From Hyphomonadaceae bacterium (GTDB lineage: Bacteria; Pseudomonadota; Alphaproteobacteria; Caulobacterales; Aquidulcibacteraceae): a stretch of DNA of 64,000 nt. Position numbers and translations under genes: made by a program. How positions within the stretch are numbered: position 1 is the first letter of the stretch; each line of letters opens with the position of its first letter. The stretch lies in contig JALHOC010000001.1 of the NCBI GenBank assembly GCA_022843225.1, positions 56,874-120,873 on the forward strand. Reading direction: 5' to 3'. The notes under the pieces were generated by a model. It was given only the letters and a program-made list of their open reading frames with translations, was not told the origin of the DNA and made no database searches. Shown in pieces: positions 1 through 64,000 of this stretch.

Positions 1-570
1 TCGCCTTACCCTTATTCCTCCACGAAGGCTCAAGCGGAACGGATCGTGCGCGAGTCCAATGCGCCTGGCTTCGAAACTTTGGTCCTACGGCCGCGCTTCA
101 TTTGGGGTCCGGGCGATACGACGCTTTTGCCAACTATCGAGGCGATGGCCAAGGCCGGTAAATTCATGTGGATCGATGGCGGACGCGCGCGCACATCGAC
201 GACGCACATCGATAACCTCACGCACACGATTGATCTGGCGCTGACCAAAGGGCGTGGCGGCGAGGCCTATTTCGTGTTGGACGACGGCGTCACCACGATG
301 CGCGAGATCATATCCGGCATGGCGGCTGCGCGCGGCGTCTTCCTGCCAGACAAGTCCGTTCCGAGTTGGCTCGCGGATGCGATCGGTGCCGTTAGCGAGG
401 GCGCCTGGCGCACGTTCTCGTTGAAGGGCGAGCCGCCGCTGACGCGGTTCTCGGCGATGATCATGTCGCGGGACGCCGTGCTCAAGGATGATAAAGCGCG
501 CGCGGAACTAGGATACCGCCCGGTGATCTCGCGTGAGGACGGGCTCAAACAGCTCGCTGGTCATGGCTAA
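1..570 (+). CDS. NAD(P)-dependent epimerase/dehydratase (extended SDR), 3' part
   Basis: The reading frame is open from the first base, so the N-terminal Rossmann half lies outside the window; 189 residues remain. The visible part opens with YSSTK (residues 5-9), which fits the YxxxK catalytic pair of short-chain dehydrogenases, followed by LRPRFIWGPGD, typical of the extended SDR substrate half (nucleotide-sugar epimerases and 3-beta-hydroxysteroid dehydrogenase-like enzymes). It ends with an ELGYRP segment common at the C-terminus of this family. The DUF3137 gene begins inside its last codons, so the two are probably co-transcribed. Substrate cannot be told from this fragment. Confidence 0.85.
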   Translation, partial: SPYPYSSTKAQAERIVRESNAPGFETLVLRPRFIWGPGDTTLLPTIEAMAKAGKFMWIDGGRARTSTTHIDNLTHTIDLALTKGRGGEAYFVLDDGVTTMREIISGMAAARGVFLPDKSVPSWLADAIGAVSEGAWRTFSLKGEPPLTRFSAMIMSRDAVLKDDKARAELGYRPVISREDGLKQLAGHG

Positions 571-1543
571 AACCGAACGCATCGACTTCGCCAATCTCGA
601 CGACGCTGGCTTTCAGCGCCTTTACGGCGCGCGCATCGAGCCGTGTTTTATCGCGAACGAAGCTGGGCGCGTGGCCGCCGTCGAGACCTTCAAGCAGCGC
701 GGGCTTGTCACCGCGGGCATCGCGATTGCCTTGGCTGTCGTAGGTTTTCTCATTTGGCGGAGCGTCACGCCCGCGCTGGTGCTTGGGATGTTTGGCGCCA
801 TCGGCGGCGGCATTTGGGCGTATCAACCGTTAGCCAAGGTCGGCGAGAAGCTGAAGCAGGAGTATTGCTCCGCCATTGCCGAAGCGATGGACGCGCACTT
901 CGCCATGGGCGGTTTCGCGCCGCCCGCGTTCGAGCGCATCAAGGCGCTGAGCTTGGTGCCGAATTATTCGCGTTCGAAGTTCGAAGATCGGTTTTATGGC
1001 ACCCACCGTGGCGCGAGCTACGACCTCTATGAGGCGCATCTTGAGCAGCGCCATACCGACAGCAAAGGAAGGACGAGCTATTCCACGGTGTTCCGCGGCC
1101 AGTTGATTCGGCTTCACTTCACGCGTGATTTTCTGGGGACCACGATTGTTCGCCGCGACGCGGGGCTTTTCAATGTGTTCGGCGGGGGCAACAGCAACGG
1201 CCGGAGGCTCGAACGCGTTGGCCTAGTCGATCCCAAGTTCGAGAAGATCTTTGAGGTGTGGGGCACCGATCAAGTTGAGGCGCGTTATCTCGTTCATCCC
1301 GTGATGATGGAGCGACTGCTGGAACTTGAGACGACGCTGCAGGGCAAGCGCGTCCGCTGCGCGTTCGAGGGCGGCGATATGCTCATCGCAGTCGAAGGCG
1401 GCAATTTGTTCGAGCCTGGCGACTTGTTCAAACCCTTGGCGGACCCCGCGCGCGCGCGTCGCATCGTTGATGATATCGTCGGCGTCATCAGGGTTATGGA
1501 GTATGTGCTTACCGCGCAGGCCGCGCGCCCGGCCGCCACCTAA
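563..1543 (+). CDS. DUF3137 domain-containing membrane protein
   Basis: A 326-residue protein. The ATG at 563 overlaps the stop of the epimerase gene by 8 nt; an upstream in-frame ATG at 533 would overlap much further and was not chosen. An N-terminal segment with ERIEP-like wording (RIEPCF, about residues 24-29) precedes two hydrophobic helices at roughly residues 48-65 and 70-88, then a long soluble domain with YRGQLIRLHF-like beta segments. This layout matches DUF3137, a family of unknown function; the match is by recall of the pattern. A 12-bp hairpin spans its stop codon. Confidence 0.75.
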   Translation: MAKTERIDFANLDDAGFQRLYGARIEPCFIANEAGRVAAVETFKQRGLVTAGIAIALAVVGFLIWRSVTPALVLGMFGAIGGGIWAYQPLAKVGEKLKQEYCSAIAEAMDAHFAMGGFAPPAFERIKALSLVPNYSRSKFEDRFYGTHRGASYDLYEAHLEQRHTDSKGRTSYSTVFRGQLIRLHFTRDFLGTTIVRRDAGLFNVFGGGNSNGRRLERVGLVDPKFEKIFEVWGTDQVEARYLVHPVMMERLLELETTLQGKRVRCAFEGGDMLIAVEGGNLFEPGDLFKPLADPARARRIVDDIVGVIRVMEYVLTAQAARPAAT

Positions 1544-1556
1544 AGGCGGCCGGGCG
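1526..1556 (+). terminator. Strong hairpin across the DUF3137 stop codon
   Basis: CGCCCGGCCGCC at 1526-1537 pairs perfectly with GGCGGCCGGGCG at 1545-1556 around a 7-nt loop that contains the TAA stop. Only two T follow, so it lacks a classical U-tract. It sits between two convergent genes and may end transcription from both sides or protect the 3' end. Confidence 0.5.
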
Positions 1557-1565
1557 TTCCCGGGG

Positions 1566-1955
1566 TTATCGGCAAAGGTTGCGGTCAGGGCTCGCGCCTG
1601 GCCCGCCGCGCGGCCCCGGCGGGTTCTCCCAGTTCGTACCGGGGCCGCCGGCGGGGCCAGGCGGGTTGCCGTCGCGGTCTTGCGCCCAACACCCGCGATA
1701 GGGGTGCCAGTACCAATAGGCGTTGCGCCAGAACCAACGCTCGCCGCGCCAAGAATGATCATTCCAGTGATAGGTGCCCCAGCGGCGATCGGGGGAGGCG
1801 CCGGGGCCGCCGCGCGGACCGCGCGGGTTCTCCCAGTTCGTTCCAGGACCGCCGCGCCAACCGGGCGGGTTGTTGTCACGATCGCGATGCGCGGACGCGG
1901 GTGTGGCCAAGGCCAGTAACGCGACCGAGGCCGCCAGAGCTGTGAGTAACTTCAT
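1566..1955 (-). CDS. Small secreted Gly/Pro/Trp-rich protein with duplicated repeat
   Basis: A 129-residue protein; the ATG at 1955 is preceded by GGGAG on the coding strand and begins a clear signal peptide (positively charged start, hydrophobic core, ASA cleavage site near residue 22). The mature part is two near-identical 31-residue units, residues 27-57 and 95-125, each carrying GGPGTNWENP and GPRGGPGASPDR. They flank a 35-residue stretch very rich in Trp, Tyr and His (WFWRNAYWYWHPYRG). Cysteines at 89 and 128 could form a disulfide. A longer in-frame start at 2006 would bury the signal peptide and was rejected. I do not recognise a family. It is divergent from nuoG. Confidence 0.75.
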   Translation of the reverse strand: MKLLTALAASVALLALATPASAHRDRDNNPPGWRGGPGTNWENPRGPRGGPGASPDRRWGTYHWNDHSWRGERWFWRNAYWYWHPYRGCWAQDRDGNPPGPAGGPGTNWENPPGPRGGPGASPDRNLCR

Positions 1956-2122
1956 CGTATTCACTCCCGTTTGATCCCTCTCAGGCATTGAACGATAGCG
2001 GCTCAAGGCCTCCGTCGGCGGTGACCATCACAGTGCCGTGAGCAGTCGATCCGGCGCGCGCTTCCGCCCCCTTGCAGCGACGCAATAAATCGTCCATGCG
2101 GGCGCCGGGAGAGCCAGTTTTC
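1956..2122. promoter_or_regulatory. Divergent intergenic region between the secreted protein and nuoG
   Basis: These 167 bases separate two divergent start codons, so promoters for both genes are expected here. I see the nuoG ribosome binding site (GGGAGAG, about 2108-2114) and the opposing one for the small protein (CTCCC at 1964-1968), but no convincing -35/-10 pair. The other complex I genes are not upstream, so nuoG-N probably has its own promoter in this stretch; that is inference. Confidence 0.4.
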
Positions 2123-4192
2123 ATGACGAAAATTCTCGTCGACGGCGCTGAAGTCGACGTCCCGTCGGACTATACTTTGCTGCAGGCGTGCGAAGCCGCC
2201 GGCGCGGAGATTCCGCGCTTTTGTTACCATGAGCGCCTTTCGATCGCCGGCAATTGCCGCATGTGCTTGATCGAGGTGAAGGTCGGCGGCCGGTCTGGGC
2301 CAAAGCCGGTCGCCTCATGCGCACAGCAAGTGAAGGACCTGCCGCCGCCGCGCGACAATTTCCTGAATGAGCTCGTCACCAAGAGTCCCACCGTCGAGAA
2401 GGCGCGCAAGGGGGTGATGGAGTTTCTGCTCATCAATCATCCGCTGGATTGCCCGATCTGCGACCAGGGTGGGGAATGCGATCTCCAGGACCAATCCGTG
2501 GCCTATGGCCGAGGCGGCTCGCGTTTCGACGAAAACAAGCGCGCCGTCGAAGAGAAATTCATGGGGCCGTTGGTCAAAACCGTCATGACGCGATGCATTC
2601 AGTGCACGCGCTGCGTCCGGTTTGCGACCGAGATCGCGGGCGTGCCGGAATTGGGCGCGACTGGGCGCGGCGAGGACATGGAGGTCACGACCTATCTGGA
2701 AGCGTCACTTGCGAGTGAGCTTTCGGCCAATGTGATTGATCTTTGCCCCGTCGGTGCGTTGACCTCGAAGCCCTACGCCTTCAATGCGCGCCCTTGGGAG
2801 CTCGCCAAGACTGAATCCATTGATGTGATGGACGCTCTCGGGTCAAACATCCGCGTCGATGCCCGCGGAGACGCCGTACTGCGCGTGTTGCCGCGCGTGA
2901 ATGAGGGCGTCAACGAAGAATGGATTTCGGACAAAACGCGCTACGCCGAGGACGGGCTTTCGCGGCAGCGGCTTGATCGGCCCTACGTCCGCGAGAACGG
3001 AGCGCTGCGCGCCGCCTCCTGGGAGGAAGCGCTCGCCGCAACCGCGCGCGCCTTGTCGGGTGATCCGAAGAAAATCGGCGCCATCGCGGGCGACCTGGCG
3101 TGTGCGGAGAGCATGAAGGCCACGCTCGATTTGTTCCGCGCGCTCGGGTCTCCGAACACCGATTGTCGTCCCGACGGCGCAAAACTAGGTGGTGTCCGTC
3201 AAGGGTATCTCTTCAATTCGACGATCGCGGGCGTCGATGAGGCTGACGCTATCCTGTTGATTGGGACCAATCCGCGCCTGGAAGCGCCGGTGCTCAACGC
3301 GCGCATCCGCAAGGCTTGGCTGCGCGGCGCTGAAGTAGGCGTCATTGGCGAAGCTGCTGACCTCACATATCGATACGCTCAAATCGGCGCAGGGCCGCAA
3401 TCGCTCAGCCAACTTGGCGCGTTCGGCGATGTGATGAAGAACGCCCAGCGGCCGATGATCATCGTGGGTCAAGGCGCGCTGACGCGGGCGGATGGCGCGG
3501 CGGTTTTGCGCGCTGTCGGCAAACTCGCTGCGCAGCAGGGCGTCATCAAAGATGGTTGGAACGGCTTCAATGTGTTGCACACGGTCGCCGCGCGCGTCGG
3601 CGGCCTCGATCTCGGTTTTCTGCCCGCTCAAGGCGGTAAGAGTGCCGAAGACATGCTGACGGGCGGCATGGAGACGCTGCTTCTTCTGGGTGTTGATGAG
3701 GTCTTGCTCCCGAACGTAGGGACGATCATTTATCTTGGCACGCATGGCGACGTGGGCGCACATCGCGCGGACATCATCCTGCCTGGCGCTGCCTACACCG
3801 AGAAGGATGCCACCTGGGTCAACACTGAAGGCCGGGTGCAATATGGCCGTCGCGCGACCTTCCCTAAGGGCGACGCGAAAGAAGACTGGACGATCCTACG
3901 TGCGCTCTCTGGTGTGATGGGCAAAACGCTGCCCTACGGTTCACTCGATCAGGTGCGCGCCAGAATGATCGCCGATCATCCGAGTTTCGGCCAAGTTGAC
4001 TACGCGCCCGGTGCGGCGGATGGCGGCGCCTTCGATCCAGCGCAACTCGGCGCGGAGGGGCAAGTTTCAGCGGAGCCGTTCAGAAGCCCGATTTCTGACT
4101 TCTACCTCACCAACCCGATCGCGCGCGCATCCAAGACCATGGCGGAATGCTCACGTGCGAAGTCGGGCGCGCATAAGGTGGCGGCGGAATGA
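2123..4192 (+). CDS. nuoG: NADH-quinone oxidoreductase subunit G
   Basis: The 689-residue Fe-S subunit of the complex I peripheral arm, carrying electrons from NADH towards quinone. All expected ligands are visible: Cys34, 45, 48 and 66 for a [2Fe-2S] centre; His106, Cys110, 113 and 119 for the His-ligated [4Fe-4S] centre; Cys158, 161, 164 and 208 for a third cluster. A molybdopterin-oxidoreductase-like domain follows from about residue 215. The ATG at 2123 has GGGAGAG just upstream; an earlier in-frame ATG at 2072 would add 17 residues before the ferredoxin fold. The stop overlaps the nuoH start (ATGA). It is the first complex I gene in this window. Confidence 0.97.
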
Positions 4193-5301
4193 ACCCGAAC
4201 CTCGACTATATCACTTGGTTCGGGATCGACTGGCCGGTCGAGGTCGAGTGGGCGCTTGTGAAGACGGGGCAAATCCTCGCCATCATGATCTACCTGCTGC
4301 TGACGCTGGCGTTCATTCTGCTATTCGACCGCAAGGTCTGGGCGGCAGTGCAGATGCGCAAGGGGCCGAATGTCGTCGGCCCGTTTGGCCTGCTCCAAAG
4401 TTTCGCGGACTTCTTCAAGTTCGTGTTCAAGGAAATCGTCATTCCGGCTGGCGCGAACAAGACAGTGTTCATTCTGGCGCCGCTGATGACATTCGTGCTG
4501 GCCTTCATCGCTTGGGCGGTAATCCCGTTCGCGAATGGGGTCGTGATCGCCGATCTCAATATCGGCATCATGTATCTGTTCGCGATCTCCTCGCTCGGCG
4601 TTTACGGCATCATCATGGGCGGGTGGGCGTCGAACTCGAAGTATCCGTTCCTAGGTGGCCTGCGCTCCGCCGCGCAGATGGTGAGCTACGAAGTCTCGAT
4701 TGGGTTCGTGATCATCACCGTGCTGTTGCTGGTGGGCTCATTGAATCTGGGCGACATCGTTGAAAACCAGCGCGATGGTATCTGGATGTGGCACGGCTTC
4801 CGCCTGTTCAATTTCGCGGAATTTCCGAGCAACCTCATCGTAGGCATCACGATGTTCACGATGCTCGGCGTCTTCTTCGTTTCGGCGTTGGCGGAAACCA
4901 ATCGGCCGCCGTTCGACCTTCCAGAAGCTGAGTCTGAACTCGTGGCCGGTTATCAGGTCGAATACAGCTCGACGCCGTATTTGCTGTTCATGATCGGGGA
5001 GTACCTCAGCATCGTGCTGATGTGCGCGCTGACGAGCATTCTGTTCCTCGGCGGCTGGCATGCACCGTGGGGGCCGGTCGATCATCCTGTGATCGGCTTC
5101 ATCGTGCTCGGCGTGAAGATGTGGGGCGTGTTTTTTCTGTTCGCGATGGTGAAGGCCATCGTGCCGCGCTACCGCTACGATCAGCTCATGCGACTCGGGT
5201 GGAAGATATTCTTGCCGACGTCGCTCGTGGCCGTGGTGGTCATTGGGTATTACGTAACGTTCGTCGCGCCGCGCGCGGCGGAAATTGTCGCGGGAGGTTA
5301 G
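4189..5301 (+). CDS. nuoH: NADH-quinone oxidoreductase subunit H
   Basis: A 370-residue integral membrane subunit of complex I that forms much of the quinone chamber and joins the Fe-S arm to the membrane arm. It has about eight hydrophobic helices and the family signatures [16 protein letters not shown] (about residues 59-74) and [14 protein letters not shown] (about 245-258). Length is normal for alphaproteobacteria. The start overlaps the nuoG stop by four bases, indicating translational coupling, and nuoI begins three bases after its stop. Confidence 0.97.
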
Positions 5302-5304
5302 GGC

Positions 5305-5793
5305 ATGTCTCGGCTTCTTCAGGCGGCGCGTGGCGCCATGATGCTCGACATGCTGGGCGGCTTCATGCTCGGCATGAAATACTTCTTCCGGCGCAAGGCG
5401 ACCGTGAACTATCCGTTTGAGAAGGGTCCGCTGTCCCCGCGTTTTCGTGGAGAGCACGCCTTGCGGCGCTACCCTAACGGCGAGGAACGCTGCATCGCCT
5501 GTAAACTTTGCGAGGCGATCTGCCCAGCGCAGGCCATTACGATCGAGGCCGAGCCCCGCGAGGACGGCTCACGCCGGACCACGCGCTACGACATCGATAT
5601 GGTGAAGTGCATCTATTGCGGCTTCTGCCAGGAAGCGTGCCCCGTCGACGCAATTGTCGAGGGGCCGAACTTCGAGTTCGCCACCGAGACGCGGGAAGAA
5701 CTCTATTACGATAAGGAACGGCTGCTCGCGAACGGCGATCGCTGGGAGCGCGAGATCGCCAAGAATCTGGAATTGGACGCGCCGTACCGCTGA
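5305..5793 (+). CDS. nuoI: NADH-quinone oxidoreductase subunit I
   Basis: A 162-residue ferredoxin-like subunit with two [4Fe-4S] clusters that pass electrons to the terminal cluster near quinone. The two CxxCxxCxxxCP motifs are complete: Cys63, 66, 69 and 73, and Cys102, 105, 108 and 112. The N-terminus (to about residue 45) holds the amphipathic membrane-anchoring helix and the [24 protein letters not shown] segment, cut here to its recognisable parts YPFEKG and [12 protein letters not shown], which is typical of alphaproteobacterial and mitochondrial NuoI. It lies three bases after nuoH. Confidence 0.97.
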
Positions 5794-5824
5794 GTACGGG
5801 CGCGAGGGGAGAGGATCGAGACTG

Positions 5825-6433
5825 ATGCTGGAGGCGATCGCCTTCTATGTGCTTGCGGCTATCGCGATCGTTTCGGCGTTCGCGGTCATTGCCGCGCGCA
5901 ACCCCGTGCACTCGGTGCTGTTCCTCATTCTGACGTTCTTCACGGCGGCGGGGCTGTTCGTGTTGCTGGGAGCGGAGTTCCTAGCGATGCTGCTGATCGT
6001 GGTCTATGTCGGTGCGGTCGCTGTCCTGTTCTTGTTTGTGGTGATGATGCTCGATGTCGATTTCGTTGAGCTGAAGCAGGGCTTTCTCGAATACATGCCG
6101 ATTGGCGCGCTGGTGGCGCTGGCTTTGCTTGGCGAGCTTGGTTTGGTCGCGAGTGCGGCGCTCTCGGCCAATGGCGCGCCGATAGCGCTTGGCCCGGCGC
6201 CGGCCCCTGAGATCACCAACGCCGAGGCGATCGGGCGCGTTCTCTACACCGACTATGTGTTGGTCTTTCAGCTCGCTGGCCTAATTTTGTTCGTGGCGAT
6301 GATCGGCGCGATTGTTTTGACGCTGCGGCACCGGCCGGGTGTGCGCAAGCAGGATATCGCCGCCCAGGTGGGTCGCAAGCGGTCTGAAGGCGTCGAGTTA
6401 AAGGACGTCAAACCAGGGCAGGGGCTCGGGTGA
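5825..6433 (+). CDS. nuoJ: NADH-quinone oxidoreductase subunit J
   Basis: A 202-residue membrane subunit of complex I with five predicted helices, contributing to proton transfer between the quinone site and the antiporter-like subunits. The family segment [14 protein letters not shown] lies at about residues 25-38, and a Gly/Val-rich helix ([18 protein letters not shown]) at about 60-77. The ATG at 5825 follows GAGGGGAGAGGATCG, a good ribosome binding region; the frame extends upstream into nuoI, but those residues are out-of-frame coding of that gene. The stop overlaps the nuoK start. Confidence 0.95.
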
Positions 6434-6741
6434 TGGAGATTACGCTCGCCCATTATCTGTTCGTCGCGGCCGCTCTTTTCACGATCGGCGTGTTCGGCAT
6501 TTTTGTGAACCGCAAGAACGTCATTATCATCCTGATGTCGATCGAGCTGGTGCTGCTCTCGGTCAATGTCAATTTGGTAGCGTTTTCGGCTTTCTTGCAA
6601 AACATTGAGGGGCAGGTCTTTGCGATGTTGGTGCTCACTGTCGCCGCCGCCGAGGCGGCCGTGGGCCTCGCGATCCTTGTGACCTATTTCCGAAATCGCG
6701 GCGGCATCGCCGTCGAAGACATCAATCAGATGAGGGGCTGA
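6433..6741 (+). CDS. nuoK: NADH-quinone oxidoreductase subunit K
   Basis: A 102-residue, three-helix proton-channel subunit (MrpC homologue) of complex I. The two conserved membrane glutamates are present at Glu38 ([10 protein letters not shown]) and Glu74 ([11 protein letters not shown]), matching Glu36 and Glu72 of the E. coli subunit. The ATG at 6433 shares its A with the nuoJ stop; a GTG at 6430 directly upstream is possible and adds one residue. The length is the usual one for this subunit. Confidence 0.96.
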
Positions 6742-6745
6742 GGCG

Positions 6746-8758
6746 GTGCAGTTTTCACCCGAAGTCCTGATCGTGCTGGCTCCGCTGTTCGCTGCGGCTT
6801 TCGCGGGATTGTTCCAGCGCTTCATCGGCGACCGCGCCGCCATGGCGGTCACAACGGCCTCGGTCGGGCTGTCGCTTGCGTTGTCGTTGCCGATCTTCGC
6901 CGATTTCGTGTGGGGCGAGGGGCACGAACGAACCATAGAGCTGTTTCGCTTCATCGATGTGGCGGGCTTCACGTCCACATGGAGCGTCCGCATTGATGCG
7001 CTGTCGGCGATCATGCTGGTTGTTGTGAACAGCGTCTCGTTCTTGGTCCACGTCTATTCGATCGGCTACATGGCCGAAGACCCGCACCGGGCGCGGTTCT
7101 TCTCGTATCTTTCGTTTTTCACCTTCTCGATGCTCGCGCTGGTGACGGCGAATGACTTCCTGCAGCTTTTCTTCGGCTGGGAAGGCGTGGGCGTTGCGTC
7201 TTATCTGTTGATCGGCTTTTGGTTCAAAAAGCGCAGCGCTAATGACGCGGCGATCAAAGCGTTTGTGGTCAACCGGGTCGGGGACTTTGGCTTCGCGCTC
7301 GGCATCATGGCCGCGTTCTTCTGCTATGGATCAATCCAGTTCGACGAGGTGTTCCACGCTGCCGCCGCCAATCCTAACATGATGCTCGGCGTCGGAGACA
7401 TTCAGTTCAAGGCTGTCGAGACGATAGCGTTTCTGTTGTTCATCGGGGCGATGGGCAAGAGCGCGCAATTCTTCCTGCACGTCTGGCTGCCGGATGCGAT
7501 GGAGGGGCCGACGCCTGTTTCGGCGCTAATCCATGCCGCGACCATGGTGACCGCAGGCGTGTTCATGGTCTGCCGCGCGGGCGAGTTGTATCATTTGGCG
7601 CCGCTGGCGTCGGGTTTCGTAACGATCGTGGGGGCGATCACGGCGCTCTTCGCGGCCACGGTGGGATTGGCGCAGAACGACATCAAACGTGTCGTTGCGT
7701 ACTCAACCTGTTCGCAACTGGGCTACATGTTCTTCGCCGCCGGCGTGGGCGCCTACAACGCGGCGATGTTCCACCTGTTCACGCACGCCTTCTTCAAGGC
7801 GCTGCTCTTCCTCGGTGCTGGCTCGGTCATCCATGGCCTCCATCACGAGCAGGACATGCGCTACATGGGCGGGGTCCGCAAACCGATGCCGATCACTTGG
7901 GCGATGATGCTGATTGGCACATTCGCGCTCATTGGCTTTGGGTTGCCCATCGAGGGCTTCAAGATTGGTTTCGCGGGCTTCTATTCCAAGGATGCGATCA
8001 TCGAGGCCGCCTATGGGTCGCATGGCATCGGCGCGCAATTCGCCTTCTGGTGTGGTGTCACTGCCGCGTTGTTGACGAGTTTCTACTCGTGGCGGCTCGC
8101 CTTCATGACGTTCGAAGGGAAGTTCCGACCTAACCCGCACGCGCGTCACGATGACCATGACGCGCATGCTCATGATGATCATCACGCCCCGGCAGACGGC
8201 TCGGCGCCCGCACATGAATCGCCTTGGATCATGCTGGCGCCGCTGTTTGTTTTGGCGGCTGGCGCGATCTTCGCGGGCGCGGTCTTCTATCCTTACTTCC
8301 TTGGGTACAAGGCCGAGGAGTTCTGGGGGCATGCGATCCCGCTGGAGCACGGCCATCACGACTTCCCGGTGTGGGTGCTGTGGGCGCCTGTTGTCGTGAC
8401 GGTGACGGGCTTCCTGCTCGCGGTGATCTTCTACCTCTGGCAGCCAGGCGCGCCGAAGGCGATGGCGAAGGGGCCTGCACACGCCTTCCTGTTCAACAAA
8501 TGGTATTTCGACGAGTTCTATGACTTCGTCTTTGTCAAAGGCGCGCGCGCGCTCGGCGATCTCTTCTGGAAGGTCGGCGATCAGAAAGTCATCGATGGGC
8601 TTGGGCCCGATGGCGTGGCGTCGTCATCGCGTTTCCTCTCGCGCGCGCTGCGCCGCGTGCAGACGGGATTTGTCTATCACTATAGCTTTCTCATGCTGAT
8701 CGCGGCGATCGCGTTTGGTGGCTATGCGCTACTGGCGGGCGTGGGAGGCGGACGATGA
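6746..8758 (+). CDS. nuoL: NADH-quinone oxidoreductase subunit L
   Basis: A 670-residue antiporter-like (MrpA-related) proton-pumping subunit, the distal one carrying the lateral helix. Key charged residues are seen: Glu146 in [11 protein letters not shown] and Lys238 in [17 protein letters not shown]. It starts with GTG, four bases after the nuoK stop, with GAGG upstream. Residues about 463-492, a loop between membrane helices, are very rich in His and Asp ([17 protein letters not shown]), a feature seen in other alphaproteobacterial NuoL proteins as I recall and possibly metal binding. The stop overlaps nuoM (ATGA). Confidence 0.96.
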
Positions 8759-10266
8759 GCGAGATGCTCGAAGGCTGGCCGCTGCTCTCCATTCTCACGT
8801 TCTTGCCCGCGGCCGGCGCCATTTGGGTGATGGCGGCGCGCGCGATGTCGCCCGGCGAGAATCCTGGCTTCGATCGTGGCGTTCGTCTGATCACGCTGAT
8901 CGTGACTCTGGCGACGTTCGCGGCGTCATTGGTGGTACTGGCGGCGTTTGATCACGAGAACCCGGATTATCAGTTTGTCGAGAACGTGCCATGGGCGTTT
9001 GGCATCGCCTATCGCATGGGCGTCGACTCGATGGCGATGTCGTTGATCGTGCTGACAACGTTCCTTACGCCGCTCTGTATCCTCGCCAGTTGGTCGATCG
9101 ATAAACAAGTCTCCAGCTACATGGTGCTGTTCCTGATCCTGGAGACGCTAATGATCGGCGTATTCTGCGCGCAGGACATAATCCTGTTCTATCTCTTCTT
9201 TGAAGGCGGCCTCATCCCGATGTTTATCCTCATCGGCGTATGGGGCGGTTCGCGGCGCGTCTATGCGGCGTTCAAGTTCTTCCTCTACACGCTTCTGGGC
9301 TCGCTGCTGATGTTGGTCGCGATCGTGGCGATAATCTCGATCGCGGGCACGAGCAGCATCCCGGAGTTGACTGCCTACGCGCGACAAACCGGCTTCGACG
9401 CCGACCTGCAGATATGGCTATGGCTCGCGTTCTTCGCGTCCTTCGCGGTGAAAATGCCGATGTGGCCGGTCCATACTTGGTTGCCCGATGCGCACGTCGA
9501 AGCTCCAACGGCAGCTTCGGTGGTTCTGGCCGCGATCCTGTTGAAGATGGGTGGATACGGTTTCTTGCGGTTTTCGCTGCCGATGTTTCCTGACGCCAGC
9601 CATTTCTTCACGCCAATGGTATTCGCATTGAGCGTGGTCGCTATTGTTTGGGCCTCCTTAGTCGCGTTTCGGCAGCTCGATATCAAGAAGCTCATCGCTT
9701 ATTCCTCGGTGGCGCACATGGGGTTCGTCACCATGGGCATCTTCTCAGGCAATATGCAGGGCGTGCAAGGCGCGATCTTCCAGATGCTCTCGCACGGCGT
9801 GATCTCTGGCGCGCTCTTCCTGTGTGTCGGCGTTGTCTATGATCGCATGCACACGCGCGAGATCGCCTTTTATGGCGGCCTCGTGAACCGGATGCCGGTC
9901 TATGCGGCGATCTTTATGCTGTTCACGTTGGGCAATGTGGGCCTGCCGGGGACGAGCGGTTTTCCAGGTGAAATCCTGACTATGGTCGGCGCTTTTCAGG
10001 TCAACGCGTGGGTAGCGGCTGGCGCCGCGCTCGGGGTGATCCTCTCGGCGGCGTATGCGCTGACTTTGTATCGCAAAGTGGCATTTGGCGTGATCGAAAA
10101 TCCAAAGCTCGCGGGCATAACCGACCTTGATGGGCGGGAGTGGATCACGTTCGCGCCGTTGGTGATCGCCACACTCGTCATGGGGCTCGCGCCGAGTCTG
10201 GTCTTTGATTTCACGCACGCATCCGCCGAGGCCGTCGTGAACGCGTTCGCGGGGAACGCGCCATGA
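8755..10266 (+). CDS. nuoM: NADH-quinone oxidoreductase subunit M
   Basis: A 503-residue antiporter-like proton-pumping subunit of complex I with about 14 membrane helices. The conserved residues are visible: Glu150 in [11 protein letters not shown] and Lys233 in [18 protein letters not shown]. Length and order (L-M-N) are standard. It overlaps nuoL by four bases at its start and nuoN by four at its end, so translation of all three is probably coupled. Confidence 0.97.
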
Positions 10267-11720
10267 TCTCTCCCATGACGGATCTGGCTTATTCTTGGCC
10301 GCACCTCTTCCCCGAAGTGCTCCTCGCGGGCTTTGCCCTTTTAGGCGTGTTCTTCGGCGCTCTGATGGGGGGAGATCGTCGCTTTGGACTTATATCGATC
10401 TTGGGCGTGGCGGCCTTGGTTGGCGCTGGCGTGCTCGCTATCGTGCATCAGCCGCTCGCCCCGGTTCATATTCTTCAAGGCGCGATGGTCATCGATGGCG
10501 TTGGCGTCTTCGCCAAAGCGCTGATCGCATTCGCGGCGGCGGCGACTTTGACGCTTGGCGCTGATCATTTCAACAACACCGGCGAGCGCCGCTTCGAATT
10601 CCCTATCCTGGTCGTCCTGGCGACGCTCGGCATGTTTGTAATGGTCTCGGCGCGAGACTTGATTACGCTTTATGTGGGCGTCGAGTTGCAGAGTTTGTGC
10701 GCCTATATTCTCGCGGCATGGCGTCGCGATGATGCGTACTCGTCTGAAGCCGGTCTGAAATATTTCGTGCTGAGCGCCATTGCTTCGGGCTTGCTGCTGT
10801 TCGGCGCGTCTTTCGTCTACGGCTTTACCGGCTCAATTCACTTCGACGTAATTGCATCCGTCGTGAGCGAAGGCGGTGGCGGTGTGGGCGTAATCTTTGG
10901 CCTCGTGCTGATGCTGTGCGCCCTCGGCTTCAAGATGTCGGCGGCGCCCTTCCACATGTGGACGCCAGACGTCTACGAAGGTGCGCCGACGCCGGTGACC
11001 GCGTTTTTCGCGGCGGCCCCGAAGGTGGCTGCGGTCGTGCTGATGGCGCGGCTCTTATACGAGCCATTCGCTGCGATGATCGGGCAATGGGGTCAGGTGG
11101 TCATGGCGCTATCGGCCATTTCCATGGTTTGGGGATCGTTGGGCGCGCTGCTTCAAACGAACCTCAAGCGCCTCATGGCATATTCGTCGATCACCAATAT
11201 GGGCTTTGTGTTGATGGGATTGGCGAGCGGCGGCGAGCAAGGCCCCGTTTCGGCGCTCATCTATCTGGCGCTCTATCTCCCAGCGACGATCGGAATCTTC
11301 GGACTAATCCTCTCGATGCGGCGTGAGGGATTGCCTGCGGAGACGGTGCAAGACCTCGCCGGACTAGCGAAGACCCGGGCCTGGGCGGCGGCGCTGCTCA
11401 CGATGCTATTGTTCTCAGTGGCGGGGATTCCGCCGTTTGCGGGCTTCATTGGAAAACTCTTGGTGTTGAGTGCGGCCGTTGACGCGGCGCTCTACTGGCT
11501 CGCCATCCTGGGCGGGGTCGCGGCTGTTGTCGCAGCGGCCTATTATTTGCGCCTGCTCGCGTCGATCTGGTTCAGCGCGCCGGCCGCGCCTTTGCAGCGC
11601 CCGTCTGGGGCTGTTGCGCTCACAGCCGCGACGGCTGCAATACTGAGCTTTCCCGTTCTGGTGTTCGCGCTTGGGTTCATCGAGCGTTGGGCCGAGGCAG
11701 CTGTTCGAATGAGCTTCTGA
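10263..11720 (+). CDS. nuoN: NADH-quinone oxidoreductase subunit N
   Basis: A 485-residue third antiporter-like subunit, next to NuoK in the complex I membrane arm. Family segments [17 protein letters not shown] (about residues 133-149) and [18 protein letters not shown] (about 222-239) are present, the latter with the conserved pumping lysine. The ATG at 10263 overlaps the nuoM stop; a second ATG five codons on is an alternative. Eight bases separate it from birA, so transcription probably continues. Confidence 0.97.
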
Positions 11721-11728
11721 GGAGCGCG

Positions 11729-12484
11729 ATGATCGACGGCCAAGCGCCCGTCGCGCTATTCGACGAAATTGACTCCACGCTCCTGGAGGCGCGTCGGCGC
11801 GCCGAGCGCGGCGATTCTTCCCCCGTGTGGCTGATCGCGCGGCGGCAGACCGCGGGACGTGGTCGGCGCGGGCGGACTTGGTTGAGCTTCGACGGTAACC
11901 TGCTTGCGACGCTTCTCTTTACAACAACGCGTCCGCCCGCCGAGATAGCGCTGCTGGGCTTCGTGACCGGCGTCGCCATCGCGGAAACGTTCGATACCTA
12001 CGTTGGGGTCGGTCGCGTCACGTTGAAGTGGCCGAATGACGTTTTGATCGATGGCGCCAAGGCGGCGGGCATCTTGATCGACAGCGGCTCTGTCGCGAAA
12101 GCGGGAACATGGGTTGCGCTCGCGTTCGGCGCAAATGTCGCGGCCGCGCCGGCAGCGATTGATCAGCCAACGACGAGCTTACGACAGACGCTGCCGCCAG
12201 ACGCGGCGGTGCCCGATGCGATGACGTTCTTCTCGGTCTTGCGGCCGCGGTTGGAGCACTGGGCGACGCGGCTCGCCACAGAGGGGTTTGCGCCGGTGCG
12301 GGCGGCTTGGTTGCAACGCGCACATGGCCTGGGGCGGAGCGTCAGGGTCCGCCAAGGCGAAACCGACATCGAGGGCGTCATTGCGAGCGTATCGGCGCGA
12401 GGCGAGCTTGAACTCGACACCTCGACCGGCCGGCGGTTAATCGCTGCGGGTGATGTATTCTTTCCCCAAGCCCACGTAGGATAG
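11729..12484 (+). CDS. birA: Biotin--[acetyl-CoA-carboxylase] ligase
   Basis: A 251-residue ligase that activates biotin with ATP and attaches it to the carboxyl carrier of acetyl-CoA carboxylase and other biotin enzymes. It has the biotinoyl-AMP loop GRGRRGRTW (residues 43-51) and [17 protein letters not shown] (from residue 100), where the second lysine (about 111) is the biotin-contacting one, then a C-terminal SH3-like domain. There is no N-terminal helix-turn-helix, so it is a monofunctional enzyme and not a repressor. ATG 11729 follows GAGGAG by four bases. Its place after nuoN is a conserved alphaproteobacterial arrangement. Confidence 0.95.
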
Positions 12485-12488
12485 ATCC

Positions 12489-13265
12489 ATGCTGCTCGCT
12501 ATCGACGTCGGCAACACCAACACCAAGTTCGCGATCCATGATGGCGTGGATTGGCGCGGGCAGTGGCGCGCGTCCACGGATTCGAGCCGTACAGCGGATG
12601 AGTACGCGCCGTGGCTTAGCCAGATCATGGCTCTCGCCAACCTAGGGTTCGCCGATGTGAGCGCTTGCATCATCTCGACGGTAGTGCCCCAAGCGCTGTT
12701 CAACCTGCGCAACCTCTCGCGGCGCTATGTCGGCGCCGAGCCCCTCGTGGTGGGTGAGCCGAACGTGAAGCTCGGCATCGAGGTTCGCATCGACAAACCA
12801 AACGAGGCGGGCGCGGACCGTCTGGTAAACGCGGTGGGCGCTTTCATCCAATATGGCGGTCCTGCAATCGTGATCGACAGCGGCACGGCCACGACGTTCG
12901 ATATCGTCGGCCGCGACGGCGCGTTCGAGGGCGGCATCATTTTGCCGGGCATCAATCTTTCGCTGCAGGCGCTGCACGATGCGGCGGCGCGATTGCCGCG
13001 CGTGGAAATTCGCGACCCCGGTTGCGTCATTGGCAAGGACACCGTCACGGCGATGCAGTCCGGCATCTATTGGGGTTCGATCGATATGATCGAAGGCCTT
13101 TGCCGGCGCATTCGCAGCGAGTACGGTGCGCCGATGATCACGATCGCCACAGGCGGCGTTGCTTCAATCTTCGAAGGGGCGTTCCCTAGCATCGACCACT
13201 TTGACCAAGACCTCACATCACGCGGCCTGCTCGAAATCTTTAAACGGAATGGCGGCGTTCTTTGA
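12489..13265 (+). CDS. coaX: Type III pantothenate kinase
   Basis: A 258-residue ASKHA-fold kinase making 4'-phosphopantothenate, the first step of coenzyme A synthesis. It begins with the phosphate-binding motif [13 protein letters not shown], carries the potassium/pantothenate-site segment [11 protein letters not shown] (about residues 108-118) and the second phosphate motif [13 protein letters not shown] (about 128-140), all diagnostic of CoaX and not of CoaA. It lies four bases after birA and overlaps the next gene by four bases. Confidence 0.96.
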
Positions 13266-14935
13266 AAGCCAAGGCAAACGACGAACTCGTCTTTCTGCCG
13301 CTCGGCGGCTCAGGCGAGATCGGCATGAATCTCAATGCCTACGGCTATGGCCCGCCCGAAGAGCGGCAATGGATCATCGTCGATATCGGCGTGACCTTCG
13401 GGCGCGAGGATTCTACGCTTGGCGTTGACCTTATCCTGCCCGATCCCACCTATCTCGAAGGTGAGACTATTCTTGGCATCGTGCTAACCCACGCGCACGA
13501 AGATCACATCGGCGCTTTGGCGTGGTTGTGGCCTCGATTGAAAGCGCCAGTTTTCGCGACGCCGTTCACGGCGATCCTGGTGCGCGAAAAATTGCGCGAG
13601 CGGGGGCTGCTCGACAAGGTGAAGCTGACGGAAATTCCGCTAAAAGGCGGCCTTACGCTTGGGCCGTTTGATATTGAATACATCACGCTAACGCACTCGA
13701 TCCCGGAGCCGAATGGGCTCGCGATCCGCACGCCGCTGGGCCTTGTCTATCACACCGGCGATTGGAAAATCGATCCAGACCCGCTGATCGGCGAACTCAC
13801 CGACGACGCCAAACTGCGCGCGATGGCTGAGGAAGGCGTGCTCGCCATGGTGTGCGATTCAACCAATGTGTTCGTGGAAGGCACGTCGGGCTCCGAAGCG
13901 GATGTCCGGGAAAAGCTCACGCAAGTCGTCGGGAAATGCGCCGGCCGCGTGGCGGTGACAGCTTTTGCGTCGAACGTCGCGCGTGTTGAATCAGCGTTGT
14001 TCGCTGCCCGCGCCAGCGGACGCACGCCGTGCCTTGTCGGACGATCGATGCATCGTATCTACGGCGCTGCGCAAGCGGTGGGGTTACTCCAAGACACCCC
14101 GCGCGTCATCAATGAGGAAGAGGCGGCGGGGCTTGATCCCGCTAAGGTGCTCTATCTGTGCACAGGTAGTCAGGGCGAGCCGCGCGCCGCCTTGACGCGC
14201 ATCGCCCGGGGGGATTTTCGCAACGTCTCGCTGAAGCAGGGCGATACTGTGATCTTCTCCTCGCGCGTCATTCCCGGCAACGAGATGGCGATCCACGCCC
14301 TCTACAACGCTTTTCTGGAGCGTGGCGTGGAGCTGATCACGGCGGATGATCAACCTGTGCATGTCTCTGGTCACCCGGCGCGTGATGAATTGCGCCAGAT
14401 GTATGCGTGGGCGCGACCCAGGATCGCGATCCCCGTGCATGGCGAACGCCGCCACATCCTCGAACACGTGAAGCTCGCGCGCGAATTGCAGGTGCCGGAG
14501 GCGCTGGCGCCCAACAATGGCGACCTCATTCGGCTTGCGCCTGGTCCCGCAGCGGTCGTCGACGAGGTTCCGTCCGGTCGATTGTATGTCGATGGCGGCG
14601 TCTTGATCGAAGCCGAAGACGATGCGCTGAAGGACCGCAAACGCCTCGCCGCCGAGGGGGCAGTCAACGTGTCTCTGGCCGTGAGCGCCAAGAACGCTAT
14701 TCTGGCTGGGCCGAATGTCACGGTACGCGGACTTTCCATGAGCGACGACGAAGAGTTCGAGCTGGCGGTGGAGGATTTGGAGCGAACAGCGGAGGCCGCC
14801 TGGGCGAAACTGTCTCATGCTGAGCGTGGCGAAGACGAGACGGTTGAAGCGACTTTAGTGCGCGCAGTGCGAAAGGCGGCGGATCGCCTGTGGAAGAAGA
14901 AGCCACTGGTCGATGTGAGCGTGTTGCGGCTTTAG
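13262..14935 (+). CDS. rnj: Ribonuclease J
   Basis: A 557-residue metallo-beta-lactamase/beta-CASP nuclease acting in rRNA maturation and mRNA decay (5'-3' exonuclease and endonuclease). The zinc motif HAHEDH is at residues 77-82, with further metal residues in LTHSIPEP and [10 protein letters not shown]. The beta-CASP segment includes [16 protein letters not shown] and the C-terminal [11 protein letters not shown]. Translation starts at TTG 13262, overlapping the coaX stop (TTGA). The coaX-RNase J-mce order is usual in alphaproteobacteria. Confidence 0.95.
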
Positions 14936-14964
14936 TCTTTCGCTGGGGCGCGAGGAGAAGGATG

Positions 14965-15387
14965 ATGATCGGACGTTTGAACCATGTGGGCGTGGCGGTG
15001 CCCTCCATCGAAGCGGCGAAGCAAACCTATCGTGACCTCTATGGCGTTGCAGACAGCGCCATCACGGAAACGCGCGAGCTTGCCGCGCAGGGTGTGAAGT
15101 ACGCGTTTGTGAATGTCGCCAACAGCCAGATCGAGTTGATCGAACCCTTGGGTGAAAACTCCCCCATCCTGAAGTTCCTCGAGCGCAACCCTGCTGGCGG
15201 GCAGCATCATGTGTGTTTCGAGGTCCCAAACATTTACGCCGCGCGCGATGAGATGCTGGCAAGGGGTGCGACCGTCCTGAATGAGCCGCGCATCGGCGCG
15301 CATGGCACGCCGATCATTTTCATTCACCCAAAGAATTCGAACGGCGTGCTTATCGAATTGATGGAAACGCCGAAGGGTACGCACTGA
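14965..15387 (+). CDS. mce: Methylmalonyl-CoA epimerase
   Basis: A 140-residue glyoxalase/vicinal-oxygen-chelate protein that interconverts the (S) and (R) forms of methylmalonyl-CoA in propionate use. Metal-site residues fit: His in GRLNHVGVAVPS near the start, His in GQHHVCFEV (about residue 79), and Glu in VLIELMETP near the end. Two adjacent ATG codons (14962, 14965) follow GAGGAGAAGG; I chose the second for its spacing. It overlaps the DUF1467 gene by one base. Confidence 0.93.
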   Translation: MIGRLNHVGVAVPSIEAAKQTYRDLYGVADSAITETRELAAQGVKYAFVNVANSQIELIEPLGENSPILKFLERNPAGGQHHVCFEVPNIYAARDEMLARGATVLNEPRIGAHGTPIIFIHPKNSNGVLIELMETPKGTH

Positions 15388-15632
15388 TGACCCTTTTCTT
15401 AGGGATCGCCATCTACATCATCCTCTGGTGGTTGACCTTCTTCGCCATGTTGCCGATCGGCGCGCAAAGTCTACACGAGGCCGACGAACCGGCCGCGCCA
15501 GGCGTGGAACGCGGCGCGCCGCGTGCGCCGCGATTGGTCCTGAAAATGCTTTGGGCTGCGGGCATCGCGGCAGTTTTGTGGCTTTTCGTGGCATGGGCTA
15601 TCTCGGTTGATCTGTTCCGAGCGCGCGGCTGA
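15387..15632 (+). CDS. DUF1467 family small membrane protein
   Basis: An 81-residue protein with two hydrophobic helices, residues about 2-24 and 51-74, joined by a loop with GAQSLHEADEPAAPG and AP-rich wording. WWLTFFAMLPIGAQS is the usual DUF1467 signature. The function is unknown. The one-base overlap with mce and the position just before proS recur in alphaproteobacteria, which supports its being a real gene despite its size. Confidence 0.88.
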   Translation: MTLFLGIAIYIILWWLTFFAMLPIGAQSLHEADEPAAPGVERGAPRAPRLVLKMLWAAGIAAVLWLFVAWAISVDLFRARG

Positions 15633-15699
15633 AGCGCACGCGTTGCGAGGCGGCCCGGCGCAGTCTATGCACAGGCCCCGAAAGGACTGATGTACGCCC

Positions 15700-17229
15700 A
15701 TGCATGCGCTCAAAGTCACGCGCGCCGAGGATTTCCCCGAATGGTATCAGGCTGTCGTGCGCGACGCCGATCTGGCGGAGCTGTCGCCGACGCGCGGCTG
15801 TATGATCATCAAGCCGTGGGGATACGGCATCTGGGAGCGCATCCAGGGCGAACTAGACCGCCGTATCAAGGCCGCCGGCTGCGAGAACTACTACTTCCCG
15901 ATGATGATCCCGCTGTCCTTCATTGCCAAGGAAGCTGAGCACGTTGACGGCTTCGCCAAGGAAATGGCTGTGGTGACGCATCATCGGCTTAAGGCTGTAG
16001 ATGGGACGCTGAAGCCCGACCCCGACGCCGAGCTGACCGAGCCGCTAATCCTGCGGCCGACCTCGGAAACGATCATTGGTGATGCGTTCAGCCGCTGGAT
16101 CAAATCGTATCGCGATCTACCGCTGATGCTCAATCAATGGGCCAACATCGTGCGTTGGGAAATGCGCACGCGCATGTTCTTGCGCACTGCCGAATTCCTT
16201 TGGCAGGAAGGGCACACGGCGCACGCTGACAAGGCCGAGGCGATTAGCGAGACCATGCGTGCGCTGGAAATGTATCGCGCCTTTTCTGAAGATTTCCTCG
16301 CCCTGCCGGTGGTCGCGGGAGAGAAACCGGAAAACGAACGCTTTCCGGGCGCAGTTTCCACCTTCTCGATTGAAGCCATGATGCAAGATGGCAAGGCGCT
16401 GCAGGCTGGCACCTCGCATTATCTAGGCACGCACTTCGCGGAAGCTCAGAACATTCGCTACCAGGATAAGGATGGTGGCATGACGCTCGCGCACACGACG
16501 TCTTGGGGCGTGTCTACCCGTCTCATCGGCGGCGTGATCATGACCCATGGCGATGACGATGGTTTGCGTACGCCGCCTGCCTTGGCGCCTCGGCAAGTTG
16601 TCATTGTGCCGATGTTGCGCGGTAAGCCGGAAGACGATGATCTCAAGGCGTACTGCGCGAGTCTTGCGGCGGAGCTTGGCGCGCTGAACGTGTTCGGCGC
16701 GCCCTTGCGGGCGTTGGTGGACGTGAAAGACGCACGGCCGGCGGACAAACGCTGGGATTGGGTGCGCCGCGGCGCCCCCTTGATTTGCGAAATAGGTCCG
16801 CGTGACGCTGCGGGCGGCCAGGTTACCTTCATCAAACGCAACGCTTTGCGTGAGGGTGAGAAGGTGAAGTCGCACACGTTGTCGCGCGCGGATTTCGTCG
16901 CGCAAGCCGACGTGCTGCTGCGAGGCATGCAAAAAGAGCTGTTCAATGAAGCCAAGGCGCGGCTCGACGGCAACATCCGCGACGGCTTTGCGAACTTCGC
17001 TGATCTGGAGCGTTATTTCGGCGAAGACAAAGAAGGCGAGTTCAAGGGTTGGGCGCGGGTGCATTGGGCAAAGCCCACGGGCGCAGCGCTTGAGGAGGTC
17101 GGCCAGCGGCTGAAGGCGCTGAAGCTCACCATCCGCAACGCGCCGCTGCAACAACCTGCGTCGTTCGGCGCTTGTATCTTCACGGGCGCGTCTGCAGTGG
17201 AAGAGATTTTGATCGCACGGTCTTATTGA
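15700..17229 (+). CDS. proS: Prolyl-tRNA synthetase, archaeal/eukaryotic type (ProS type 3)
   Basis: A 509-residue class II synthetase charging tRNA-Pro. Its wording is that of the archaeal/eukaryotic group: RGCMIIKPWGYGIWERIQ near the start, motif 2 RWEMRTRMFLRTAEFLWQEGH, then HTTSWGVSTRLIGGVIMTHG followed by DDDGLRTPP, a KGAP-like WVRRGAPL, and a C-terminal domain ending in Tyr (IARSY). It lacks the bacterial INS editing insertion. The C-terminal zinc module keeps only one of the usual cysteines (ACIFTG). Most alphaproteobacteria, as I recall, hold the shorter bacterial type 2 enzyme (about 440 residues) in this slot. It overlaps lolC by one base. Confidence 0.94.
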   Translation: MHALKVTRAEDFPEWYQAVVRDADLAELSPTRGCMIIKPWGYGIWERIQGELDRRIKAAGCENYYFPMMIPLSFIAKEAEHVDGFAKEMAVVTHHRLKAVDGTLKPDPDAELTEPLILRPTSETIIGDAFSRWIKSYRDLPLMLNQWANIVRWEMRTRMFLRTAEFLWQEGHTAHADKAEAISETMRALEMYRAFSEDFLALPVVAGEKPENERFPGAVSTFSIEAMMQDGKALQAGTSHYLGTHFAEAQNIRYQDKDGGMTLAHTTSWGVSTRLIGGVIMTHGDDDGLRTPPALAPRQVVIVPMLRGKPEDDDLKAYCASLAAELGALNVFGAPLRALVDVKDARPADKRWDWVRRGAPLICEIGPRDAAGGQVTFIKRNALREGEKVKSHTLSRADFVAQADVLLRGMQKELFNEAKARLDGNIRDGFANFADLERYFGEDKEGEFKGWARVHWAKPTGAALEEVGQRLKALKLTIRNAPLQQPASFGACIFTGASAVEEILIARSY

Positions 17230-18500
17230 TGTCGGGCCGCTCCGCTCCCTTCGGTCTGTTTGAGCGCATGCTCGCTGGCCGCTATCTGCGCGCGAAGCGT
17301 CAATATGGCGGCGTCGCGCTCATCTCGGTGATTTCGGTCGTGGCGATCACGTTGGCGGTGATGGCGCTGATCATCACCATGTCCGTGATGAACGGGTTCC
17401 GCGAGACCTTGCTCTCGAGGATTCTGGGCGTGAACGGGCATGTCTATGTCGATGTGCAGAACCTGCCGGGCTCCGAGGTGGAGCGCTTGCGGCAGCTGGT
17501 GGCTCAGACGCCTGACGCCCTGCATGTGACGCCGATCATCAACGCTCAGGGTTTGGCGACGGCCGACGGCTTGGCGCAGGGTGTGGTCGTGCGCGGCATT
17601 CCGCGCGCCGAACTCGCGGCGTTACCGATTGTAGCTGAGAGCATTCGTCCCGGCGGCGGGCTGGATGGATTTGAGGGCATTGAATCGCCCACCATACTGC
17701 TTGGCGATCGCCTGGCGGGTTCGCTCGGCGTGATGGAAGGCATGGCGGTGTCTATTCTGTCGCCGCAAGGGGCGGCGACGCCGTTTGGGCTGACGCCGCG
17801 ACGCAAATCGTTCCTGATCGGCGGGGTGTTCAGCGTCGGCATGGCTGAATACGATTCTGCGCTCGTTTATATGCCGCTGGAGCAGGCGCAAATCCTTTTC
17901 AGTCGCGGCGACGGCGCTGATGAATTGGAAATTCGCATCAATGATCCTGATCGCACCATGGCGTTCATGATGGAGCTGCGCTCGCGGCTGGGGCCTGATG
18001 TGCTCATCTATGATTGGCGCGCGAAGAGCCAAGGGCTTTCGGATGCTTTGGTGGTCGAGCGCAACGTGATGCGGCTGATCCTGATGATTCTTGTCGCGAT
18101 CGCGGCGTTGAACATCGTCACCGGCCTCATCATGTTGGTGAAAAACAAGAGCCGCGATATCGCGATCTTACGCACGATGGGCGCCACAAAGGGCGCGATC
18201 ATGCGTATCTTCTTCATGGCGAGCGCTTCGCTCGGGCTTCTGGGGCTTGGTCTTGGCCTGCTACTCGGCATCGGCTTCTGTCTGAATATCGAGGCGATCC
18301 AGAATGCGGTCCAGGCATTGACGGGTTTCGATCTCTTCCCGGGCACCGTCTATTCGCTGGAGACGCTGCCGGCGCGCGTCGAATGGAGCGAGGTCGCGTT
18401 GATTTCGTTCTTTACCATCCTGGTCACTTTCGTATCGACGCTGGTGACGTCGGCCTGGGCCTCGCGCTTCGATCCGGTGGAGGCGCTGCGCTATGAGTAA
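17229..18500 (+). CDS. lolC: Lipoprotein-releasing ABC transporter permease LolC/LolE
   Basis: A 423-residue inner-membrane permease that, with LolD, extracts outer-membrane lipoproteins for transfer to the periplasmic carrier. It has an N-terminal helix (about residues 25-50, with SVISVVAITLAVMALIITMS), a large periplasmic MacB-like domain, and three C-terminal helices of the FtsX family from about residue 275, including ILRTMGATKGAIMRIFF. One permease gene serves here for LolC and LolE, as in other alphaproteobacteria. ATG 17229 shares a base with the proS stop; the longer frame from 17172 is the shadow of proS. Confidence 0.93.
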   Translation: MSGRSAPFGLFERMLAGRYLRAKRQYGGVALISVISVVAITLAVMALIITMSVMNGFRETLLSRILGVNGHVYVDVQNLPGSEVERLRQLVAQTPDALHVTPIINAQGLATADGLAQGVVVRGIPRAELAALPIVAESIRPGGGLDGFEGIESPTILLGDRLAGSLGVMEGMAVSILSPQGAATPFGLTPRRKSFLIGGVFSVGMAEYDSALVYMPLEQAQILFSRGDGADELEIRINDPDRTMAFMMELRSRLGPDVLIYDWRAKSQGLSDALVVERNVMRLILMILVAIAALNIVTGLIMLVKNKSRDIAILRTMGATKGAIMRIFFMASASLGLLGLGLGLLLGIGFCLNIEAIQNAVQALTGFDLFPGTVYSLETLPARVEWSEVALISFFTILVTFVSTLVTSAWASRFDPVEALRYE

Positions 18501-19179
18501 CGCGCCTGTCTTGCGCCTGAGCGGCTTGGAGCGCCGGTTCAAGTCCGGTAGCGACGAGCTCGTTGTTCTTAACGGCGTCAATCTCGACATCATGCCCGGC
18601 GAGATTGTCGGCCTTATTGGCCCATCAGGTTCTGGCAAATCGTCGCTGCTGCACGCGGCCGGCTTGTTGGAGCGGCCCAATGGCGGCGATGTGCAAATCG
18701 CGGGTGTTTCGGCTTGGCCTCTCAGCGATGACGCGCGCACTGAAATTCGGCGCAACCGCATTGGGTTTGTCTACCAATTCCACCACCTACTGCCCGAGTT
18801 CGACGCTCTGCAGAACGTGTCGCTCCCCGCTCTGATCGCGGGACGGCCCAGGCGCGAGGCGGAGACTGAGGCGGAGCGTTTGCTGGGGGTCATGGGGCTG
18901 CAGGCGCGCATTCGTCACCAACCCGCGCAGCTCTCGGGCGGTGAGCAGCAACGCGTCGCCATAGCGCGCGCCATGGTGAACAATCCCGTGCTGATCCTCG
19001 CCGACGAGCCGACGGGTAATCTCGATCCCGATACCTCAACCGTAGTGTTCGGGGCGCTCTCGGATCTGGTGCGCAAGGAGGGTGCGGCGGCGCTCATCGC
19101 GACCCACAATATGGAACTCGCGAAGTTCATGGATCGCGTTATGGCGCTCGACCACGGCAAGCTGGTGCGGCGGAACTAG
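18493..19179 (+). CDS. lolD: Lipoprotein-releasing ABC transporter ATP-binding protein
   Basis: A 228-residue ATPase of the Lol system. Walker [10 protein letters not shown] (about residues 43-51), Q-loop [16 protein letters not shown], signature [14 protein letters not shown] (about 144-157), Walker [14 protein letters not shown] and the switch histidine in IATHNMEL are all intact. The [16 protein letters not shown]-type Q-loop is characteristic of LolD among the MacB-type ATPases. It overlaps lolC by eight bases, so the pair is translated together. Confidence 0.95.
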
Positions 19180-19211
19180 CCACACGCTAGGATCGGGCGG
19201 AAGCGAATCAC

Positions 19212-22200
19212 ATGGCACCGCCCTTCATCCATCTCCGCGCCCGTTCGGCTTATTCGCTGTTGCAGAGCGCCGTGCATGTGAAGGAGCTGGTGGAGCTCGC
19301 CGCCAAGCATGGCATGCCCGCGCTCGGGCTAGCGGATTCCAACAATCTCTTTGGCGCGTTGGAGTTTTCGGAGGCTGCGGCTGACGCTGGCATTCAGCCG
19401 ATTGTTGGGCTGACGCTCAATGTGAAAGACGAAAGCGGCCTGGACGGGGTGCTCGCGCTCTATGCGCAAAACACCACCGGCTATGCCAATTTGATGCAGC
19501 TATCGAGTTCGGCGTACCTCGATGCAGGTGTCGATGACCCGCATGTGCCACTGCCGCGTTTGCTGGAGCTGAACGAGGGGCTGATTGCGCTCACGGGCGG
19601 CGGCGATGGTGTGCTCGCCGCGCTGCTTGCCGAACACAAGCACGACGCCGCGGAAGCGGCGCTCGTGCAGTTGGCGACAGCTTTTTCGAATCGTCTCTAC
19701 ATCGAGTTGCACCGCCACGCCGAGTTCATCGAAGCCGATACCGAAGGCGCGCTTGTGGACCTAGCTTACAAGCGCGGCCTGCCGCTCGTCGCCGCCAACG
19801 ACATTCGCTTTGAAGAGCGGGGCGATCATCGCGCGCATGACGCGCTGATGTGCATCGCGGCGTCATCCTATCTGGGTGAGGAAGACCGCCCGCGTGTCAC
19901 CGAACAGCATTACTTTAAGGGCGCTGCCGAGATGACGCAGCTCTTTGCCGACTTGCCGGAGGCAATTGAGAACACTGCCGAGATCGCGCGGCGTTGTGCG
20001 TTCCGCGTGGAGAAGCGCAAGCCCATTCTGCCGCGCTTCGATACCAAGCGTGGGCGCGATGAAGCGGCGGAGTTGAAGGCGCAAGCCGAGGCGGGCTTGA
20101 AGGAGCGACTTAAGGCGCTCGGGGATCGGCGCGCCGGCTCGGTCGAAGACTACGAAACACGCCTCGCCTTCGAGCTGCAGGTCATCACCCAGATGCAATT
20201 TCCTGGGTATTTCCTGATCGTCTCGGACTTTATCAAATGGGCGAAGTCACACGGAATCCCTGTCGGGCCCGGACGGGGCTCGGGCGCGGGCTCGGTGGTC
20301 GCCTGGGCGCTGACCATTACCGACCTCGATCCCCTCCGCTGGGGGCTGTTGTTCGAGCGTTTCCTCAATCCTGAACGCGTATCGATGCCCGACTTCGACA
20401 TAGATTTCTGTCAGGAACGCCGCGGCGAAGTCATCGACTATGTGAAGCAGAAGTACGGCGAGGACCGCGTCGCGCACATCATCACGTTCGGAACGCTGCA
20501 GGCGCGCGCAGTGCTGCGCGATGTCGGTCGCGTGATGCAATTGCCGTTCGGCCAGGTCGATAAGCTCGCCAAATTGGTGCCGGCCAATCCCGCGAACCCG
20601 GTCACTCTCGCGGAAGCGCTCGAAATCGAACCCAAACTGAAGGAGGCGCGCCGCCAGGAGGCAGATGTTCGTGGGTTGATCGATACAGCACTCCAATTGG
20701 AGGGGCTCTATCGCAACGCATCGACCCATGCCGCAGGCGTCGTGATCGGTGATCGCCCTTTGATCGAGCTTGTGGCGCTCTATCGCGATCCGCGCGCGCA
20801 TTTGCCGGCAACCCAATTCAACATGAAATGGGTCGAGGCGGCCGGCCTCGTAAAGTTCGACTTTCTAGGTCTCAAGACGCTCACCGTGATCGACCGCGCG
20901 GTGAAGTTCCTGAAACAGCGTGGGATTGAGATCGATCTGGAGAACACCCACTACGACGACGAGAAAACCTACGAGCTCATGCAATCCGGCCTCACCTTCG
21001 GCGTGTTCCAATTGGAAGGCCAAGGCATGCGCGACACGCTGCGCAAAGTGAAGCCGACATGCCTCGAGGACGTGATCGCTCTGATCTCGCTCTATCGCCC
21101 GGGGCCGATGAAGAACATTGATCGCTTCGCGAATGTAAAGCATGGGCGCGAGCAGCCCGACTATCTGTACGAAAGCCTGAAGCCGATCCTGGAAGAGACG
21201 TATGGCGTGATCGTCTATCAGGAACAGGTCATGCAGATCGCGCAGGTGCTCTCGGGTTATTCGTTGGGAGAAGCCGATCTGCTTCGACGCGCGATGGGCA
21301 AGAAACAACCCGCCGAGATGGCGAAGCAGAAATCCCGCTTCATCGAGGGCGCCAAGGAACGCGGCGTGAGCGAGGGTTTGGCCTCGCACATCTTCGATTT
21401 GGTCGAGGAATTCGCCGGATACGGTTTCAACAAATCGCACGCAGCGGCCTACGCGGTCATCGCCTATCAGACCGGCTATCTGAAGGCGCACTATCCGGTT
21501 GATTTCATCGCGGCATCCATGAGCCTCGATCTCTCGAACTCCGACAAGCTGGCGAGTTTTCATCAAGATGCACGGCGCGTTGGCGCGCCAGTTCTGCCGC
21601 CTGATCTCAATGCGTCGGAGGCGGATTTCAGCGTTGAACAAACCGAGGATTGCGTGTCGATCCGCTACGCTTTGGGGGCGGTGCGTAATGTCGGCGCCGC
21701 AGCCATGGAGTCGATTGTTGCCGAGCGCAAAGCCAAGGGGCGGTTCAAGGCGTTGTATGATTTCGCGGAGCGGATTGACCCGAAAGCGATCAATCGCCGC
21801 CAGCTCGAGAACTTAGCCAAATCCGGCGCGTTCGACTCGATGGAGCCGGATCGCGCGCGCGCCTTGGCGGCGTGCGAGACGATCTCCGCCTACGCCCAGC
21901 GTGTCGCCGAGGAGCGCGCGTCCGCACAGACGAGCTTGTTCGGCTCGGAAGAGCCCAGCGCGCGCCCGGCCTTCCCGAAGGCGCCGGCTTGGTCAGCGCA
22001 GGATCGGCTCGACGCCGAGCGCGAGAGCGTTGGCTTTTATCTCTCCGGTCATCCGTTGTCGGAATTCTTCGTCGATGCCGGCGAACGCTATTTCAGCTAC
22101 GCCGACATCCTCGAAGAAGGCGAAACCGAGCAACGCACCTACGCCATGGCGGGCGTCGTTCGGCGTGTGCAGTATCGCCCGGCGATGTCGGGCGGCACGC

Positions 22201-22622
22201 TGGCTTTTGTGTCCATGTCCGACCCCACGGGTGATTTCGAAGGCATGATCATGCCCGAACATGTGCAAGCCGCCCGCGATGTGCTCGAAGTCGGCAGGCC
22301 CTTCGTGTTCCGAGGACGCGTGCGCTGGCGCGATGGCGATCTGAAACTGGCTGCCGACACGTTTGAGCCTGTCGAGGCCGCCGAGGCGCGCACCAGTGAG
22401 GATTTGCGAGTGTTTGTCCGCGAAGGCGCGCCGCTCGATATGCTGGCGCAGACATTGAAGGCGCTGCCGAAGCCGGCGGCCGGGGAGGCGCGCCCGCTTC
22501 GGCTGATCTTGAAACTGAACGATGGACGCGAAGTCGAGGTGAAGGCGCGAGATCAGGTTTCGGCGACGCCTGCGGCCCGCGCCGCTTTAAAGGCCGCGCG
22601 GGGCGTCGAACGGGTTGTCTGA
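19212..22622 (+). CDS. dnaE: DNA polymerase III subunit alpha
   Basis: The 1136-residue replicative polymerase. An N-terminal PHP domain starts with FIHLRARSAYSLLQSA, where the metal-site histidines are mostly replaced, as in other proteobacterial DnaE. The catalytic PDFDIDF motif is at about residues 393-399, preceded by GPGRGSGAGSVVAW. The HhH/finger region has FNKSHAAAYAVIAYQTGYLKAH in parts, and an OB-fold follows near the C-terminus (about 980-1060). Length is typical; no intein is seen. The start lies 32 bases after lolD. Confidence 0.97.
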   Translation: MAPPFIHLRARSAYSLLQSAVHVKELVELAAKHGMPALGLADSNNLFGALEFSEAAADAGIQPIVGLTLNVKDESGLDGVLALYAQNTTGYANLMQLSSSAYLDAGVDDPHVPLPRLLELNEGLIALTGGGDGVLAALLAEHKHDAAEAALVQLATAFSNRLYIELHRHAEFIEADTEGALVDLAYKRGLPLVAANDIRFEERGDHRAHDALMCIAASSYLGEEDRPRVTEQHYFKGAAEMTQLFADLPEAIENTAEIARRCAFRVEKRKPILPRFDTKRGRDEAAELKAQAEAGLKERLKALGDRRAGSVEDYETRLAFELQVITQMQFPGYFLIVSDFIKWAKSHGIPVGPGRGSGAGSVVAWALTITDLDPLRWGLLFERFLNPERVSMPDFDIDFCQERRGEVIDYVKQKYGEDRVAHIITFGTLQARAVLRDVGRVMQLPFGQVDKLAKLVPANPANPVTLAEALEIEPKLKEARRQEADVRGLIDTALQLEGLYRNASTHAAGVVIGDRPLIELVALYRDPRAHLPATQFNMKWVEAAGLVKFDFLGLKTLTVIDRAVKFLKQRGIEIDLENTHYDDEKTYELMQSGLTFGVFQLEGQGMRDTLRKVKPTCLEDVIALISLYRPGPMKNIDRFANVKHGREQPDYLYESLKPILEETYGVIVYQEQVMQIAQVLSGYSLGEADLLRRAMGKKQPAEMAKQKSRFIEGAKERGVSEGLASHIFDLVEEFAGYGFNKSHAAAYAVIAYQTGYLKAHYPVDFIAASMSLDLSNSDKLASFHQDARRVGAPVLPPDLNASEADFSVEQTEDCVSIRYALGAVRNVGAAAMESIVAERKAKGRFKALYDFAERIDPKAINRRQLENLAKSGAFDSMEPDRARALAACETISAYAQRVAEERASAQTSLFGSEEPSARPAFPKAPAWSAQDRLDAERESVGFYLSGHPLSEFFVDAGERYFSYADILEEGETEQRTYAMAGVVRRVQYRPAMSGGTLAFVSMSDPTGDFEGMIMPEHVQAARDVLEVGRPFVFRGRVRWRDGDLKLAADTFEPVEAAEARTSEDLRVFVREGAPLDMLAQTLKALPKPAAGEARPLRLILKLNDGREVEVKARDQVSATPAARAALKAARGVERVV

Positions 22623-22690
22623 GGGCATGGGCGCCTCGTCGCTAAATTCTCCCGAAAGGCGCGCAAAGGCTTGCCCCTTCAGTTAGGGGT

Positions 22691-22716
22691 TCGGCAGAGT
22701 GCCGAGAGCTTTTTTT
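22691..22716 (+). terminator. Candidate Rho-independent terminator after dnaE
   Basis: TCGGCA at 22691-22696 pairs with TGCCGA at 22700-22705 around a GAG loop, and a run of seven T follows at 22710-22716 after four bases. The stem is short and the gap to the T-run weakens it, but it lies between the dnaE stop and the next start. A second CCCC/GGGG pairing lies just upstream. Confidence 0.4.
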
Positions 22717-22727
22717 GGGGATACTCC

Positions 22728-24110
22728 ATGCGATTGCGTTGGATAGCCGTTGCCGCGGCATGCTTGGCGCTAGCGGCGTGCGCCACCACCGGGGCTGATA
22801 CCGCCGACGCTGAGCGCGATGGTCGCGTGCCTTATGCTTCTACGTATACACCACGCCCTTCTGCGCCGACGCTTATTCGCGGCGCCACGGTACTTAATGG
22901 CGCGGGTGCTGAATTGGCGAACGCTGACGTGCTGATGCGTGACGGACGCATCGCGGCTGTCGGGCAAAATCTGGAGGCCGACGATGGCGTGGCCGTTATC
23001 GACGGGCGCGGCAAGTTTGTCACGCCCGGCATAATCGATGTGCACTCACATCTCGGCGTTTACCCGTCGCCTAGCATCAGCGCCACCTCGGATGGCAATG
23101 AAGCGACCCAACCAAACGCCGCCGAGGTGTGGGCGGAACACTCAGTATGGCCGCAGGACCCAGGATTTGGGCGCGCCGTGGCGGGCGGGATCACGACACT
23201 GCATATTCTCCCTGGATCGGCGAACTTGTTCGGCGGTCGTGGCGTGACGCTGCGTCCTGTGCTGGGCGCGAATACCGTGCAGGAGATGAAATTTCCAGGC
23301 GCGCCGCAGAGTCTCAAAATGGCGTGCGGCGAAAACCCCGCCCGCGTCTATGGCGAGCGCAATTCCTCGCCCGCAACGGACATGGGCAATGTGGCGGGCT
23401 ATCGCGCGTCGTTTATAGAGGCCCAAGCCTATGACCGGCGCGTACAAGCCCACGAAAATGGTGATGGCGAAGCGCCCGACCGTAATCTCGAACTAGAAAC
23501 GCTGGCGGGCGTGCTCAACGGCGATATCCTCTTGCAATGGCATTGCTACCGTTCCGATGAGATGGCGACCGCAATTGAGGTCGCGCACGAATTCGATTTT
23601 GAAATCGCCGCGTTTCACCACGCTGTGGAATCTTACAAGATCGCCGATCTACTCGCCGAAGAGGGAATTTGCTCGGCCATGTGGGCCGATTGGTGGGGTT
23701 TCAAGATCGAAGCTTATGACGCCATCCGCGAGAACATCCCTTTTGTCCATGCGGCAGGCGCGTGCGCGATCGTGCACTCGGACAGCGAAGTGGGCATCCA
23801 GCGTTTGAACCAAGAAGCGGCTAAGGCGTTGGCCGACGGGCGCCGCGCCGGCCTGACCATCACGCGGGCCGAGGCCTGGACCTGGCTATCGCGTAATCCC
23901 GCACGCGCCTTAGGCATAGAGGAAGAAACCGGGACGCTTGAGGTCGGACGCCGCGCTGATGTGGTGGTGTGGTCGGCTGATCCTCTGTCAACCTACGCCG
24001 TAGCGGAGCGCGTCTTCATGGATGGCGCGTCCGTGTACGAACCCGGGAGGGGCCAGGAGCATTTCTCCGACTTCGAACTCGGCCAATCCTATCGGGAGGG
24101 CGCCCAATGA
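22728..24110 (+). CDS. Amidohydrolase family lipoprotein (imidazolonepropionase-like)
   Basis: A 460-residue exported enzyme of the metal-dependent amidohydrolase superfamily. The N-terminus is a lipoprotein signal with lipobox LAAC ending at Cys18. The first metal motif is intact (TPGIIDVHSHLG, His106 and His108), and downstream histidines occur in LQWHCYRSDEM, IAAFHHAVESYKIA and AIVHSDSEV. A C-terminal beta-sandwich ends with EVGRRADVVVWSADPLS. The substrate is unknown; exported enzymes of this group have been proposed as peptidases or lactonases. ATG 22728 is the only start that gives the signal. The stop overlaps the next gene (ATGA), so the two are a unit. Confidence 0.88.
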   Translation: MRLRWIAVAAACLALAACATTGADTADAERDGRVPYASTYTPRPSAPTLIRGATVLNGAGAELANADVLMRDGRIAAVGQNLEADDGVAVIDGRGKFVTPGIIDVHSHLGVYPSPSISATSDGNEATQPNAAEVWAEHSVWPQDPGFGRAVAGGITTLHILPGSANLFGGRGVTLRPVLGANTVQEMKFPGAPQSLKMACGENPARVYGERNSSPATDMGNVAGYRASFIEAQAYDRRVQAHENGDGEAPDRNLELETLAGVLNGDILLQWHCYRSDEMATAIEVAHEFDFEIAAFHHAVESYKIADLLAEEGICSAMWADWWGFKIEAYDAIRENIPFVHAAGACAIVHSDSEVGIQRLNQEAAKALADGRRAGLTITRAEAWTWLSRNPARALGIEEETGTLEVGRRADVVVWSADPLSTYAVAERVFMDGASVYEPGRGQEHFSDFELGQSYREGAQ

Positions 24111-25357
24111 AATTTGTCTGTGCTCTTCTGTTTGCCGTTGCCCTTGCCACGCCGACGGCTGCCGAAACGATATTGATCCGCGACGGGCGCGTCGTCACCA
24201 ATAGCGCAGCTGGCGTCATTGAAAGCGGCGACGTCCTAATCACGGATGGTCGCATAGCAGCGTTAGGTGCGAACATCGCCGCCCCGCGCGGCGCGCGTGT
24301 CATCGATGCCCAGGGGCGCTACGTAACGCCCGGAGCGTTCGCGGCGATGAGCGAACTGGGCTTGTCGGAGATTTCTGGCTCAGGCGCGCCGAACGACGCC
24401 AGCGTGGAAGGGGGGCTCGTTGCCGCCGCAGTTGACGCTGCGCAAGCGTTCAATCCGAACGTCACAGCTGTAGCTGTCACCCGCCTCGAGGGCGTGACGC
24501 GCGCGGCCATCGCGCCGTCGGGCACGGCGAACATGTTTGGCGGGCGTGGTGCGCTCGTGACGCTGAATGGCGCCGCCGAGAGCGTCTTGCGGCCGCGCGC
24601 CTTCATGGTCCTGGAGCTTGGCGAGACAGGTGCGGAACGCACAGGCTCTTCGCGCGCCTCGCTGTGGCCAGCGTTTGAGGCCGCGCTGCGCGATGCGCGC
24701 GAATACCCTGGCCGTTATCGCTCTGGCCAAGGCGGCGCCGTTCTCAACGAACTCGACGCGGAGGCGCTCGCGCCATTCGCGCGCGGGCAGGGGCTTTTCC
24801 TGGTTCATGTCGAGAGCGCCGCAGATATCCGCCGACTCATTCGGTTCAAGCGGGACAATCCGAGTCTTCGCTTTGCCATCCATGGCGGCGCCGAAGCTTG
24901 GCAGGTGGCGAGCGAACTGGCCGGGGCAGGCATTCCGGTTATCGTCGATCCCTTGTCGAACCTGCCGGATCGATTTGAACGTCTCTCCGCGCGTTCCGAC
25001 AATGCCGCGCTATTGCACCGGGCGGGCGTGCGCATCGCGATCGCCCCCGCGCCGGGCTCGGTGGACGCCCATCAAGCGCGCCTGGCGCTCCAACTCGCTG
25101 GCAATGCTGTCGTCAATGGTTTGAGTTGGGACGCTGCCTTTGCGGCGGTGACGAGGGGGCCTGCCGATCTATTTGGGGTAGGCGATCGTCTGGGGCGACT
25201 GGAGCGGGGCTATCTTGCAGACGTCGTGATCTGGGACGGCGACCCGTTGGACGTGATGTCCGCCCCGACGGCGGTTCTAATCGAAGGTGAAGAACAGCCG
25301 ATGGTCTCCCGCCAAACGCGGCTTAGGGACAGATACAACCCCACTCGCGCGCGCTGA
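24107..25357 (+). CDS. Amidohydrolase-fold protein lacking the HxH metal motif
   Basis: A 416-residue paralogue of the preceding gene, with a Sec signal peptide (cleavage near TAAE, residue 19). The framework is conserved: ILIRDGRVVTNS, GRYVTPGAFAAMSELGL and a final RGYLADVVIWDGDPLDV. At the position where the first protein has DVHSH, this one has AAMSE (residues 79-83), so both metal histidines are gone. A single later histidine remains in FAIHGGAEAW. This suggests a non-catalytic partner or a changed chemistry. Translational overlap with the upstream gene suggests the two proteins act together; that is inference. Confidence 0.85.
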   Translation: MKFVCALLFAVALATPTAAETILIRDGRVVTNSAAGVIESGDVLITDGRIAALGANIAAPRGARVIDAQGRYVTPGAFAAMSELGLSEISGSGAPNDASVEGGLVAAAVDAAQAFNPNVTAVAVTRLEGVTRAAIAPSGTANMFGGRGALVTLNGAAESVLRPRAFMVLELGETGAERTGSSRASLWPAFEAALRDAREYPGRYRSGQGGAVLNELDAEALAPFARGQGLFLVHVESAADIRRLIRFKRDNPSLRFAIHGGAEAWQVASELAGAGIPVIVDPLSNLPDRFERLSARSDNAALLHRAGVRIAIAPAPGSVDAHQARLALQLAGNAVVNGLSWDAAFAAVTRGPADLFGVGDRLGRLERGYLADVVIWDGDPLDVMSAPTAVLIEGEEQPMVSRQTRLRDRYNPTRAR

Positions 25358-25361
25358 ACGC

Positions 25362-25377
25362 GCGGGCTTGCGCCCGC
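25362..25377 (+). terminator. GC hairpin after the amidohydrolase pair
   Basis: GCGGGC at 25362-25367 pairs with GCCCGC at 25372-25377 around a TTGC loop, five bases after the stop codon. No T-run follows (the next bases are ATGACCGCGCCTTTATAT), so termination is possible but not certain. Confidence 0.4.
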
Positions 25378-25526
25378 ATGACCGCGCCTTTATATCCGCC
25401 CCTCACTTCGCACGCGGGGTCGGCGGGGCGGTCTAAAAGCGGCCGTTCCCTCCATCCGGTCCGGGCTCAGAGACGAAATCTGGTCCGGGTTTCCCCGTGG
25501 CGGCAAACCGGAGAAGGAAAACACCC
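25378..25526 (+). promoter_or_regulatory. rpsB leader and promoter region
   Basis: This 149-bp stretch leads into rpsB. It carries a direct repeat of GGTCCGGG (near 25459 and 25484) and the ribosome binding site GGAGAAGGA (25510-25518). I cannot point to a clear -35/-10 pair. Because S2 represses its own mRNA in other bacteria through a leader structure, this region may bind S2; there is no direct sign of that beyond the repeat. Confidence 0.35.
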
Positions 25527-26339
25527 ATGGCGCTGCCTGAGTTCAGCATGCGTCAGCTCTTGGAAGCTGGCGCGCATTTTGGTCACCAGACCCACCGTTG
25601 GAACCCGAAGATGGATCGCTTCATCTTCGGCGAGAAGTCCAATATTCACATTATCGACCTGTCCCAGTCGGTGCCGTTGCTGCACCAGGCGCTGGTAAAG
25701 GTTCGCGAAGTCGCCGCACGCGGCGGGCGTGTGCTGTTCGTCGGCACCAAGCGCCAGGCGGCGGAGCACATCAAATCGGCCGCTCAACGTTCGGCGCAAT
25801 ACTTTGTGAACTCGCGTTGGCTCGGCGGCACGTTGACCAATTGGCAGACGGTCTCGAAGTCGATCGCGCGCCTGCGCGAGCTCGAACAGACCATCGCCGG
25901 CGGCGCTATCGGCCTCACCAAGCGCGAGGTGCTCAACCTTACGCGCGAGCGCGACAAGCTTGATCGTTCGCTTGGCGGCATCGCGTCGATGGGCGGCGTG
26001 CCTGACATCATGTTTGTGATTGACACCAACAAGGAAGCGATCGCGATCAAGGAAGCCAAGAAGCTTGGCATTCCCGTGGTGGCCATCATTGACTCGAATT
26101 GCGACCCGGACGAGGTCACCTATCCGATCCCGGGCAATGATGACGCGGCGCGCGCGATCCAATTGTATTGCGATCTGATCGCAGACGCGGTGCTCGACGG
26201 TCTCACCGAAAGCCAAGTGCGCGGCGGCGTCGATATTGGCGCCTCGGCGCGTCCCCCGGTGGAGCCGGCTGTACGTGAACCCGCGCCCTACGTCCCCGCG
26301 GAAAGCCCGATGGATGGGCCTAGCGGCGCGAATTATTGA
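25527..26339 (+). CDS. rpsB: 30S ribosomal protein S2
   Basis: A 270-residue small-subunit protein. The start is set by GGAGAAGGA upstream of ATG 25527 and the standard opening [20 protein letters not shown]. Family segments [36 protein letters not shown] and [20 protein letters not shown] are all present. The C-terminal tail (about residues 245-270, rich in Pro, Ala and Glu) is longer than in E. coli, which is common in alphaproteobacteria. It is followed by tsf, the usual pair. Confidence 0.98.
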
Positions 26340-26412
26340 TCGTCTGAAATTGCGTGCGTTTGGGAACCGCGTGATGGTGGCCCAGGCGCACGCGTGAACG
26401 AGGAGCACGAAC

Positions 26413-27351
26413 ATGGCGGAAATCACCGCGGCGCTGGTCAAGGACCTGCGTGAGAAGACTGGCGTCGGCATGATGGACTGCAAAAAGGCGCTGGCCGAAA
26501 CCGAAGGCAATCTTGAGGCGGCGGTCGATTGGCTGCGCGCGAAGGGCCTCTCCAAGGCCGCCAAGAAGGCCGACCGCGCCGCCGCTGAAGGCGTCGTGGC
26601 GATCGCCCTCGGCGTCAATGACGGCGCGGTGATCGAGCTCAACTCGGAAACGGACTTCGTCGCCCGTAACGTCGATTTCCAGAAAGCAGCAGGCGACTTC
26701 GCCAAGATCGCTCTTGGGGCTCATGGCCATGACGCGCTGCTCAATGCGTCGCATGCCGGCGCCAAGGTATCGGACGCGGTGACGCAACTGGTCGCAACCA
26801 TCGGCGAAAACATCACCCTGCGTCGCTCGGCGAAGCTGGCGGTGCAGAGCGGGGCGATAGCGGCCTATGTGCACTCGAAGGTCGACGGGGCTGACCATAT
26901 CGGCCGCATCGCCGTGCTGGTGGCGCTAGAGTCCACGGGCGACAAGGCGGTGATTGAGAGCCTGGGTAAGAAGGTCGCGATGCACATTGCGTCGGCCAAT
27001 CCCTTGGCCCTCAACGAAAGCGAAATCGACGCTGACCGCGTCGAGCGCGAGAAGACGGTGCTGCTTGAACAGATCAAGGAGGACCCCAAGGCCCAAGGCA
27101 AGCCGCAGCAGGTGCTGGACAAGATGCTCGAAGGCCGGATGCGCAAGTTCTTCGAAGAATCGGTGCTGCTGAAGCAGGCATTTGTTCTGAACCCGGACCA
27201 GACGGTCGAGGCGGCTGTGGCCGAAGCCGCCAAGACCGCCGGCGCGCCGATCAAGATCGCCGGCTTTGTTCGCTTCGCAGTGGGCGAAGGGGTCGAGAAA
27301 AAGACCGACGACTTCGCCGCCGAAGTGGCCGCGATGACCAAAAAAGACTGA
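26413..27351 (+). CDS. tsf: Translation elongation factor Ts
   Basis: A 312-residue nucleotide exchange factor for EF-Tu. It has the N-terminal UBA-like motif ([18 protein letters not shown]), the TDFVARN segment (SETDFVARN, about residues 78-86), and two core subdomains with INEN-like [14 protein letters not shown] lies upstream of ATG 26413. Length is typical for the group. A strong terminator follows, so rpsB-tsf forms its own unit. Confidence 0.98.
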
Positions 27352-27376
27352 GAGCTACCCTCAGCCGAAATGAAGC

Positions 27377-27417
27377 AAGCCGCCGCCGTTAGCCTTTGCG
27401 CCGACGGCGGCGGTTTT
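27377..27417 (+). terminator. Rho-independent terminator of rpsB-tsf
   Basis: CCGCCGCCGT at 27380-27389 pairs with ACGGCGGCGG at 27404-27413 (10 bp, 14-nt loop); A and G bases just before pair with the T-run TTTT at 27414-27417. It lies 25 bases after the tsf stop and before pyrH. Confidence 0.85.
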
Positions 27418-27449
27418 GTTATGGTGGAGGGAACACGGACGGTTGCCCC

Positions 27450-28196
27450 ATGAGTCTCGCTGAATCTCTTTCACAAGCCGCGACCGAACGCCCCTTTAAG
27501 CGGGTCCTTCTGAAGATTTCCGGCGAAGCCTTAATGGGCGACGGTCAATACGGGATCGATCAGGGGGTTTGCGACCGCATCGCGCATGAAGTGGTCGATG
27601 CGGTGAAGGCCGGCACCGAGATGTGCCTCGTCATTGGCGGAGGCAACATCTTTCGTGGCGTGCAGGGCGCGGCGAAGGGCATGGAGCGCGCCAGCGCTGA
27701 CTATATGGGCATGCTGGCGACGGTGATGAACGCGCTCGCCATGCAAAACGCGATCGAAGCGATCGGCGGCTATGCGCGCGTGCTCTCAGCCATCCCGATG
27801 GTAACCGTATGCGAGCCCTATATTCGCCGGCGCGCCATCCGCCACATGGAGAAAGGCCGCATCGTTATCTTCGCGGCCGGCACCGGCAATCCCTTCTTCA
27901 CAACGGATACAGCGGCTGCGCTCCGCGCCGCTGAGATGGGCTGTAACGCGCTCTTAAAAGGCACGCAGGTTGACGGTGTCTACACAGCCGATCCGAAGAA
28001 AGACGCCAGCGCCACGCGCTACGATCGGCTCAGCTATCACGAAGTGCTCGCGCGCGATCTGAAGGTGATGGACGCTTCAGCGATCAGTCTCATGCGGGAA
28101 AATGGCATCCCGATTGTTGTGTTTTCCATTCACACGCGCGGCGGTTTAGCTCAGGTTCTCGCCGGACACGGCACACGCACGATTATCAGCGACTAG
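27450..28196 (+). CDS. pyrH: UMP kinase
   Basis: A 248-residue hexameric kinase of the amino-acid-kinase fold that phosphorylates UMP to UDP in pyrimidine nucleotide synthesis. The nucleotide loop [14 protein letters not shown] (about residues 15-28), GGGNIFRG (about 63-70) and the C-terminal segment [16 protein letters not shown] are characteristic. ATG 27450 is chosen because the frame upstream runs through the terminator stem. Its ribosome binding site is not obvious: GGAGGG is about 18 bases off. It opens the envelope cluster and is followed by frr after 11 bases. Confidence 0.96.
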
Positions 28197-28207
28197 GACA
28201 ACAGATC

Positions 28208-28774
28208 ATGGCAGCGCCTGCCCCCTTTAAACTCGATGATTACAAGAAGCGCATGGATGGCGCGCTGACAGCGCTCGCCCATGAGTTCGGCGGCTTGCGC
28301 ACTGGGCGCGCCTCGCCGGCCTTGCTCGACACCATACAGGTAGATGCCTACGGCTCGGTTTCGCCGCTCAATCAAGTCGCGGGCGTCAATGTGCCCGAGC
28401 CGCGCATGCTGTCTGTGCAGGTGTGGGACAAATCGATTGTCTCGGCGGTCGACAAGGCGATCCGCTCAGCCAATCTGGGCCTCAACCCGATTGTGGACGG
28501 TCAGAATTTGCGCATTCCGATCCCGCCCTTGACCGGAGAACGCCGCCAAGAACTCGCGAAAGTGGCAGGCAAGTATGCCGAGCAAGCGCGGATCGCTGTG
28601 CGCAATGTCCGCCGCGATGGCATGGATCATCTCAAGAAGCTCGAGAAAGATCACGCGATCAGTGAAGACGAGCACAAGAAGTACGGCACCGAGGTTCAGA
28701 AGATCACCGACGACCACATCAAGAAGATCGATGAATCGCTGCGCCACAAGGAAGAGGAGATCATGCAGGTTTAG
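28208..28774 (+). CDS. frr: Ribosome recycling factor
   Basis: A 188-residue factor that, with EF-G, splits the post-termination ribosome. The family segments [12 protein letters not shown] (about residues 30-41), [16 protein letters not shown] and [14 protein letters not shown] are present, as is the long three-helix bundle with [18 protein letters not shown]. The length is standard. The order rpsB-tsf-pyrH-frr-uppS is conserved across bacteria. Confidence 0.97.
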
Positions 28775-28780
28775 GGACTA

Positions 28781-28835
28781 GGGATTGGAGGGGTAGGGCG
28801 AGCTCCCTGTCGCAACGCATGCAATCCCCAATCCC
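28781..28835. repeat. Inverted repeat between frr and uppS
   Basis: GGGATTGG at 28781-28788 is the reverse complement of CCAATCCC at 28828-28835, with a 39-nt spacer. The left arm is part of GGGACTAGGGATTGGAGGGG, which resembles short intergenic repeats common in alphaproteobacterial genomes. The hairpin would enclose an alternative uppS start at 28819 and could occlude the GGAGGGG in the left arm. Copy number cannot be judged from one window. Confidence 0.4.
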
Positions 28836-28851
28836 AAAGCCTCGATCCAGC

Positions 28852-29574
28852 ATGACAAACGCCCCCACCCCCCAACATGTCGCCATCATCATGGATGGTA
28901 ACGGGCGCTGGGCGAAACAGCGTGGGCGTCCGCGAACGTTTGGGCACGCCGAGGGCGTGGAAGCGTTGCGGCGCACTGTGGAAGCCGCCGGCGAACTCGG
29001 CGTGTGCTATTTGACCGTGTTTGGCTTCTCTACGGAGAATTGGCGCCGCCCTGCCGAGGAAGTCACCGCCTTGTTTGACCTGTTGCGGCTCTATGTGGCG
29101 CACGACCTCGACAAGCTAGTGGCGGAGGGCGTGCGCGTGCGAATCATCGGCAGCCGTGCTGGCCTGCAGCCGGATATTGCCGAAATCATTGATCATGCTG
29201 AAAGCCGATCAAAGCACAACGACAAACTCAACCTTACGATCGCGTTCAACTACGGCGGCCAGGATGAAATCGCGCGCGCGGCCCGGCGCATCGCCGAGGA
29301 CGCCGTGGCCGGAAAGATCGCGCCGTCAGAGATCAATCCCGCGCACTTCGCCGCCTATCTCGATACATGCGAGCTTCCCGCGCCGGATCTGGTGATCCGA
29401 ACGTCGGGGGAGGCGCGCCTCTCCAATTTTCTATTGTGGCAGGCGGCATACGCCGAACTCGTGTTCGATGACGTGTTGTGGCCTGATTTCGGCAAAGCGT
29501 CGCTTGAGCGCGCGTTCGCTGAATTTCGTCATCGCGAGCGTCGGTACGGGGGGCACGGCTCTGAGCAAGCCTGA
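28852..29574 (+). CDS. uppS: Undecaprenyl diphosphate synthase (cis-prenyltransferase)
   Basis: A 240-residue enzyme that adds isoprene units in cis to farnesyl diphosphate, giving the C55 carrier for peptidoglycan and LPS. The diphosphate motif HVAIIMDGNGRWA holds the catalytic Asp15; FGFSTENWRRP and LNLTIAFNYGGQDEI follow, and the C-terminus has ELVFDDVLWPDF. I chose ATG 28852, which puts the motif at the usual distance; ATG 28819 would add 11 residues encoded by the intergenic repeat. Neither start has a strong ribosome binding site. Confidence 0.94.
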   Translation: MTNAPTPQHVAIIMDGNGRWAKQRGRPRTFGHAEGVEALRRTVEAAGELGVCYLTVFGFSTENWRRPAEEVTALFDLLRLYVAHDLDKLVAEGVRVRIIGSRAGLQPDIAEIIDHAESRSKHNDKLNLTIAFNYGGQDEIARAARRIAEDAVAGKIAPSEINPAHFAAYLDTCELPAPDLVIRTSGEARLSNFLLWQAAYAELVFDDVLWPDFGKASLERAFAEFRHRERRYGGHGSEQA

Positions 29575-30424
29575 TCTCGCCGCCGGATCGCACGAGCGCA
29601 ACGATTGGTCCGACCTTGGCGCGCGTGTCGTCTCCGGGTTGGTTTTGGCGATTGGCGGCGTCGTCGCCGCGTGGCAGGGCGGCCCCTGGCTCGCAGCCGC
29701 GTGCGCGGCTGCGGTTGTGGTCATGAGCTACGAATGGGCGCGGATGAGCGAGCCGGACGCCGCTATGGCAGCCTTTGCTTTCGCGGTGGCTGGTTCGCTT
29801 GGCGCGGTCTTGTTTTCCAGCTGGCAGCGTCTAGACCTGAGCGCCGCTTGGTTGGCCGCGTGCGCGTTGACATCGGCGATTACGCGGCGGCGCAGCCTAA
29901 TGGGCGCGCTCGAAACCGCAGGTGGCGCGATCTATGTTGGCCTCTCGCCGGCGGTGTTCTTGTGGCTGCGCGACCGCGCGCCGGAGGGTCTCGAAACCAT
30001 CCTCGCACTCTTCGCGATAGTCTGGGCGGCGGACATCTTCGCCTATTTCGGCGGCAAGATCATTGGCGGGCCAAAGGTCGCCGAGGGGCTGTCGCCTAGG
30101 AAGACATGGTCGGGCATCGTTGTGGGCGTTTTCGCCGGCGCCATCGCAGGCTATGGGTGTGGGATCTTGTTCCACACGGACGCAGGATTGCGAACCGCAT
30201 GGCTGGGAGTTGGTGCGCTGCTGGCGTTTACGGGGCTCATGGGCGATCTGTTTGAATCCTTTCTCAAGCGCCGTTTCGGGGTGAAAGATGCTAGCCGCAT
30301 CATCCCGGGGCATGGTGGCGTGATGGATCGCATTGATGGATTAATGGCCGCCACGCTGCTTGTGGGCGCCGCGCTCGTGTTCGGCCCGCGCGCGACCTCG
30401 CTTCTGTTCGGGACAGGGCTATGA
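29468..30424 (+). CDS. cdsA: Phosphatidate cytidylyltransferase
   Basis: An integral membrane enzyme making CDP-diacylglycerol from phosphatidate and CTP for phospholipid synthesis. The full PROSITE-type signature is visible near the end, from SFLKRRFGVKDASR to PGHGGVMDRID, with seven or eight membrane helices before it. The start is uncertain. The only ATG is 29468, which overlaps uppS by 107 bases; TTG 29504 and CTG 29561 are shorter, and CTG 29561 has the best upstream purine run (GGGGGG). Homology should begin near NDWSDLGARVVSG. The stop overlaps dxr (ATGA). Confidence 0.88.
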   Translation: MTCCGLISAKRRLSARSLNFVIASVGTGGTALSKPDLAAGSHERNDWSDLGARVVSGLVLAIGGVVAAWQGGPWLAAACAAAVVVMSYEWARMSEPDAAMAAFAFAVAGSLGAVLFSSWQRLDLSAAWLAACALTSAITRRRSLMGALETAGGAIYVGLSPAVFLWLRDRAPEGLETILALFAIVWAADIFAYFGGKIIGGPKVAEGLSPRKTWSGIVVGVFAGAIAGYGCGILFHTDAGLRTAWLGVGALLAFTGLMGDLFESFLKRRFGVKDASRIIPGHGGVMDRIDGLMAATLLVGAALVFGPRATSLLFGTGL

Positions 30425-31617
30425 GCCTCGAAGGCCGCACCGTCTCGATCCTCGGTGTCACCGGTTCGGTCGGCGAGTCGACTATTCGGGTGATCGAGGA
30501 CCTTCGCGCGCAGGGTGTCGCCATCGGTGTTGAGGCGGTCACCGCCGGCGCCAATGTCGACGGCTTGGCGGCGGCTTGCCGGCGGCTCAAGCCTCGATTC
30601 GCGGCGATTGCCGATCCCAATCTGCTGGCAGCCGCGAGAGAGGCGCTGGCTGGGCTTCAGATCGAGGTCGGGGCGGGGCCTGCGGCTCTCGAGGAAGCTG
30701 GTGCGCGCGAGGCCGACTGGGTCATGGCGGCCATTGTGGGGGCTGCCGGCCTTACGCCGACCATGGCGGCGGTGCGCCGCGGCGCCTTGGTCGCGCTCGC
30801 AAACAAGGAATGCCTCGTCTGCGCCGGGCCGTTGTTCATGGCGGCCGCCCGCCAGCATGGGGCGACCTTGCTGCCTGTGGATTCCGAGCACAACGCCATT
30901 TTCCAGGTCCTGACGCACCCGGATCGGGTCGAAAAGCTCACCCTGACGGCCTCGGGGGGCCCCTTCCTAAACGCCAGTCGGAGCCATATGGCGCGCGCCA
31001 CGCCCGATCAGGCGTGCGCGCACCCACGCTGGAGCATGGGCCGCAAGATATCAGTGGATAGCGCCACCCTCATGAACAAGGGGCTTGAGCTCATAGAGGC
31101 AGCGTATTTATTTGAAATAGAACAAGAAAAACTAGACGTTATCATTCATCCTGAAAGCGTCGTGCACAGTTTTGTCCATTACGTCGATGGTTCGGTCTTG
31201 GCGCAGATGGCGTCGCCGGACATGCGGGTTCCGATAGCCTATGCACTGGCTTGGCCGGACCGTGCGCGCATTGGTGCGGAGCGGCTCGACCTTCCGAAAC
31301 TTGGCGCACTGACCTTCCAGGGAGTGGATTTGGAGCGTTTTCCGGCGCTCCGGCTGTGTCGTCAGGCGCTCAGTCTGGGCGCGGCGTCCACGACGGCTTT
31401 AAGCGCCGCCAACGAAATCGCGGTTGAGGCGTTTCTTGCGGGCGGGCTCGCTTTTCTGGACATCGCCCGCACCGTTGAGGCGACCCTGGACGCGTTGGGC
31501 CGCAGCGATCCTGGGATGATCGCAAAAACGCCTACTTCGTTCCTCGAAGTGACGGCTGTGGATCACGCGGCGCGGCGCGAGGCGCGCCGGATTGCGGGAA
31601 CCATGGCGGCGGCCTAA
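30421..31617 (+). CDS. dxr: 1-deoxy-D-xylulose 5-phosphate reductoisomerase
   Basis: A 398-residue enzyme that converts DXP to methylerythritol 4-phosphate with NADPH, the committed step of the MEP isoprenoid pathway that feeds UppS. The nucleotide loop LGVTGSVGEST (about residues 11-21), ALANKECLVCAG, the metal/substrate segment LLPVDSEHNAIFQ and the KISVDSATLMNKGLE motif are all present, as is the flexible loop SWG-type HPRWSMGRKI. The usual GSTGSIG is GVTGSVG here. Its start overlaps cdsA by four bases. Confidence 0.97.
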   Translation: MSLEGRTVSILGVTGSVGESTIRVIEDLRAQGVAIGVEAVTAGANVDGLAAACRRLKPRFAAIADPNLLAAAREALAGLQIEVGAGPAALEEAGAREADWVMAAIVGAAGLTPTMAAVRRGALVALANKECLVCAGPLFMAAARQHGATLLPVDSEHNAIFQVLTHPDRVEKLTLTASGGPFLNASRSHMARATPDQACAHPRWSMGRKISVDSATLMNKGLELIEAAYLFEIEQEKLDVIIHPESVVHSFVHYVDGSVLAQMASPDMRVPIAYALAWPDRARIGAERLDLPKLGALTFQGVDLERFPALRLCRQALSLGAASTTALSAANEIAVEAFLAGGLAFLDIARTVEATLDALGRSDPGMIAKTPTSFLEVTAVDHAARREARRIAGTMAAA

Positions 31618-31675
31618 AGGCAGGTGGTCGGCGGTCGTCGAACCAGAACAGCCGGGCGGGAAGGAACGCGTTGCA

Positions 31676-32881
31676 ATGGCGAGCATGCTGCAAGACGCAT
31701 TGATCTATGTGGGCTCGTTTGTTCTGGTACTGAGCCTCGTTGTCTTCGTGCACGAGTATGGCCATTTCCGCGTTGGACGCTGGTGCGGCATTGCCGTGAA
31801 GAGCTTCTCCATCGGCTTAGGCTCTGAATGGTTCGGTTGGACCGATAAGCATGGCACGCGCTGGAAGGTCTCGCGGATTCCGCTCGGCGGCTTCGTCTCC
31901 TGGATCGATGACACGGACGGGTCCTCCACACGTCCGGCGAAAGAAGAAGATCAGGCGCTCAGTGAGGCCGAAGCGCGACGGCTCGGCCACTTCCGCGCTA
32001 TGCCGGTGTGGAAGCGCGCGGCGACGGTGGCGGCCGGCCCGCTGACAAATTTCATCTTTGCGATTGTCGCATTCGCGCTGGCCGCTTTGATCGTCGGACG
32101 CGATGTGACCGATTATATGAGCATTGTCCCACGCGTCGGCGGCGTTGAAGCAGGCTCGCCAGCAGAGGCTGCGGGGCTGCGATCTGGCGATGTTGTACGC
32201 GTAGCCAATGAAGCGCCGATCACGAGCTGGGGGCAGTTGCAGGCAGTCATTTCTGCAAATCCCGGAACACCGATAACGCTCGTCCTCCAGAATGAGGGCG
32301 AGCAACGTACAACAACGGTTACGCCGCGTTTGGTGGAACGCCCGACGGCGGACGGTCGCGTCGAGAGCGTGGGCGCGATCGGCGTGCGGCTCGGCGTTCT
32401 CCAAAACGATCGCACAATTGAGCCCGTTGGGCCGTTGGCCGCGCTGAGCTTTGGCGCCGCCAATACCTGGGAGATCGTGACGCGAACAGGAGAATATGTC
32501 GGCGGCATCGTGACCGGCCAAAACTCCGGCGGCGACATCGCCGGCCCGTTGGGAATTCTTAATGCTTCGGGCCAGGTCGCGACGATGGCCCTGGACAGCG
32601 GCGATAGCGGCCTAGGCGGAAAGCTAGGGAGCCTAGCGATTGCGCTTTTGCAGTGGGCGGCAATGCTCTCGGTGGCGGTGGGGATCGTCAATTTGCTGCC
32701 AATTCCGGTGCTCGACGGGGGGCATTTGGTGTTTTACGCCATCGAAGCCCTACGTGGCGGGCGACCGCTGCCGCCCATGTTCCAGGAATGGGCATATCGG
32801 GCTGGATTCGCCGTAATCGGGAGTTTGTTCCTGTTCGCAACCTGGAACGACATCTCGCGCCTGTTCCCAGGCGCACAATGA
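31676..32881 (+). CDS. rseP: Site-2 intramembrane zinc protease RseP
   Basis: A 401-residue inner-membrane metalloprotease (M50) that cuts anti-sigma factors within the membrane, for instance in the envelope stress response. The HEYGH motif lies at residues 26-30 in the first helix, and the LDG motif (PIPVLDGGH) puts the third zinc ligand Asp at about 347. A PDZ domain covers about residues 145-235. ATG 31676 follows GGAAGGA; the frame upstream lies in the dxr 3' end. Its place before bamA is conserved. Confidence 0.95.
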   Translation: MASMLQDALIYVGSFVLVLSLVVFVHEYGHFRVGRWCGIAVKSFSIGLGSEWFGWTDKHGTRWKVSRIPLGGFVSWIDDTDGSSTRPAKEEDQALSEAEARRLGHFRAMPVWKRAATVAAGPLTNFIFAIVAFALAALIVGRDVTDYMSIVPRVGGVEAGSPAEAAGLRSGDVVRVANEAPITSWGQLQAVISANPGTPITLVLQNEGEQRTTTVTPRLVERPTADGRVESVGAIGVRLGVLQNDRTIEPVGPLAALSFGAANTWEIVTRTGEYVGGIVTGQNSGGDIAGPLGILNASGQVATMALDSGDSGLGGKLGSLAIALLQWAAMLSVAVGIVNLLPIPVLDGGHLVFYAIEALRGGRPLPPMFQEWAYRAGFAVIGSLFLFATWNDISRLFPGAQ

Positions 32882-32964
32882 ACAGCGCCTCGTTCTTGTC
32901 TTTCGGGTCGGAATGAGGTCTTAAAACCAACGGCGCAGGGGAGCGCCAGTGCGTCGAGGGCTTA

Positions 32965-35436
32965 ATGAATCGGGTTCTACGAGATGTTGTGCTCGGCGCT
33001 GTCAGCTGCGTCGCCACAGTCGGTGCCGGAGCAGGCGTGCTCCTGGCGGCTTCGGATGCGGCTGCCCAAGAGGGCCGGGGGCAACCCGCCGCCAGCCCGC
33101 AACAGCCGGCTGGCATGGCGATCCGCAGGGTCGTGGTCGAAGGCAACCAGCGCATCGAGCCTGCGACGATCAGTTCGTATTTGCAGGTGCGCCCAGGCGA
33201 CACGTTCGATCCAGAGCGCATCGACATGTCGCTCAAGACGCTTTTTGCGACGGGCCTGTTCGCGGATGTGCAGATTGAACAACGCGGCGCCGATCTCGTT
33301 GTAGCAGTGATTGAAAACCCGGTGATCAATCGGGTCATCTTCGAAGGCATGAGCACGCTCGACGAAGAGGATCTCGAGGACGAGGTGCAGGCTCGGCCGC
33401 GTTCTGTGTTTACGCCCGCTCGTGCCCAAGCTGATGTTCAGCGCATTATCGAAGTTTATCGGCGCGCCGGGCGTTTCGCCGCGCAAGTGACGCCCCAGGT
33501 GCGCGAACTCGATCAGAACCGCGTCGATCTGATTTTCGAGGTTGACGAAGGCCCAGTTACGGGCGTGCGAGACATCAACTTCATTGGAAACGATGAGTTC
33601 TCTGACCGACGTCTACGCGATGTCATCGTGACGTCGGAGTCGAGTTGGTGGAATTTCTTCAACAGCAACGACAATTACGACCCCGATCGGCTTGAGTACG
33701 ACCGCGAGCAATTGCGCCAGTACTACAACAATCGTGGCTATGCGGACTTCCGCGTCGTATCGGCGGTCGCGGAACTGACGCCTGATCAACGCGACTTCTT
33801 CATTACTTTTACGGTCGACGAAGGCGTACAATACGAATTCGGTGAGATCAGAGTTCAGACGGAACTCGACCGTTTATCTTCCGACCTGTTGCTAGCGGCG
33901 GTGCCTATTCGTGAGGGCGCTGTGTTCCGTGGTGATCAGATCGAAGACGCGATTGACGCCATGACATATATAGCTGGGACAGTGGGCTACGCCAACGTCG
34001 ATATCGCCCCTCAGATCGAGCGCGACCGCGATAATCGGGTGGTGAATATCACGTTTGAGGTCAATGAAGGCCCGCGCGTTTTCATTGAGCGTATTGATGT
34101 CGTCGGAAATACCAGAACGCTGGATCGCGTGATCCGGCGCGAACTGCGTGTGGCGGAAGGTGATGCGTTCAATCGCGTGCTGCTTGATCGTTCGCGCCAG
34201 CGCATACGTGCTCTCGGGTTCTTCGAGGATGTAACTGTCGAAGAAAGTGACGGCTCGCAACCGGATCGGTCCGTCGTTACCGTGACGGTGGAAGAGCAAT
34301 CGACGGGCGAGCTCGCATTTGCTGCAGGCTATTCATCGAGCGAGAGCTTCCTCTTCGACATCTCCGTTACCGAGCGAAATTTACGCGGCCGCGGTCAGTT
34401 CTTACGCCTGCGGGCGTCCACGAGCGCCCAACGCCAGCAAGTGGATTTGCGCTTTACCGAGCCGCGTTTTATGGGCCGCGAACTCTCGGCTGGCTTCGAT
34501 CTCTACACGTTGCGTACAGACTTCCTCGACCAGAGCTCGTTCGAGAACCAGTCCACAGGCCTTGGTTTGCGCGCCAGCTTCCCGATCGCGGAGCGCTCCA
34601 GCTTGGGGCTGACTTATTCGCTGATTCAGGACGATACTGAGATCGCGGACTCGTTTGTGGATCTCGGCGGGAGCATCGGCATCGTCAATCAATGTGATGT
34701 CCAGAACCCGAGTCGCCCCGTTCTATGCGATCAGGAAGGAACGTTCCTGACCTCGGTTCTCGGCTTTACCTATAATCTTGATCGCCGAAACGAACCTGTT
34801 CGGGCGACACGAGGCTTTGACGTGCAAATCAGCCAGGACATTGCCGGTCTTGGCGGCGAGGTCAATTATCTGCGCACCGAGATCGAGGGCGGCTGGTACT
34901 ATGGCCTTCCCTATGGGTTCCGAGCAACTTTGCGGGGCAGCGCTGGTTATATCGCAGGCTGGCGCGGGGATGATATCCGCATCAACGACCGTTTCTTCAA
35001 GGGAGGATCCTCTTTCCGCGGTTTCGACGTGGCTGGTATCGGACCCCGACAGCTATTAGTGGATCCGTCCGGTGCGGTTTTGGACGTGGGCGACGCCGTG
35101 GGCGGCAACGCCTTCGCTATCGGCACCGCCCAGCTGGACATCCCGATTCCGCTCCCAGAGTCCTTTGGCATCGGTGGGGCGCTATTCCTCGATGTCGGCA
35201 CCTTGGGAGTGGTAGACGCTGCGTCGCGCCGTGAGGTGTTGCTCAATCCAGCCAACCCCTCGGCATCCAATCGCCTTATTGTTGACGACACGCCGAGCTT
35301 AAGAGCAGCGGCGGGGTTGTCGATCTTCTGGGATTCACCTTTTGGCCCCGTGCAGTTTGATTTGGCGAGCCCGATCGAAAACGAAGAGTACGACCGGCTT
35401 GAGGAATTCCGTTTCTCGACTCGGACAAATTTCTAG
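32965..35436 (+). CDS. bamA: Outer membrane protein assembly factor BamA
   Basis: An 823-residue outer-membrane protein that folds and inserts beta-barrel proteins. A signal peptide (cleavage after ASDAAAQ, about residue 33) is followed by five POTRA repeats (about residues 50-430; the first starts AIRRVVVEGNQRIEP) and a 16-strand barrel ending in the aromatic STRTNF. The lid-loop motif VRGF corresponds to SSFRGFDVAGIG (about residue 680). GAGGG precedes ATG 32965. Skp/OmpH follows after 12 bases, giving the usual chaperone-assembler pair. Confidence 0.97.
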   Translation: MNRVLRDVVLGAVSCVATVGAGAGVLLAASDAAAQEGRGQPAASPQQPAGMAIRRVVVEGNQRIEPATISSYLQVRPGDTFDPERIDMSLKTLFATGLFADVQIEQRGADLVVAVIENPVINRVIFEGMSTLDEEDLEDEVQARPRSVFTPARAQADVQRIIEVYRRAGRFAAQVTPQVRELDQNRVDLIFEVDEGPVTGVRDINFIGNDEFSDRRLRDVIVTSESSWWNFFNSNDNYDPDRLEYDREQLRQYYNNRGYADFRVVSAVAELTPDQRDFFITFTVDEGVQYEFGEIRVQTELDRLSSDLLLAAVPIREGAVFRGDQIEDAIDAMTYIAGTVGYANVDIAPQIERDRDNRVVNITFEVNEGPRVFIERIDVVGNTRTLDRVIRRELRVAEGDAFNRVLLDRSRQRIRALGFFEDVTVEESDGSQPDRSVVTVTVEEQSTGELAFAAGYSSSESFLFDISVTERNLRGRGQFLRLRASTSAQRQQVDLRFTEPRFMGRELSAGFDLYTLRTDFLDQSSFENQSTGLGLRASFPIAERSSLGLTYSLIQDDTEIADSFVDLGGSIGIVNQCDVQNPSRPVLCDQEGTFLTSVLGFTYNLDRRNEPVRATRGFDVQISQDIAGLGGEVNYLRTEIEGGWYYGLPYGFRATLRGSAGYIAGWRGDDIRINDRFFKGGSSFRGFDVAGIGPRQLLVDPSGAVLDVGDAVGGNAFAIGTAQLDIPIPLPESFGIGGALFLDVGTLGVVDAASRREVLLNPANPSASNRLIVDDTPSLRAAAGLSIFWDSPFGPVQFDLASPIENEEYDRLEEFRFSTRTNF

Positions 35437-35448
35437 GAGCACGCACCC

Positions 35449-36087
35449 ATGCGTTTGATGAGTATTGTTTCGGCGGCAGCCATTGCAGCCGCCCTGTTAA
35501 TTGCACCCGAAGCGGACGCACAACGCAACCGCAACCAAGCCACGACAAGTGTTGTGATCAATTACCAACGTGTTTTGACCGAATCTGCCTTGGGTCGCGA
35601 TCTGGCGGCGAAACTTCAGCAAATCCGCACGCAGGTCAGTCAGGAAGCTCAGACCCTCGCGCCCGAGCAGCAATCGATCGAACAAGAACAGCAGCGTTTA
35701 CGCCAAGCTACGCGGAGCCTCTCAGCGGATCAGATTCGCAACAGCACAACATATGCGCCGCAATTCCAGGCGTTGGCGCAACGGGCTCAGCAATTTCAAG
35801 CCCGCACACAATCCCTGCAGGGCGATATGGAATGCACGCAAATCATCGCCTTGCGGGAATTTGACCGCCTTGCTTCACCTATCGTGCGCAGCACCATGGA
35901 GTCGCGGGGCGCGGGCATCGTTCTTGACGCCGCCAATATTCAGCTCGTTCTGCCGCAGTTCGACATCACCGACACCGTGATTCAACAACTCGATCAAAAC
36001 CCGGCGACCCGGACAGTCAACGTGACGCGGCGGCCTGTGTCGGAGTGCTTGCCACAACAAGCCGCCGCCCAGCCGCCTGCCCAGTAA
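35449..36087 (+). CDS. OmpH/Skp family periplasmic chaperone
   Basis: A 212-residue exported protein with a signal peptide (cleavage after EADA, about residue 24). The body is the Skp pattern: a beta segment with VVINYQRVLTESALGRDL, long Gln-rich helical arms (about residues 60-130) that would form the tentacles, then IVLDAANIQLV and DITDTVIQQLDQN. Skp holds unfolded outer-membrane proteins for BamA, its upstream neighbour. It carries two cysteines (CTQ and SECLPQQ), unusual for Skp and possibly a disulfide. The Gln/Pro-rich tail is not conserved. Confidence 0.88.
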   Translation: MRLMSIVSAAAIAAALLIAPEADAQRNRNQATTSVVINYQRVLTESALGRDLAAKLQQIRTQVSQEAQTLAPEQQSIEQEQQRLRQATRSLSADQIRNSTTYAPQFQALAQRAQQFQARTQSLQGDMECTQIIALREFDRLASPIVRSTMESRGAGIVLDAANIQLVLPQFDITDTVIQQLDQNPATRTVNVTRRPVSECLPQQAAAQPPAQ

Positions 36088-36135
36088 AGCGGACGGGGTG
36101 ACATCGCCAAGCGTCTGCTTCAGCCTGGGCGGGTG

Positions 36136-37143
36136 ATGATTGATCTACGTTTCTACGAAGCGCTCGGACCGGTTACGGTCCGAGCGCTTGCGGATTCTGC
36201 CGAAGTCGGCGGCGACTCCGAGCGTATGGTTCTGAGCGCCGCACCAGCTGATCGCGCTGGCGAAGGCGACCTCTGCTATTTCGAGGCCAAGAAGGGCGCT
36301 CAGCCGCTGGCCTCAGCGCCGGCCGCTTGCATCATCGCGCCCAGCCAAGCCCACCTCGCGCCCAATGCTGGGGCGCTCATCCTCTCCGATCGACCGCGAT
36401 CGATGTTTGCCCGGCTTGTTCCTGCCCTTTTGCGCGGACGCGGCTTCTCGCCGAACTCACCCGCCATCGACCCCTCCGCCAAGATCGAGGACGGCGTGCG
36501 CCTTGGAGCAGGCGTCGTAATTGGCCCAGGCGCTCAGATCGGAGCGGATAGCGAGATCGGCCCGAACACCGTCATCGGACCTGGCGTCGCGCTGGGGCGG
36601 CGCGCGCGTATCGGGGCGAGGGTTACCATAGGCTTTGCCCTCATTGGCGACGATGTGAACATCCTAAGTGGCGCAGTTGTGGGAGAGCAGGGTTTTGGCG
36701 TCGCCGGTGACGCCAAAGGGCTGGTGGACGTGCCCCACCTCGGCCGCGTGATCATTCAGGATCGCGTGACGATCGGCGCCAACTCCTGCATCGACAGGGG
36801 CGTGTTCGACGACACAGTGATCGGGGAGGCGTCCAAGATCGATAATCTCTGCCACATCGCGCACAATTGCATCGTTGGTCGCGGCGTATTGATTGCGGCG
36901 TTTGGCGGTGTGTCAGGTTCGACGATCATTGGCGATGGCGTCACTATGGGCGGCCGCGTAGGGATTGGCGATCATCGAAAAATTGGCTCTGGGGTGACCC
37001 TTGCCGGCGCCGCGGTTGTGCTTCAAGACGTGCCAGACAAGGAAATTTGGAGCGGTTATCCCGCCAAGCCCTTGCGCAAATGGCTGCGCGAAGCGGCATG
37101 GCTGAGCCGCAAGGCGCAAGGGGCGCGCAATGAAGGCGAATGA
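36136..37143 (+). CDS. lpxD: UDP-3-O-(3-hydroxyacyl)glucosamine N-acyltransferase
   Basis: A 335-residue lipid A enzyme that adds the second hydroxyacyl chain. It has an N-terminal uridine-binding domain (to about residue 100) and a left-handed beta-helix of hexapeptide repeats ([14 protein letters not shown] and so on). The catalytic histidine is in [17 protein letters not shown] 36136 is used; the GTG one codon upstream is possible. The last 14 bases overlap fabZ. Confidence 0.96.
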
Positions 37144-37624
37144 TCTTACCGAACAACGGAAGACGACCGATGACGTGATCGAAATCGGAGAAATCCTGCG
37201 TCGCCTTCCGCATCGTTACCCGTTCTTGCTGATTGACCGGGCGATAGAGTATGTGCCCAATAAGTCGATCCGCGGTATCAAGTGCGTGACGATCAACGAG
37301 CCCTTCTTCCCTGGTCATTTCCCGGGCGCACCGGTGATGCCCGGTGTCCTACAGATCGAAGCGCTGGCGCAAACCGGTGCCGTGCTGATGTCGAAGACGC
37401 TGGAAGCTGACATTACCAAGCATCTGATCTTGTTCATGTCGGTTGAAAGCGCGCGCTTCAAGCGGCCCGTCATGCCGGGCGATGTCATGGAAATGCCGGT
37501 GGAAGTGCTTTTCCAACGCCGCAACATCTTCAAGTTTCGCGGCCGCGTCGAGGTGAACGGGGAGCTCGCCACCGATTGCGAATTCGCGGCGATGAAAGCG
37601 GATCGGCCAGAGGGTCCGAAATGA
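37130..37624 (+). CDS. fabZ: 3-hydroxyacyl-[acyl-carrier-protein] dehydratase FabZ
   Basis: A 164-residue hot-dog-fold dehydratase of fatty acid elongation. [13 protein letters not shown] (about residues 25-37) and the active-site stretch [20 protein letters not shown], holding the catalytic His (about 63) and Glu (about 77), are intact. It competes with LpxA for the 3-hydroxyacyl-ACP pool, which fits its place between lpxD and lpxA. It overlaps lpxD by 14 bases and lpxA by four. Confidence 0.97.
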
Positions 37625-38412
37625 GCGCCAAAATTCACCCCATGGCGGTGGTCGACAAGAGCGTCGAATTCGGTGCCGACGTGGAGATCGGGCCAGGCTG
37701 TGTGATCGGTCCGAACGTCAAGCTGGGCGATCGCACGAAGCTGGTCGCGCACGTTTTTATCGAGAGCCATACCGAACTCGGCGCCGATAACACGGTCTTC
37801 CCTTTCGTAGGCTTAGGCGGTGCGCCGCAAGATCTGTCCTACAGGGGCGAACCGACGCGCCTCGTCATCGGCAACAATAACGTCATCCGCGAGCATGCCA
37901 CGCTGCATCGCGGCACCGCGCGCGGGCGGCAAGTGACGACCATCGGCGACAACTGCCTGATCATGGGCAATTGCCATGTCGCGCACGATTGCATCGTCGG
38001 CAATCACGTCATCATGGCGCAGACCGCGACCATCGGCGGGCACGTGCAGGTCGCGGATTTTGCGTTCCTCGGCGGCCTCTCCGGTGTGCATCAGCACGGT
38101 CGCGTCGGACGCCACGCTTTCGTTGGCGCCTCGGCGCTGATGACGACCGACCTCATTCCGTTTGGCTCCGCCATCGGAAATCACGCCCATCTCGGCGGGC
38201 TAAATGTCGTGGGCCTGAAGCGTCGCGGCTTTACCCGCGACCAGATTCACGATCTGCGTGCCGCGTATCGTTTGCTGTTCGCGGAAGAGGGCACCTTCCA
38301 GGAGCGCATCGAAGATTGCGCAGAAATCTACGCCAAGAATCCTCAGGTGATGGAGATCGTGGATTTCGTTCGCGCCGAGGCCGCGCGCCCGCTCTGCATG
38401 CCTAGGGACTAG
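37621..38412 (+). CDS. lpxA: Acyl-ACP--UDP-N-acetylglucosamine O-acyltransferase
   Basis: A 263-residue enzyme of the first lipid A step, with a left-handed beta-helix of hexapeptide repeats (KIHPMAVVDKSVEFG onward) and a C-terminal helical domain (AYRLLFAEEGTFQERIE). The catalytic histidine is in NCHVAHDCIVGNH. ATG 37621 overlaps the fabZ stop (ATGA); the upstream frame is the shadow of fabZ. Confidence 0.97.
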   Translation: MSAKIHPMAVVDKSVEFGADVEIGPGCVIGPNVKLGDRTKLVAHVFIESHTELGADNTVFPFVGLGGAPQDLSYRGEPTRLVIGNNNVIREHATLHRGTARGRQVTTIGDNCLIMGNCHVAHDCIVGNHVIMAQTATIGGHVQVADFAFLGGLSGVHQHGRVGRHAFVGASALMTTDLIPFGSAIGNHAHLGGLNVVGLKRRGFTRDQIHDLRAAYRLLFAEEGTFQERIEDCAEIYAKNPQVMEIVDFVRAEAARPLCMPRD

Positions 38413-38414
38413 TG

Positions 38415-39272
38415 ATGGCCCGGTGGCGTAAGCTCGGGATCATCGCGGGCGGAGGCGAGTTGCCTGTTGCACTTGCCGAGCATTGCCAGCGTGCTGAAAT
38501 GGACTATTTCGTCGCGCGTATTGCGCCCTATGCAGATGACGCGCTGGGGGCGCACCCTGGAACCACGAATTCCCTAGGCGCCATGGGCGCGCGCATGGAT
38601 GCAATGCGCGCGGCGGGTTGCGACGCGATTGTCCTGATCGGCCAAGTGCCACGCCAGGATCCGCGCGCATTGCAGTTGGACGCTGGCGCGATCGCGATGC
38701 TGCCCACACTGCTCGCAGCCGCGCCGCAGGGCGACGACGCCCTCTTGCGCGCGATCATGGCCGAACATGAGAAGGTAGGCTTTCGCGTTGTTGGCGCCGA
38801 GGAGGCGATGGCGGACTTGCTCGCCACAACGGGCGTTTGGGGTACCGTCTCGCCAGGCGCGGTGCATTGGATCGATATCGCCAAGGCGGCCAAGATCGCG
38901 TCAGCAATCGGCGCGTTCGATGTCGGACAGGGCGTTGTCGTCTGCGACGGCATTGCGCTCGCGGTTGAGGCGCAGGAAGGCACGGACGCCATGCTCCGGC
39001 GTGTCGCCGAATTGCCCGAGACGGTTCGCGGCACAGCCCAGGCGCGACGCGGAGTTCTGCTGAAACGCCCGAAGCCAATCCAGGAGCGCCGCATTGATTT
39101 GCCGGTCATTGGCGTGCGCACGATCGAAGGCGCTGCAGCCGCTGGTTTGGCTGGCGTCGTGGTCGAGGCGGGTGGTGCGCTTGTTGTACGCCGTGACGAC
39201 CTCATCGCTGCTGCGGACCAAGCGGGCTTGTTTGTGCTCGCCTTTACGCCTGCGGATGTTGGCGAATCGTGA
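38415..39272 (+). CDS. lpxI: UDP-2,3-diacylglucosamine diphosphatase LpxI
   Basis: A 285-residue enzyme (formerly DUF1009) that hydrolyses UDP-diacylglucosamine to lipid X. It replaces LpxH, the enzyme of gammaproteobacteria. The N-terminal domain begins KLGIIAGGGELPVALAEHC; the C-terminal catalytic part has GQGVVVCDGIALAVEAQEGTD and ends DLPVIGVRTIEGAAAAGLAGV with EAGGALVV. ATG 38415 follows the lpxA stop; a GTG one codon earlier is possible. Its place between lpxA and lpxB fits the pathway. Confidence 0.95.
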   Translation: MARWRKLGIIAGGGELPVALAEHCQRAEMDYFVARIAPYADDALGAHPGTTNSLGAMGARMDAMRAAGCDAIVLIGQVPRQDPRALQLDAGAIAMLPTLLAAAPQGDDALLRAIMAEHEKVGFRVVGAEEAMADLLATTGVWGTVSPGAVHWIDIAKAAKIASAIGAFDVGQGVVVCDGIALAVEAQEGTDAMLRRVAELPETVRGTAQARRGVLLKRPKPIQERRIDLPVIGVRTIEGAAAAGLAGVVVEAGGALVVRRDDLIAAADQAGLFVLAFTPADVGES

Positions 39273-40420
39273 ACACGCGTATCTTTCTGGTGGCGGCGGA
39301 AGCCTCAGGAGACGCCCTGGGAGCAGATTTGGCGCGTGAACTCAGGACGCGCGATGCCCGCATCATTCTCGCGGGCGTTGGCGGGCCGTTGATGGGTGCT
39401 GAAGGTCTCCCCACGCAAGCGGACATCTCGGGGCTCGCGGTGCTCGGTTTTGTCGATGGCTTGCTAGCCTATGGGCGCGTGAAGCGCGCGGTCGCCGCGA
39501 CGGTGAGCGCGATTGTGGCGGCGAAACCTGATGTCGTTGTTTTGATCGATTCGTGGGGCTTCACGTTGCGCGTTGCGCAGGGCGTGAGAGCCGCAGCGCC
39601 TGAGATCAAGCTCGTGAAGTATGTCGGCCCGCAGGTGTGGGCGACACGCCCTGGCCGCGCGGCGACTTTGGCGGCGACCGTCGATCATCTGATCTGCATC
39701 CATGACTTCGAAGTCCCGTTCTACGCGCCGTACAATTTGGCGTGCACCGTGTGCGGGCATCCCGCGCTCGGGCGTTATCGACCTGGCGACGGCGCCGCGT
39801 TGCGCGCGCGGCAGGGCTACAAACCCAAGGACCAGCTTGTGCTGGTGTTGCCGGGATCCCGGCCCGCCGAGATCAGACGCATTGGTCCGATCCTGTGGCG
39901 CGCCGCCGAAATTCTGGATCGAGATCGCCCGAATGTGCGTTTGCTTGTCGTGGCTGCGGCGGCCGTGCGCGAGGCAGTCGTGGCGCAGGCGCCGCCGGTG
40001 GCACGCATTCTTGATGAGCGCGACAAGGAAGACGCCTTCGCCGCGGCGACCGTCGCGCTCGCCGCCTCGGGCACGGTGACGACCGAGGTGGCGTTGCAAG
40101 GCGCGCCGCTCGTGATCGGCTACAAGCTCGGCTGGATGACCTGGGCGCTGGGGCGGGCGTTCTTTTTCAAGTCAAAATTCGCGACCTTGATGAATGTCGC
40201 CGCCGACGCCGAGGTCGCGCCGGAATTCCTGCAGACGCGCTGCACGCCCGCGAACATCGCTACCGCGGCGGCGACCTTGCTCGATGACGAGGGCGCGCGC
40301 GCCGAGCAAATCCGCCGCCAAGACGAAGCGCTCGCGCTGATGGGACGCGGCGGGCGCCCTGCCGCCGAGATCGCCGCCGATGCGGTGCTCGGCGTGATTG
40401 CGGGCGGCGCGCGCTCTTAG
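39269..40420 (+). CDS. lpxB: Lipid-A-disaccharide synthase
   Basis: A 383-residue GT-B (GT19) glycosyltransferase that joins UDP-diacylglucosamine to lipid X. It opens with IFLVAAEASGDALGADL and carries LIDSWGFTLRVA, KYVGPQVWATRPGRA, VLPGSRPAEIRR and the donor-site stretch ASGTVTTEVALQGAPLVIGYK. It starts with GTG overlapping the lpxI stop (GTGA). It is the last gene of the envelope cluster. Confidence 0.96.
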   Translation: MNTRIFLVAAEASGDALGADLARELRTRDARIILAGVGGPLMGAEGLPTQADISGLAVLGFVDGLLAYGRVKRAVAATVSAIVAAKPDVVVLIDSWGFTLRVAQGVRAAAPEIKLVKYVGPQVWATRPGRAATLAATVDHLICIHDFEVPFYAPYNLACTVCGHPALGRYRPGDGAALRARQGYKPKDQLVLVLPGSRPAEIRRIGPILWRAAEILDRDRPNVRLLVVAAAAVREAVVAQAPPVARILDERDKEDAFAAATVALAASGTVTTEVALQGAPLVIGYKLGWMTWALGRAFFFKSKFATLMNVAADAEVAPEFLQTRCTPANIATAAATLLDDEGARAEQIRRQDEALALMGRGGRPAAEIAADAVLGVIAGGARS

Positions 40421-40488
40421 CCAGACAACGCGCACGCCCTTATCCGGCGATCCGGGTTTGCGAATTCGAGGTTCCCGAAACCGGGAGA

Positions 40489-40571
40489 CGGGGCGCGTGG
40501 GTCCGCGCTTGAGTAGTCTCTAAGGTGCGTTGATCGTCTCCGATCAACGCTGCGCGCTCCCACGCGCCCCG
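40489..40571. other. Strongly foldable 83-nt element after lpxB (possible RNA)
   Basis: A 13-bp outer stem pairs 40489-40501 (CGGGGCGCGTGGG) with 40559-40571. Inside it CGCGC at 40504-40508 pairs with GCGCG at 40552-40556, and a 10-bp hairpin GCGTTGATCG (40527-40536) pairs with CGATCAACGC (40541-40550) around a TCTC loop. An 18-nt bulge (40509-40526) lies on the 5' side only. Twenty-eight nested base pairs in 83 nt are far beyond chance. No T-run follows, so it is not a simple terminator. Strand and function are unknown; a small RNA, an lpxB 3' structure or a DNA palindrome are options. Confidence 0.45.
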
Positions 40572-41064
40572 CACAGAATCGTTTGTCCCGGATTGGCCAA
40601 GGGAGTTGGAGGACCCTGTTCCAGCCGAGTGCCCCAGCTGGCGCCTTAGCTCCGTAGCCACGAGCCGGTTTCACGCGCATCGATCCCCGAATTGGATCGT
40701 GGACCCTGCCATGGCGAGCAGGCATGTGACCGCCGTTCGTTTCGCTCGTTGGGCAAGGTGGAGCGTCGTACCTTTCGGCCCTCTCGCATCCCCGAGCTTG
40801 GAGCTTCCTCTACGTTGCGCTTCAGCGTTGCCGCTTCAGCACTCGCATCGAACGATCACCGCGCCGATTCCGCGCCCGCACATTCCAAAGTTTCGGAGCT
40901 CTTCGAAATCTCCCGTGTGCGGACAGGGCGATCTTAAGCTCGCCCGAACTCGGTCGGATAGATTTTTGTACAATGCGCTTCTGCAAGGGATTTCGCGCGA
41001 TGTTCGCGGGATTGGGATGGAGATATCCCCCTATTTGCCCAGCGAGAGGGTCGGTCCGCGCGTG

Positions 41065-41200
41065 CTCCCCCGCGAGGGGAGCTGTCAGCCGAAGCCTTCG
41101 GCGTAGGCTGAGAGAGGGGGCGGAAACACAGAACGCTGACGAAGTCGCCCCCTCCGATCTTCGCTCCGCTCAGACCACCTCCCCCTCTCGGGGGAGGAAG
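41065..41200. repeat. Inverted pair of intergenic palindromic repeats
   Basis: Copy 1 (41065-41122) has the hairpin CTCCCC-CGCGA-GGGGAG and ends GAGAGGGGGCG. Copy 2 (41146-41200, reverse strand) has the hairpin CCTCCCCC-GAGA-GGGGGAGG and ends CGGAGGGGGCG. Both share the layout of a C/G hairpin, a GTCTGA/GTCAGC-type middle and a GGAGGGGGCG-type end, and they face each other with 23 bp between. This matches REP-like doublets in alphaproteobacterial intergenic DNA. No transposase lies nearby. Confidence 0.65.
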
Positions 41201-41242
41201 AGCGCCGTTCATGCGTGTTCCGCTTTTCGCCGATATGCGACG

Positions 41243-41713
41243 TTAGCGCTCCGCCGGAGGTGGACCGAAAAGTGTCAGACGCGGTGGCTCAACCCAATCG
41301 GGATGAATGAGCAACGGGAAGTGGCGTTTCCACTTTGGTTTCACGTCAGAGAGACGAACGGACGCGAAATCCTGTTGAAGTTTTACTGGGGTCGGCGTCA
41401 CAGGAAACAACTGCTGGAATGCTTCGGCTCCCGCCCATTTCGCGAAGCTTATGCAGTAGTAACCGCTGGCGGACAGCGTTGGTTTTGCAGAGAGTTCATC
41501 AATGAGCCGGATTGCATTGGGCAACGTTTCCGCATGGCGACGCAGTAGGCTTAGTTGGTGGACTTCAAAGAGCGACCAATCCCATCGAGGCCCTGTTGGC
41601 GGGGTATTGATTGAGCGAACGAGCGCGAGAGCCTCCTCATAGCATCCGCGAGAGGAAAGGCTGACAGCTCGAACCCACGCGAAGGCAGCACGGAAGCGGT
41701 CACGAATGCCCAT
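41243..41713 (-). CDS. Hypothetical protein, possibly TPR-like
   Basis: A 156-residue frame from ATG 41713; a GTG two codons upstream is equally possible. It begins MGIRDRFRAAFAWVRAVS and continues with helical wording SRGCYEEALALVRSI, which looks like half a tetratricopeptide unit, then LLRRHAETLPNAIRLIDEL. The C-terminal third is Pro-rich (LFPVTPTPVKLQQDF, HPDWVEPPRL). The mixed composition and helix-like periodicity favour a real protein. It lies downstream of gltA on the same strand and borders the repeat pair. I do not recognise a function. Confidence 0.55.
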   Translation of the reverse strand: MGIRDRFRAAFAWVRAVSLSSRGCYEEALALVRSINTPPTGPRWDWSLFEVHQLSLLRRHAETLPNAIRLIDELSAKPTLSASGYYCISFAKWAGAEAFQQLFPVTPTPVKLQQDFASVRLSDVKPKWKRHFPLLIHPDWVEPPRLTLFGPPPAER

Positions 41714-41761
41714 TGTCACTCTGGAAATATCGGACTAGGCCGCGCGGGGTGCAACGTCCGT

Positions 41762-41778
41762 TCCGGGCCAAGCCCGGA
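41762..41778 (-). terminator. Hairpin downstream of gltA
   Basis: TCCGGGC at 41762-41768 pairs with GCCCGGA at 41772-41778 around a three-base loop, 21 bases past the gltA stop in the direction of transcription. No T-run follows on that strand, so it is at best a weak terminator or a 3' stabilising hairpin. Confidence 0.4.
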
Positions 41779-41798
41779 CAGCGTCGGACCATCGCCCC

Positions 41799-43103
41799 TT
41801 AGCGCTTGTCCAAAGCCAGGTAATCGCGCTTGGGCGCGCCGGTATAGACTTGACGCGGGCGGCCGATCTTCTGGCTCGAATCTTCCATCATCTCAGTCCA
41901 TTGCGCGATCCAACCGACAGTGCGCGCCACCGCGAACAGCACGGTGAACATCGAGGTCGGGAAGCCCATCGCACGCAGCGTGATGCCGGAATAGAAATCG
42001 ATGTTCGGATAGAGCTTGCGGCTGACGAAGTACTCGTCGTTGAGCGCGATCTTTTCGAGCTCCACAGCCACTTTCAGCATCGGATTGTCGGTGGCGCCGA
42101 CTTCCTTCAACACCTGGTGACAGAGCTTCTGCATCGCTTTGGCGCGCGGATCGTAGTTTTTGTAGACGCGGTGGCCGAAGCCCATCAGGCGCACGTCCGA
42201 CTTGGGGTCCTTCACCCGCCGAATGAAATCTGGGATGTTGTCGACGGCGCCAATCTGCTCGAGCATTTTAAGCGCGGCTTCATTGGCGCCGCCATGGGCA
42301 GGCCCCCACAAGCACGCAATGCCTGAGGCGATGCACGCAAAGGGGTTGGCGCCGGAGGAGCCTGCAAGGCGCACGGTTGAGGTTGACGCGTTCTGCTCAT
42401 GGTCAGCGTGCAGGATCATGAACACGTCGAGCGCGCGCGCCAGCAGGGGATTGACCTTGTAATCCTCCGCCGGCACCGCAAAGCACATGCGCAGGAAATT
42501 GGACGGATAGTCGAGCTCATTGCGCGGACTGACGAAGGGTTGGCCCGCGTGATACTTGAACGCACGCGCGGCGATCGTCGGCATCTTGGCGATCAGGCGA
42601 TGGCTGGCGACGGTGCGTTGAACCGGATCGTCGATGTCGGTGCTGTCGTGATAGAACGCCGATAGCGCGCCCACCGTGCCCACCATGATCGCCATCGGGT
42701 GCGCGTCGCGGCGGAAGCCTTCGAAGAAGCGGTCGAACTGCGCGTGCAGCATGGTGTGGTAGGTGATGTCCTTGACGAAGCGCTTGAGCTCTTCGGGATT
42801 GGGCAATTCGCCATTGGCGAGCAGGTAGCAGACTTCAAGGAACGTGGAGTGCTCGGCGAGTTGGTCGATCGGGTAGCCGCGATAGAGCAGCACGCCCTCA
42901 TCGCCATCGATGTAGGTGATCTGGCTTTCGCAACTCCCTGTGGAGGTGAAGCCCGGATCGTAGGTGAAAACCTTGCCGTCGCTATAGAGCTTGCGGATGT
43001 CGACCACGTCGGGGCCGACAGAGCCCGCATAGACAGGCAGCTCCAATTGCTTGTTGTTGATGGTGAGCGTCGCTGACGGTTTTTTGGTGAGCTTGCTGTC
43101 CAT
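41799..43103 (-). CDS. gltA: Citrate synthase
   Basis: A 434-residue hexameric-type citrate synthase that condenses oxaloacetate and acetyl-CoA at the start of the TCA cycle. The NADH-sensitive-type N-terminal beta domain ([20 protein letters not shown]) is present. Catalytic histidines are in [12 protein letters not shown] and [15 protein letters not shown], and the catalytic Asp lies in the segment [14 protein letters not shown]. It begins three bases after the gltX stop, so the two genes probably share a transcript. Confidence 0.97.
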
Positions 43104-43106
43104 GGC

Positions 43107-44492
43107 TTATCCTCGACTTTGATCCGACATCCGCGCCAGCGCTTCCTCGCGGCCCAACAGCTCCAGCGTCACGCCGAGATCGGGGGCGGGCAAGCCCCCG
43201 GTCAAGGCCGCGCGCAGGCCCGGGCCAATTTGTCCCAATCCAACGCCTTCCTCGGTAGCGAAAGCCTTAAGGGCGCTGGCCAAGTTTGCGTGATCCCAAT
43301 TCGGTTCCGACATGAGTCGGTTACGGAGCCGTGATAATCGCGCGCGGAATTCGTCCGTCAGCAGGTTTTTTGCCGTGTCCGAGACCGGCAGCGGGCGCTG
43401 GACGAGTGCGAACTGCGCCTGCTCCGCGAGGTCGGGGACGGTTTTGGCGCGCGATTTCAGCGCCCCGACGGCTTTGTTCAGAGTTTGCGCGGTGGCGACC
43501 GGCGCGCCCTTCGCTTGCAAGTGCTCGGCGAGAAGCTGCGCGAGGCGCGCATCATCGGCCCGCGCCATAAAATGCGCGTTGACCGAGTCGAGCTTCTTGA
43601 AGTCGAGCCGGGCTGGGCCCTTGCCGATCTGGGCGATGTCGAATTGCGCGATCGCGTCTTCCTTGGAGAGAATGTCGTCGTGGCCCGGGCTCCAGCCCAG
43701 GCGCATGAGATACGCCGCGACCGCTTCGGGCAGATAGCCCATGTCGCGGTACTCATGGACGGCTTGCGCGCCGTGGCGTTTGGAGAGCTTTTTGCCGTCC
43801 TCGCCGTGGATGAGCGGAACATGCGCGAACTTTGGCGCGACCCAGCCCATCGCGTGAAAGATCGGAATCTGGCGCGCTGCGTTGGTGAGGTGATCGTCGC
43901 CGCGGATCACGTGCGTCACACCCATGTCGTGGTCGTCGACGACCACCGATAACATGTAGGTGGGATTGCCATCAGTACGCAGCAAGACGAGATCGTCGAT
44001 GTCGCGGCCTTTGATGCGCACATCGCCTTGAATGAGATCGGCGTTCACAACATCGCCGTCATCCGGCGCGCGGAGGCGGATGACAAAAGGCGCGTCGGGC
44101 GCGGGCGTCGCTTTACCGTCGCGGTATGGCGAACGCAGCGCGCGGCCTTCGGCGTGCGCCTCGGCGCGCAAAGCCTCGACTTCATCGGGCGTGGCGTAGC
44201 ACCGAAAGGCCGTTCCGCGCCGCACCATCTCGTTGGCGACGTCTCGGTGCCGCTGGGCGCGGGCGAATTGGTATGTGATCTCGCCGTCGTGCTGAAGGCC
44301 AAGCCAGGAGAGGCCGTTGAGGATCGCCGCGATGGCCGCGTCTGTGGAGCGGGCGCGGTCTGTGTCCTCGATCCGCAACAGGTATCGCCCGCCCATTTTG
44401 CGGGCGAACAGCCAATTGAACAGCGCTGTTCGCGCCCCGCCAATATGGAGGTAGCCTGTGGGCGAGGGGGCGAAACGGGTAACGACGCTCAT
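43107..44492 (-). CDS. gltX: Glutamyl-tRNA synthetase
   Basis: A 461-residue class I synthetase. The HIGH-type motif is in RFAPSPTGYLHIGGARTAL and the KMSKS-type motif is KKLSKRHGAQ (about residues 237-246). The start ATG 44492 (MSVVTRFAPSPTG) fits the family; the frame upstream runs into the divergent comEC gene. Only 40 bases separate the gltX and comEC start codons, so their promoters must lie partly inside the neighbouring coding sequences. Confidence 0.96.
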   Translation of the reverse strand: MSVVTRFAPSPTGYLHIGGARTALFNWLFARKMGGRYLLRIEDTDRARSTDAAIAAILNGLSWLGLQHDGEITYQFARAQRHRDVANEMVRRGTAFRCYATPDEVEALRAEAHAEGRALRSPYRDGKATPAPDAPFVIRLRAPDDGDVVNADLIQGDVRIKGRDIDDLVLLRTDGNPTYMLSVVVDDHDMGVTHVIRGDDHLTNAARQIPIFHAMGWVAPKFAHVPLIHGEDGKKLSKRHGAQAVHEYRDMGYLPEAVAAYLMRLGWSPGHDDILSKEDAIAQFDIAQIGKGPARLDFKKLDSVNAHFMARADDARLAQLLAEHLQAKGAPVATAQTLNKAVGALKSRAKTVPDLAEQAQFALVQRPLPVSDTAKNLLTDEFRARLSRLRNRLMSEPNWDHANLASALKAFATEEGVGLGQIGPGLRAALTGGLPAPDLGVTLELLGREEALARMSDQSRG

Positions 44493-44532
44493 TGGGGAGG
44501 GCGCGGATTTCTCAAAGCGGGCGCGTGGTAGC

Positions 44533-46686
44533 ATGCTCCCCACGCTTTCTCCTAGTCGCGCCTTGGTCGAGCTGCTGGCGCTGCAGCGCGACCGCTGGAT
44601 CTTGTGGCTGCCGGTGGCGATGGTGGCAGGCGCCGCACTTTGGCTGCTCGCGCCGAGAGATCCTCATTCATGGCTTGGCGGGACGCTGTTTCTTGGTGCC
44701 GGTGCGGCCGCCTTCGGGCTTGCGGCGTGGCCGAGCGCGGACCCCAAGTCTATCGCGCTGGCGCTGCGCGGCGCCCTGGCCGCTGGCTTGGCGCTCATGT
44801 CGGCGGCTGGCCTCGGCGCCTTGGCGGCGCAGGTTCGCGCGGCCTCAGTCGCAGCGCCGGCCTTCATCGGCAGCGACGCGCCGCGCGGGGTGGAGGGGTG
44901 GGTCGTCGCCAACGATGCAAGCGACACCGGCCCACGGCTTCGAGTGTTGGTGCGCGCGATCGAGGATGTAGAGACAGCGCCACGGTATGTGCGCGTGTCG
45001 GTGGCCGAGGCAGGCGTGCTGACGCCCGGGCGCGCCGCGCGCTGTTACGCGGTGCTAGGACCGCCCGCAGGCCCGATGGCGCCGGGCGGCTATGATTTCG
45101 CGCGACGCGCCTATTTCGAACGCCTCGGCGCGACGGGGTTCGCCTATGGCCGGTGTCGCCCCGCAGCGTTCGCGCCGCCGCCTTCATGGCTGGATCGTGA
45201 GCGCTTGCGGCTAGCGGCGATGCGCAGCGATTTGTCCGCGGCCATCCAAGACGCCGCGCCCGGCCGAGGCGGGGCGATCGCGGCCGCGCTTGTCACCGGC
45301 GACCGCAGCACCATCGACCAAGCCACCAACGAAGCGCTGCGCGATTCCGGGCTCGGACATTTGCTCTCGGTGTCGGGCATCCACATGGGCGTCGTCGGCG
45401 GTTTGGTGTTTGCGCTGGTAACGTGGACGCTGGCCCTGATCCCGCCGATTGCGCTGCGGTTTCCCGTCAAGAAAATCGCTGCGGCGACCGCTTTGGTCGT
45501 GCTGGCTCTCTACTTGATTGTCTCCGGCTCAAGCGTGCCCGCGCTCCGCTCATTCGTGATGGCGTGTGTGGCGTTCGGCGCGATTCTTATCGATCGCCCG
45601 GCGATCTCGATGCGCGGGCTCGCGCTCGCTGCTTTTCTCGTCGTGCTGATCTTTCCAGAATCCGTGCTTGAGCCTGGGTTTCAAATGTCCTTCGCCGCCA
45701 CGATGGCGCTGGTGGCGCTGTTCGAGATGATGAAGCGCGCGCCGCACGAGCCGGCCTTGCCGACGCCTGGCCCACTCATCGGCGCCATGCAAGCCACATC
45801 GCGCGGCATTGGCGGCGTGCTGCTGATCTCGCTCGTGGCTGGGCTCGCGACCGACCCATTCGCGATCTACCATTTTCAGCGATTTTCGATCTATTCGCTG
45901 CCTGCCAACCTCATCACAGCGCCGATCATGTCGTTCCTAGTTGCGCCGATGGCCGCGCTCGCCGCGATCCTCGCGCCGTTCGGCTGGGCGGATTTCCCCT
46001 TGCAAGCCATGGCCAGCGCACTCGATTTGATCGCGGCGGTGGGACAGGTGTTTGGCGATCGGCCCGAAGCGGTGCGCGCCTTGGCTCGGCCGTCGGATCT
46101 CTCTTTCATCGTCTGCGTGTTAGCGCTGTTGTGGGCATGCCTTTGGCGTGGCGCACTGCGTTGGTTGGGCGCGCTGATCTTCGCCGCGAGCATTGGACTT
46201 TATGTGTCGCAGCCGCGCCCGATCGCGGCGTTGGACGGAGATTTGCGCGCGGTGTTCGTGGCCGAGCCTGGCCGGTGGACGCTCGTGGCTGGCGGCGGAC
46301 GATCCACCTATGCCCGCGACCGCCTCGGCGCGATGTTGGGCCTATCGCCGCCGGTCGTGGAGCGTCTTGCGCCGCCCGAGACATGCAGCGAAGCGAGCTG
46401 CACATGGGAGAATGAGGGCGCGCCCATTGCCTATGTCCGCGACGAGGAAGGCTTTGCTGACGCGTGCGTGCGCGGCGCGGTGGTGATAGCGCGGCGGCTT
46501 GCGCCTCGTGGGTATGCCGCGCGCTGCGACCTCACGGCCTTGCTCGATGTTGCTGACATCGCCCATCTGGGTGGCGCGCTCATCTATGCCGACGCCAACG
46601 GCTTACGCATCACGCGCGCGTGGCCTGATGAGATCAGAAGGCCCTGGACGCCGGCGACCAGCGCTATCGCTGAGCCTCAGGAATAG
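44533..46686 (+). CDS. comEC: ComEC/Rec2 family DNA-uptake channel protein
   Basis: A 717-residue polytopic membrane protein of the natural-transformation channel that brings single-stranded DNA into the cytoplasm. An N-terminal helix pair and DUF4131-like domain (to about residue 215) precede the competence core, marked by [19 protein letters not shown] (about 271-289), and about ten helices. The C-terminal 160 residues show no HxHxDH, so the metallo-beta-lactamase domain of Gram-positive ComEC is absent, as is common in alphaproteobacteria. ATG 44533 starts [18 protein letters not shown]. Its 3' end overlaps lexA by ten bases. Confidence 0.9.
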
Positions 46687-47348
46687 CGGCGCACCATCGC
46701 CACCAGCTTGCCCTGGATGCGGACGCGGTCAGGCCCAAAGATGCGCGTTTCGTAGGCCGGGTTCGCGGCTTCGAGCGCAATCGAATTGCCGCGCTTGCGC
46801 AGCCGCTTGAGTGTAGCTTCCTCGCTATCGATCAAGGCCACGACGATGTCGCCGCTGTCGGCGGCCTCGGTGCGCTTCAGGATCACAACGTCACCTTCGA
46901 GGATGCCGGCCTGGATCATGGAATCGCCCTTCACTTCGAGCGCGAAGTGATCGCCTGACCCCATCAGATCGGGCGGCGCGGAGATGCGTCCAATTTCGTT
47001 CTGCAACGCTTCAATAGGCGCGCCAGCCGCGATCTTGCCGAGTATCGGCACGCTGTAAGCGCCGTCGCGGCTTTCGCTGACTACGCTCGGGCGGAACGCG
47101 CCACGCCCCTTGGGCGGCGCAGCAGGGGCGGCAGAGTCGGGCATCTTGAGCACTTCGAGCGCCCGCGCGCGGTGCGGTAGCCGCCGCAAGAAGCCGCGCT
47201 CCTCCAATGCCGTGATCAGCCGATGAATGCCGGACTTGGACGCCAGATCGAGCGCTTCCTTCATCTCATCGAAGGAGGGTGAAACGCCCGTCTCCTTGAT
47301 CCGTTCGTGGATGTAGAGAAGGAGTTCTTTTTGTTTCGCCGTCAGCAT
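46677..47348 (-). CDS. lexA: LexA SOS repressor
   Basis: A 223-residue repressor and autoprotease. The N-terminal winged helix-turn-helix covers about residues 1-65 ([17 protein letters not shown] onward). The cleavage bond is Ala108-Gly109 (KIAAGAP), with catalytic Ser143 (GDSM) and Lys181 (EATLKRL). The start at 47348 gives the usual MLTxKQxELL opening. A perfect GTTC-N7-GTTC box lies 42-56 bases upstream, so it is probably autoregulated. It converges with comEC, and the two coding sequences overlap at their ends. Confidence 0.97.
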
Positions 47349-47389
47349 GAGCTTCGCCCGCAACGAGAGGTGACCAAAACGCGAACTCT

Positions 47390-47404
47390 GTTCTAGCTCC
47401 GTTC
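47390..47404. promoter_or_regulatory. LexA (SOS) box
   Basis: GTTC at 47390-47393, seven bases (TAGCTCC), then GTTC at 47401-47404. This is an exact match to the alphaproteobacterial LexA operator GTTC-N7-GTTC. It lies between the lexA start and the trpC stop, the right place for lexA autoregulation. Confidence 0.85.
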
Positions 47405-47414
47405 ACGAATTGGG

Positions 47415-48197
47415 TCAAGTTTTCAGCAAATCTCGTGTCGCCTGCGCAACATCTGCCTGGCGCATCAGGCTCTCGCCGACAAGAAATGCCCGCGCTCCCG
47501 CATGTGCCAGCCGGCTTATGTCTTCGGCCGAGAAGATGCCGGATTCAGACACGAGCAGGCGATCGTTAGGCAGCCGCGCTGCAAGGCGCTCCGTGGTCGC
47601 GAGGTCGGTTTCGAACGTGGCGAGCGAGCGGTTGTTGACGCCAATGAGCGGCGCATCGAGCGCGATGGCGCGTTCAAGTTCGCCTTCGTCATGCACTTCG
47701 ACGAGCGAGGCCATGTCGCATTCATTGGCGGCGTCGAACACATCGGCGGCGGCGTCATCCGACAACGCCGCCATGATAATCAAAATAGCGTCTGCGCCGA
47801 GCGCGCGGCTTTCGAACACTTGCCAAGTATCGACGATGAAGTCCTTGCGCAGCACTGGCAGCGCGCACGCCTTGCGCGCCGCGACGAGGTAATCGTCAGC
47901 GCCCTGAAAGCCCGGCCCATCGGTCAGCACCGATAAACACGCCGCGCCGCCTTGTTCGTAGGCGCGCGCCAGCGCAGGCGGATCGAAATCCGCACGGATC
48001 AGTCCCTTCGACGGCGAGGCCTTTTTGATCTCGGCGATCAGGGCAGGGCGCTCCGTGGTTGTGCGCAGCGCTTTCAGGAAGTCGCGCGGCGGTTCTTGCG
48101 AGAACGCCTCGTCCTCTATCTGGCCCCAAGGTCGGCGCAGCTTTCGCGCGTCGACCTCGTCGCGCTTGTAGGCGAGGATTTCTTCAAGAACGCTCAT
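47415..48197 (-). CDS. trpC: Indole-3-glycerol phosphate synthase
   Basis: A 260-residue TIM-barrel enzyme of tryptophan synthesis that closes the indole ring. Family segments [14 protein letters not shown] (about residues 54-67), [32 protein letters not shown] and [12 protein letters not shown] are present, with a final [13 protein letters not shown]. There is no TrpF fusion. Its start overlaps trpD (ATGA). The gene downstream, lexA, has its own operator, so the trp transcript probably ends near here. Confidence 0.96.
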
Positions 48198-49138
48198 GGC
48201 GCGTCTTTCGTAGTGGCGATGAGCTTCTCAAGCATCAGCTTCGCCGCGCCGCTTTCGAGCGCGTCGCGCGCACGCTCTTCGCCTTCTGGGCCAAACCCCG
48301 CCATCTGCAGAGCGATCGTCGCATTCGCGAGCACGGCTTGCTTGTAGGCGACGCGCCCGCCGCCATCGAGCAATGCAAGGAGCGCGTGCGCATTGGCATG
48401 GGCGTCGCCGCCATGAAGGCCTTCGTCGATCGGGCCAGAAGTATCGGCGGGCACGATGCGTACGCCTTGCGGCGTGAGTATCGCTATGAAATTTGCGCCC
48501 TTGGCGGAGAACTCATCGACGCCACCGGCGCCGTGAACCACGAACGCGCGTTCTGTTCCCAATATCTGCAACGCCTTCGCGACAGGTTCCACGAAGTCCG
48601 GCGCGAACACGCCGATCAGCTGCCGCTTAACGCCGGCTGGATTCGACAGGGGGCCGAGGAGATTAAAGATCGTGCGCTTGCCGAACTCGCGGCGCGCGGC
48701 GGCCACATGGCGCAGCGCGGGATGGTGGTTTTGCGCAAACAGGAACGCAACATTGGCCTCGCGCAGGGCGCGCTCCAGCGCCGGCGCATCGCCGGTGAGC
48801 TTGACGCCGAGCGCTTCGAGGACGTCGGCGGCGCCGGATTTGGAACTCATGGCGCGGTTGCCGTGTTTGGCCACCGGCACGCCCGCGCCGGCAACCACGA
48901 ACGCCACGGCTGTTGAGATGTTCAGCGTATGCGCGCCGTCGCCGCCCGTGCCGCAGACGTCAATCGCCCCGTCAGGGGCTTTGATCGGCACCATGCGTTC
49001 GCGCATCGCTCGCGCGCCGGCGGCCAGCGCTTCGGGATCGCCCATGCGTTCCACCGAACGCGCGAGGAAGTCCATGATCTCGTCGTGGTTCGCCGCACCA
49101 TCGAGGATGCGCGCGAAGTCAGAATCGAGCGCTCTCAT
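48194..49138 (-). CDS. trpD: Anthranilate phosphoribosyltransferase
   Basis: A 314-residue enzyme that joins anthranilate to PRPP. The PRPP loop [15 protein letters not shown] (from about residue 62), [21 protein letters not shown] and the [13 protein letters not shown] segment are intact. Most family members have about 335-345 residues; the deficit is in the N-terminal helical domain, which is shortened by about 20 residues. The start overlaps the trpG stop, so a longer form would have to extend into trpG. Genes trpG-D-C are coupled by four-base overlaps. Confidence 0.94.
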
Positions 49139-49710
49139 CGCAATCCCGCGGCTTCCAAGAAATTCGCGATCATCGCGTGGCCGTGTTCCGAAGCGATCGA
49201 CTCGGGATGGAATTGCACGCCGAACATAGGCCGCGTTTTGTGTGACATGCCCATCACTTCGCCGTCCTCGGTTTCGGCGTCGATTGTGAAGTCAGCGGGA
49301 AACGTCTCGCGCTTCACCGCCAGCGAATGATAGCGCGTGGCTTTGAACGGGGAAGGCAAGTTCTTGAACATCCCGCGCCCGGTGTGACGCACGTCGGACA
49401 CCTTGCCGTGCATGATCGCTTTCGCGTTCACCACGTCGCCGCCGAACGCTTGCCCCATGGCCTGGTGACCGAGGCAGACGCCAAAGATCGGCAGATCGTC
49501 GGGCGCTTGTTTAAGCAGCGACAAGCAAATGCCTGCCTCGTTGGGCGTGCAGGGGCCGGGGGAGAGAATGATGGCTTTGGGTTTGCGCTTCAGCGCTTGC
49601 TCGACTGTGAGCGCGTCGTTGCGCACGACCTCGGTCGGCACGCCGAAATCCTCCACGTAGTGGACGAGGTTGTAGACGAAACTGTCATAGTTATCGATGA
49701 AGAGGATCAT
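49135..49710 (-). CDS. trpG: Anthranilate synthase component II (glutamine amidotransferase)
   Basis: A 191-residue class I amidotransferase supplying ammonia to TrpE; in many bacteria it also serves folate synthesis as PabA. It opens MILFIDNYDSFVYNLVHYVE. The catalytic Cys is in FGVCLGHQAMGQAFGG (about residue 79) and the His-Glu pair in FGVQFHPESI. It is separated from trpE by about 0.95 kb holding a methyltransferase on the other strand, so it may need its own promoter in the 161 bases upstream. Confidence 0.95.
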   Translation of the reverse strand: MILFIDNYDSFVYNLVHYVEDFGVPTEVVRNDALTVEQALKRKPKAIILSPGPCTPNEAGICLSLLKQAPDDLPIFGVCLGHQAMGQAFGGDVVNAKAIMHGKVSDVRHTGRGMFKNLPSPFKATRYHSLAVKRETFPADFTIDAETEDGEVMGMSHKTRPMFGVQFHPESIASEHGHAMIANFLEAAGLR

Positions 49711-49871
49711 GAGGGCGGCCCGAGTTTATGGGTGGCGAACGCGAGAGGAATCAATCGCGCTCAACGCCATCGGGAGACGGGGGCCGTCGTGATCATCGGT
49801 CTCTCTTAGCTCGCGACGCGTCGCTTGAGAACCCACTAGGCTCTCGCCTTTGCCGCGTGTTAGGTGCGCCC

Positions 49872-50510
49872 ATGTCTTCTAACTCCAAAGACGCCCGCTT
49901 CTGGGACCGCATGGCGCGCAAATACGCCGCCGATCCCATCGCCGACATGGCCGGCTATGAGCGCACGCTTGACGTCACGCGCGGATATCTCAAGGCGAGC
50001 GATCAGGCCTACGAGTTCGGCTGCGGCACTGGCACCACCGCGCTGAAACTGGCGTCTTCGGTCGCGCGCCTCACCGCCACGGACATTTCAAGCGAGATGA
50101 TCGCCATCGCGCGTGAGAAGGCGGCGGCGCAGGGTTGCGCCAACGCCGTGTTCGAGGTGGGCGCGCCTGACGCTGCGCCTTGGCCGGATGCGTCGTTCGA
50201 CGTGGCCCTGGGCTTCAACGTCTTGCATTTGATCGAAGCGCGCGGCGCGGCGTACAGAGGCGTTCACCGCCTGCTGAAGCCTGGCGGGCTCTTCATCTCA
50301 AAGACGCCGTGCTTGAAGGAGGCGAACCCTGTCTTCCGACTCATTTTGCCGCCGATGCAATTGCTCGGGCGCGCACCTTATGTCGCCTTCTTCAATGCTC
50401 CTGAGCTAGAGCGCGAGGTTGTCGCCGCCGGATTCGAGATCGTCGAGCGCGCCCGCCACGGCTCGCGCGGGAAGGACGCGCGGATATTTCTGGCAGCGCG
50501 GAAGGTGTGA
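49872..50510 (+). CDS. Class I SAM-dependent methyltransferase
   Basis: A 212-residue Rossmann-fold methyltransferase. Motif I is YEFGCGTGTTALKL (about residues 46-59), an acidic residue ends strand 2 in TATDISSEMI, and a post-motif WPDASFDVALGFNVLHLIE and LKPGGLFISKTP follow, typical of UbiE/type-11 enzymes. The substrate is unknown. ATG 49872 is the natural start; the frame upstream is low-complexity intergenic sequence. It lies on the opposite strand inside the trp cluster, between trpG and trpE, and seems to be a later insertion. An in-frame coding-like tail follows its stop. Confidence 0.88.
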   Translation: MSSNSKDARFWDRMARKYAADPIADMAGYERTLDVTRGYLKASDQAYEFGCGTGTTALKLASSVARLTATDISSEMIAIAREKAAAQGCANAVFEVGAPDAAPWPDASFDVALGFNVLHLIEARGAAYRGVHRLLKPGGLFISKTPCLKEANPVFRLILPPMQLLGRAPYVAFFNAPELEREVVAAGFEIVERARHGSRGKDARIFLAARKV

Positions 50511-50636
50511 GGTGCGAACTATGGGTGCCGCGAAGCGACACAAGCATACGATCAACTTGATCCAATAGGAAAAGACGAATTTCAGTCGATTGTTGAGGGA
50601 ATGCTCGTTGCCGCCGCAAACGTCGAGCGCCCCTGA
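50511..50636 (+). pseudogene. Possible gene remnant after the methyltransferase
   Basis: Directly after the methyltransferase stop, in the same frame, 41 codons read like protein (EATQAYDQLDPIGKDEF, then IVEGMLVAAANVERP) before a TGA at 50634. The stretch is more AT-rich than its neighbours and has no start codon of its own in a fitting place. It could be the 3' remnant of a gene lost when the methyltransferase arrived, or chance. Confidence 0.25.
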
Positions 50637-50659
50637 AGTGACATCACACGTCGTTGTTC

Positions 50660-52201
50660 TTACCCATACCGCCAAGCCTCCGCCGCCGCCCTGAATAGCG
50701 CGCGCGACTTGTGCAGCGTTTCCTGAAGCTCCAGTTCGGGGTCGCTATCCAGCACCACACCGCCGCCCGCCTGTACCGAAAGCACGCCGTCTTTGACGAT
50801 GCCGGTGCGCAATGCAATGCAGGTGTCCATGTCGCCGCCGGCGCCGAAATAGCCGACGCCGCCAGCATAGATGCCGCGCTTGTGCTTCTCGACTTCGTTG
50901 ATGATCTCCATAGCGCGGATTTTTGGCGCGCCCGACACCGTGCCGTGCGGGAATCCCGCGATCAACGCGTCTAGGGCCGTCAGCCCCTCGCGCAACTCGC
51001 CTTCGACATTGGAGACGATGTGCATGACGTGGCTATAGCGCTCGATCACGAAGCTGTCGGTGACGCGCACATGCTTTGAGCCCGCGCCAGCCAATGCGGC
51101 ATTGTTGCCGCCTCCGCCGCCGCGTTTGGCCACGCGGCCGAGATCGTTGCGCGCGAGATCGACCAACATCAAGTGCTCGGCGCGTTCCTTCGGATCGGCG
51201 AGCAGTTCGATCTCGTTGGCGTGATCCTCCGCAGGCGTACTCCCGCGCGGGCGCGTGCCGGCGATGGGGCGGATGGTGACGGTCTCGCCGCGCTTGCGCA
51301 CCAGGATTTCGGGGCTGGAACCCACCACCTGGAAGGCGCCGAAATTGAGATAGTACAAAAACGGCGAGGGATTGAGCCGTCGCAGCGAACGATAAAGCGC
51401 AAACGCCGGCAGCGTAAATGGCGCGGAAAAACGCTGGCTCGGCACCACTTGGAAGATGTCGCCAGCGCGGGTGTAGGCTTTGCACTTCTCGACCAGCGCG
51501 CGGTATTCGGCCGGCGTGGTGTTGGAAAGCGACGGGACGTCCTCATGCGTTGGCACAGGCGTTGAGCGCCGGGGCAGGGGCCGCTCTAGCGCGCGCCAGA
51601 CTCGCTCAAGCCGCGCTTGCGCTGCTCTGTAGGCTTGAGATGCATCTTGCCCCGCGCGCTTGCGTGCGGGGGTCACCAACGTGATCTCGCTCGTGACATT
51701 ATCGAACACGGCGATGATGGTGGGGCGCACCAGCAGCGCATCCGGCGTGCCGAGCGGATCGGACGCATGATCGGGCAAGCGCTCCATGAAGCGCACCATT
51801 TCGTAGCCCAGATAGCCGAACAGTCCCGCCGCCATAGGCGGCAGTTCGGGCGGCAGATCGAGCGCCGAGCGCGCCAGCAATCTACGCAGACTCTTGATCG
51901 GTTCGTCGCGCTGGGCGCGGAAGGATGCATCGGCGAAGCCGCCGCGGCTTGTCTCAGCGCGTCCATTTTTTACGCGCCACACCAGATCGGGTTTCAAGCC
52001 GATGATCGAATAGCGGCCGCGGAAGTCACCGCCTTGCACGCTCTCCAGCAGAAACGTGCCTGGCTTCTGCGCGCCGAGTTTCAATAGCGCCGAGACCGGT
52101 GTCTCCAGATCGCTGACGCGTCGCGCTGAAACGACACCGCCGCCCTTGTCATAGGCGGCGGTGAAATCTTTTAGCGAAACGCGTGTCTCGGACGCGATCA
52201 T
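50660..52201 (-). CDS. trpE: Anthranilate synthase component I
   Basis: A 513-residue chorismate-using enzyme, first step of tryptophan synthesis. The N-terminal regulatory part contains LLESVQGGDFRGRYSIIG, including the LES-type feedback segment; the catalytic part has FQVVPSQRFSAPF, the PIAGTRPRG motif (about residues 310-318), HIVSNVEGELREG and FPHGTVSGAPKIRAMEII. Its start overlaps the ppiD-like gene by four bases, so it is translated after the foldase. It is separated from trpG by the inserted methyltransferase. Confidence 0.96.
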   Translation of the reverse strand: MIASETRVSLKDFTAAYDKGGGVVSARRVSDLETPVSALLKLGAQKPGTFLLESVQGGDFRGRYSIIGLKPDLVWRVKNGRAETSRGGFADASFRAQRDEPIKSLRRLLARSALDLPPELPPMAAGLFGYLGYEMVRFMERLPDHASDPLGTPDALLVRPTIIAVFDNVTSEITLVTPARKRAGQDASQAYRAAQARLERVWRALERPLPRRSTPVPTHEDVPSLSNTTPAEYRALVEKCKAYTRAGDIFQVVPSQRFSAPFTLPAFALYRSLRRLNPSPFLYYLNFGAFQVVGSSPEILVRKRGETVTIRPIAGTRPRGSTPAEDHANEIELLADPKERAEHLMLVDLARNDLGRVAKRGGGGGNNAALAGAGSKHVRVTDSFVIERYSHVMHIVSNVEGELREGLTALDALIAGFPHGTVSGAPKIRAMEIINEVEKHKRGIYAGGVGYFGAGGDMDTCIALRTGIVKDGVLSVQAGGGVVLDSDPELELQETLHKSRALFRAAAEAWRYG

Positions 52202-54123
52202 TGGCCCGCTTCAGCGTCTTGTTCACCGCTTGGGTAGAGTTGATTGAGCAAGCTCTCATTCACCCGCCCGCGCGCATCCGCCACGACTTGCGACTGGACG
52301 GCTTCGGTCATGCTCTCGTTGACAGTTTCTTGCATGCGTTGGCGCAAGGCCTCGACTTCCTGGGGACGTTCGGCTGCGTTGACGCGATTGATCCGCTCGA
52401 CAACAGCGACCAGCACAGCGCCGCCGTCGGCGCGGAGATCGCTGAGCACATCGCCCTCGCTCGCGGCGAAGATCTGCGTTGGAAGGCCGCGAGCCGGGAT
52501 CTGCGCGGCGGAGCGGCGGTCGGTTGGTTGACTGGAAACTACGACATTGAAGCGTTGCGCGCGCGCGGCCGCGGCAAAGGTTTCTCCGCCCTCGACTGCG
52601 GCGACCACACGCTCGCCCATCTCGCGCATGCGCCGCCCGCGCTCACGCGCCACCCAGACTTGCGCGAGCTGGTCGCGCACGCTCTCGAATGGGCGGACGG
52701 TGGATGCCGTCACGCGGTCAACCGCGACGACGACATCGGCGTCGCCCGCCGGCAGGAAGTCGCTGGCTTCGCCTTCCGCGGTTTGAAACGCCGCTTCCAG
52801 CAGTTCTGGGTGATCGGCGAGGGCAGCCACGGGTGCGCCGGCGGCGTCGTTGCCCTGCGCATCGGTGGCCGCGATGTTCACGACAGTGAGGCCGTGCTGA
52901 CGGGCGGCGTCAGCCAACGCGACGCCACCGCCGCGTGCGTCATCGAACGCAGCAACGGCATCATTGAGCAGTGCGTTGGCTTCCTCCATAGCGATTGCTT
53001 CACGGAGTTCGGCGCGCGCTTCAGTGAGATCGGGCGCGATGGCGGCGGTGATGGCATCCACGCGGATCACGACCCAAGGCGAGAGCTCGCCGCGAACCAC
53101 GCGTGGCGCGCTGCGCGCTTGCATCGCGAACACAGCCTCTGCCACGCGCGCATCCGGCACTTCGTTGCGGGCTTGGTTTTCGCCTCGCGCGGTTTGTACG
53201 CTCAAGGCGGTCGCGATGTCAGCGGGCGCCTCGCCGCGCGCAAGGCGTGCGGCGGCGTCGTTGGCCTGCGCTTCGCTTTGCGCGGAGATGCGGACATAGG
53301 TGCGGCGCTCGGGTTGGGTGAGCGCTTCACGCCGTGCGTCCAGTTCCTGGGCTAGTCGCTCTTCTGGAATCGTTACTCGCGATAGAAAATCTTGCGGCCG
53401 CGCCTGAACCAGCGTTAGCGCGCGATACTCAGGCAGGCGCAATTGCTCTTGGCTCTCGCGATAGAGCGCTTGCAATTGCTCGGCGGTCGGGGCGGGGATC
53501 TGGCCAACCGCCGACGCCGGCGCTTCGGCGATCGAAACCACGCGCGTCTCGCCTTCGTACGAGAGAACCAGCGCGCCGAAGCTGGATGGCGCCCGTGCGC
53601 CCGCAACCATGGCCTGCATGAGCATTTCGGTCGTCATGTCGCCGCGGACATCGGTTTCGAAGTCGGGCTGGCTGTAGCCGAGCTCGCCCAGGAACCGTTG
53701 ATACGACTCGGCGTCAAACGCGCCTGTCACCGGATTGAGAACAGCGGGGATAGCGCGAATGCGTTCGGCGACCTGAAGGTTGCTCGCGCTCACGCCGATG
53801 CGGTCCGCGTATGCGTACATTGCTTTGCGCGCCAGCATACCCTGAAGCAACTGACGATGAAGGCCGGCTTCCACAGCAGCGGCTTGCGTGATTGTCTGCC
53901 CCTGATTGCGCTGCGAGCGAATGGTGAGGTCCAACTCGCGCGCCAATTGCTGTGGCGTCACCGTGACGCCGCGCCCGCTGGCGACATTGCGCGCGCCTTG
54001 CGTCTGCAACGTATCGAGCACGCTTTGCCCGTTGCCCAAAAAGAGGACGAAGAGGGCGGCCAGGACAAACAGCAGGACATAAGAGACCCAGCTGCGTGTG
54101 AAGCTCCGCATTTGTTTGAGCAT
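52198..54123 (-). CDS. PpiD/SurA-like membrane-anchored peptidylprolyl isomerase
   Basis: A 641-residue protein with one N-terminal membrane helix (about residues 12-30, WVSYVLLFVLAALFVLFLG) that anchors it in the inner membrane facing the periplasm. A SurA_N-like helical region follows (to about residue 190), then a parvulin-related region around 240-360 and a long C-terminal part. The layout is that of PpiD, a foldase at the Sec exit. Its place upstream of trpE is usual in alphaproteobacteria. A second ATG at 54111 is an alternative start. Confidence 0.87.
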   Translation of the reverse strand: MLKQMRSFTRSWVSYVLLFVLAALFVLFLGNGQSVLDTLQTQGARNVASGRGVTVTPQQLARELDLTIRSQRNQGQTITQAAAVEAGLHRQLLQGMLARKAMYAYADRIGVSASNLQVAERIRAIPAVLNPVTGAFDAESYQRFLGELGYSQPDFETDVRGDMTTEMLMQAMVAGARAPSSFGALVLSYEGETRVVSIAEAPASAVGQIPAPTAEQLQALYRESQEQLRLPEYRALTLVQARPQDFLSRVTIPEERLAQELDARREALTQPERRTYVRISAQSEAQANDAAARLARGEAPADIATALSVQTARGENQARNEVPDARVAEAVFAMQARSAPRVVRGELSPWVVIRVDAITAAIAPDLTEARAELREAIAMEEANALLNDAVAAFDDARGGGVALADAARQHGLTVVNIAATDAQGNDAAGAPVAALADHPELLEAAFQTAEGEASDFLPAGDADVVVAVDRVTASTVRPFESVRDQLAQVWVARERGRRMREMGERVVAAVEGGETFAAAARAQRFNVVVSSQPTDRRSAAQIPARGLPTQIFAASEGDVLSDLRADGGAVLVAVVERINRVNAAERPQEVEALRQRMQETVNESMTEAVQSQVVADARGRVNESLLNQLYPSGEQDAEAGQ

Positions 54124-54135
54124 TTGAGCATCCGT

Positions 54136-54163
54136 TTGACGTAAAGGCGCGGGACTTTAGAGA
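54136..54163 (+). promoter_or_regulatory. Possible promoter for tpiA
   Basis: TTGACG at 54136-54141 and TAGAGA at 54158-54163 are 16 bases apart, about 50 bases before the tpiA start and in the divergent gap after the ppiD-like gene. The -35 matches well; the -10 is weak. Confidence 0.3.
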
Positions 54164-54212
54164 GGGGTCTAAGCCGGGGCAATCGGCGCATTACACTTTG
54201 GAGGGGGGACGC

Positions 54213-54971
54213 ATGGCCGCGCGTAAGCCGCTGATCGCCGGGAATTGGAAGATGTATGGCCGGCGCGCCAATCTGGGTGAACTTGAGGTGCTTTGGCGCA
54301 GCATTTCACCGGTCGCGGCGCACGTGGACGCCCTGATCTGCCCGCCAGCGCCTTACGTCCAGAACGCCGCCTGGTCGGCGCGCGAGACCGGAATACTCAT
54401 CGGCGCGCAGGATTGCGGGACGGAATCCGAGGACGCCGCCCGGACCGGCGACGTTTCGGCGGCCATGCTGGCTGACGTAGGGGCACGTTTCGTGATCGTC
54501 GGCCATTCGGAGCGCCGCGCGCTCTTCGGCGAGACGGATGCGGTGGTTCGCCGCAAGGCGCAGGCGGCACAGCGCGCGGGCCTAACGGCAATCGTTTGCG
54601 TCGGCGAAACCCGGCTTGAACGAGACTCCGGCCAGGCCGGCGACGTTGTCGTCAGGCAGGTCCGCGATAGCATCCCCGATGACGCGGAAAGCCTAGTTAT
54701 CGCCTATGAGCCCGTCTGGGCGATTGGCGGCGATCGCACGCCTACGCCCGCCGAGATCGACGAAATCCACCACATTATCAGGGGAACTCTTGCTCAACGC
54801 TTCGCCAGTGGGGCGAGCGACATCCGCATTCTCTATGGCGGCTCCGTGGGCCCCAAAAACGCCGCGGAGGTGTTCGCGGTGGGGGGGGTGGACGGCGCTC
54901 TTGTCGGCCGCGCCAGCCTCAAGGCCGCCGACTTCGCGGCCATCATTTTGGCGCACCCCGCTGCCAAATGA
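54213..54971 (+). CDS. tpiA: Triose-phosphate isomerase
   Basis: A 252-residue TIM-barrel enzyme of glycolysis. The catalytic residues are visible: Lys13 in AGNWKMYG, His in VIVGHSERRALFGE (about residue 95) and Glu in AYEPVWAIGG (about 168). The phosphate loop is ILYGGSVGPKNAAE. ATG 54213 follows GGAGGGGGG; a TTG five codons upstream is rejected because it lies in that ribosome binding site. It is divergent from the ppiD-like gene and is followed by secG and pyrG. Confidence 0.97.
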   Translation: MAARKPLIAGNWKMYGRRANLGELEVLWRSISPVAAHVDALICPPAPYVQNAAWSARETGILIGAQDCGTESEDAARTGDVSAAMLADVGARFVIVGHSERRALFGETDAVVRRKAQAAQRAGLTAIVCVGETRLERDSGQAGDVVVRQVRDSIPDDAESLVIAYEPVWAIGGDRTPTPAEIDEIHHIIRGTLAQRFASGASDIRILYGGSVGPKNAAEVFAVGGVDGALVGRASLKAADFAAIILAHPAAK

Positions 54972-55076
54972 GCCTGTGTTCAATCGGACTGGCGTTTAAG
55001 ATGCCGCTCAGGTATTGAGCGCCCTTTCGCGCACGCCCATGTCTGTTGATTAAGCGCCCGGGAGTTCGGTGGTCCC

Positions 55077-55829
55077 ATGGAAATGGTCATATTGGTCGTT
55101 CACTTGCTGCTCTGCATCTGCCTTGTCGGCTTGGTGCTGTTGCAACGGTCCGAGGGCGGGGCCCTGGGTATGGGCGGTGGCGGCGGCGGAGCGCTGATGA
55201 GCGGCCGTGGCGCCGCAGACGCCCTGGCCAAAATGACCTCGGTCGCGGGCGGTTTTTTCCTGGTCACGTCCCTCTCACTGACATTGCTCTCCGGGGCCAA
55301 CGCCTCAACCGACTCGCGCTCGGTGTTCGACCTTCTGCCGACCCAGGAGCGCTCAGCGCCCGCGCCGGCCCCGACGGCCACCCCAACCACGCCTGACCCG
55401 ACGGAAAGCAGCGCCCCGCAGGCTGCTGAGACGCAGCTCGCGTCCTTGACGCCGGCTGAGCCTGCGCCAGTGGCGGCGAGCCTGCCGATCGCCCCAGCGC
55501 CCGTCGCTGCGGCAACGCGTGCGGCCCCGCTCGATGCACGGCCAACGCAAACCGCGGCGACCCGCCCAGCGGCGACACAGCCGCGTTCGGTACCCGCCAC
55601 GACGCCGGCTCGTCAGCAATCGGCTGCTGCAACGCCTGCGACGACACAACCGGCAGCCACGCGGCCTGCTGCGACTCAACCACGATCGACGCCGGCGTCC
55701 ACACAGCCAGCGCCGACCCGTCAACTGATCCTGCCGAATTCTTCGGGCGCGCAAACGGGCGCCGAATCGGTTGAAATAGGCGATGGCGTCGAGGCTGTGC
55801 GCCGGGAACGGGCCGGCCCCGACCAATAA
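55077..55829 (+). CDS. secG: Preprotein translocase subunit SecG with a long tail
   Basis: The first 80 residues are a normal SecG: helix 1 (VILVVHLLLCICLVGLVLLQ), the cytoplasmic loop RSEGGALGMGGGGGGALMSGRGAA and helix 2 (about residues 55-76). SecG eases protein export by the SecYEG channel. After this comes a tail of about 170 residues made almost only of Ala, Pro, Thr, Gln and Ser, with units such as TQPAATRPAATQPRS repeated. Family members usually end at 75-140 residues, so this tail is unusually long. With both ends of SecG periplasmic in the usual topology, the tail would be periplasmic. Confidence 0.9.
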   Translation: MEMVILVVHLLLCICLVGLVLLQRSEGGALGMGGGGGGALMSGRGAADALAKMTSVAGGFFLVTSLSLTLLSGANASTDSRSVFDLLPTQERSAPAPAPTATPTTPDPTESSAPQAAETQLASLTPAEPAPVAASLPIAPAPVAAATRAAPLDARPTQTAATRPAATQPRSVPATTPARQQSAAATPATTQPAATRPAATQPRSTPASTQPAPTRQLILPNSSGAQTGAESVEIGDGVEAVRRERAGPDQ

Positions 55830-55832
55830 TAA

Positions 55833-57526
<1,694 letters not shown>

Positions 57527-57527
<1 letters not shown>

Positions 57528-58096
57528 TGGCGGCTATGCTAGCTTTCGCAACTCAAGCCAGCGCCGAGCCCGCCGCGAGCGGCGGCGCTGGATCGGCGCT
57601 CGCGCTCTTGGTGCTCATCGTCGCTATCGCGGGCTGGCTGGGCTTGCGCGCGCTGATCCGACGTTTTCAAGTGCGTAAGGCCGAGCGCGTTGTGCATGGC
57701 GATTTCACGGTGTTCGCGCTTGAGGCGCTGTCCAACGCCGCTCAATTGGATCGGCGTATTGCGGCGGTGGAACGCGACGCCATCCTTGCCGCCATGCGTG
57801 AGATCGCCGGACACGAGTTAGGTGCAGATCGCGTCGATGCCGCGCTCGCGGGCGCGCGGCTGAGCAAGGACGAATTGGTCGCGTATCTCACGGAGAAATC
57901 GCGCGCGTTCACACGTGAGCAGAAAGTCCAGTTCCTGAAAGCACTGCTGGGCGTGTTTGTCGCGGACGGGCGCTTCGAGGAGAGCGAGCACCACGCCTTG
58001 ATCGACTACACGGCCGCGGTCGGATTCGATCGCGAGCAGGCGCCGAACATGCTGCGCGGTCTGATCAGCGACATGGCGCGGAGCCGGATTACCTAA
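57527..58096 (+). CDS. TerB-like domain protein with N-terminal membrane helix
   Basis: A 189-residue protein. One hydrophobic helix (about residues 23-44, ALALLVLIVAIAGWLGLRAL) is followed by a soluble all-helical domain of about 140 residues with an acidic LLGVFVADGRFEESEHHAL segment (about 140-158), resembling the tellurite-resistance TerB/DjlA N-terminal fold. The function is unknown, and a link to tellurite is not implied. The start overlaps the pyrG stop (TGATG). An ATG three codons later is an alternative. Confidence 0.75.
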
Positions 58097-58950
58097 GCCG
58101 TCACGCGTCGGGCGAACGCCGTGACGTCGGCGAGCACTGGCGCGCGCCCGCGAAACGGGCGCGAAAGCGCTAGCATGATCTCGATGTGATCGACGCCGGG
58201 ATAGGTTTTCGTTTCCACCGCCCCACCAACAGCGCGCATGGCGCGCTCAAGCGATTGGATGTTTCGGGGCCCGACCGTGGTGTCGTCTTCGCCCCACAAG
58301 AGCAGCATCGGCGGCGCGTCGACGCGCGCGAAATGGATGGGCTGTGTTGCGCGCGGGTCCGGCGCTTGGCCGAACGCCTCCTGGGTCGCCTCGACGTCAA
58401 ACGGAATGAAGTCGTAGGGTCCCGCGAGGCCAACAACGCCCTTCACCGCATTCGGTGAAACGCCGGCGGCGTGTATGTAGCGGTGATCGAGTCCAAGCAT
58501 GGCGGCGTTGTAGGCGCCCGCTGAGTGGCCCATGAGCACGATGCGAGCAGGGTCGCCTCCGCTGGCCGCCACATTCTGCTCGACCCAACGCAACGCGGTT
58601 GCGCAGTCTTCCACAAAACCGGGGAACCGCACCTCGGGCACCAGCCGATAATTCGGGATCGCGACGACGAAGCCCTGGGCTGCGAGCGCCGCCCCCATGA
58701 AATTGTAATCGTCCTTGTCGCCGTGGCGCCAAGACCCTCCGTAGATGAACATCACTACGGGTAGGGCGCGCGCCGCCGCGCTCACCGGCGCGTAGAGGTC
58801 GATCCGCTGGCGCGCCGCCGGTCCAAAGGCCGCGTCAAGGACGATCCGGCGCACCCCACCGTCGCGCGGCGCCAGGGCGTCAAAGGTGGCCAGGGAGGGG
58901 CTGCACGCCGCCAGAACTGGCAGACCAGCCAGGAGAGTTCTGCGATCCAT
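58093..58950 (-). CDS. Alpha/beta hydrolase lipoprotein (esterase-like)
   Basis: A 285-residue exported hydrolase. The signal ends in a lipobox LAAC (Cys16). The oxyanion segment is FIYGGSWRHGDK (about residues 68-79), the nucleophile Ser143 lies in MGHSAGAY, and the acid and His are probably in WGEDDTTVG and PGVDHIEI. The pattern is that of BD-FAE/carboxylesterase-like enzymes of the HSL type. The substrate is unknown. It converges with the TerB-like gene, overlapping by four bases, and is divergent from the beta-helix protein. Confidence 0.85.
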   Translation of the reverse strand: MDRRTLLAGLPVLAACSPSLATFDALAPRDGGVRRIVLDAAFGPAARQRIDLYAPVSAAARALPVVMFIYGGSWRHGDKDDYNFMGAALAAQGFVVAIPNYRLVPEVRFPGFVEDCATALRWVEQNVAASGGDPARIVLMGHSAGAYNAAMLGLDHRYIHAAGVSPNAVKGVVGLAGPYDFIPFDVEATQEAFGQAPDPRATQPIHFARVDAPPMLLLWGEDDTTVGPRNIQSLERAMRAVGGAVETKTYPGVDHIEIMLALSRPFRGRAPVLADVTAFARRVTA

Positions 58951-59048
58951 GGGCAGTTCCCATACGCGTCATGGTTGGCTGCATCCAGTGCCAGGTCGCC
59001 GCGCATCCTAGAAGAAACGACGGCGCGGGTCCGTCTGGGGATAAACAC

Positions 59049-59735
59049 ATGCGTGAATTCATGATTGCCGGTTTGGCGTTTGCATTGGTCAGCGTAGCTC
59101 CGGCGTCGGCAGAAACGCGCGACGCGGCCGGCTTTGAAAGCATCAGCGCATCGGGTCGCTTCCAAGTGGAGATCGCAGTTGGCGATGACCACACCGTATC
59201 TGTCCAAGGCTCCGATGCCGCGCGCATACGCACGCGCGTTGAGGATCATGTCCTCAAGATCGAGCCGCTGCGACGTCCGTGGTTTGGAAACCCACGCTAC
59301 GATGCGGTTGTGCGCGTGACCTTGCCGCGCTTGGAGGGCGTCAGTGCGGCGCGAGGCGCGTCTGTGGCGGCCAACGTTGACGGCGCGTGTGAAGACTTTT
59401 CCGCCGCCGCAGCGATGGGCAGCCAATTGCGTGTGTCGGGCCTTGCCTGCGCCTCGGTCAATGCAGCGGCGGCGATGGGGGCCGAGCTTCGACTTCAGGG
59501 CACATGCGATACGTTGGAAGTAGCCGCGGCGATGGGTGCGGACGTAAACGCGCGCGAGTTGCGGTGCCGCACCGTCGACGCCGCTGCGGCGATGGGCGGA
59601 GGCATTGCCGCGTATGCATCTGAGACGTTCGACGCCTCGGCAGCGATGGGCGGTGATGTCGATATGTCAGGCGGCGGTCGCGCGGTCGGTCGATCGGAAG
59701 CCATGGGCGGAGACGTGCGCGCCAGTGCGCCCTAA
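59049..59735 (+). CDS. Exported GIN/DUF2807-like beta-helix protein with six AMG motifs
   Basis: A 228-residue protein with a signal peptide (cleavage after ASA, about residue 21). The first half (about residues 22-110) reads like a head-GIN (DUF2807) domain: FESISASGRFQVEIAVGD, then VEDHVLKIEP and DAVVRVTLPRLEGV. The second half carries six AMG motifs with Met at residues 123, 143, 162, 182, 200 and 219, a regular 18-20-residue period that suggests stacked rungs of a beta-helix. Cysteines at 114, 134, 153 and 173 follow the same period. The function is unknown; GIN-domain proteins are surface or periplasmic. Confidence 0.78.
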   Translation: MREFMIAGLAFALVSVAPASAETRDAAGFESISASGRFQVEIAVGDDHTVSVQGSDAARIRTRVEDHVLKIEPLRRPWFGNPRYDAVVRVTLPRLEGVSAARGASVAANVDGACEDFSAAAAMGSQLRVSGLACASVNAAAAMGAELRLQGTCDTLEVAAAMGADVNARELRCRTVDAAAAMGGGIAAYASETFDASAAMGGDVDMSGGGRAVGRSEAMGGDVRASAP

Positions 59736-59827
59736 GGCGCGCGTCGTAGTGCATTGTGGGTTCGTCGCAAGGCGCTCGACATAGGGATGGGCCATCCATC
59801 AATGCCACGTATGGAGGCTCACCCCCG

Positions 59828-61054
59828 ATGCGATTTGCAGCGTTGACATGTGTGGCCGCGCTTTGCGCGGCTAGTGGCGCATCCGCCCAGGTTTCGTTCA
59901 CAGACGCCACCGCGACACACCTGCCGTCGTCTGAAGGCGTCACATATGCAACCATGGACGCGGCCGCGATCGATATCGATCACGATGGCGATCTTGATCT
60001 GATCACGCCGCAGGAATGGCGTGCGAACCGCGTCCTGCTGAACGATGGCGCGGGCCGGTTTGCGTTGGCGACAGGCTTTCTCCCGCCAACACCTGATGCG
60101 GAGCTGACGCGCCCTGAGGGCATGAACGCCGACGTGCCCGGAAAGGATTCCGAGGATGTCTCGATCGGCGATTTCAACGGCGATGGCCGGCTCGATATCA
60201 TCATGGTGGTCGAGGACGATGTACGCCTAGGCCGCGCCAATGTTCACCAGTATTACCGCGCGCTGGCTACAGGCGGGTATGAGCGGGTATATGAGCAGCT
60301 TCCAGACAGCGTCGCCAACGCCGTTTCGCATGCCGACATCAATGGCGATGGCGCGCCGGATATCCTCATCACCGGCGACGCTCAAGATCGGCTACTGATC
60401 AACAACGGCCAAGGCGGCTTCACTGATGAGACCGAGGCGCGCCTGCCGCGCGAGGCGGCTGTCGGCCAAGATGCTGCTTTCTTTGACGCGGATCGCGACG
60501 ATGATCTCGACATCGTGTTAGGCCTAGAGGGCGGGCACGCGCTCTGGATTAATGACGGTTCCGGTGTCTTTGGCGATGAAAGCAAGGCGCGGCTGCCGGC
60601 GCCGGGCAATGTCGAAGCGCGGAAGGTGACGCCCGTCGATATCGATGCCGATGGCGATCTTGATCTCTATTTCTCCCACGTCTCTTGGCAGGGCAGGGAG
60701 GCGCAGGATCGCTTGTTCATCAATGACGGGCGGGGCCGCTTCTCCGACGGAACCGCTACGTGGTTTCCCGCTGATGACCAACCCACGCTGGATACCGCCT
60801 TCGCAGACCTCGACGGCGACCGCGACCTGGACATGGTTCAGGCCAATATCGGCTCGGTGCGGGTTTTTCTGAATGAAGGCCAGCGGTTCGTGGATGTATC
60901 TGACGCGGCCATTCCGGGAACCATCGATGGGGTCAACATCACGGTCGAGGTGGCGGATTTCAACGCCGACCGCCGACCGGATATCTTCCTCGGCCAATTG
61001 GGGAGCCCCACGGCCTATGACCGGCTGCTGCTCAATACCCGCCGCCGGCGCTAA
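59828..61054 (+). CDS. Exported FG-GAP/VCBS repeat protein
   Basis: A 408-residue protein with a signal peptide (cleavage after ASA, about residue 20) and seven calcium-loop repeats of the FG-GAP type: [10 protein letters not shown] (49), [10 protein letters not shown] (115), [10 protein letters not shown] (170), [10 protein letters not shown] (220), [10 protein letters not shown] (271), [10 protein letters not shown] (327) and [10 protein letters not shown] (377). About seven blades at a 50-56-residue period is the number for a full integrin-alpha-like beta-propeller. It has no catalytic domain or anchor, so it is probably a periplasmic or secreted binding protein. ATG 59828 is chosen because it begins the signal. 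Confidence 0.87.
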
Positions 61055-61152
61055 ACCGGCTTGGCGCGGCTTGCTCGACCCGGCCTAATCCTTTATCAGC
61101 GCCGCTTCGCCGTCCTGGGAGGCCCCGGGAACGGCCCAAGGAGTTTCCGGCC

Positions 61153-61335
61153 ATGGCCGTTCCAAAGCGAAAAACCTCGCCCTCCCGCCGGGGCATGCGC
61201 CGCGCTCACGATGCGCTGGGCAAGAATGCGTATGTGGAAGACAAGGAATCTGGCGAGCTGCGCCGTCCGCACCACATCGACCTGAAAAGCGGTCGCTACA
61301 AGGGCAAGCAAGTCCTGAAGCCGAAGGAAGAATGA
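61153..61335 (+). CDS. rpmF: 50S ribosomal protein L32
   Basis: A 60-residue large-subunit protein. The opening [20 protein letters not shown] is the family hallmark, and the alphaproteobacterial form without the zinc cysteines is seen ([20 protein letters not shown]). CAAGGAG lies just upstream of ATG 61153. The 98 bases after the FG-GAP gene probably hold its promoter; no clear boxes could be assigned. Confidence 0.97.
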
Positions 61336-61355
61336 GCGCTGCGCCGTTGGCGTAG

Positions 61356-62729
<1,374 letters not shown>

Positions 62730-62802
62730 AGCCTCACGCTTGATCGCGCCCTCCTGAGCGCGCACAACGCTTCCTCGTCAGTTCGTTGATGGAGATGCGA
62801 AT

Positions 62803-63507
62803 ATGTCGCCAGCGCGCCCTGCAGTCGGACTAAGCGCGATCGCGCTCGCGATTGTCTTTAACGTCCCCTACGCAGTGCTAGCGGCGACCTATGACTATCC
62901 CGACGTGTTGCGCCGTCCCGCCGGCGAGGCCCTCGATCTGTTTGTCGCGGGCGGCGCGAATCTGATCCTCACATGGCATGCGTTTGCCTTGACTGCTCTG
63001 GCGCTGGTCCCGGTCGCGATCGCACTCTCGATCACGCCGCAGCGCGTCGCAGAACGGCCGGCCCTGGCGATTGGGGCGGCTATCGCGGGCGCGCTGGCCG
63101 GTTTGGCGCAAGCTATCGGCTTGTGGCGCTGGGTGTTCGTTGTTCCAGCCTTGGCGCGAACCCATGCCGATCCAAGCGCGACGCCTGAAGCAAGGCTCGC
63201 CGCAGAGCATGCATTCGCCGTACTCAACCAGTATGGCGGCGTCGCAATTGGCGAACACCTCGGCCAATTGCTCACAGCGGGGTTCGTGTTGATGGTGGCG
63301 TGCCTTCAATGGTCAGAGCGGGCGCGTATTGCTGCCGTGATCGGTTTTGGCGCGGCGGCGGCCATCGCGGTGGGAACTGGGGAAGGTCTCGCCATCGCGC
63401 TGAGTAAGTCAGGCGAAGTGTTTTCGTTCGTGACGATCGCCGGATTCCTCGGGCTCACGCTTTGGCTTATTGTGACAGGTCTTGGTTTGATGCGAGGTCG
63501 CTCGTGA
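62803..63507 (+). CDS. DUF4386 family membrane protein
   Basis: A 234-residue protein with about six membrane helices. The segment GALAGLAQAIGLWRWVFVVP (about residues 97-116) with PALARTHADP after it matches DUF4386, a family of unknown function often found in operons with unrelated genes. The GGAG upstream of ATG 62803 supports the start. It overlaps the chorismate mutase start by four bases, though no functional link between the two is known. Confidence 0.8.
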   Translation: MSPARPAVGLSAIALAIVFNVPYAVLAATYDYPDVLRRPAGEALDLFVAGGANLILTWHAFALTALALVPVAIALSITPQRVAERPALAIGAAIAGALAGLAQAIGLWRWVFVVPALARTHADPSATPEARLAAEHAFAVLNQYGGVAIGEHLGQLLTAGFVLMVACLQWSERARIAAVIGFGAAAAIAVGTGEGLAIALSKSGEVFSFVTIAGFLGLTLWLIVTGLGLMRGRS

Positions 63508-63800
63508 CCCATTCTCTCGACCCGATGGTCGAGCTCTCGGAGCTCCGCGCCAGCATCGATAATTTCGATGCGGCCCTGGTTCATCTGCTGGCCGAGCGCT
63601 TTAAGTGCACGCAGCGCGTGGGCGCGCTGAAGGCCAAGCATGACATGCCCAGCGCCGATCCCTCGCGTGAGGCTGAGCAGATCGCGCGCCTGCGCGCGCT
63701 ATCGCACGACGCCAAGCTCGATCCCGACTTCGCGGAGAAGTTCCTGAACTTCATCATCACCGAAGTGATCCGCCACCACGACGCGGCGAAGAAGGCCTAA
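63504..63800 (+). CDS. Chorismate mutase (AroQ type)
   Basis: A 98-residue all-helical chorismate mutase making prephenate for Phe and Tyr. The AroQ pattern is seen: ELRASIDNFDAALVHLLAERF (in two parts, ELRASIDNFD and ALVHLLAERF), QRVGALKAKH with the active-site Arg and Lys, and DPSREAEQIARL. GTG 63504 overlaps the DUF4386 stop (GTGA) and is preferred; ATG 63525 is an alternative that shortens it by seven residues. No prephenate dehydratase is fused. Confidence 0.9.
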   Translation: MTHSLDPMVELSELRASIDNFDAALVHLLAERFKCTQRVGALKAKHDMPSADPSREAEQIARLRALSHDAKLDPDFAEKFLNFIITEVIRHHDAAKKA

Positions 63801-63805
63801 GGCCG

Positions 63806-64000
63806 TTAGGGCTTCTTACGCAGAAAAGCTGGCAGGTTCTCGCCGAAGCCGGGCGTATTGGCGTCTTGATGCGGCAGCGGCGCGGGTGTGCGTTCGCCGC
63901 GCTCGCGGCGCGGGCCGCGTTGTGGCGCGCGATCTTCACGCGGCGCGCGTTCCGTGCGCTCGGCGCTCGGTTCGTGCTTAACCGGTTCAGTTGACGCCTG
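63806..64000 (-). CDS. C-terminal end of an Arg/Pro/Glu-rich protein (partial)
   Basis: The minus strand is open from the window edge to TAA at 63806-63808, giving 64 residues. It is a charged, disordered tail (RTERAPREDRAPQRGPRRER) that ends GFGENLPAFLRKKP. Such Arg-rich tails ending in a LPAFL-type peptide occur in DEAD-box RNA helicases and in DUF4167 proteins of alphaproteobacteria; I cannot choose. It is convergent with chorismate mutase, five bases apart. Confidence 0.6.
   Translation of the reverse strand, partial: QASTEPVKHEPSAERTERAPREDRAPQRGPRRERGERTPAPLPHQDANTPGFGENLPAFLRKKP

What the first reader, a model, noticed from the sequence alone, without database searches (positions are those of the whole stretch)
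40489..40571. Unassigned, strongly foldable 83-nt element directly downstream of lpxB
A 13-bp perfect outer stem, a 5-bp middle stem and a 10-bp inner hairpin nest within 83 nt, with an 18-nt one-sided bulge. No T-run follows, so it is more than a simple terminator. I found no hallmark of tmRNA, RNase P, SRP or tRNA. It lies at the end of a 13-kb envelope cluster and could be a processed 3' UTR-derived small RNA. The pairing is seen directly; the role is inference.
Basis: partly seen in the sequence, partly recalled or inferred. Interest (0 to 1): 0.6.

Follow-up and report, generated by a model that had tools for sequence, protein, structure and literature searches.

The report
Multicopy RNA family, likely self-pairing
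The hairpin is one end of a previously unrecorded, roughly 455-base RNA gene that is scattered in many copies through the genomes of a little-known group of Caulobacter relatives and whose loop sequence keeps changing yet nearly always stays able to pair with itself, which suggests that two copies of the RNA bind each other.

Summary
The 83-nt fold is real (dG -58.4, z -8.5). It is the 3' domain of a larger element: a ~455-nt RNA gene that I place on the MINUS strand (40924 to ~40470), not an lpxB 3' UTR product. No Rfam family matches. It occurs in 24 of 30 genomes of the genus (up to 16 matches each), in a few other genomes of its own and one more family of the order, and in 1 of 385 genomes of a class sample (the own genome). 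It is dispersed: the lpxB-gltA copy is absent from the 25 other genomes where that junction was seen. Covariation supports the two terminal domains; partner-permutation tests support a closing helix and a pseudoknot joining the RNA's ends. A -10 element (TAYAMT) and a -35-like block sit 17-18 nt apart in 32 of 32 aligned copies, 7-9 nt before the first stem. The 5' hairpin's loop holds a perfect self-complementary hexamer in 81 of 86 copies read, in eight sequences, with at least 21 inferred switches: the signature of a symmetric kissing loop, as reported for OLE and GOLLD RNAs. Best reading: a dispersed, promoter-driven, homodimerising structured RNA. Its role and copying machinery are unknown; no transcript data.

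The parts
40470..40924 (-). inferred ~455-nt RNA gene (5' end near 40924, 3' end near 40470)
   Evidence: covarying fold, minus-strand fold z -4.5, promoter-like pair; both ends are inferred
40954..40959 (-). -35-like block ATCCGA (within CTATCCGAC)
   Evidence: 17 or 18 nt from the -10 in 32 of 32 aligned copies
40931..40936 (-). -10 element TAAGAT; family consensus TAYAMT
   Evidence: A2 32/32, T6 30/32, T1 24/32
40876..40922 (-). 5' hairpin of the RNA (helix 40916-40922 with 40876-40882; apical stem 40904-40908 with 40891-40895)
   Evidence: 103 cells changed on both sides against 22.7 in shuffles, 85 distinct rows
40896..40901 (-). self-complementary loop hexamer GAGCUC (loop AAGAGCUC): putative kissing-loop dimer site
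   Evidence: palindromic in 81 of 86 copies read, 8 sequences
40910..40914 (-). GGGAG, pseudoknot strand 1 (pairs with 40483-40487)
   Evidence: own partners bind better than permuted ones, fraction 0.0005 of 2000 permutations
40483..40487 (-). CUCCC, pseudoknot strand 2; part of it can alternatively pair with 40473-40476 in a 3'-terminal hairpin
40865..40870 (-). closing helix of the central domain, strand 1 (pairs with 40576-40581)
   Evidence: own against permuted partners, 0 of 2000
40576..40581 (-). closing helix of the central domain, strand 2
40582..40864 (-). central multibranched domain, length-variable among copies
   Evidence: RNAalifold consensus and mutual information
   Evidence: 66 cells changed on both sides against 27.7 shuffled
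40435..41033 (.). outer extent of the dispersed repeat in this genome (RNA gene plus both flanks)

Best explanation
The finding is the 3' domain of a dispersed family of stand-alone RNA genes (~400-500 nt). Each copy is transcribed, on the window's minus strand here, from its own promoter, whose -10 and -35-like blocks are kept while the spacer is free to vary. The RNA begins with a hairpin whose apical loop (AA + self-complementary hexamer in the window copy) lets two molecules with the same loop pair as a symmetric kissing-loop homodimer. A central multibranched domain is closed by a covarying helix. Copies spread to new intergenic sites and are homogenised within a genome; no gene was found in the unit, so the movement or copying would use outside machinery. 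Shown here: the fold, covariation, dispersal, spacing of the promoter-like pair and the palindrome constraint. Inferred: transcription, dimerisation, mobility. Unknown: what the dimer does.
For: Multicopy and dispersed. Covariation and partner tests. Models of the two ends both match the same divergent copies, another family included: of the 20 divergent loci L200-L219 fetched for their R1 match, 12 also have an R2 match at E <= 0.01. Minus strand: minimum free energy lower in 26 of 32 copies; G-U against A-C cells 66:35 in favour of minus on the consensus fold, and also on the two hand-set structures (63:42 and 25:5); consensus energy -205.6 against -196.3; z -4.5 against -3.3 for the window copy. 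Promoter-like pair. Palindromic loop in 81 of 86 copies, 8 hexamers, 14 of 25 genomes with at least two types, at least 21 switches on a loop-masked tree. Empty sites at lpxB-gltA and ldcA. Precedent: PMC12286853 reports palindrome switching in OLE L9.3 and GOLLD L21a as evidence of intermolecular kissing loops (passages).
Against: No transcript data. The -35 block is not the sigma-70 consensus, and the generic scan found no promoter or terminator. 8 of 20 divergent loci have no R2 match at E <= 0.01. 5 of 86 loops are not perfect palindromes: on the minus strand only L099 is rescued by G-U, while L200, L203 and L205 would be rescued on the plus strand, which speaks mildly for plus; L100 fits neither. 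In one search a slid control reached a higher covariation score (0.096) than the structure (0.088), though not more double changes. Copies that share a loop by descent are not independent. The central domain aligns poorly. Dimerisation is untested.
Confidence: 0.72

Rival explanations
1. A DNA-level non-autonomous transposable repeat (MITE-like): the inverted repeats act as DNA structure or transposase sites, and any transcript has no function.
For: Dispersed, no recurrent ORF, multicopy, often near contig ends, lineage-specific insertions. PMC11109978 has a 'mobile/repeat sequence candidate' class with this profile (passages).
Against: G-U/A-C strand asymmetry, pseudoknot, promoter-like pair at fixed spacing next to the first stem, loop palindromes that switch by paired changes. 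Being mobile and encoding a working RNA do not exclude each other.
Confidence: 0.17
2. The RNA is a regulatory sRNA family in which each copy has its own promoter for its own condition (compatible with the best explanation; it adds a role).
For: Promoter spacers differ strongly between copies with nearly the same RNA body: L085 against L086 and L087 100% body, 69% spacer; window against C40 434/444 body, 17/29 spacer.
Against: No role was tested; no genome-wide target prediction was made. Matches of the spacer segment to flanks are at chance level overall.
Confidence: 0.25
3. A 3' UTR-derived sRNA or attenuator of lpxB.
For: Position 68 nt after the lpxB stop codon.
Against: No R1 or R2 match downstream of lpxB in 25 of 25 other genomes with the junction; opposite strand favoured.
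Confidence: 0.03
4. A remnant or guide RNA of a known mobile system (IS110 bridge RNA, group II intron, retron).
For: Structured, multicopy and apparently mobile; the hypervariable segment first looked like a guide loop.
Against: No relevant Rfam hit. No IS110 transposase domain match in 15 of 30 genomes, including the own genome, G009, G024 and G025 with 5-14 R1 matches. No RVT_1 match in 17 of 30, including G020, G008, G019 and G015 with 10-16 R1 matches. Some genomes are incomplete. The variable segment does not match the flanks and is explained by promoter spacing.
Confidence: 0.08

Closest known systems
OLE, GOLLD and ROOL RNAs (large ornate bacterial RNAs)
   Same: Long, non-coding, multibranched; symmetric kissing loops inferred in OLE and GOLLD from switching palindromes (PMC12286853, passages)
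   Different: No Rfam match; Caulobacterales relatives; multicopy and dispersed; hexamer loop at the 5' end; oligomer not shown here
HIV-1 dimerization initiation site
   Same: Apical loop with a six-nt palindrome flanked by purines; GUGCAC itself occurs in five copies here (PMC7357161, passages)
   Different: Works-like resemblance only; no relation by descent is implied
CIR repeats of Caulobacter/Brucella (Chen and Shapiro 2003, as told in PMC2229807, passages)
   Same: Dispersed intergenic structured repeats of alphaproteobacteria
   Different: About 110 bp with two arms and a GANTC motif at a loop; here ~455 nt with promoter-like pair, pseudoknot and palindromic loop
Mobile/repeat sequence candidates of PMC11109978 (e.g. 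MRSC-65-2; passages)
   Same: Multicopy structured motif without fixed gene partner
   Different: MRSC-65-2 is a single long stem found in diverse phyla

Membership tests
Known Rfam RNA families (release 15) | match at or above a family's gathering score | tested here: not met
   0 matches in the window; two unrelated sub-threshold hits at the element; 16 related loci without a relevant hit (E <= 0.5)
Large ornate RNAs with symmetric kissing loops (works like) | conserved multibranched fold with covariation | tested here: met
   the central domain rests alone
Large ornate RNAs with symmetric kissing loops (works like) | loop that switches between palindromes | tested here: met
   81 of 86 copies read, 8 hexamers
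Large ornate RNAs with symmetric kissing loops (works like) | homo-oligomer in solution | not testable with these tools
   needs native gel or cryo-EM
OLE/GOLLD/ROOL (membership) | match to the family model | tested here: not met
   no such hit; that Rfam holds these models is taken from PMC12286853
MITE | short, no ORF, dispersed copies | tested here: met
MITE | terminal inverted repeats and target-site duplication | tested here: inconclusive
   none evident by eye at the ldcA site against empty sites; not tested systematically
IS110 bridge-RNA element | transposase in the same genome | tested here: not met
   no PF01548 match in 15 of 30 genomes, own genome included
Group II intron / retroelement | intron RNA match or RT in the genome | tested here: not met
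   no intron hit; no RVT_1 match in 17 of 30 genomes, though the own genome has one; a very diverged intron was not modelled
CIR repeats | ~110 bp, two arms, GANTC at a loop | tested here: not met
   length and fold differ; description from PMC2229807; no CIR sequence was compared
3' UTR-derived sRNA of lpxB | conserved with lpxB, same strand | tested here: not met

The most novel reading that the evidence does not exclude
A bacterial selfish RNA that spreads through its own transcript: in genome G025 three copies have 100% identical RNA bodies up to the inferred transcription start, while in one of them the promoter just upstream is only about 70% identical to that of the other two. With a retrovirus-like dimer loop that keeps switching its self-recognition sequence, this would be a SINE-like or dimer-packaged RNA element in bacteria, moved by an unidentified enzyme. 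Against it: between the window copy and C40 the difference is an island in the spacer, with the next 24 nt upstream identical again.
Probability: 0.08. Interest if true: 0.95.

Novelty: new variant of a known kind. Interest (0 to 1): 0.72.

Why it matters
Few natural RNAs are known to form homodimers, and the functions of the large bacterial ones are open. A family with eight different self-complementary loops, often two or more in one genome, gives a natural set of orthogonal RNA dimers in which the kissing-loop idea can be tested by loop swaps. A short, promoter-driven, gene-free RNA unit that multiplies in genomes without an evident transposase or RT raises a clear question about how it moves.

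Tried and rejected
Guide-RNA idea: the segment beyond the conserved hairpin is hypervariable, so I tested whether it matches the flanks. 32 copies, upstream 150 nt: mean own score 6.38 against 6.52 for other copies' flanks, own flank best in 1 of 32. Five other ranges: mean z between -0.36 and 0.31. Around 18 copies with larger flanks, one strong antisense match (L065, 18 of 20, at -346) and one weaker (L059). Promoter spacing explains the segment better.

The window copy's segment against the whole window: nothing above shuffled controls except itself and its own inverted repeat.

Associated gene: ORFs near 32 copies (up to 6 kb for 19 of them; for the other 13 only within their 0.7-1.8-kb loci) gave one cluster shared by three loci, which looks like a response regulator (by recall) and was judged chance. 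IS110 and RVT_1 do not track copy number.

Plasmid and phage collections: no match. Of 34 genome stretches and one viral stretch found with a 23-nt pattern, 34 of the 35 were searched with R1 (L136 left out): 23 match over all or most of the model, 11 (10 records of other taxa and the viral one) match only positions 27-57, read as chance hairpins.

Plus-strand reading: I first built models and counts on the plus strand and corrected this after the G-U/A-C count. Neighbour orientation by a GC3-scored ORF caller (heuristic), plus-strand view: +- 11, -- 9, -+ 3, ++ 3 of the 26 of 32 copies with both neighbours; no consistent 5' UTR position.

A motif in some copies' flank (GGCCGSCGATSCGGNTTT) was sought in three genomes: 4 matches, 3 of them in G020, two of which lie at copies.

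Literature: the listings (15 of 123 shown; 13 of 13; 2 of 2; 1 of 1; 10 of 25; 8 of 8) showed no paper that I could recognise as describing this family; only passages of PMC11109978, PMC12286853, PMC2229807 and PMC7357161 were read.

Full report
Observation. Window 40489-40571 folds as described: dG -58.4, z -8.5, 0 of 200 shuffles as stable. It begins 68 nt after the lpxB reading frame ends. Rfam has no match in the window, and only two unrelated sub-threshold hits at the element.

It is not unique. A 141-nt query found five places in the own genome; a 630-nt query found ten matching pieces. These amount to four copies with both ends (the window; C40, 94% identical; C44; C1:166 kb), two cut by contig ends (C13, C67) and two places with only the promoter-side region (C10, C64). 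In the own genome and 60 relatives, 22 of 61 matched by DNA. The shared unit in this genome runs from about 40435 to 41033.

Family. 34 copies with both ends were aligned; 32 were used further. A covariance model of one end (R1) matches 24 of 30 genomes of the genus at E <= 0.001, with up to 16 matches per genome (G020, G008), 14 in G024 and 12 in G015; many of these are weak, near 30 bits. In the order it matches 27 of 299, including G241 of another family with nine matches, and G148 and G209 of the own family. In the class sample it matches 1 of 385, the own genome (stricter filters). A model of the other end (R2) matches 12 of the 20 divergent loci L200-L219 at E <= 0.01, G241 copies among them, and 8 of 105 genomes of G241's family. 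There G717 has 13 matches at 12 places, 8 of which begin within 230 nt of the first base of a contig, as expected of repeats that break assemblies. The named records with an R1 match over all or most of the model are MAGs called Alphaproteobacteria, Hyphomonadaceae, Caulobacteraceae or Caulobacterales.

Structure. The other end's hairpin has 9 against 1.7 with 32 sequences, although one slid control has a higher covariation score, 0.096 against 0.088. With 85 distinct rows it has 103 against 22.7 (slid controls 4-23; alignment fitted to the model). Relatedness inflates such counts. A closing helix (GAAUCG/CGAUUC in the window) and a pseudoknot GGGAG/CUCCC bind their own partners better than permuted ones (0 and 0.0005 of 2000 permutations). 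The consensus fold covers the central domain too.

Strand. The minus strand folds better in 26 of 32 copies (mean difference 7.7 kcal/mol). In consensus pairs that are at least 75% Watson-Crick, A-C outnumbers G-U 66:35 on the plus strand; in the minus-strand consensus G-U outnumbers A-C 66:34. The consensus energy is -205.6 (minus) against -196.3 (plus). The hand-set structures show the same on the plus strand, A-C to G-U 63:42 and 25:5. For the window copy z is -4.5 against -3.3.

Promoter-like pair. On the minus strand, just before the first stem, 32 of 32 copies have A at position 2 of a -10 hexamer (T6 in 30, T1 in 24; consensus TAYAMT). An ATCCGA-like block lies 17 nt (22 copies) or 18 nt (10 copies) upstream. 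The distance from the -10 to the first paired base is 8 nt in 28, 9 in 3 and 7 in 1 (the block was picked by a short list of variants). With a looser pattern, 79 of 86 copies have such a pair at 16-18 nt, 63 of them strict TA...T at 17 or 18, and seven have none (tuned by eye, no null computed). The G241 copies L201-L203 have a perfect TATAAT. The -35 block is not the sigma-70 consensus, and a generic scan does not call it.

The loop. Loops were read in 86 fetched copies (one search lists 132 matches in the genus, so this is a part). In 81 of 86 the apical loop contains a perfect palindromic hexamer: GACGTC 32, GAGCTC 29, GCTAGC 7, GTGCAC 5, GGATCC 4, GTCGAC 2, GCATGC 1, GAATTC 1; the list was drawn up by eye. 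Fourteen of 25 genomes hold two or more types. On a tree built without the hexamer at least 21 changes are needed (shuffled labels: mean 40). By fixed offset, palindromes concentrate at the loop (56% and 16% at two adjacent offsets); the one other peak (28%, a single hexamer) I take for TTCGAA in the stem (four rows were mis-anchored there and read). The five exceptions are L099, L100, L200, L203 and L205. A constraint that keeps self-complementarity while the letters change is what a symmetric kissing loop predicts. PMC12286853 uses the same argument for OLE L9.3 and GOLLD L21a. PMC7357161 describes the HIV-1 site as a GUGCAC palindrome in an apical loop with flanking purines; the minus-strand loop of the window copy reads AAGAGCUC.

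Insertion. lpxB and gltA (gltA named by recall of its sequence) converge. In 25 other genomes where both were seen, no R1 or R2 match at E <= 0.1 lies between them; the gap is at most 142 nt in 19 and 612-1215 nt in 6. A second site lies between a gene that I call ldcA (recall) and its convergent neighbour. Of 28 loci fetched, both genes were seen in 11: 11-43 nt apart in six genomes; 560-730 nt with a copy in the own genome, G025 and G021 (G021's is divergent, 25 bits); and about 870 nt without a significant R1 match in G003 and G004.

Copying. Between the window copy and C40 the RNA body is 434/444 identical, the promoter spacer 17/29, and the next 24 columns 24/24. In G025 the body of L085 is 100% identical to L086 and L087, the spacer 69% and the next stretch 71%; L086 and L087 agree throughout. 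The break falls at the inferred transcription start. Gene conversion, selection on promoters or RNA-mediated copying could each give this, and the data do not decide. IS110 transposase (found in 15 of 30 genomes) and RVT_1 (13 of 30) are not found in several high-copy genomes.

Verdict. The lpxB 3' UTR reading is not supported. A new dispersed, structured, probably homodimerising RNA family is. What it does for cell or element is open.

Noticed in passing
window 41060-41200: A second GC-rich palindromic stretch (CTCCCCCGCGAGGGGAG...) lies just beyond the promoter side, and 41243-41719 (minus) is a 158-aa ORF of unclear status in the lpxB-gltA gap.
   Followed up: no
L063, L080, L081, L084, L096, L098, L102 (central domain): A small repeat with ACATCGC, mostly as GCGAAACATCGC, is inserted in the central domain of several copies, twice in L098: a repeat nested in the RNA gene.
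   Followed up: no
L065 upstream, -346 from the core start: 18 of 20 nt of this copy's promoter spacer are antisense to a neighbouring cytochrome P450-like reading frame (name recalled); probably chance, no other copy tested shows this as strongly.
   Followed up: partly
L047, L048 (C10, C64), L100, L101 (G021): Promoter-side region (CGGTCGGATAGATTT...GGGGTGGAGATATCC) without a recognisable RNA body, or with a divergent one (clear in L265).
   Followed up: partly
L208:844-1209: Rfam hits below the gathering score to the Brucella sRNAs BASRCI408 and BASRCI27, outside the element.
   Followed up: no
promoter-side flank of many copies (e.g. L050, L062, L085): A REP-like palindrome TTGGAGCGCG..CTCC..CGC often lies just beyond the promoter.
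   Followed up: no
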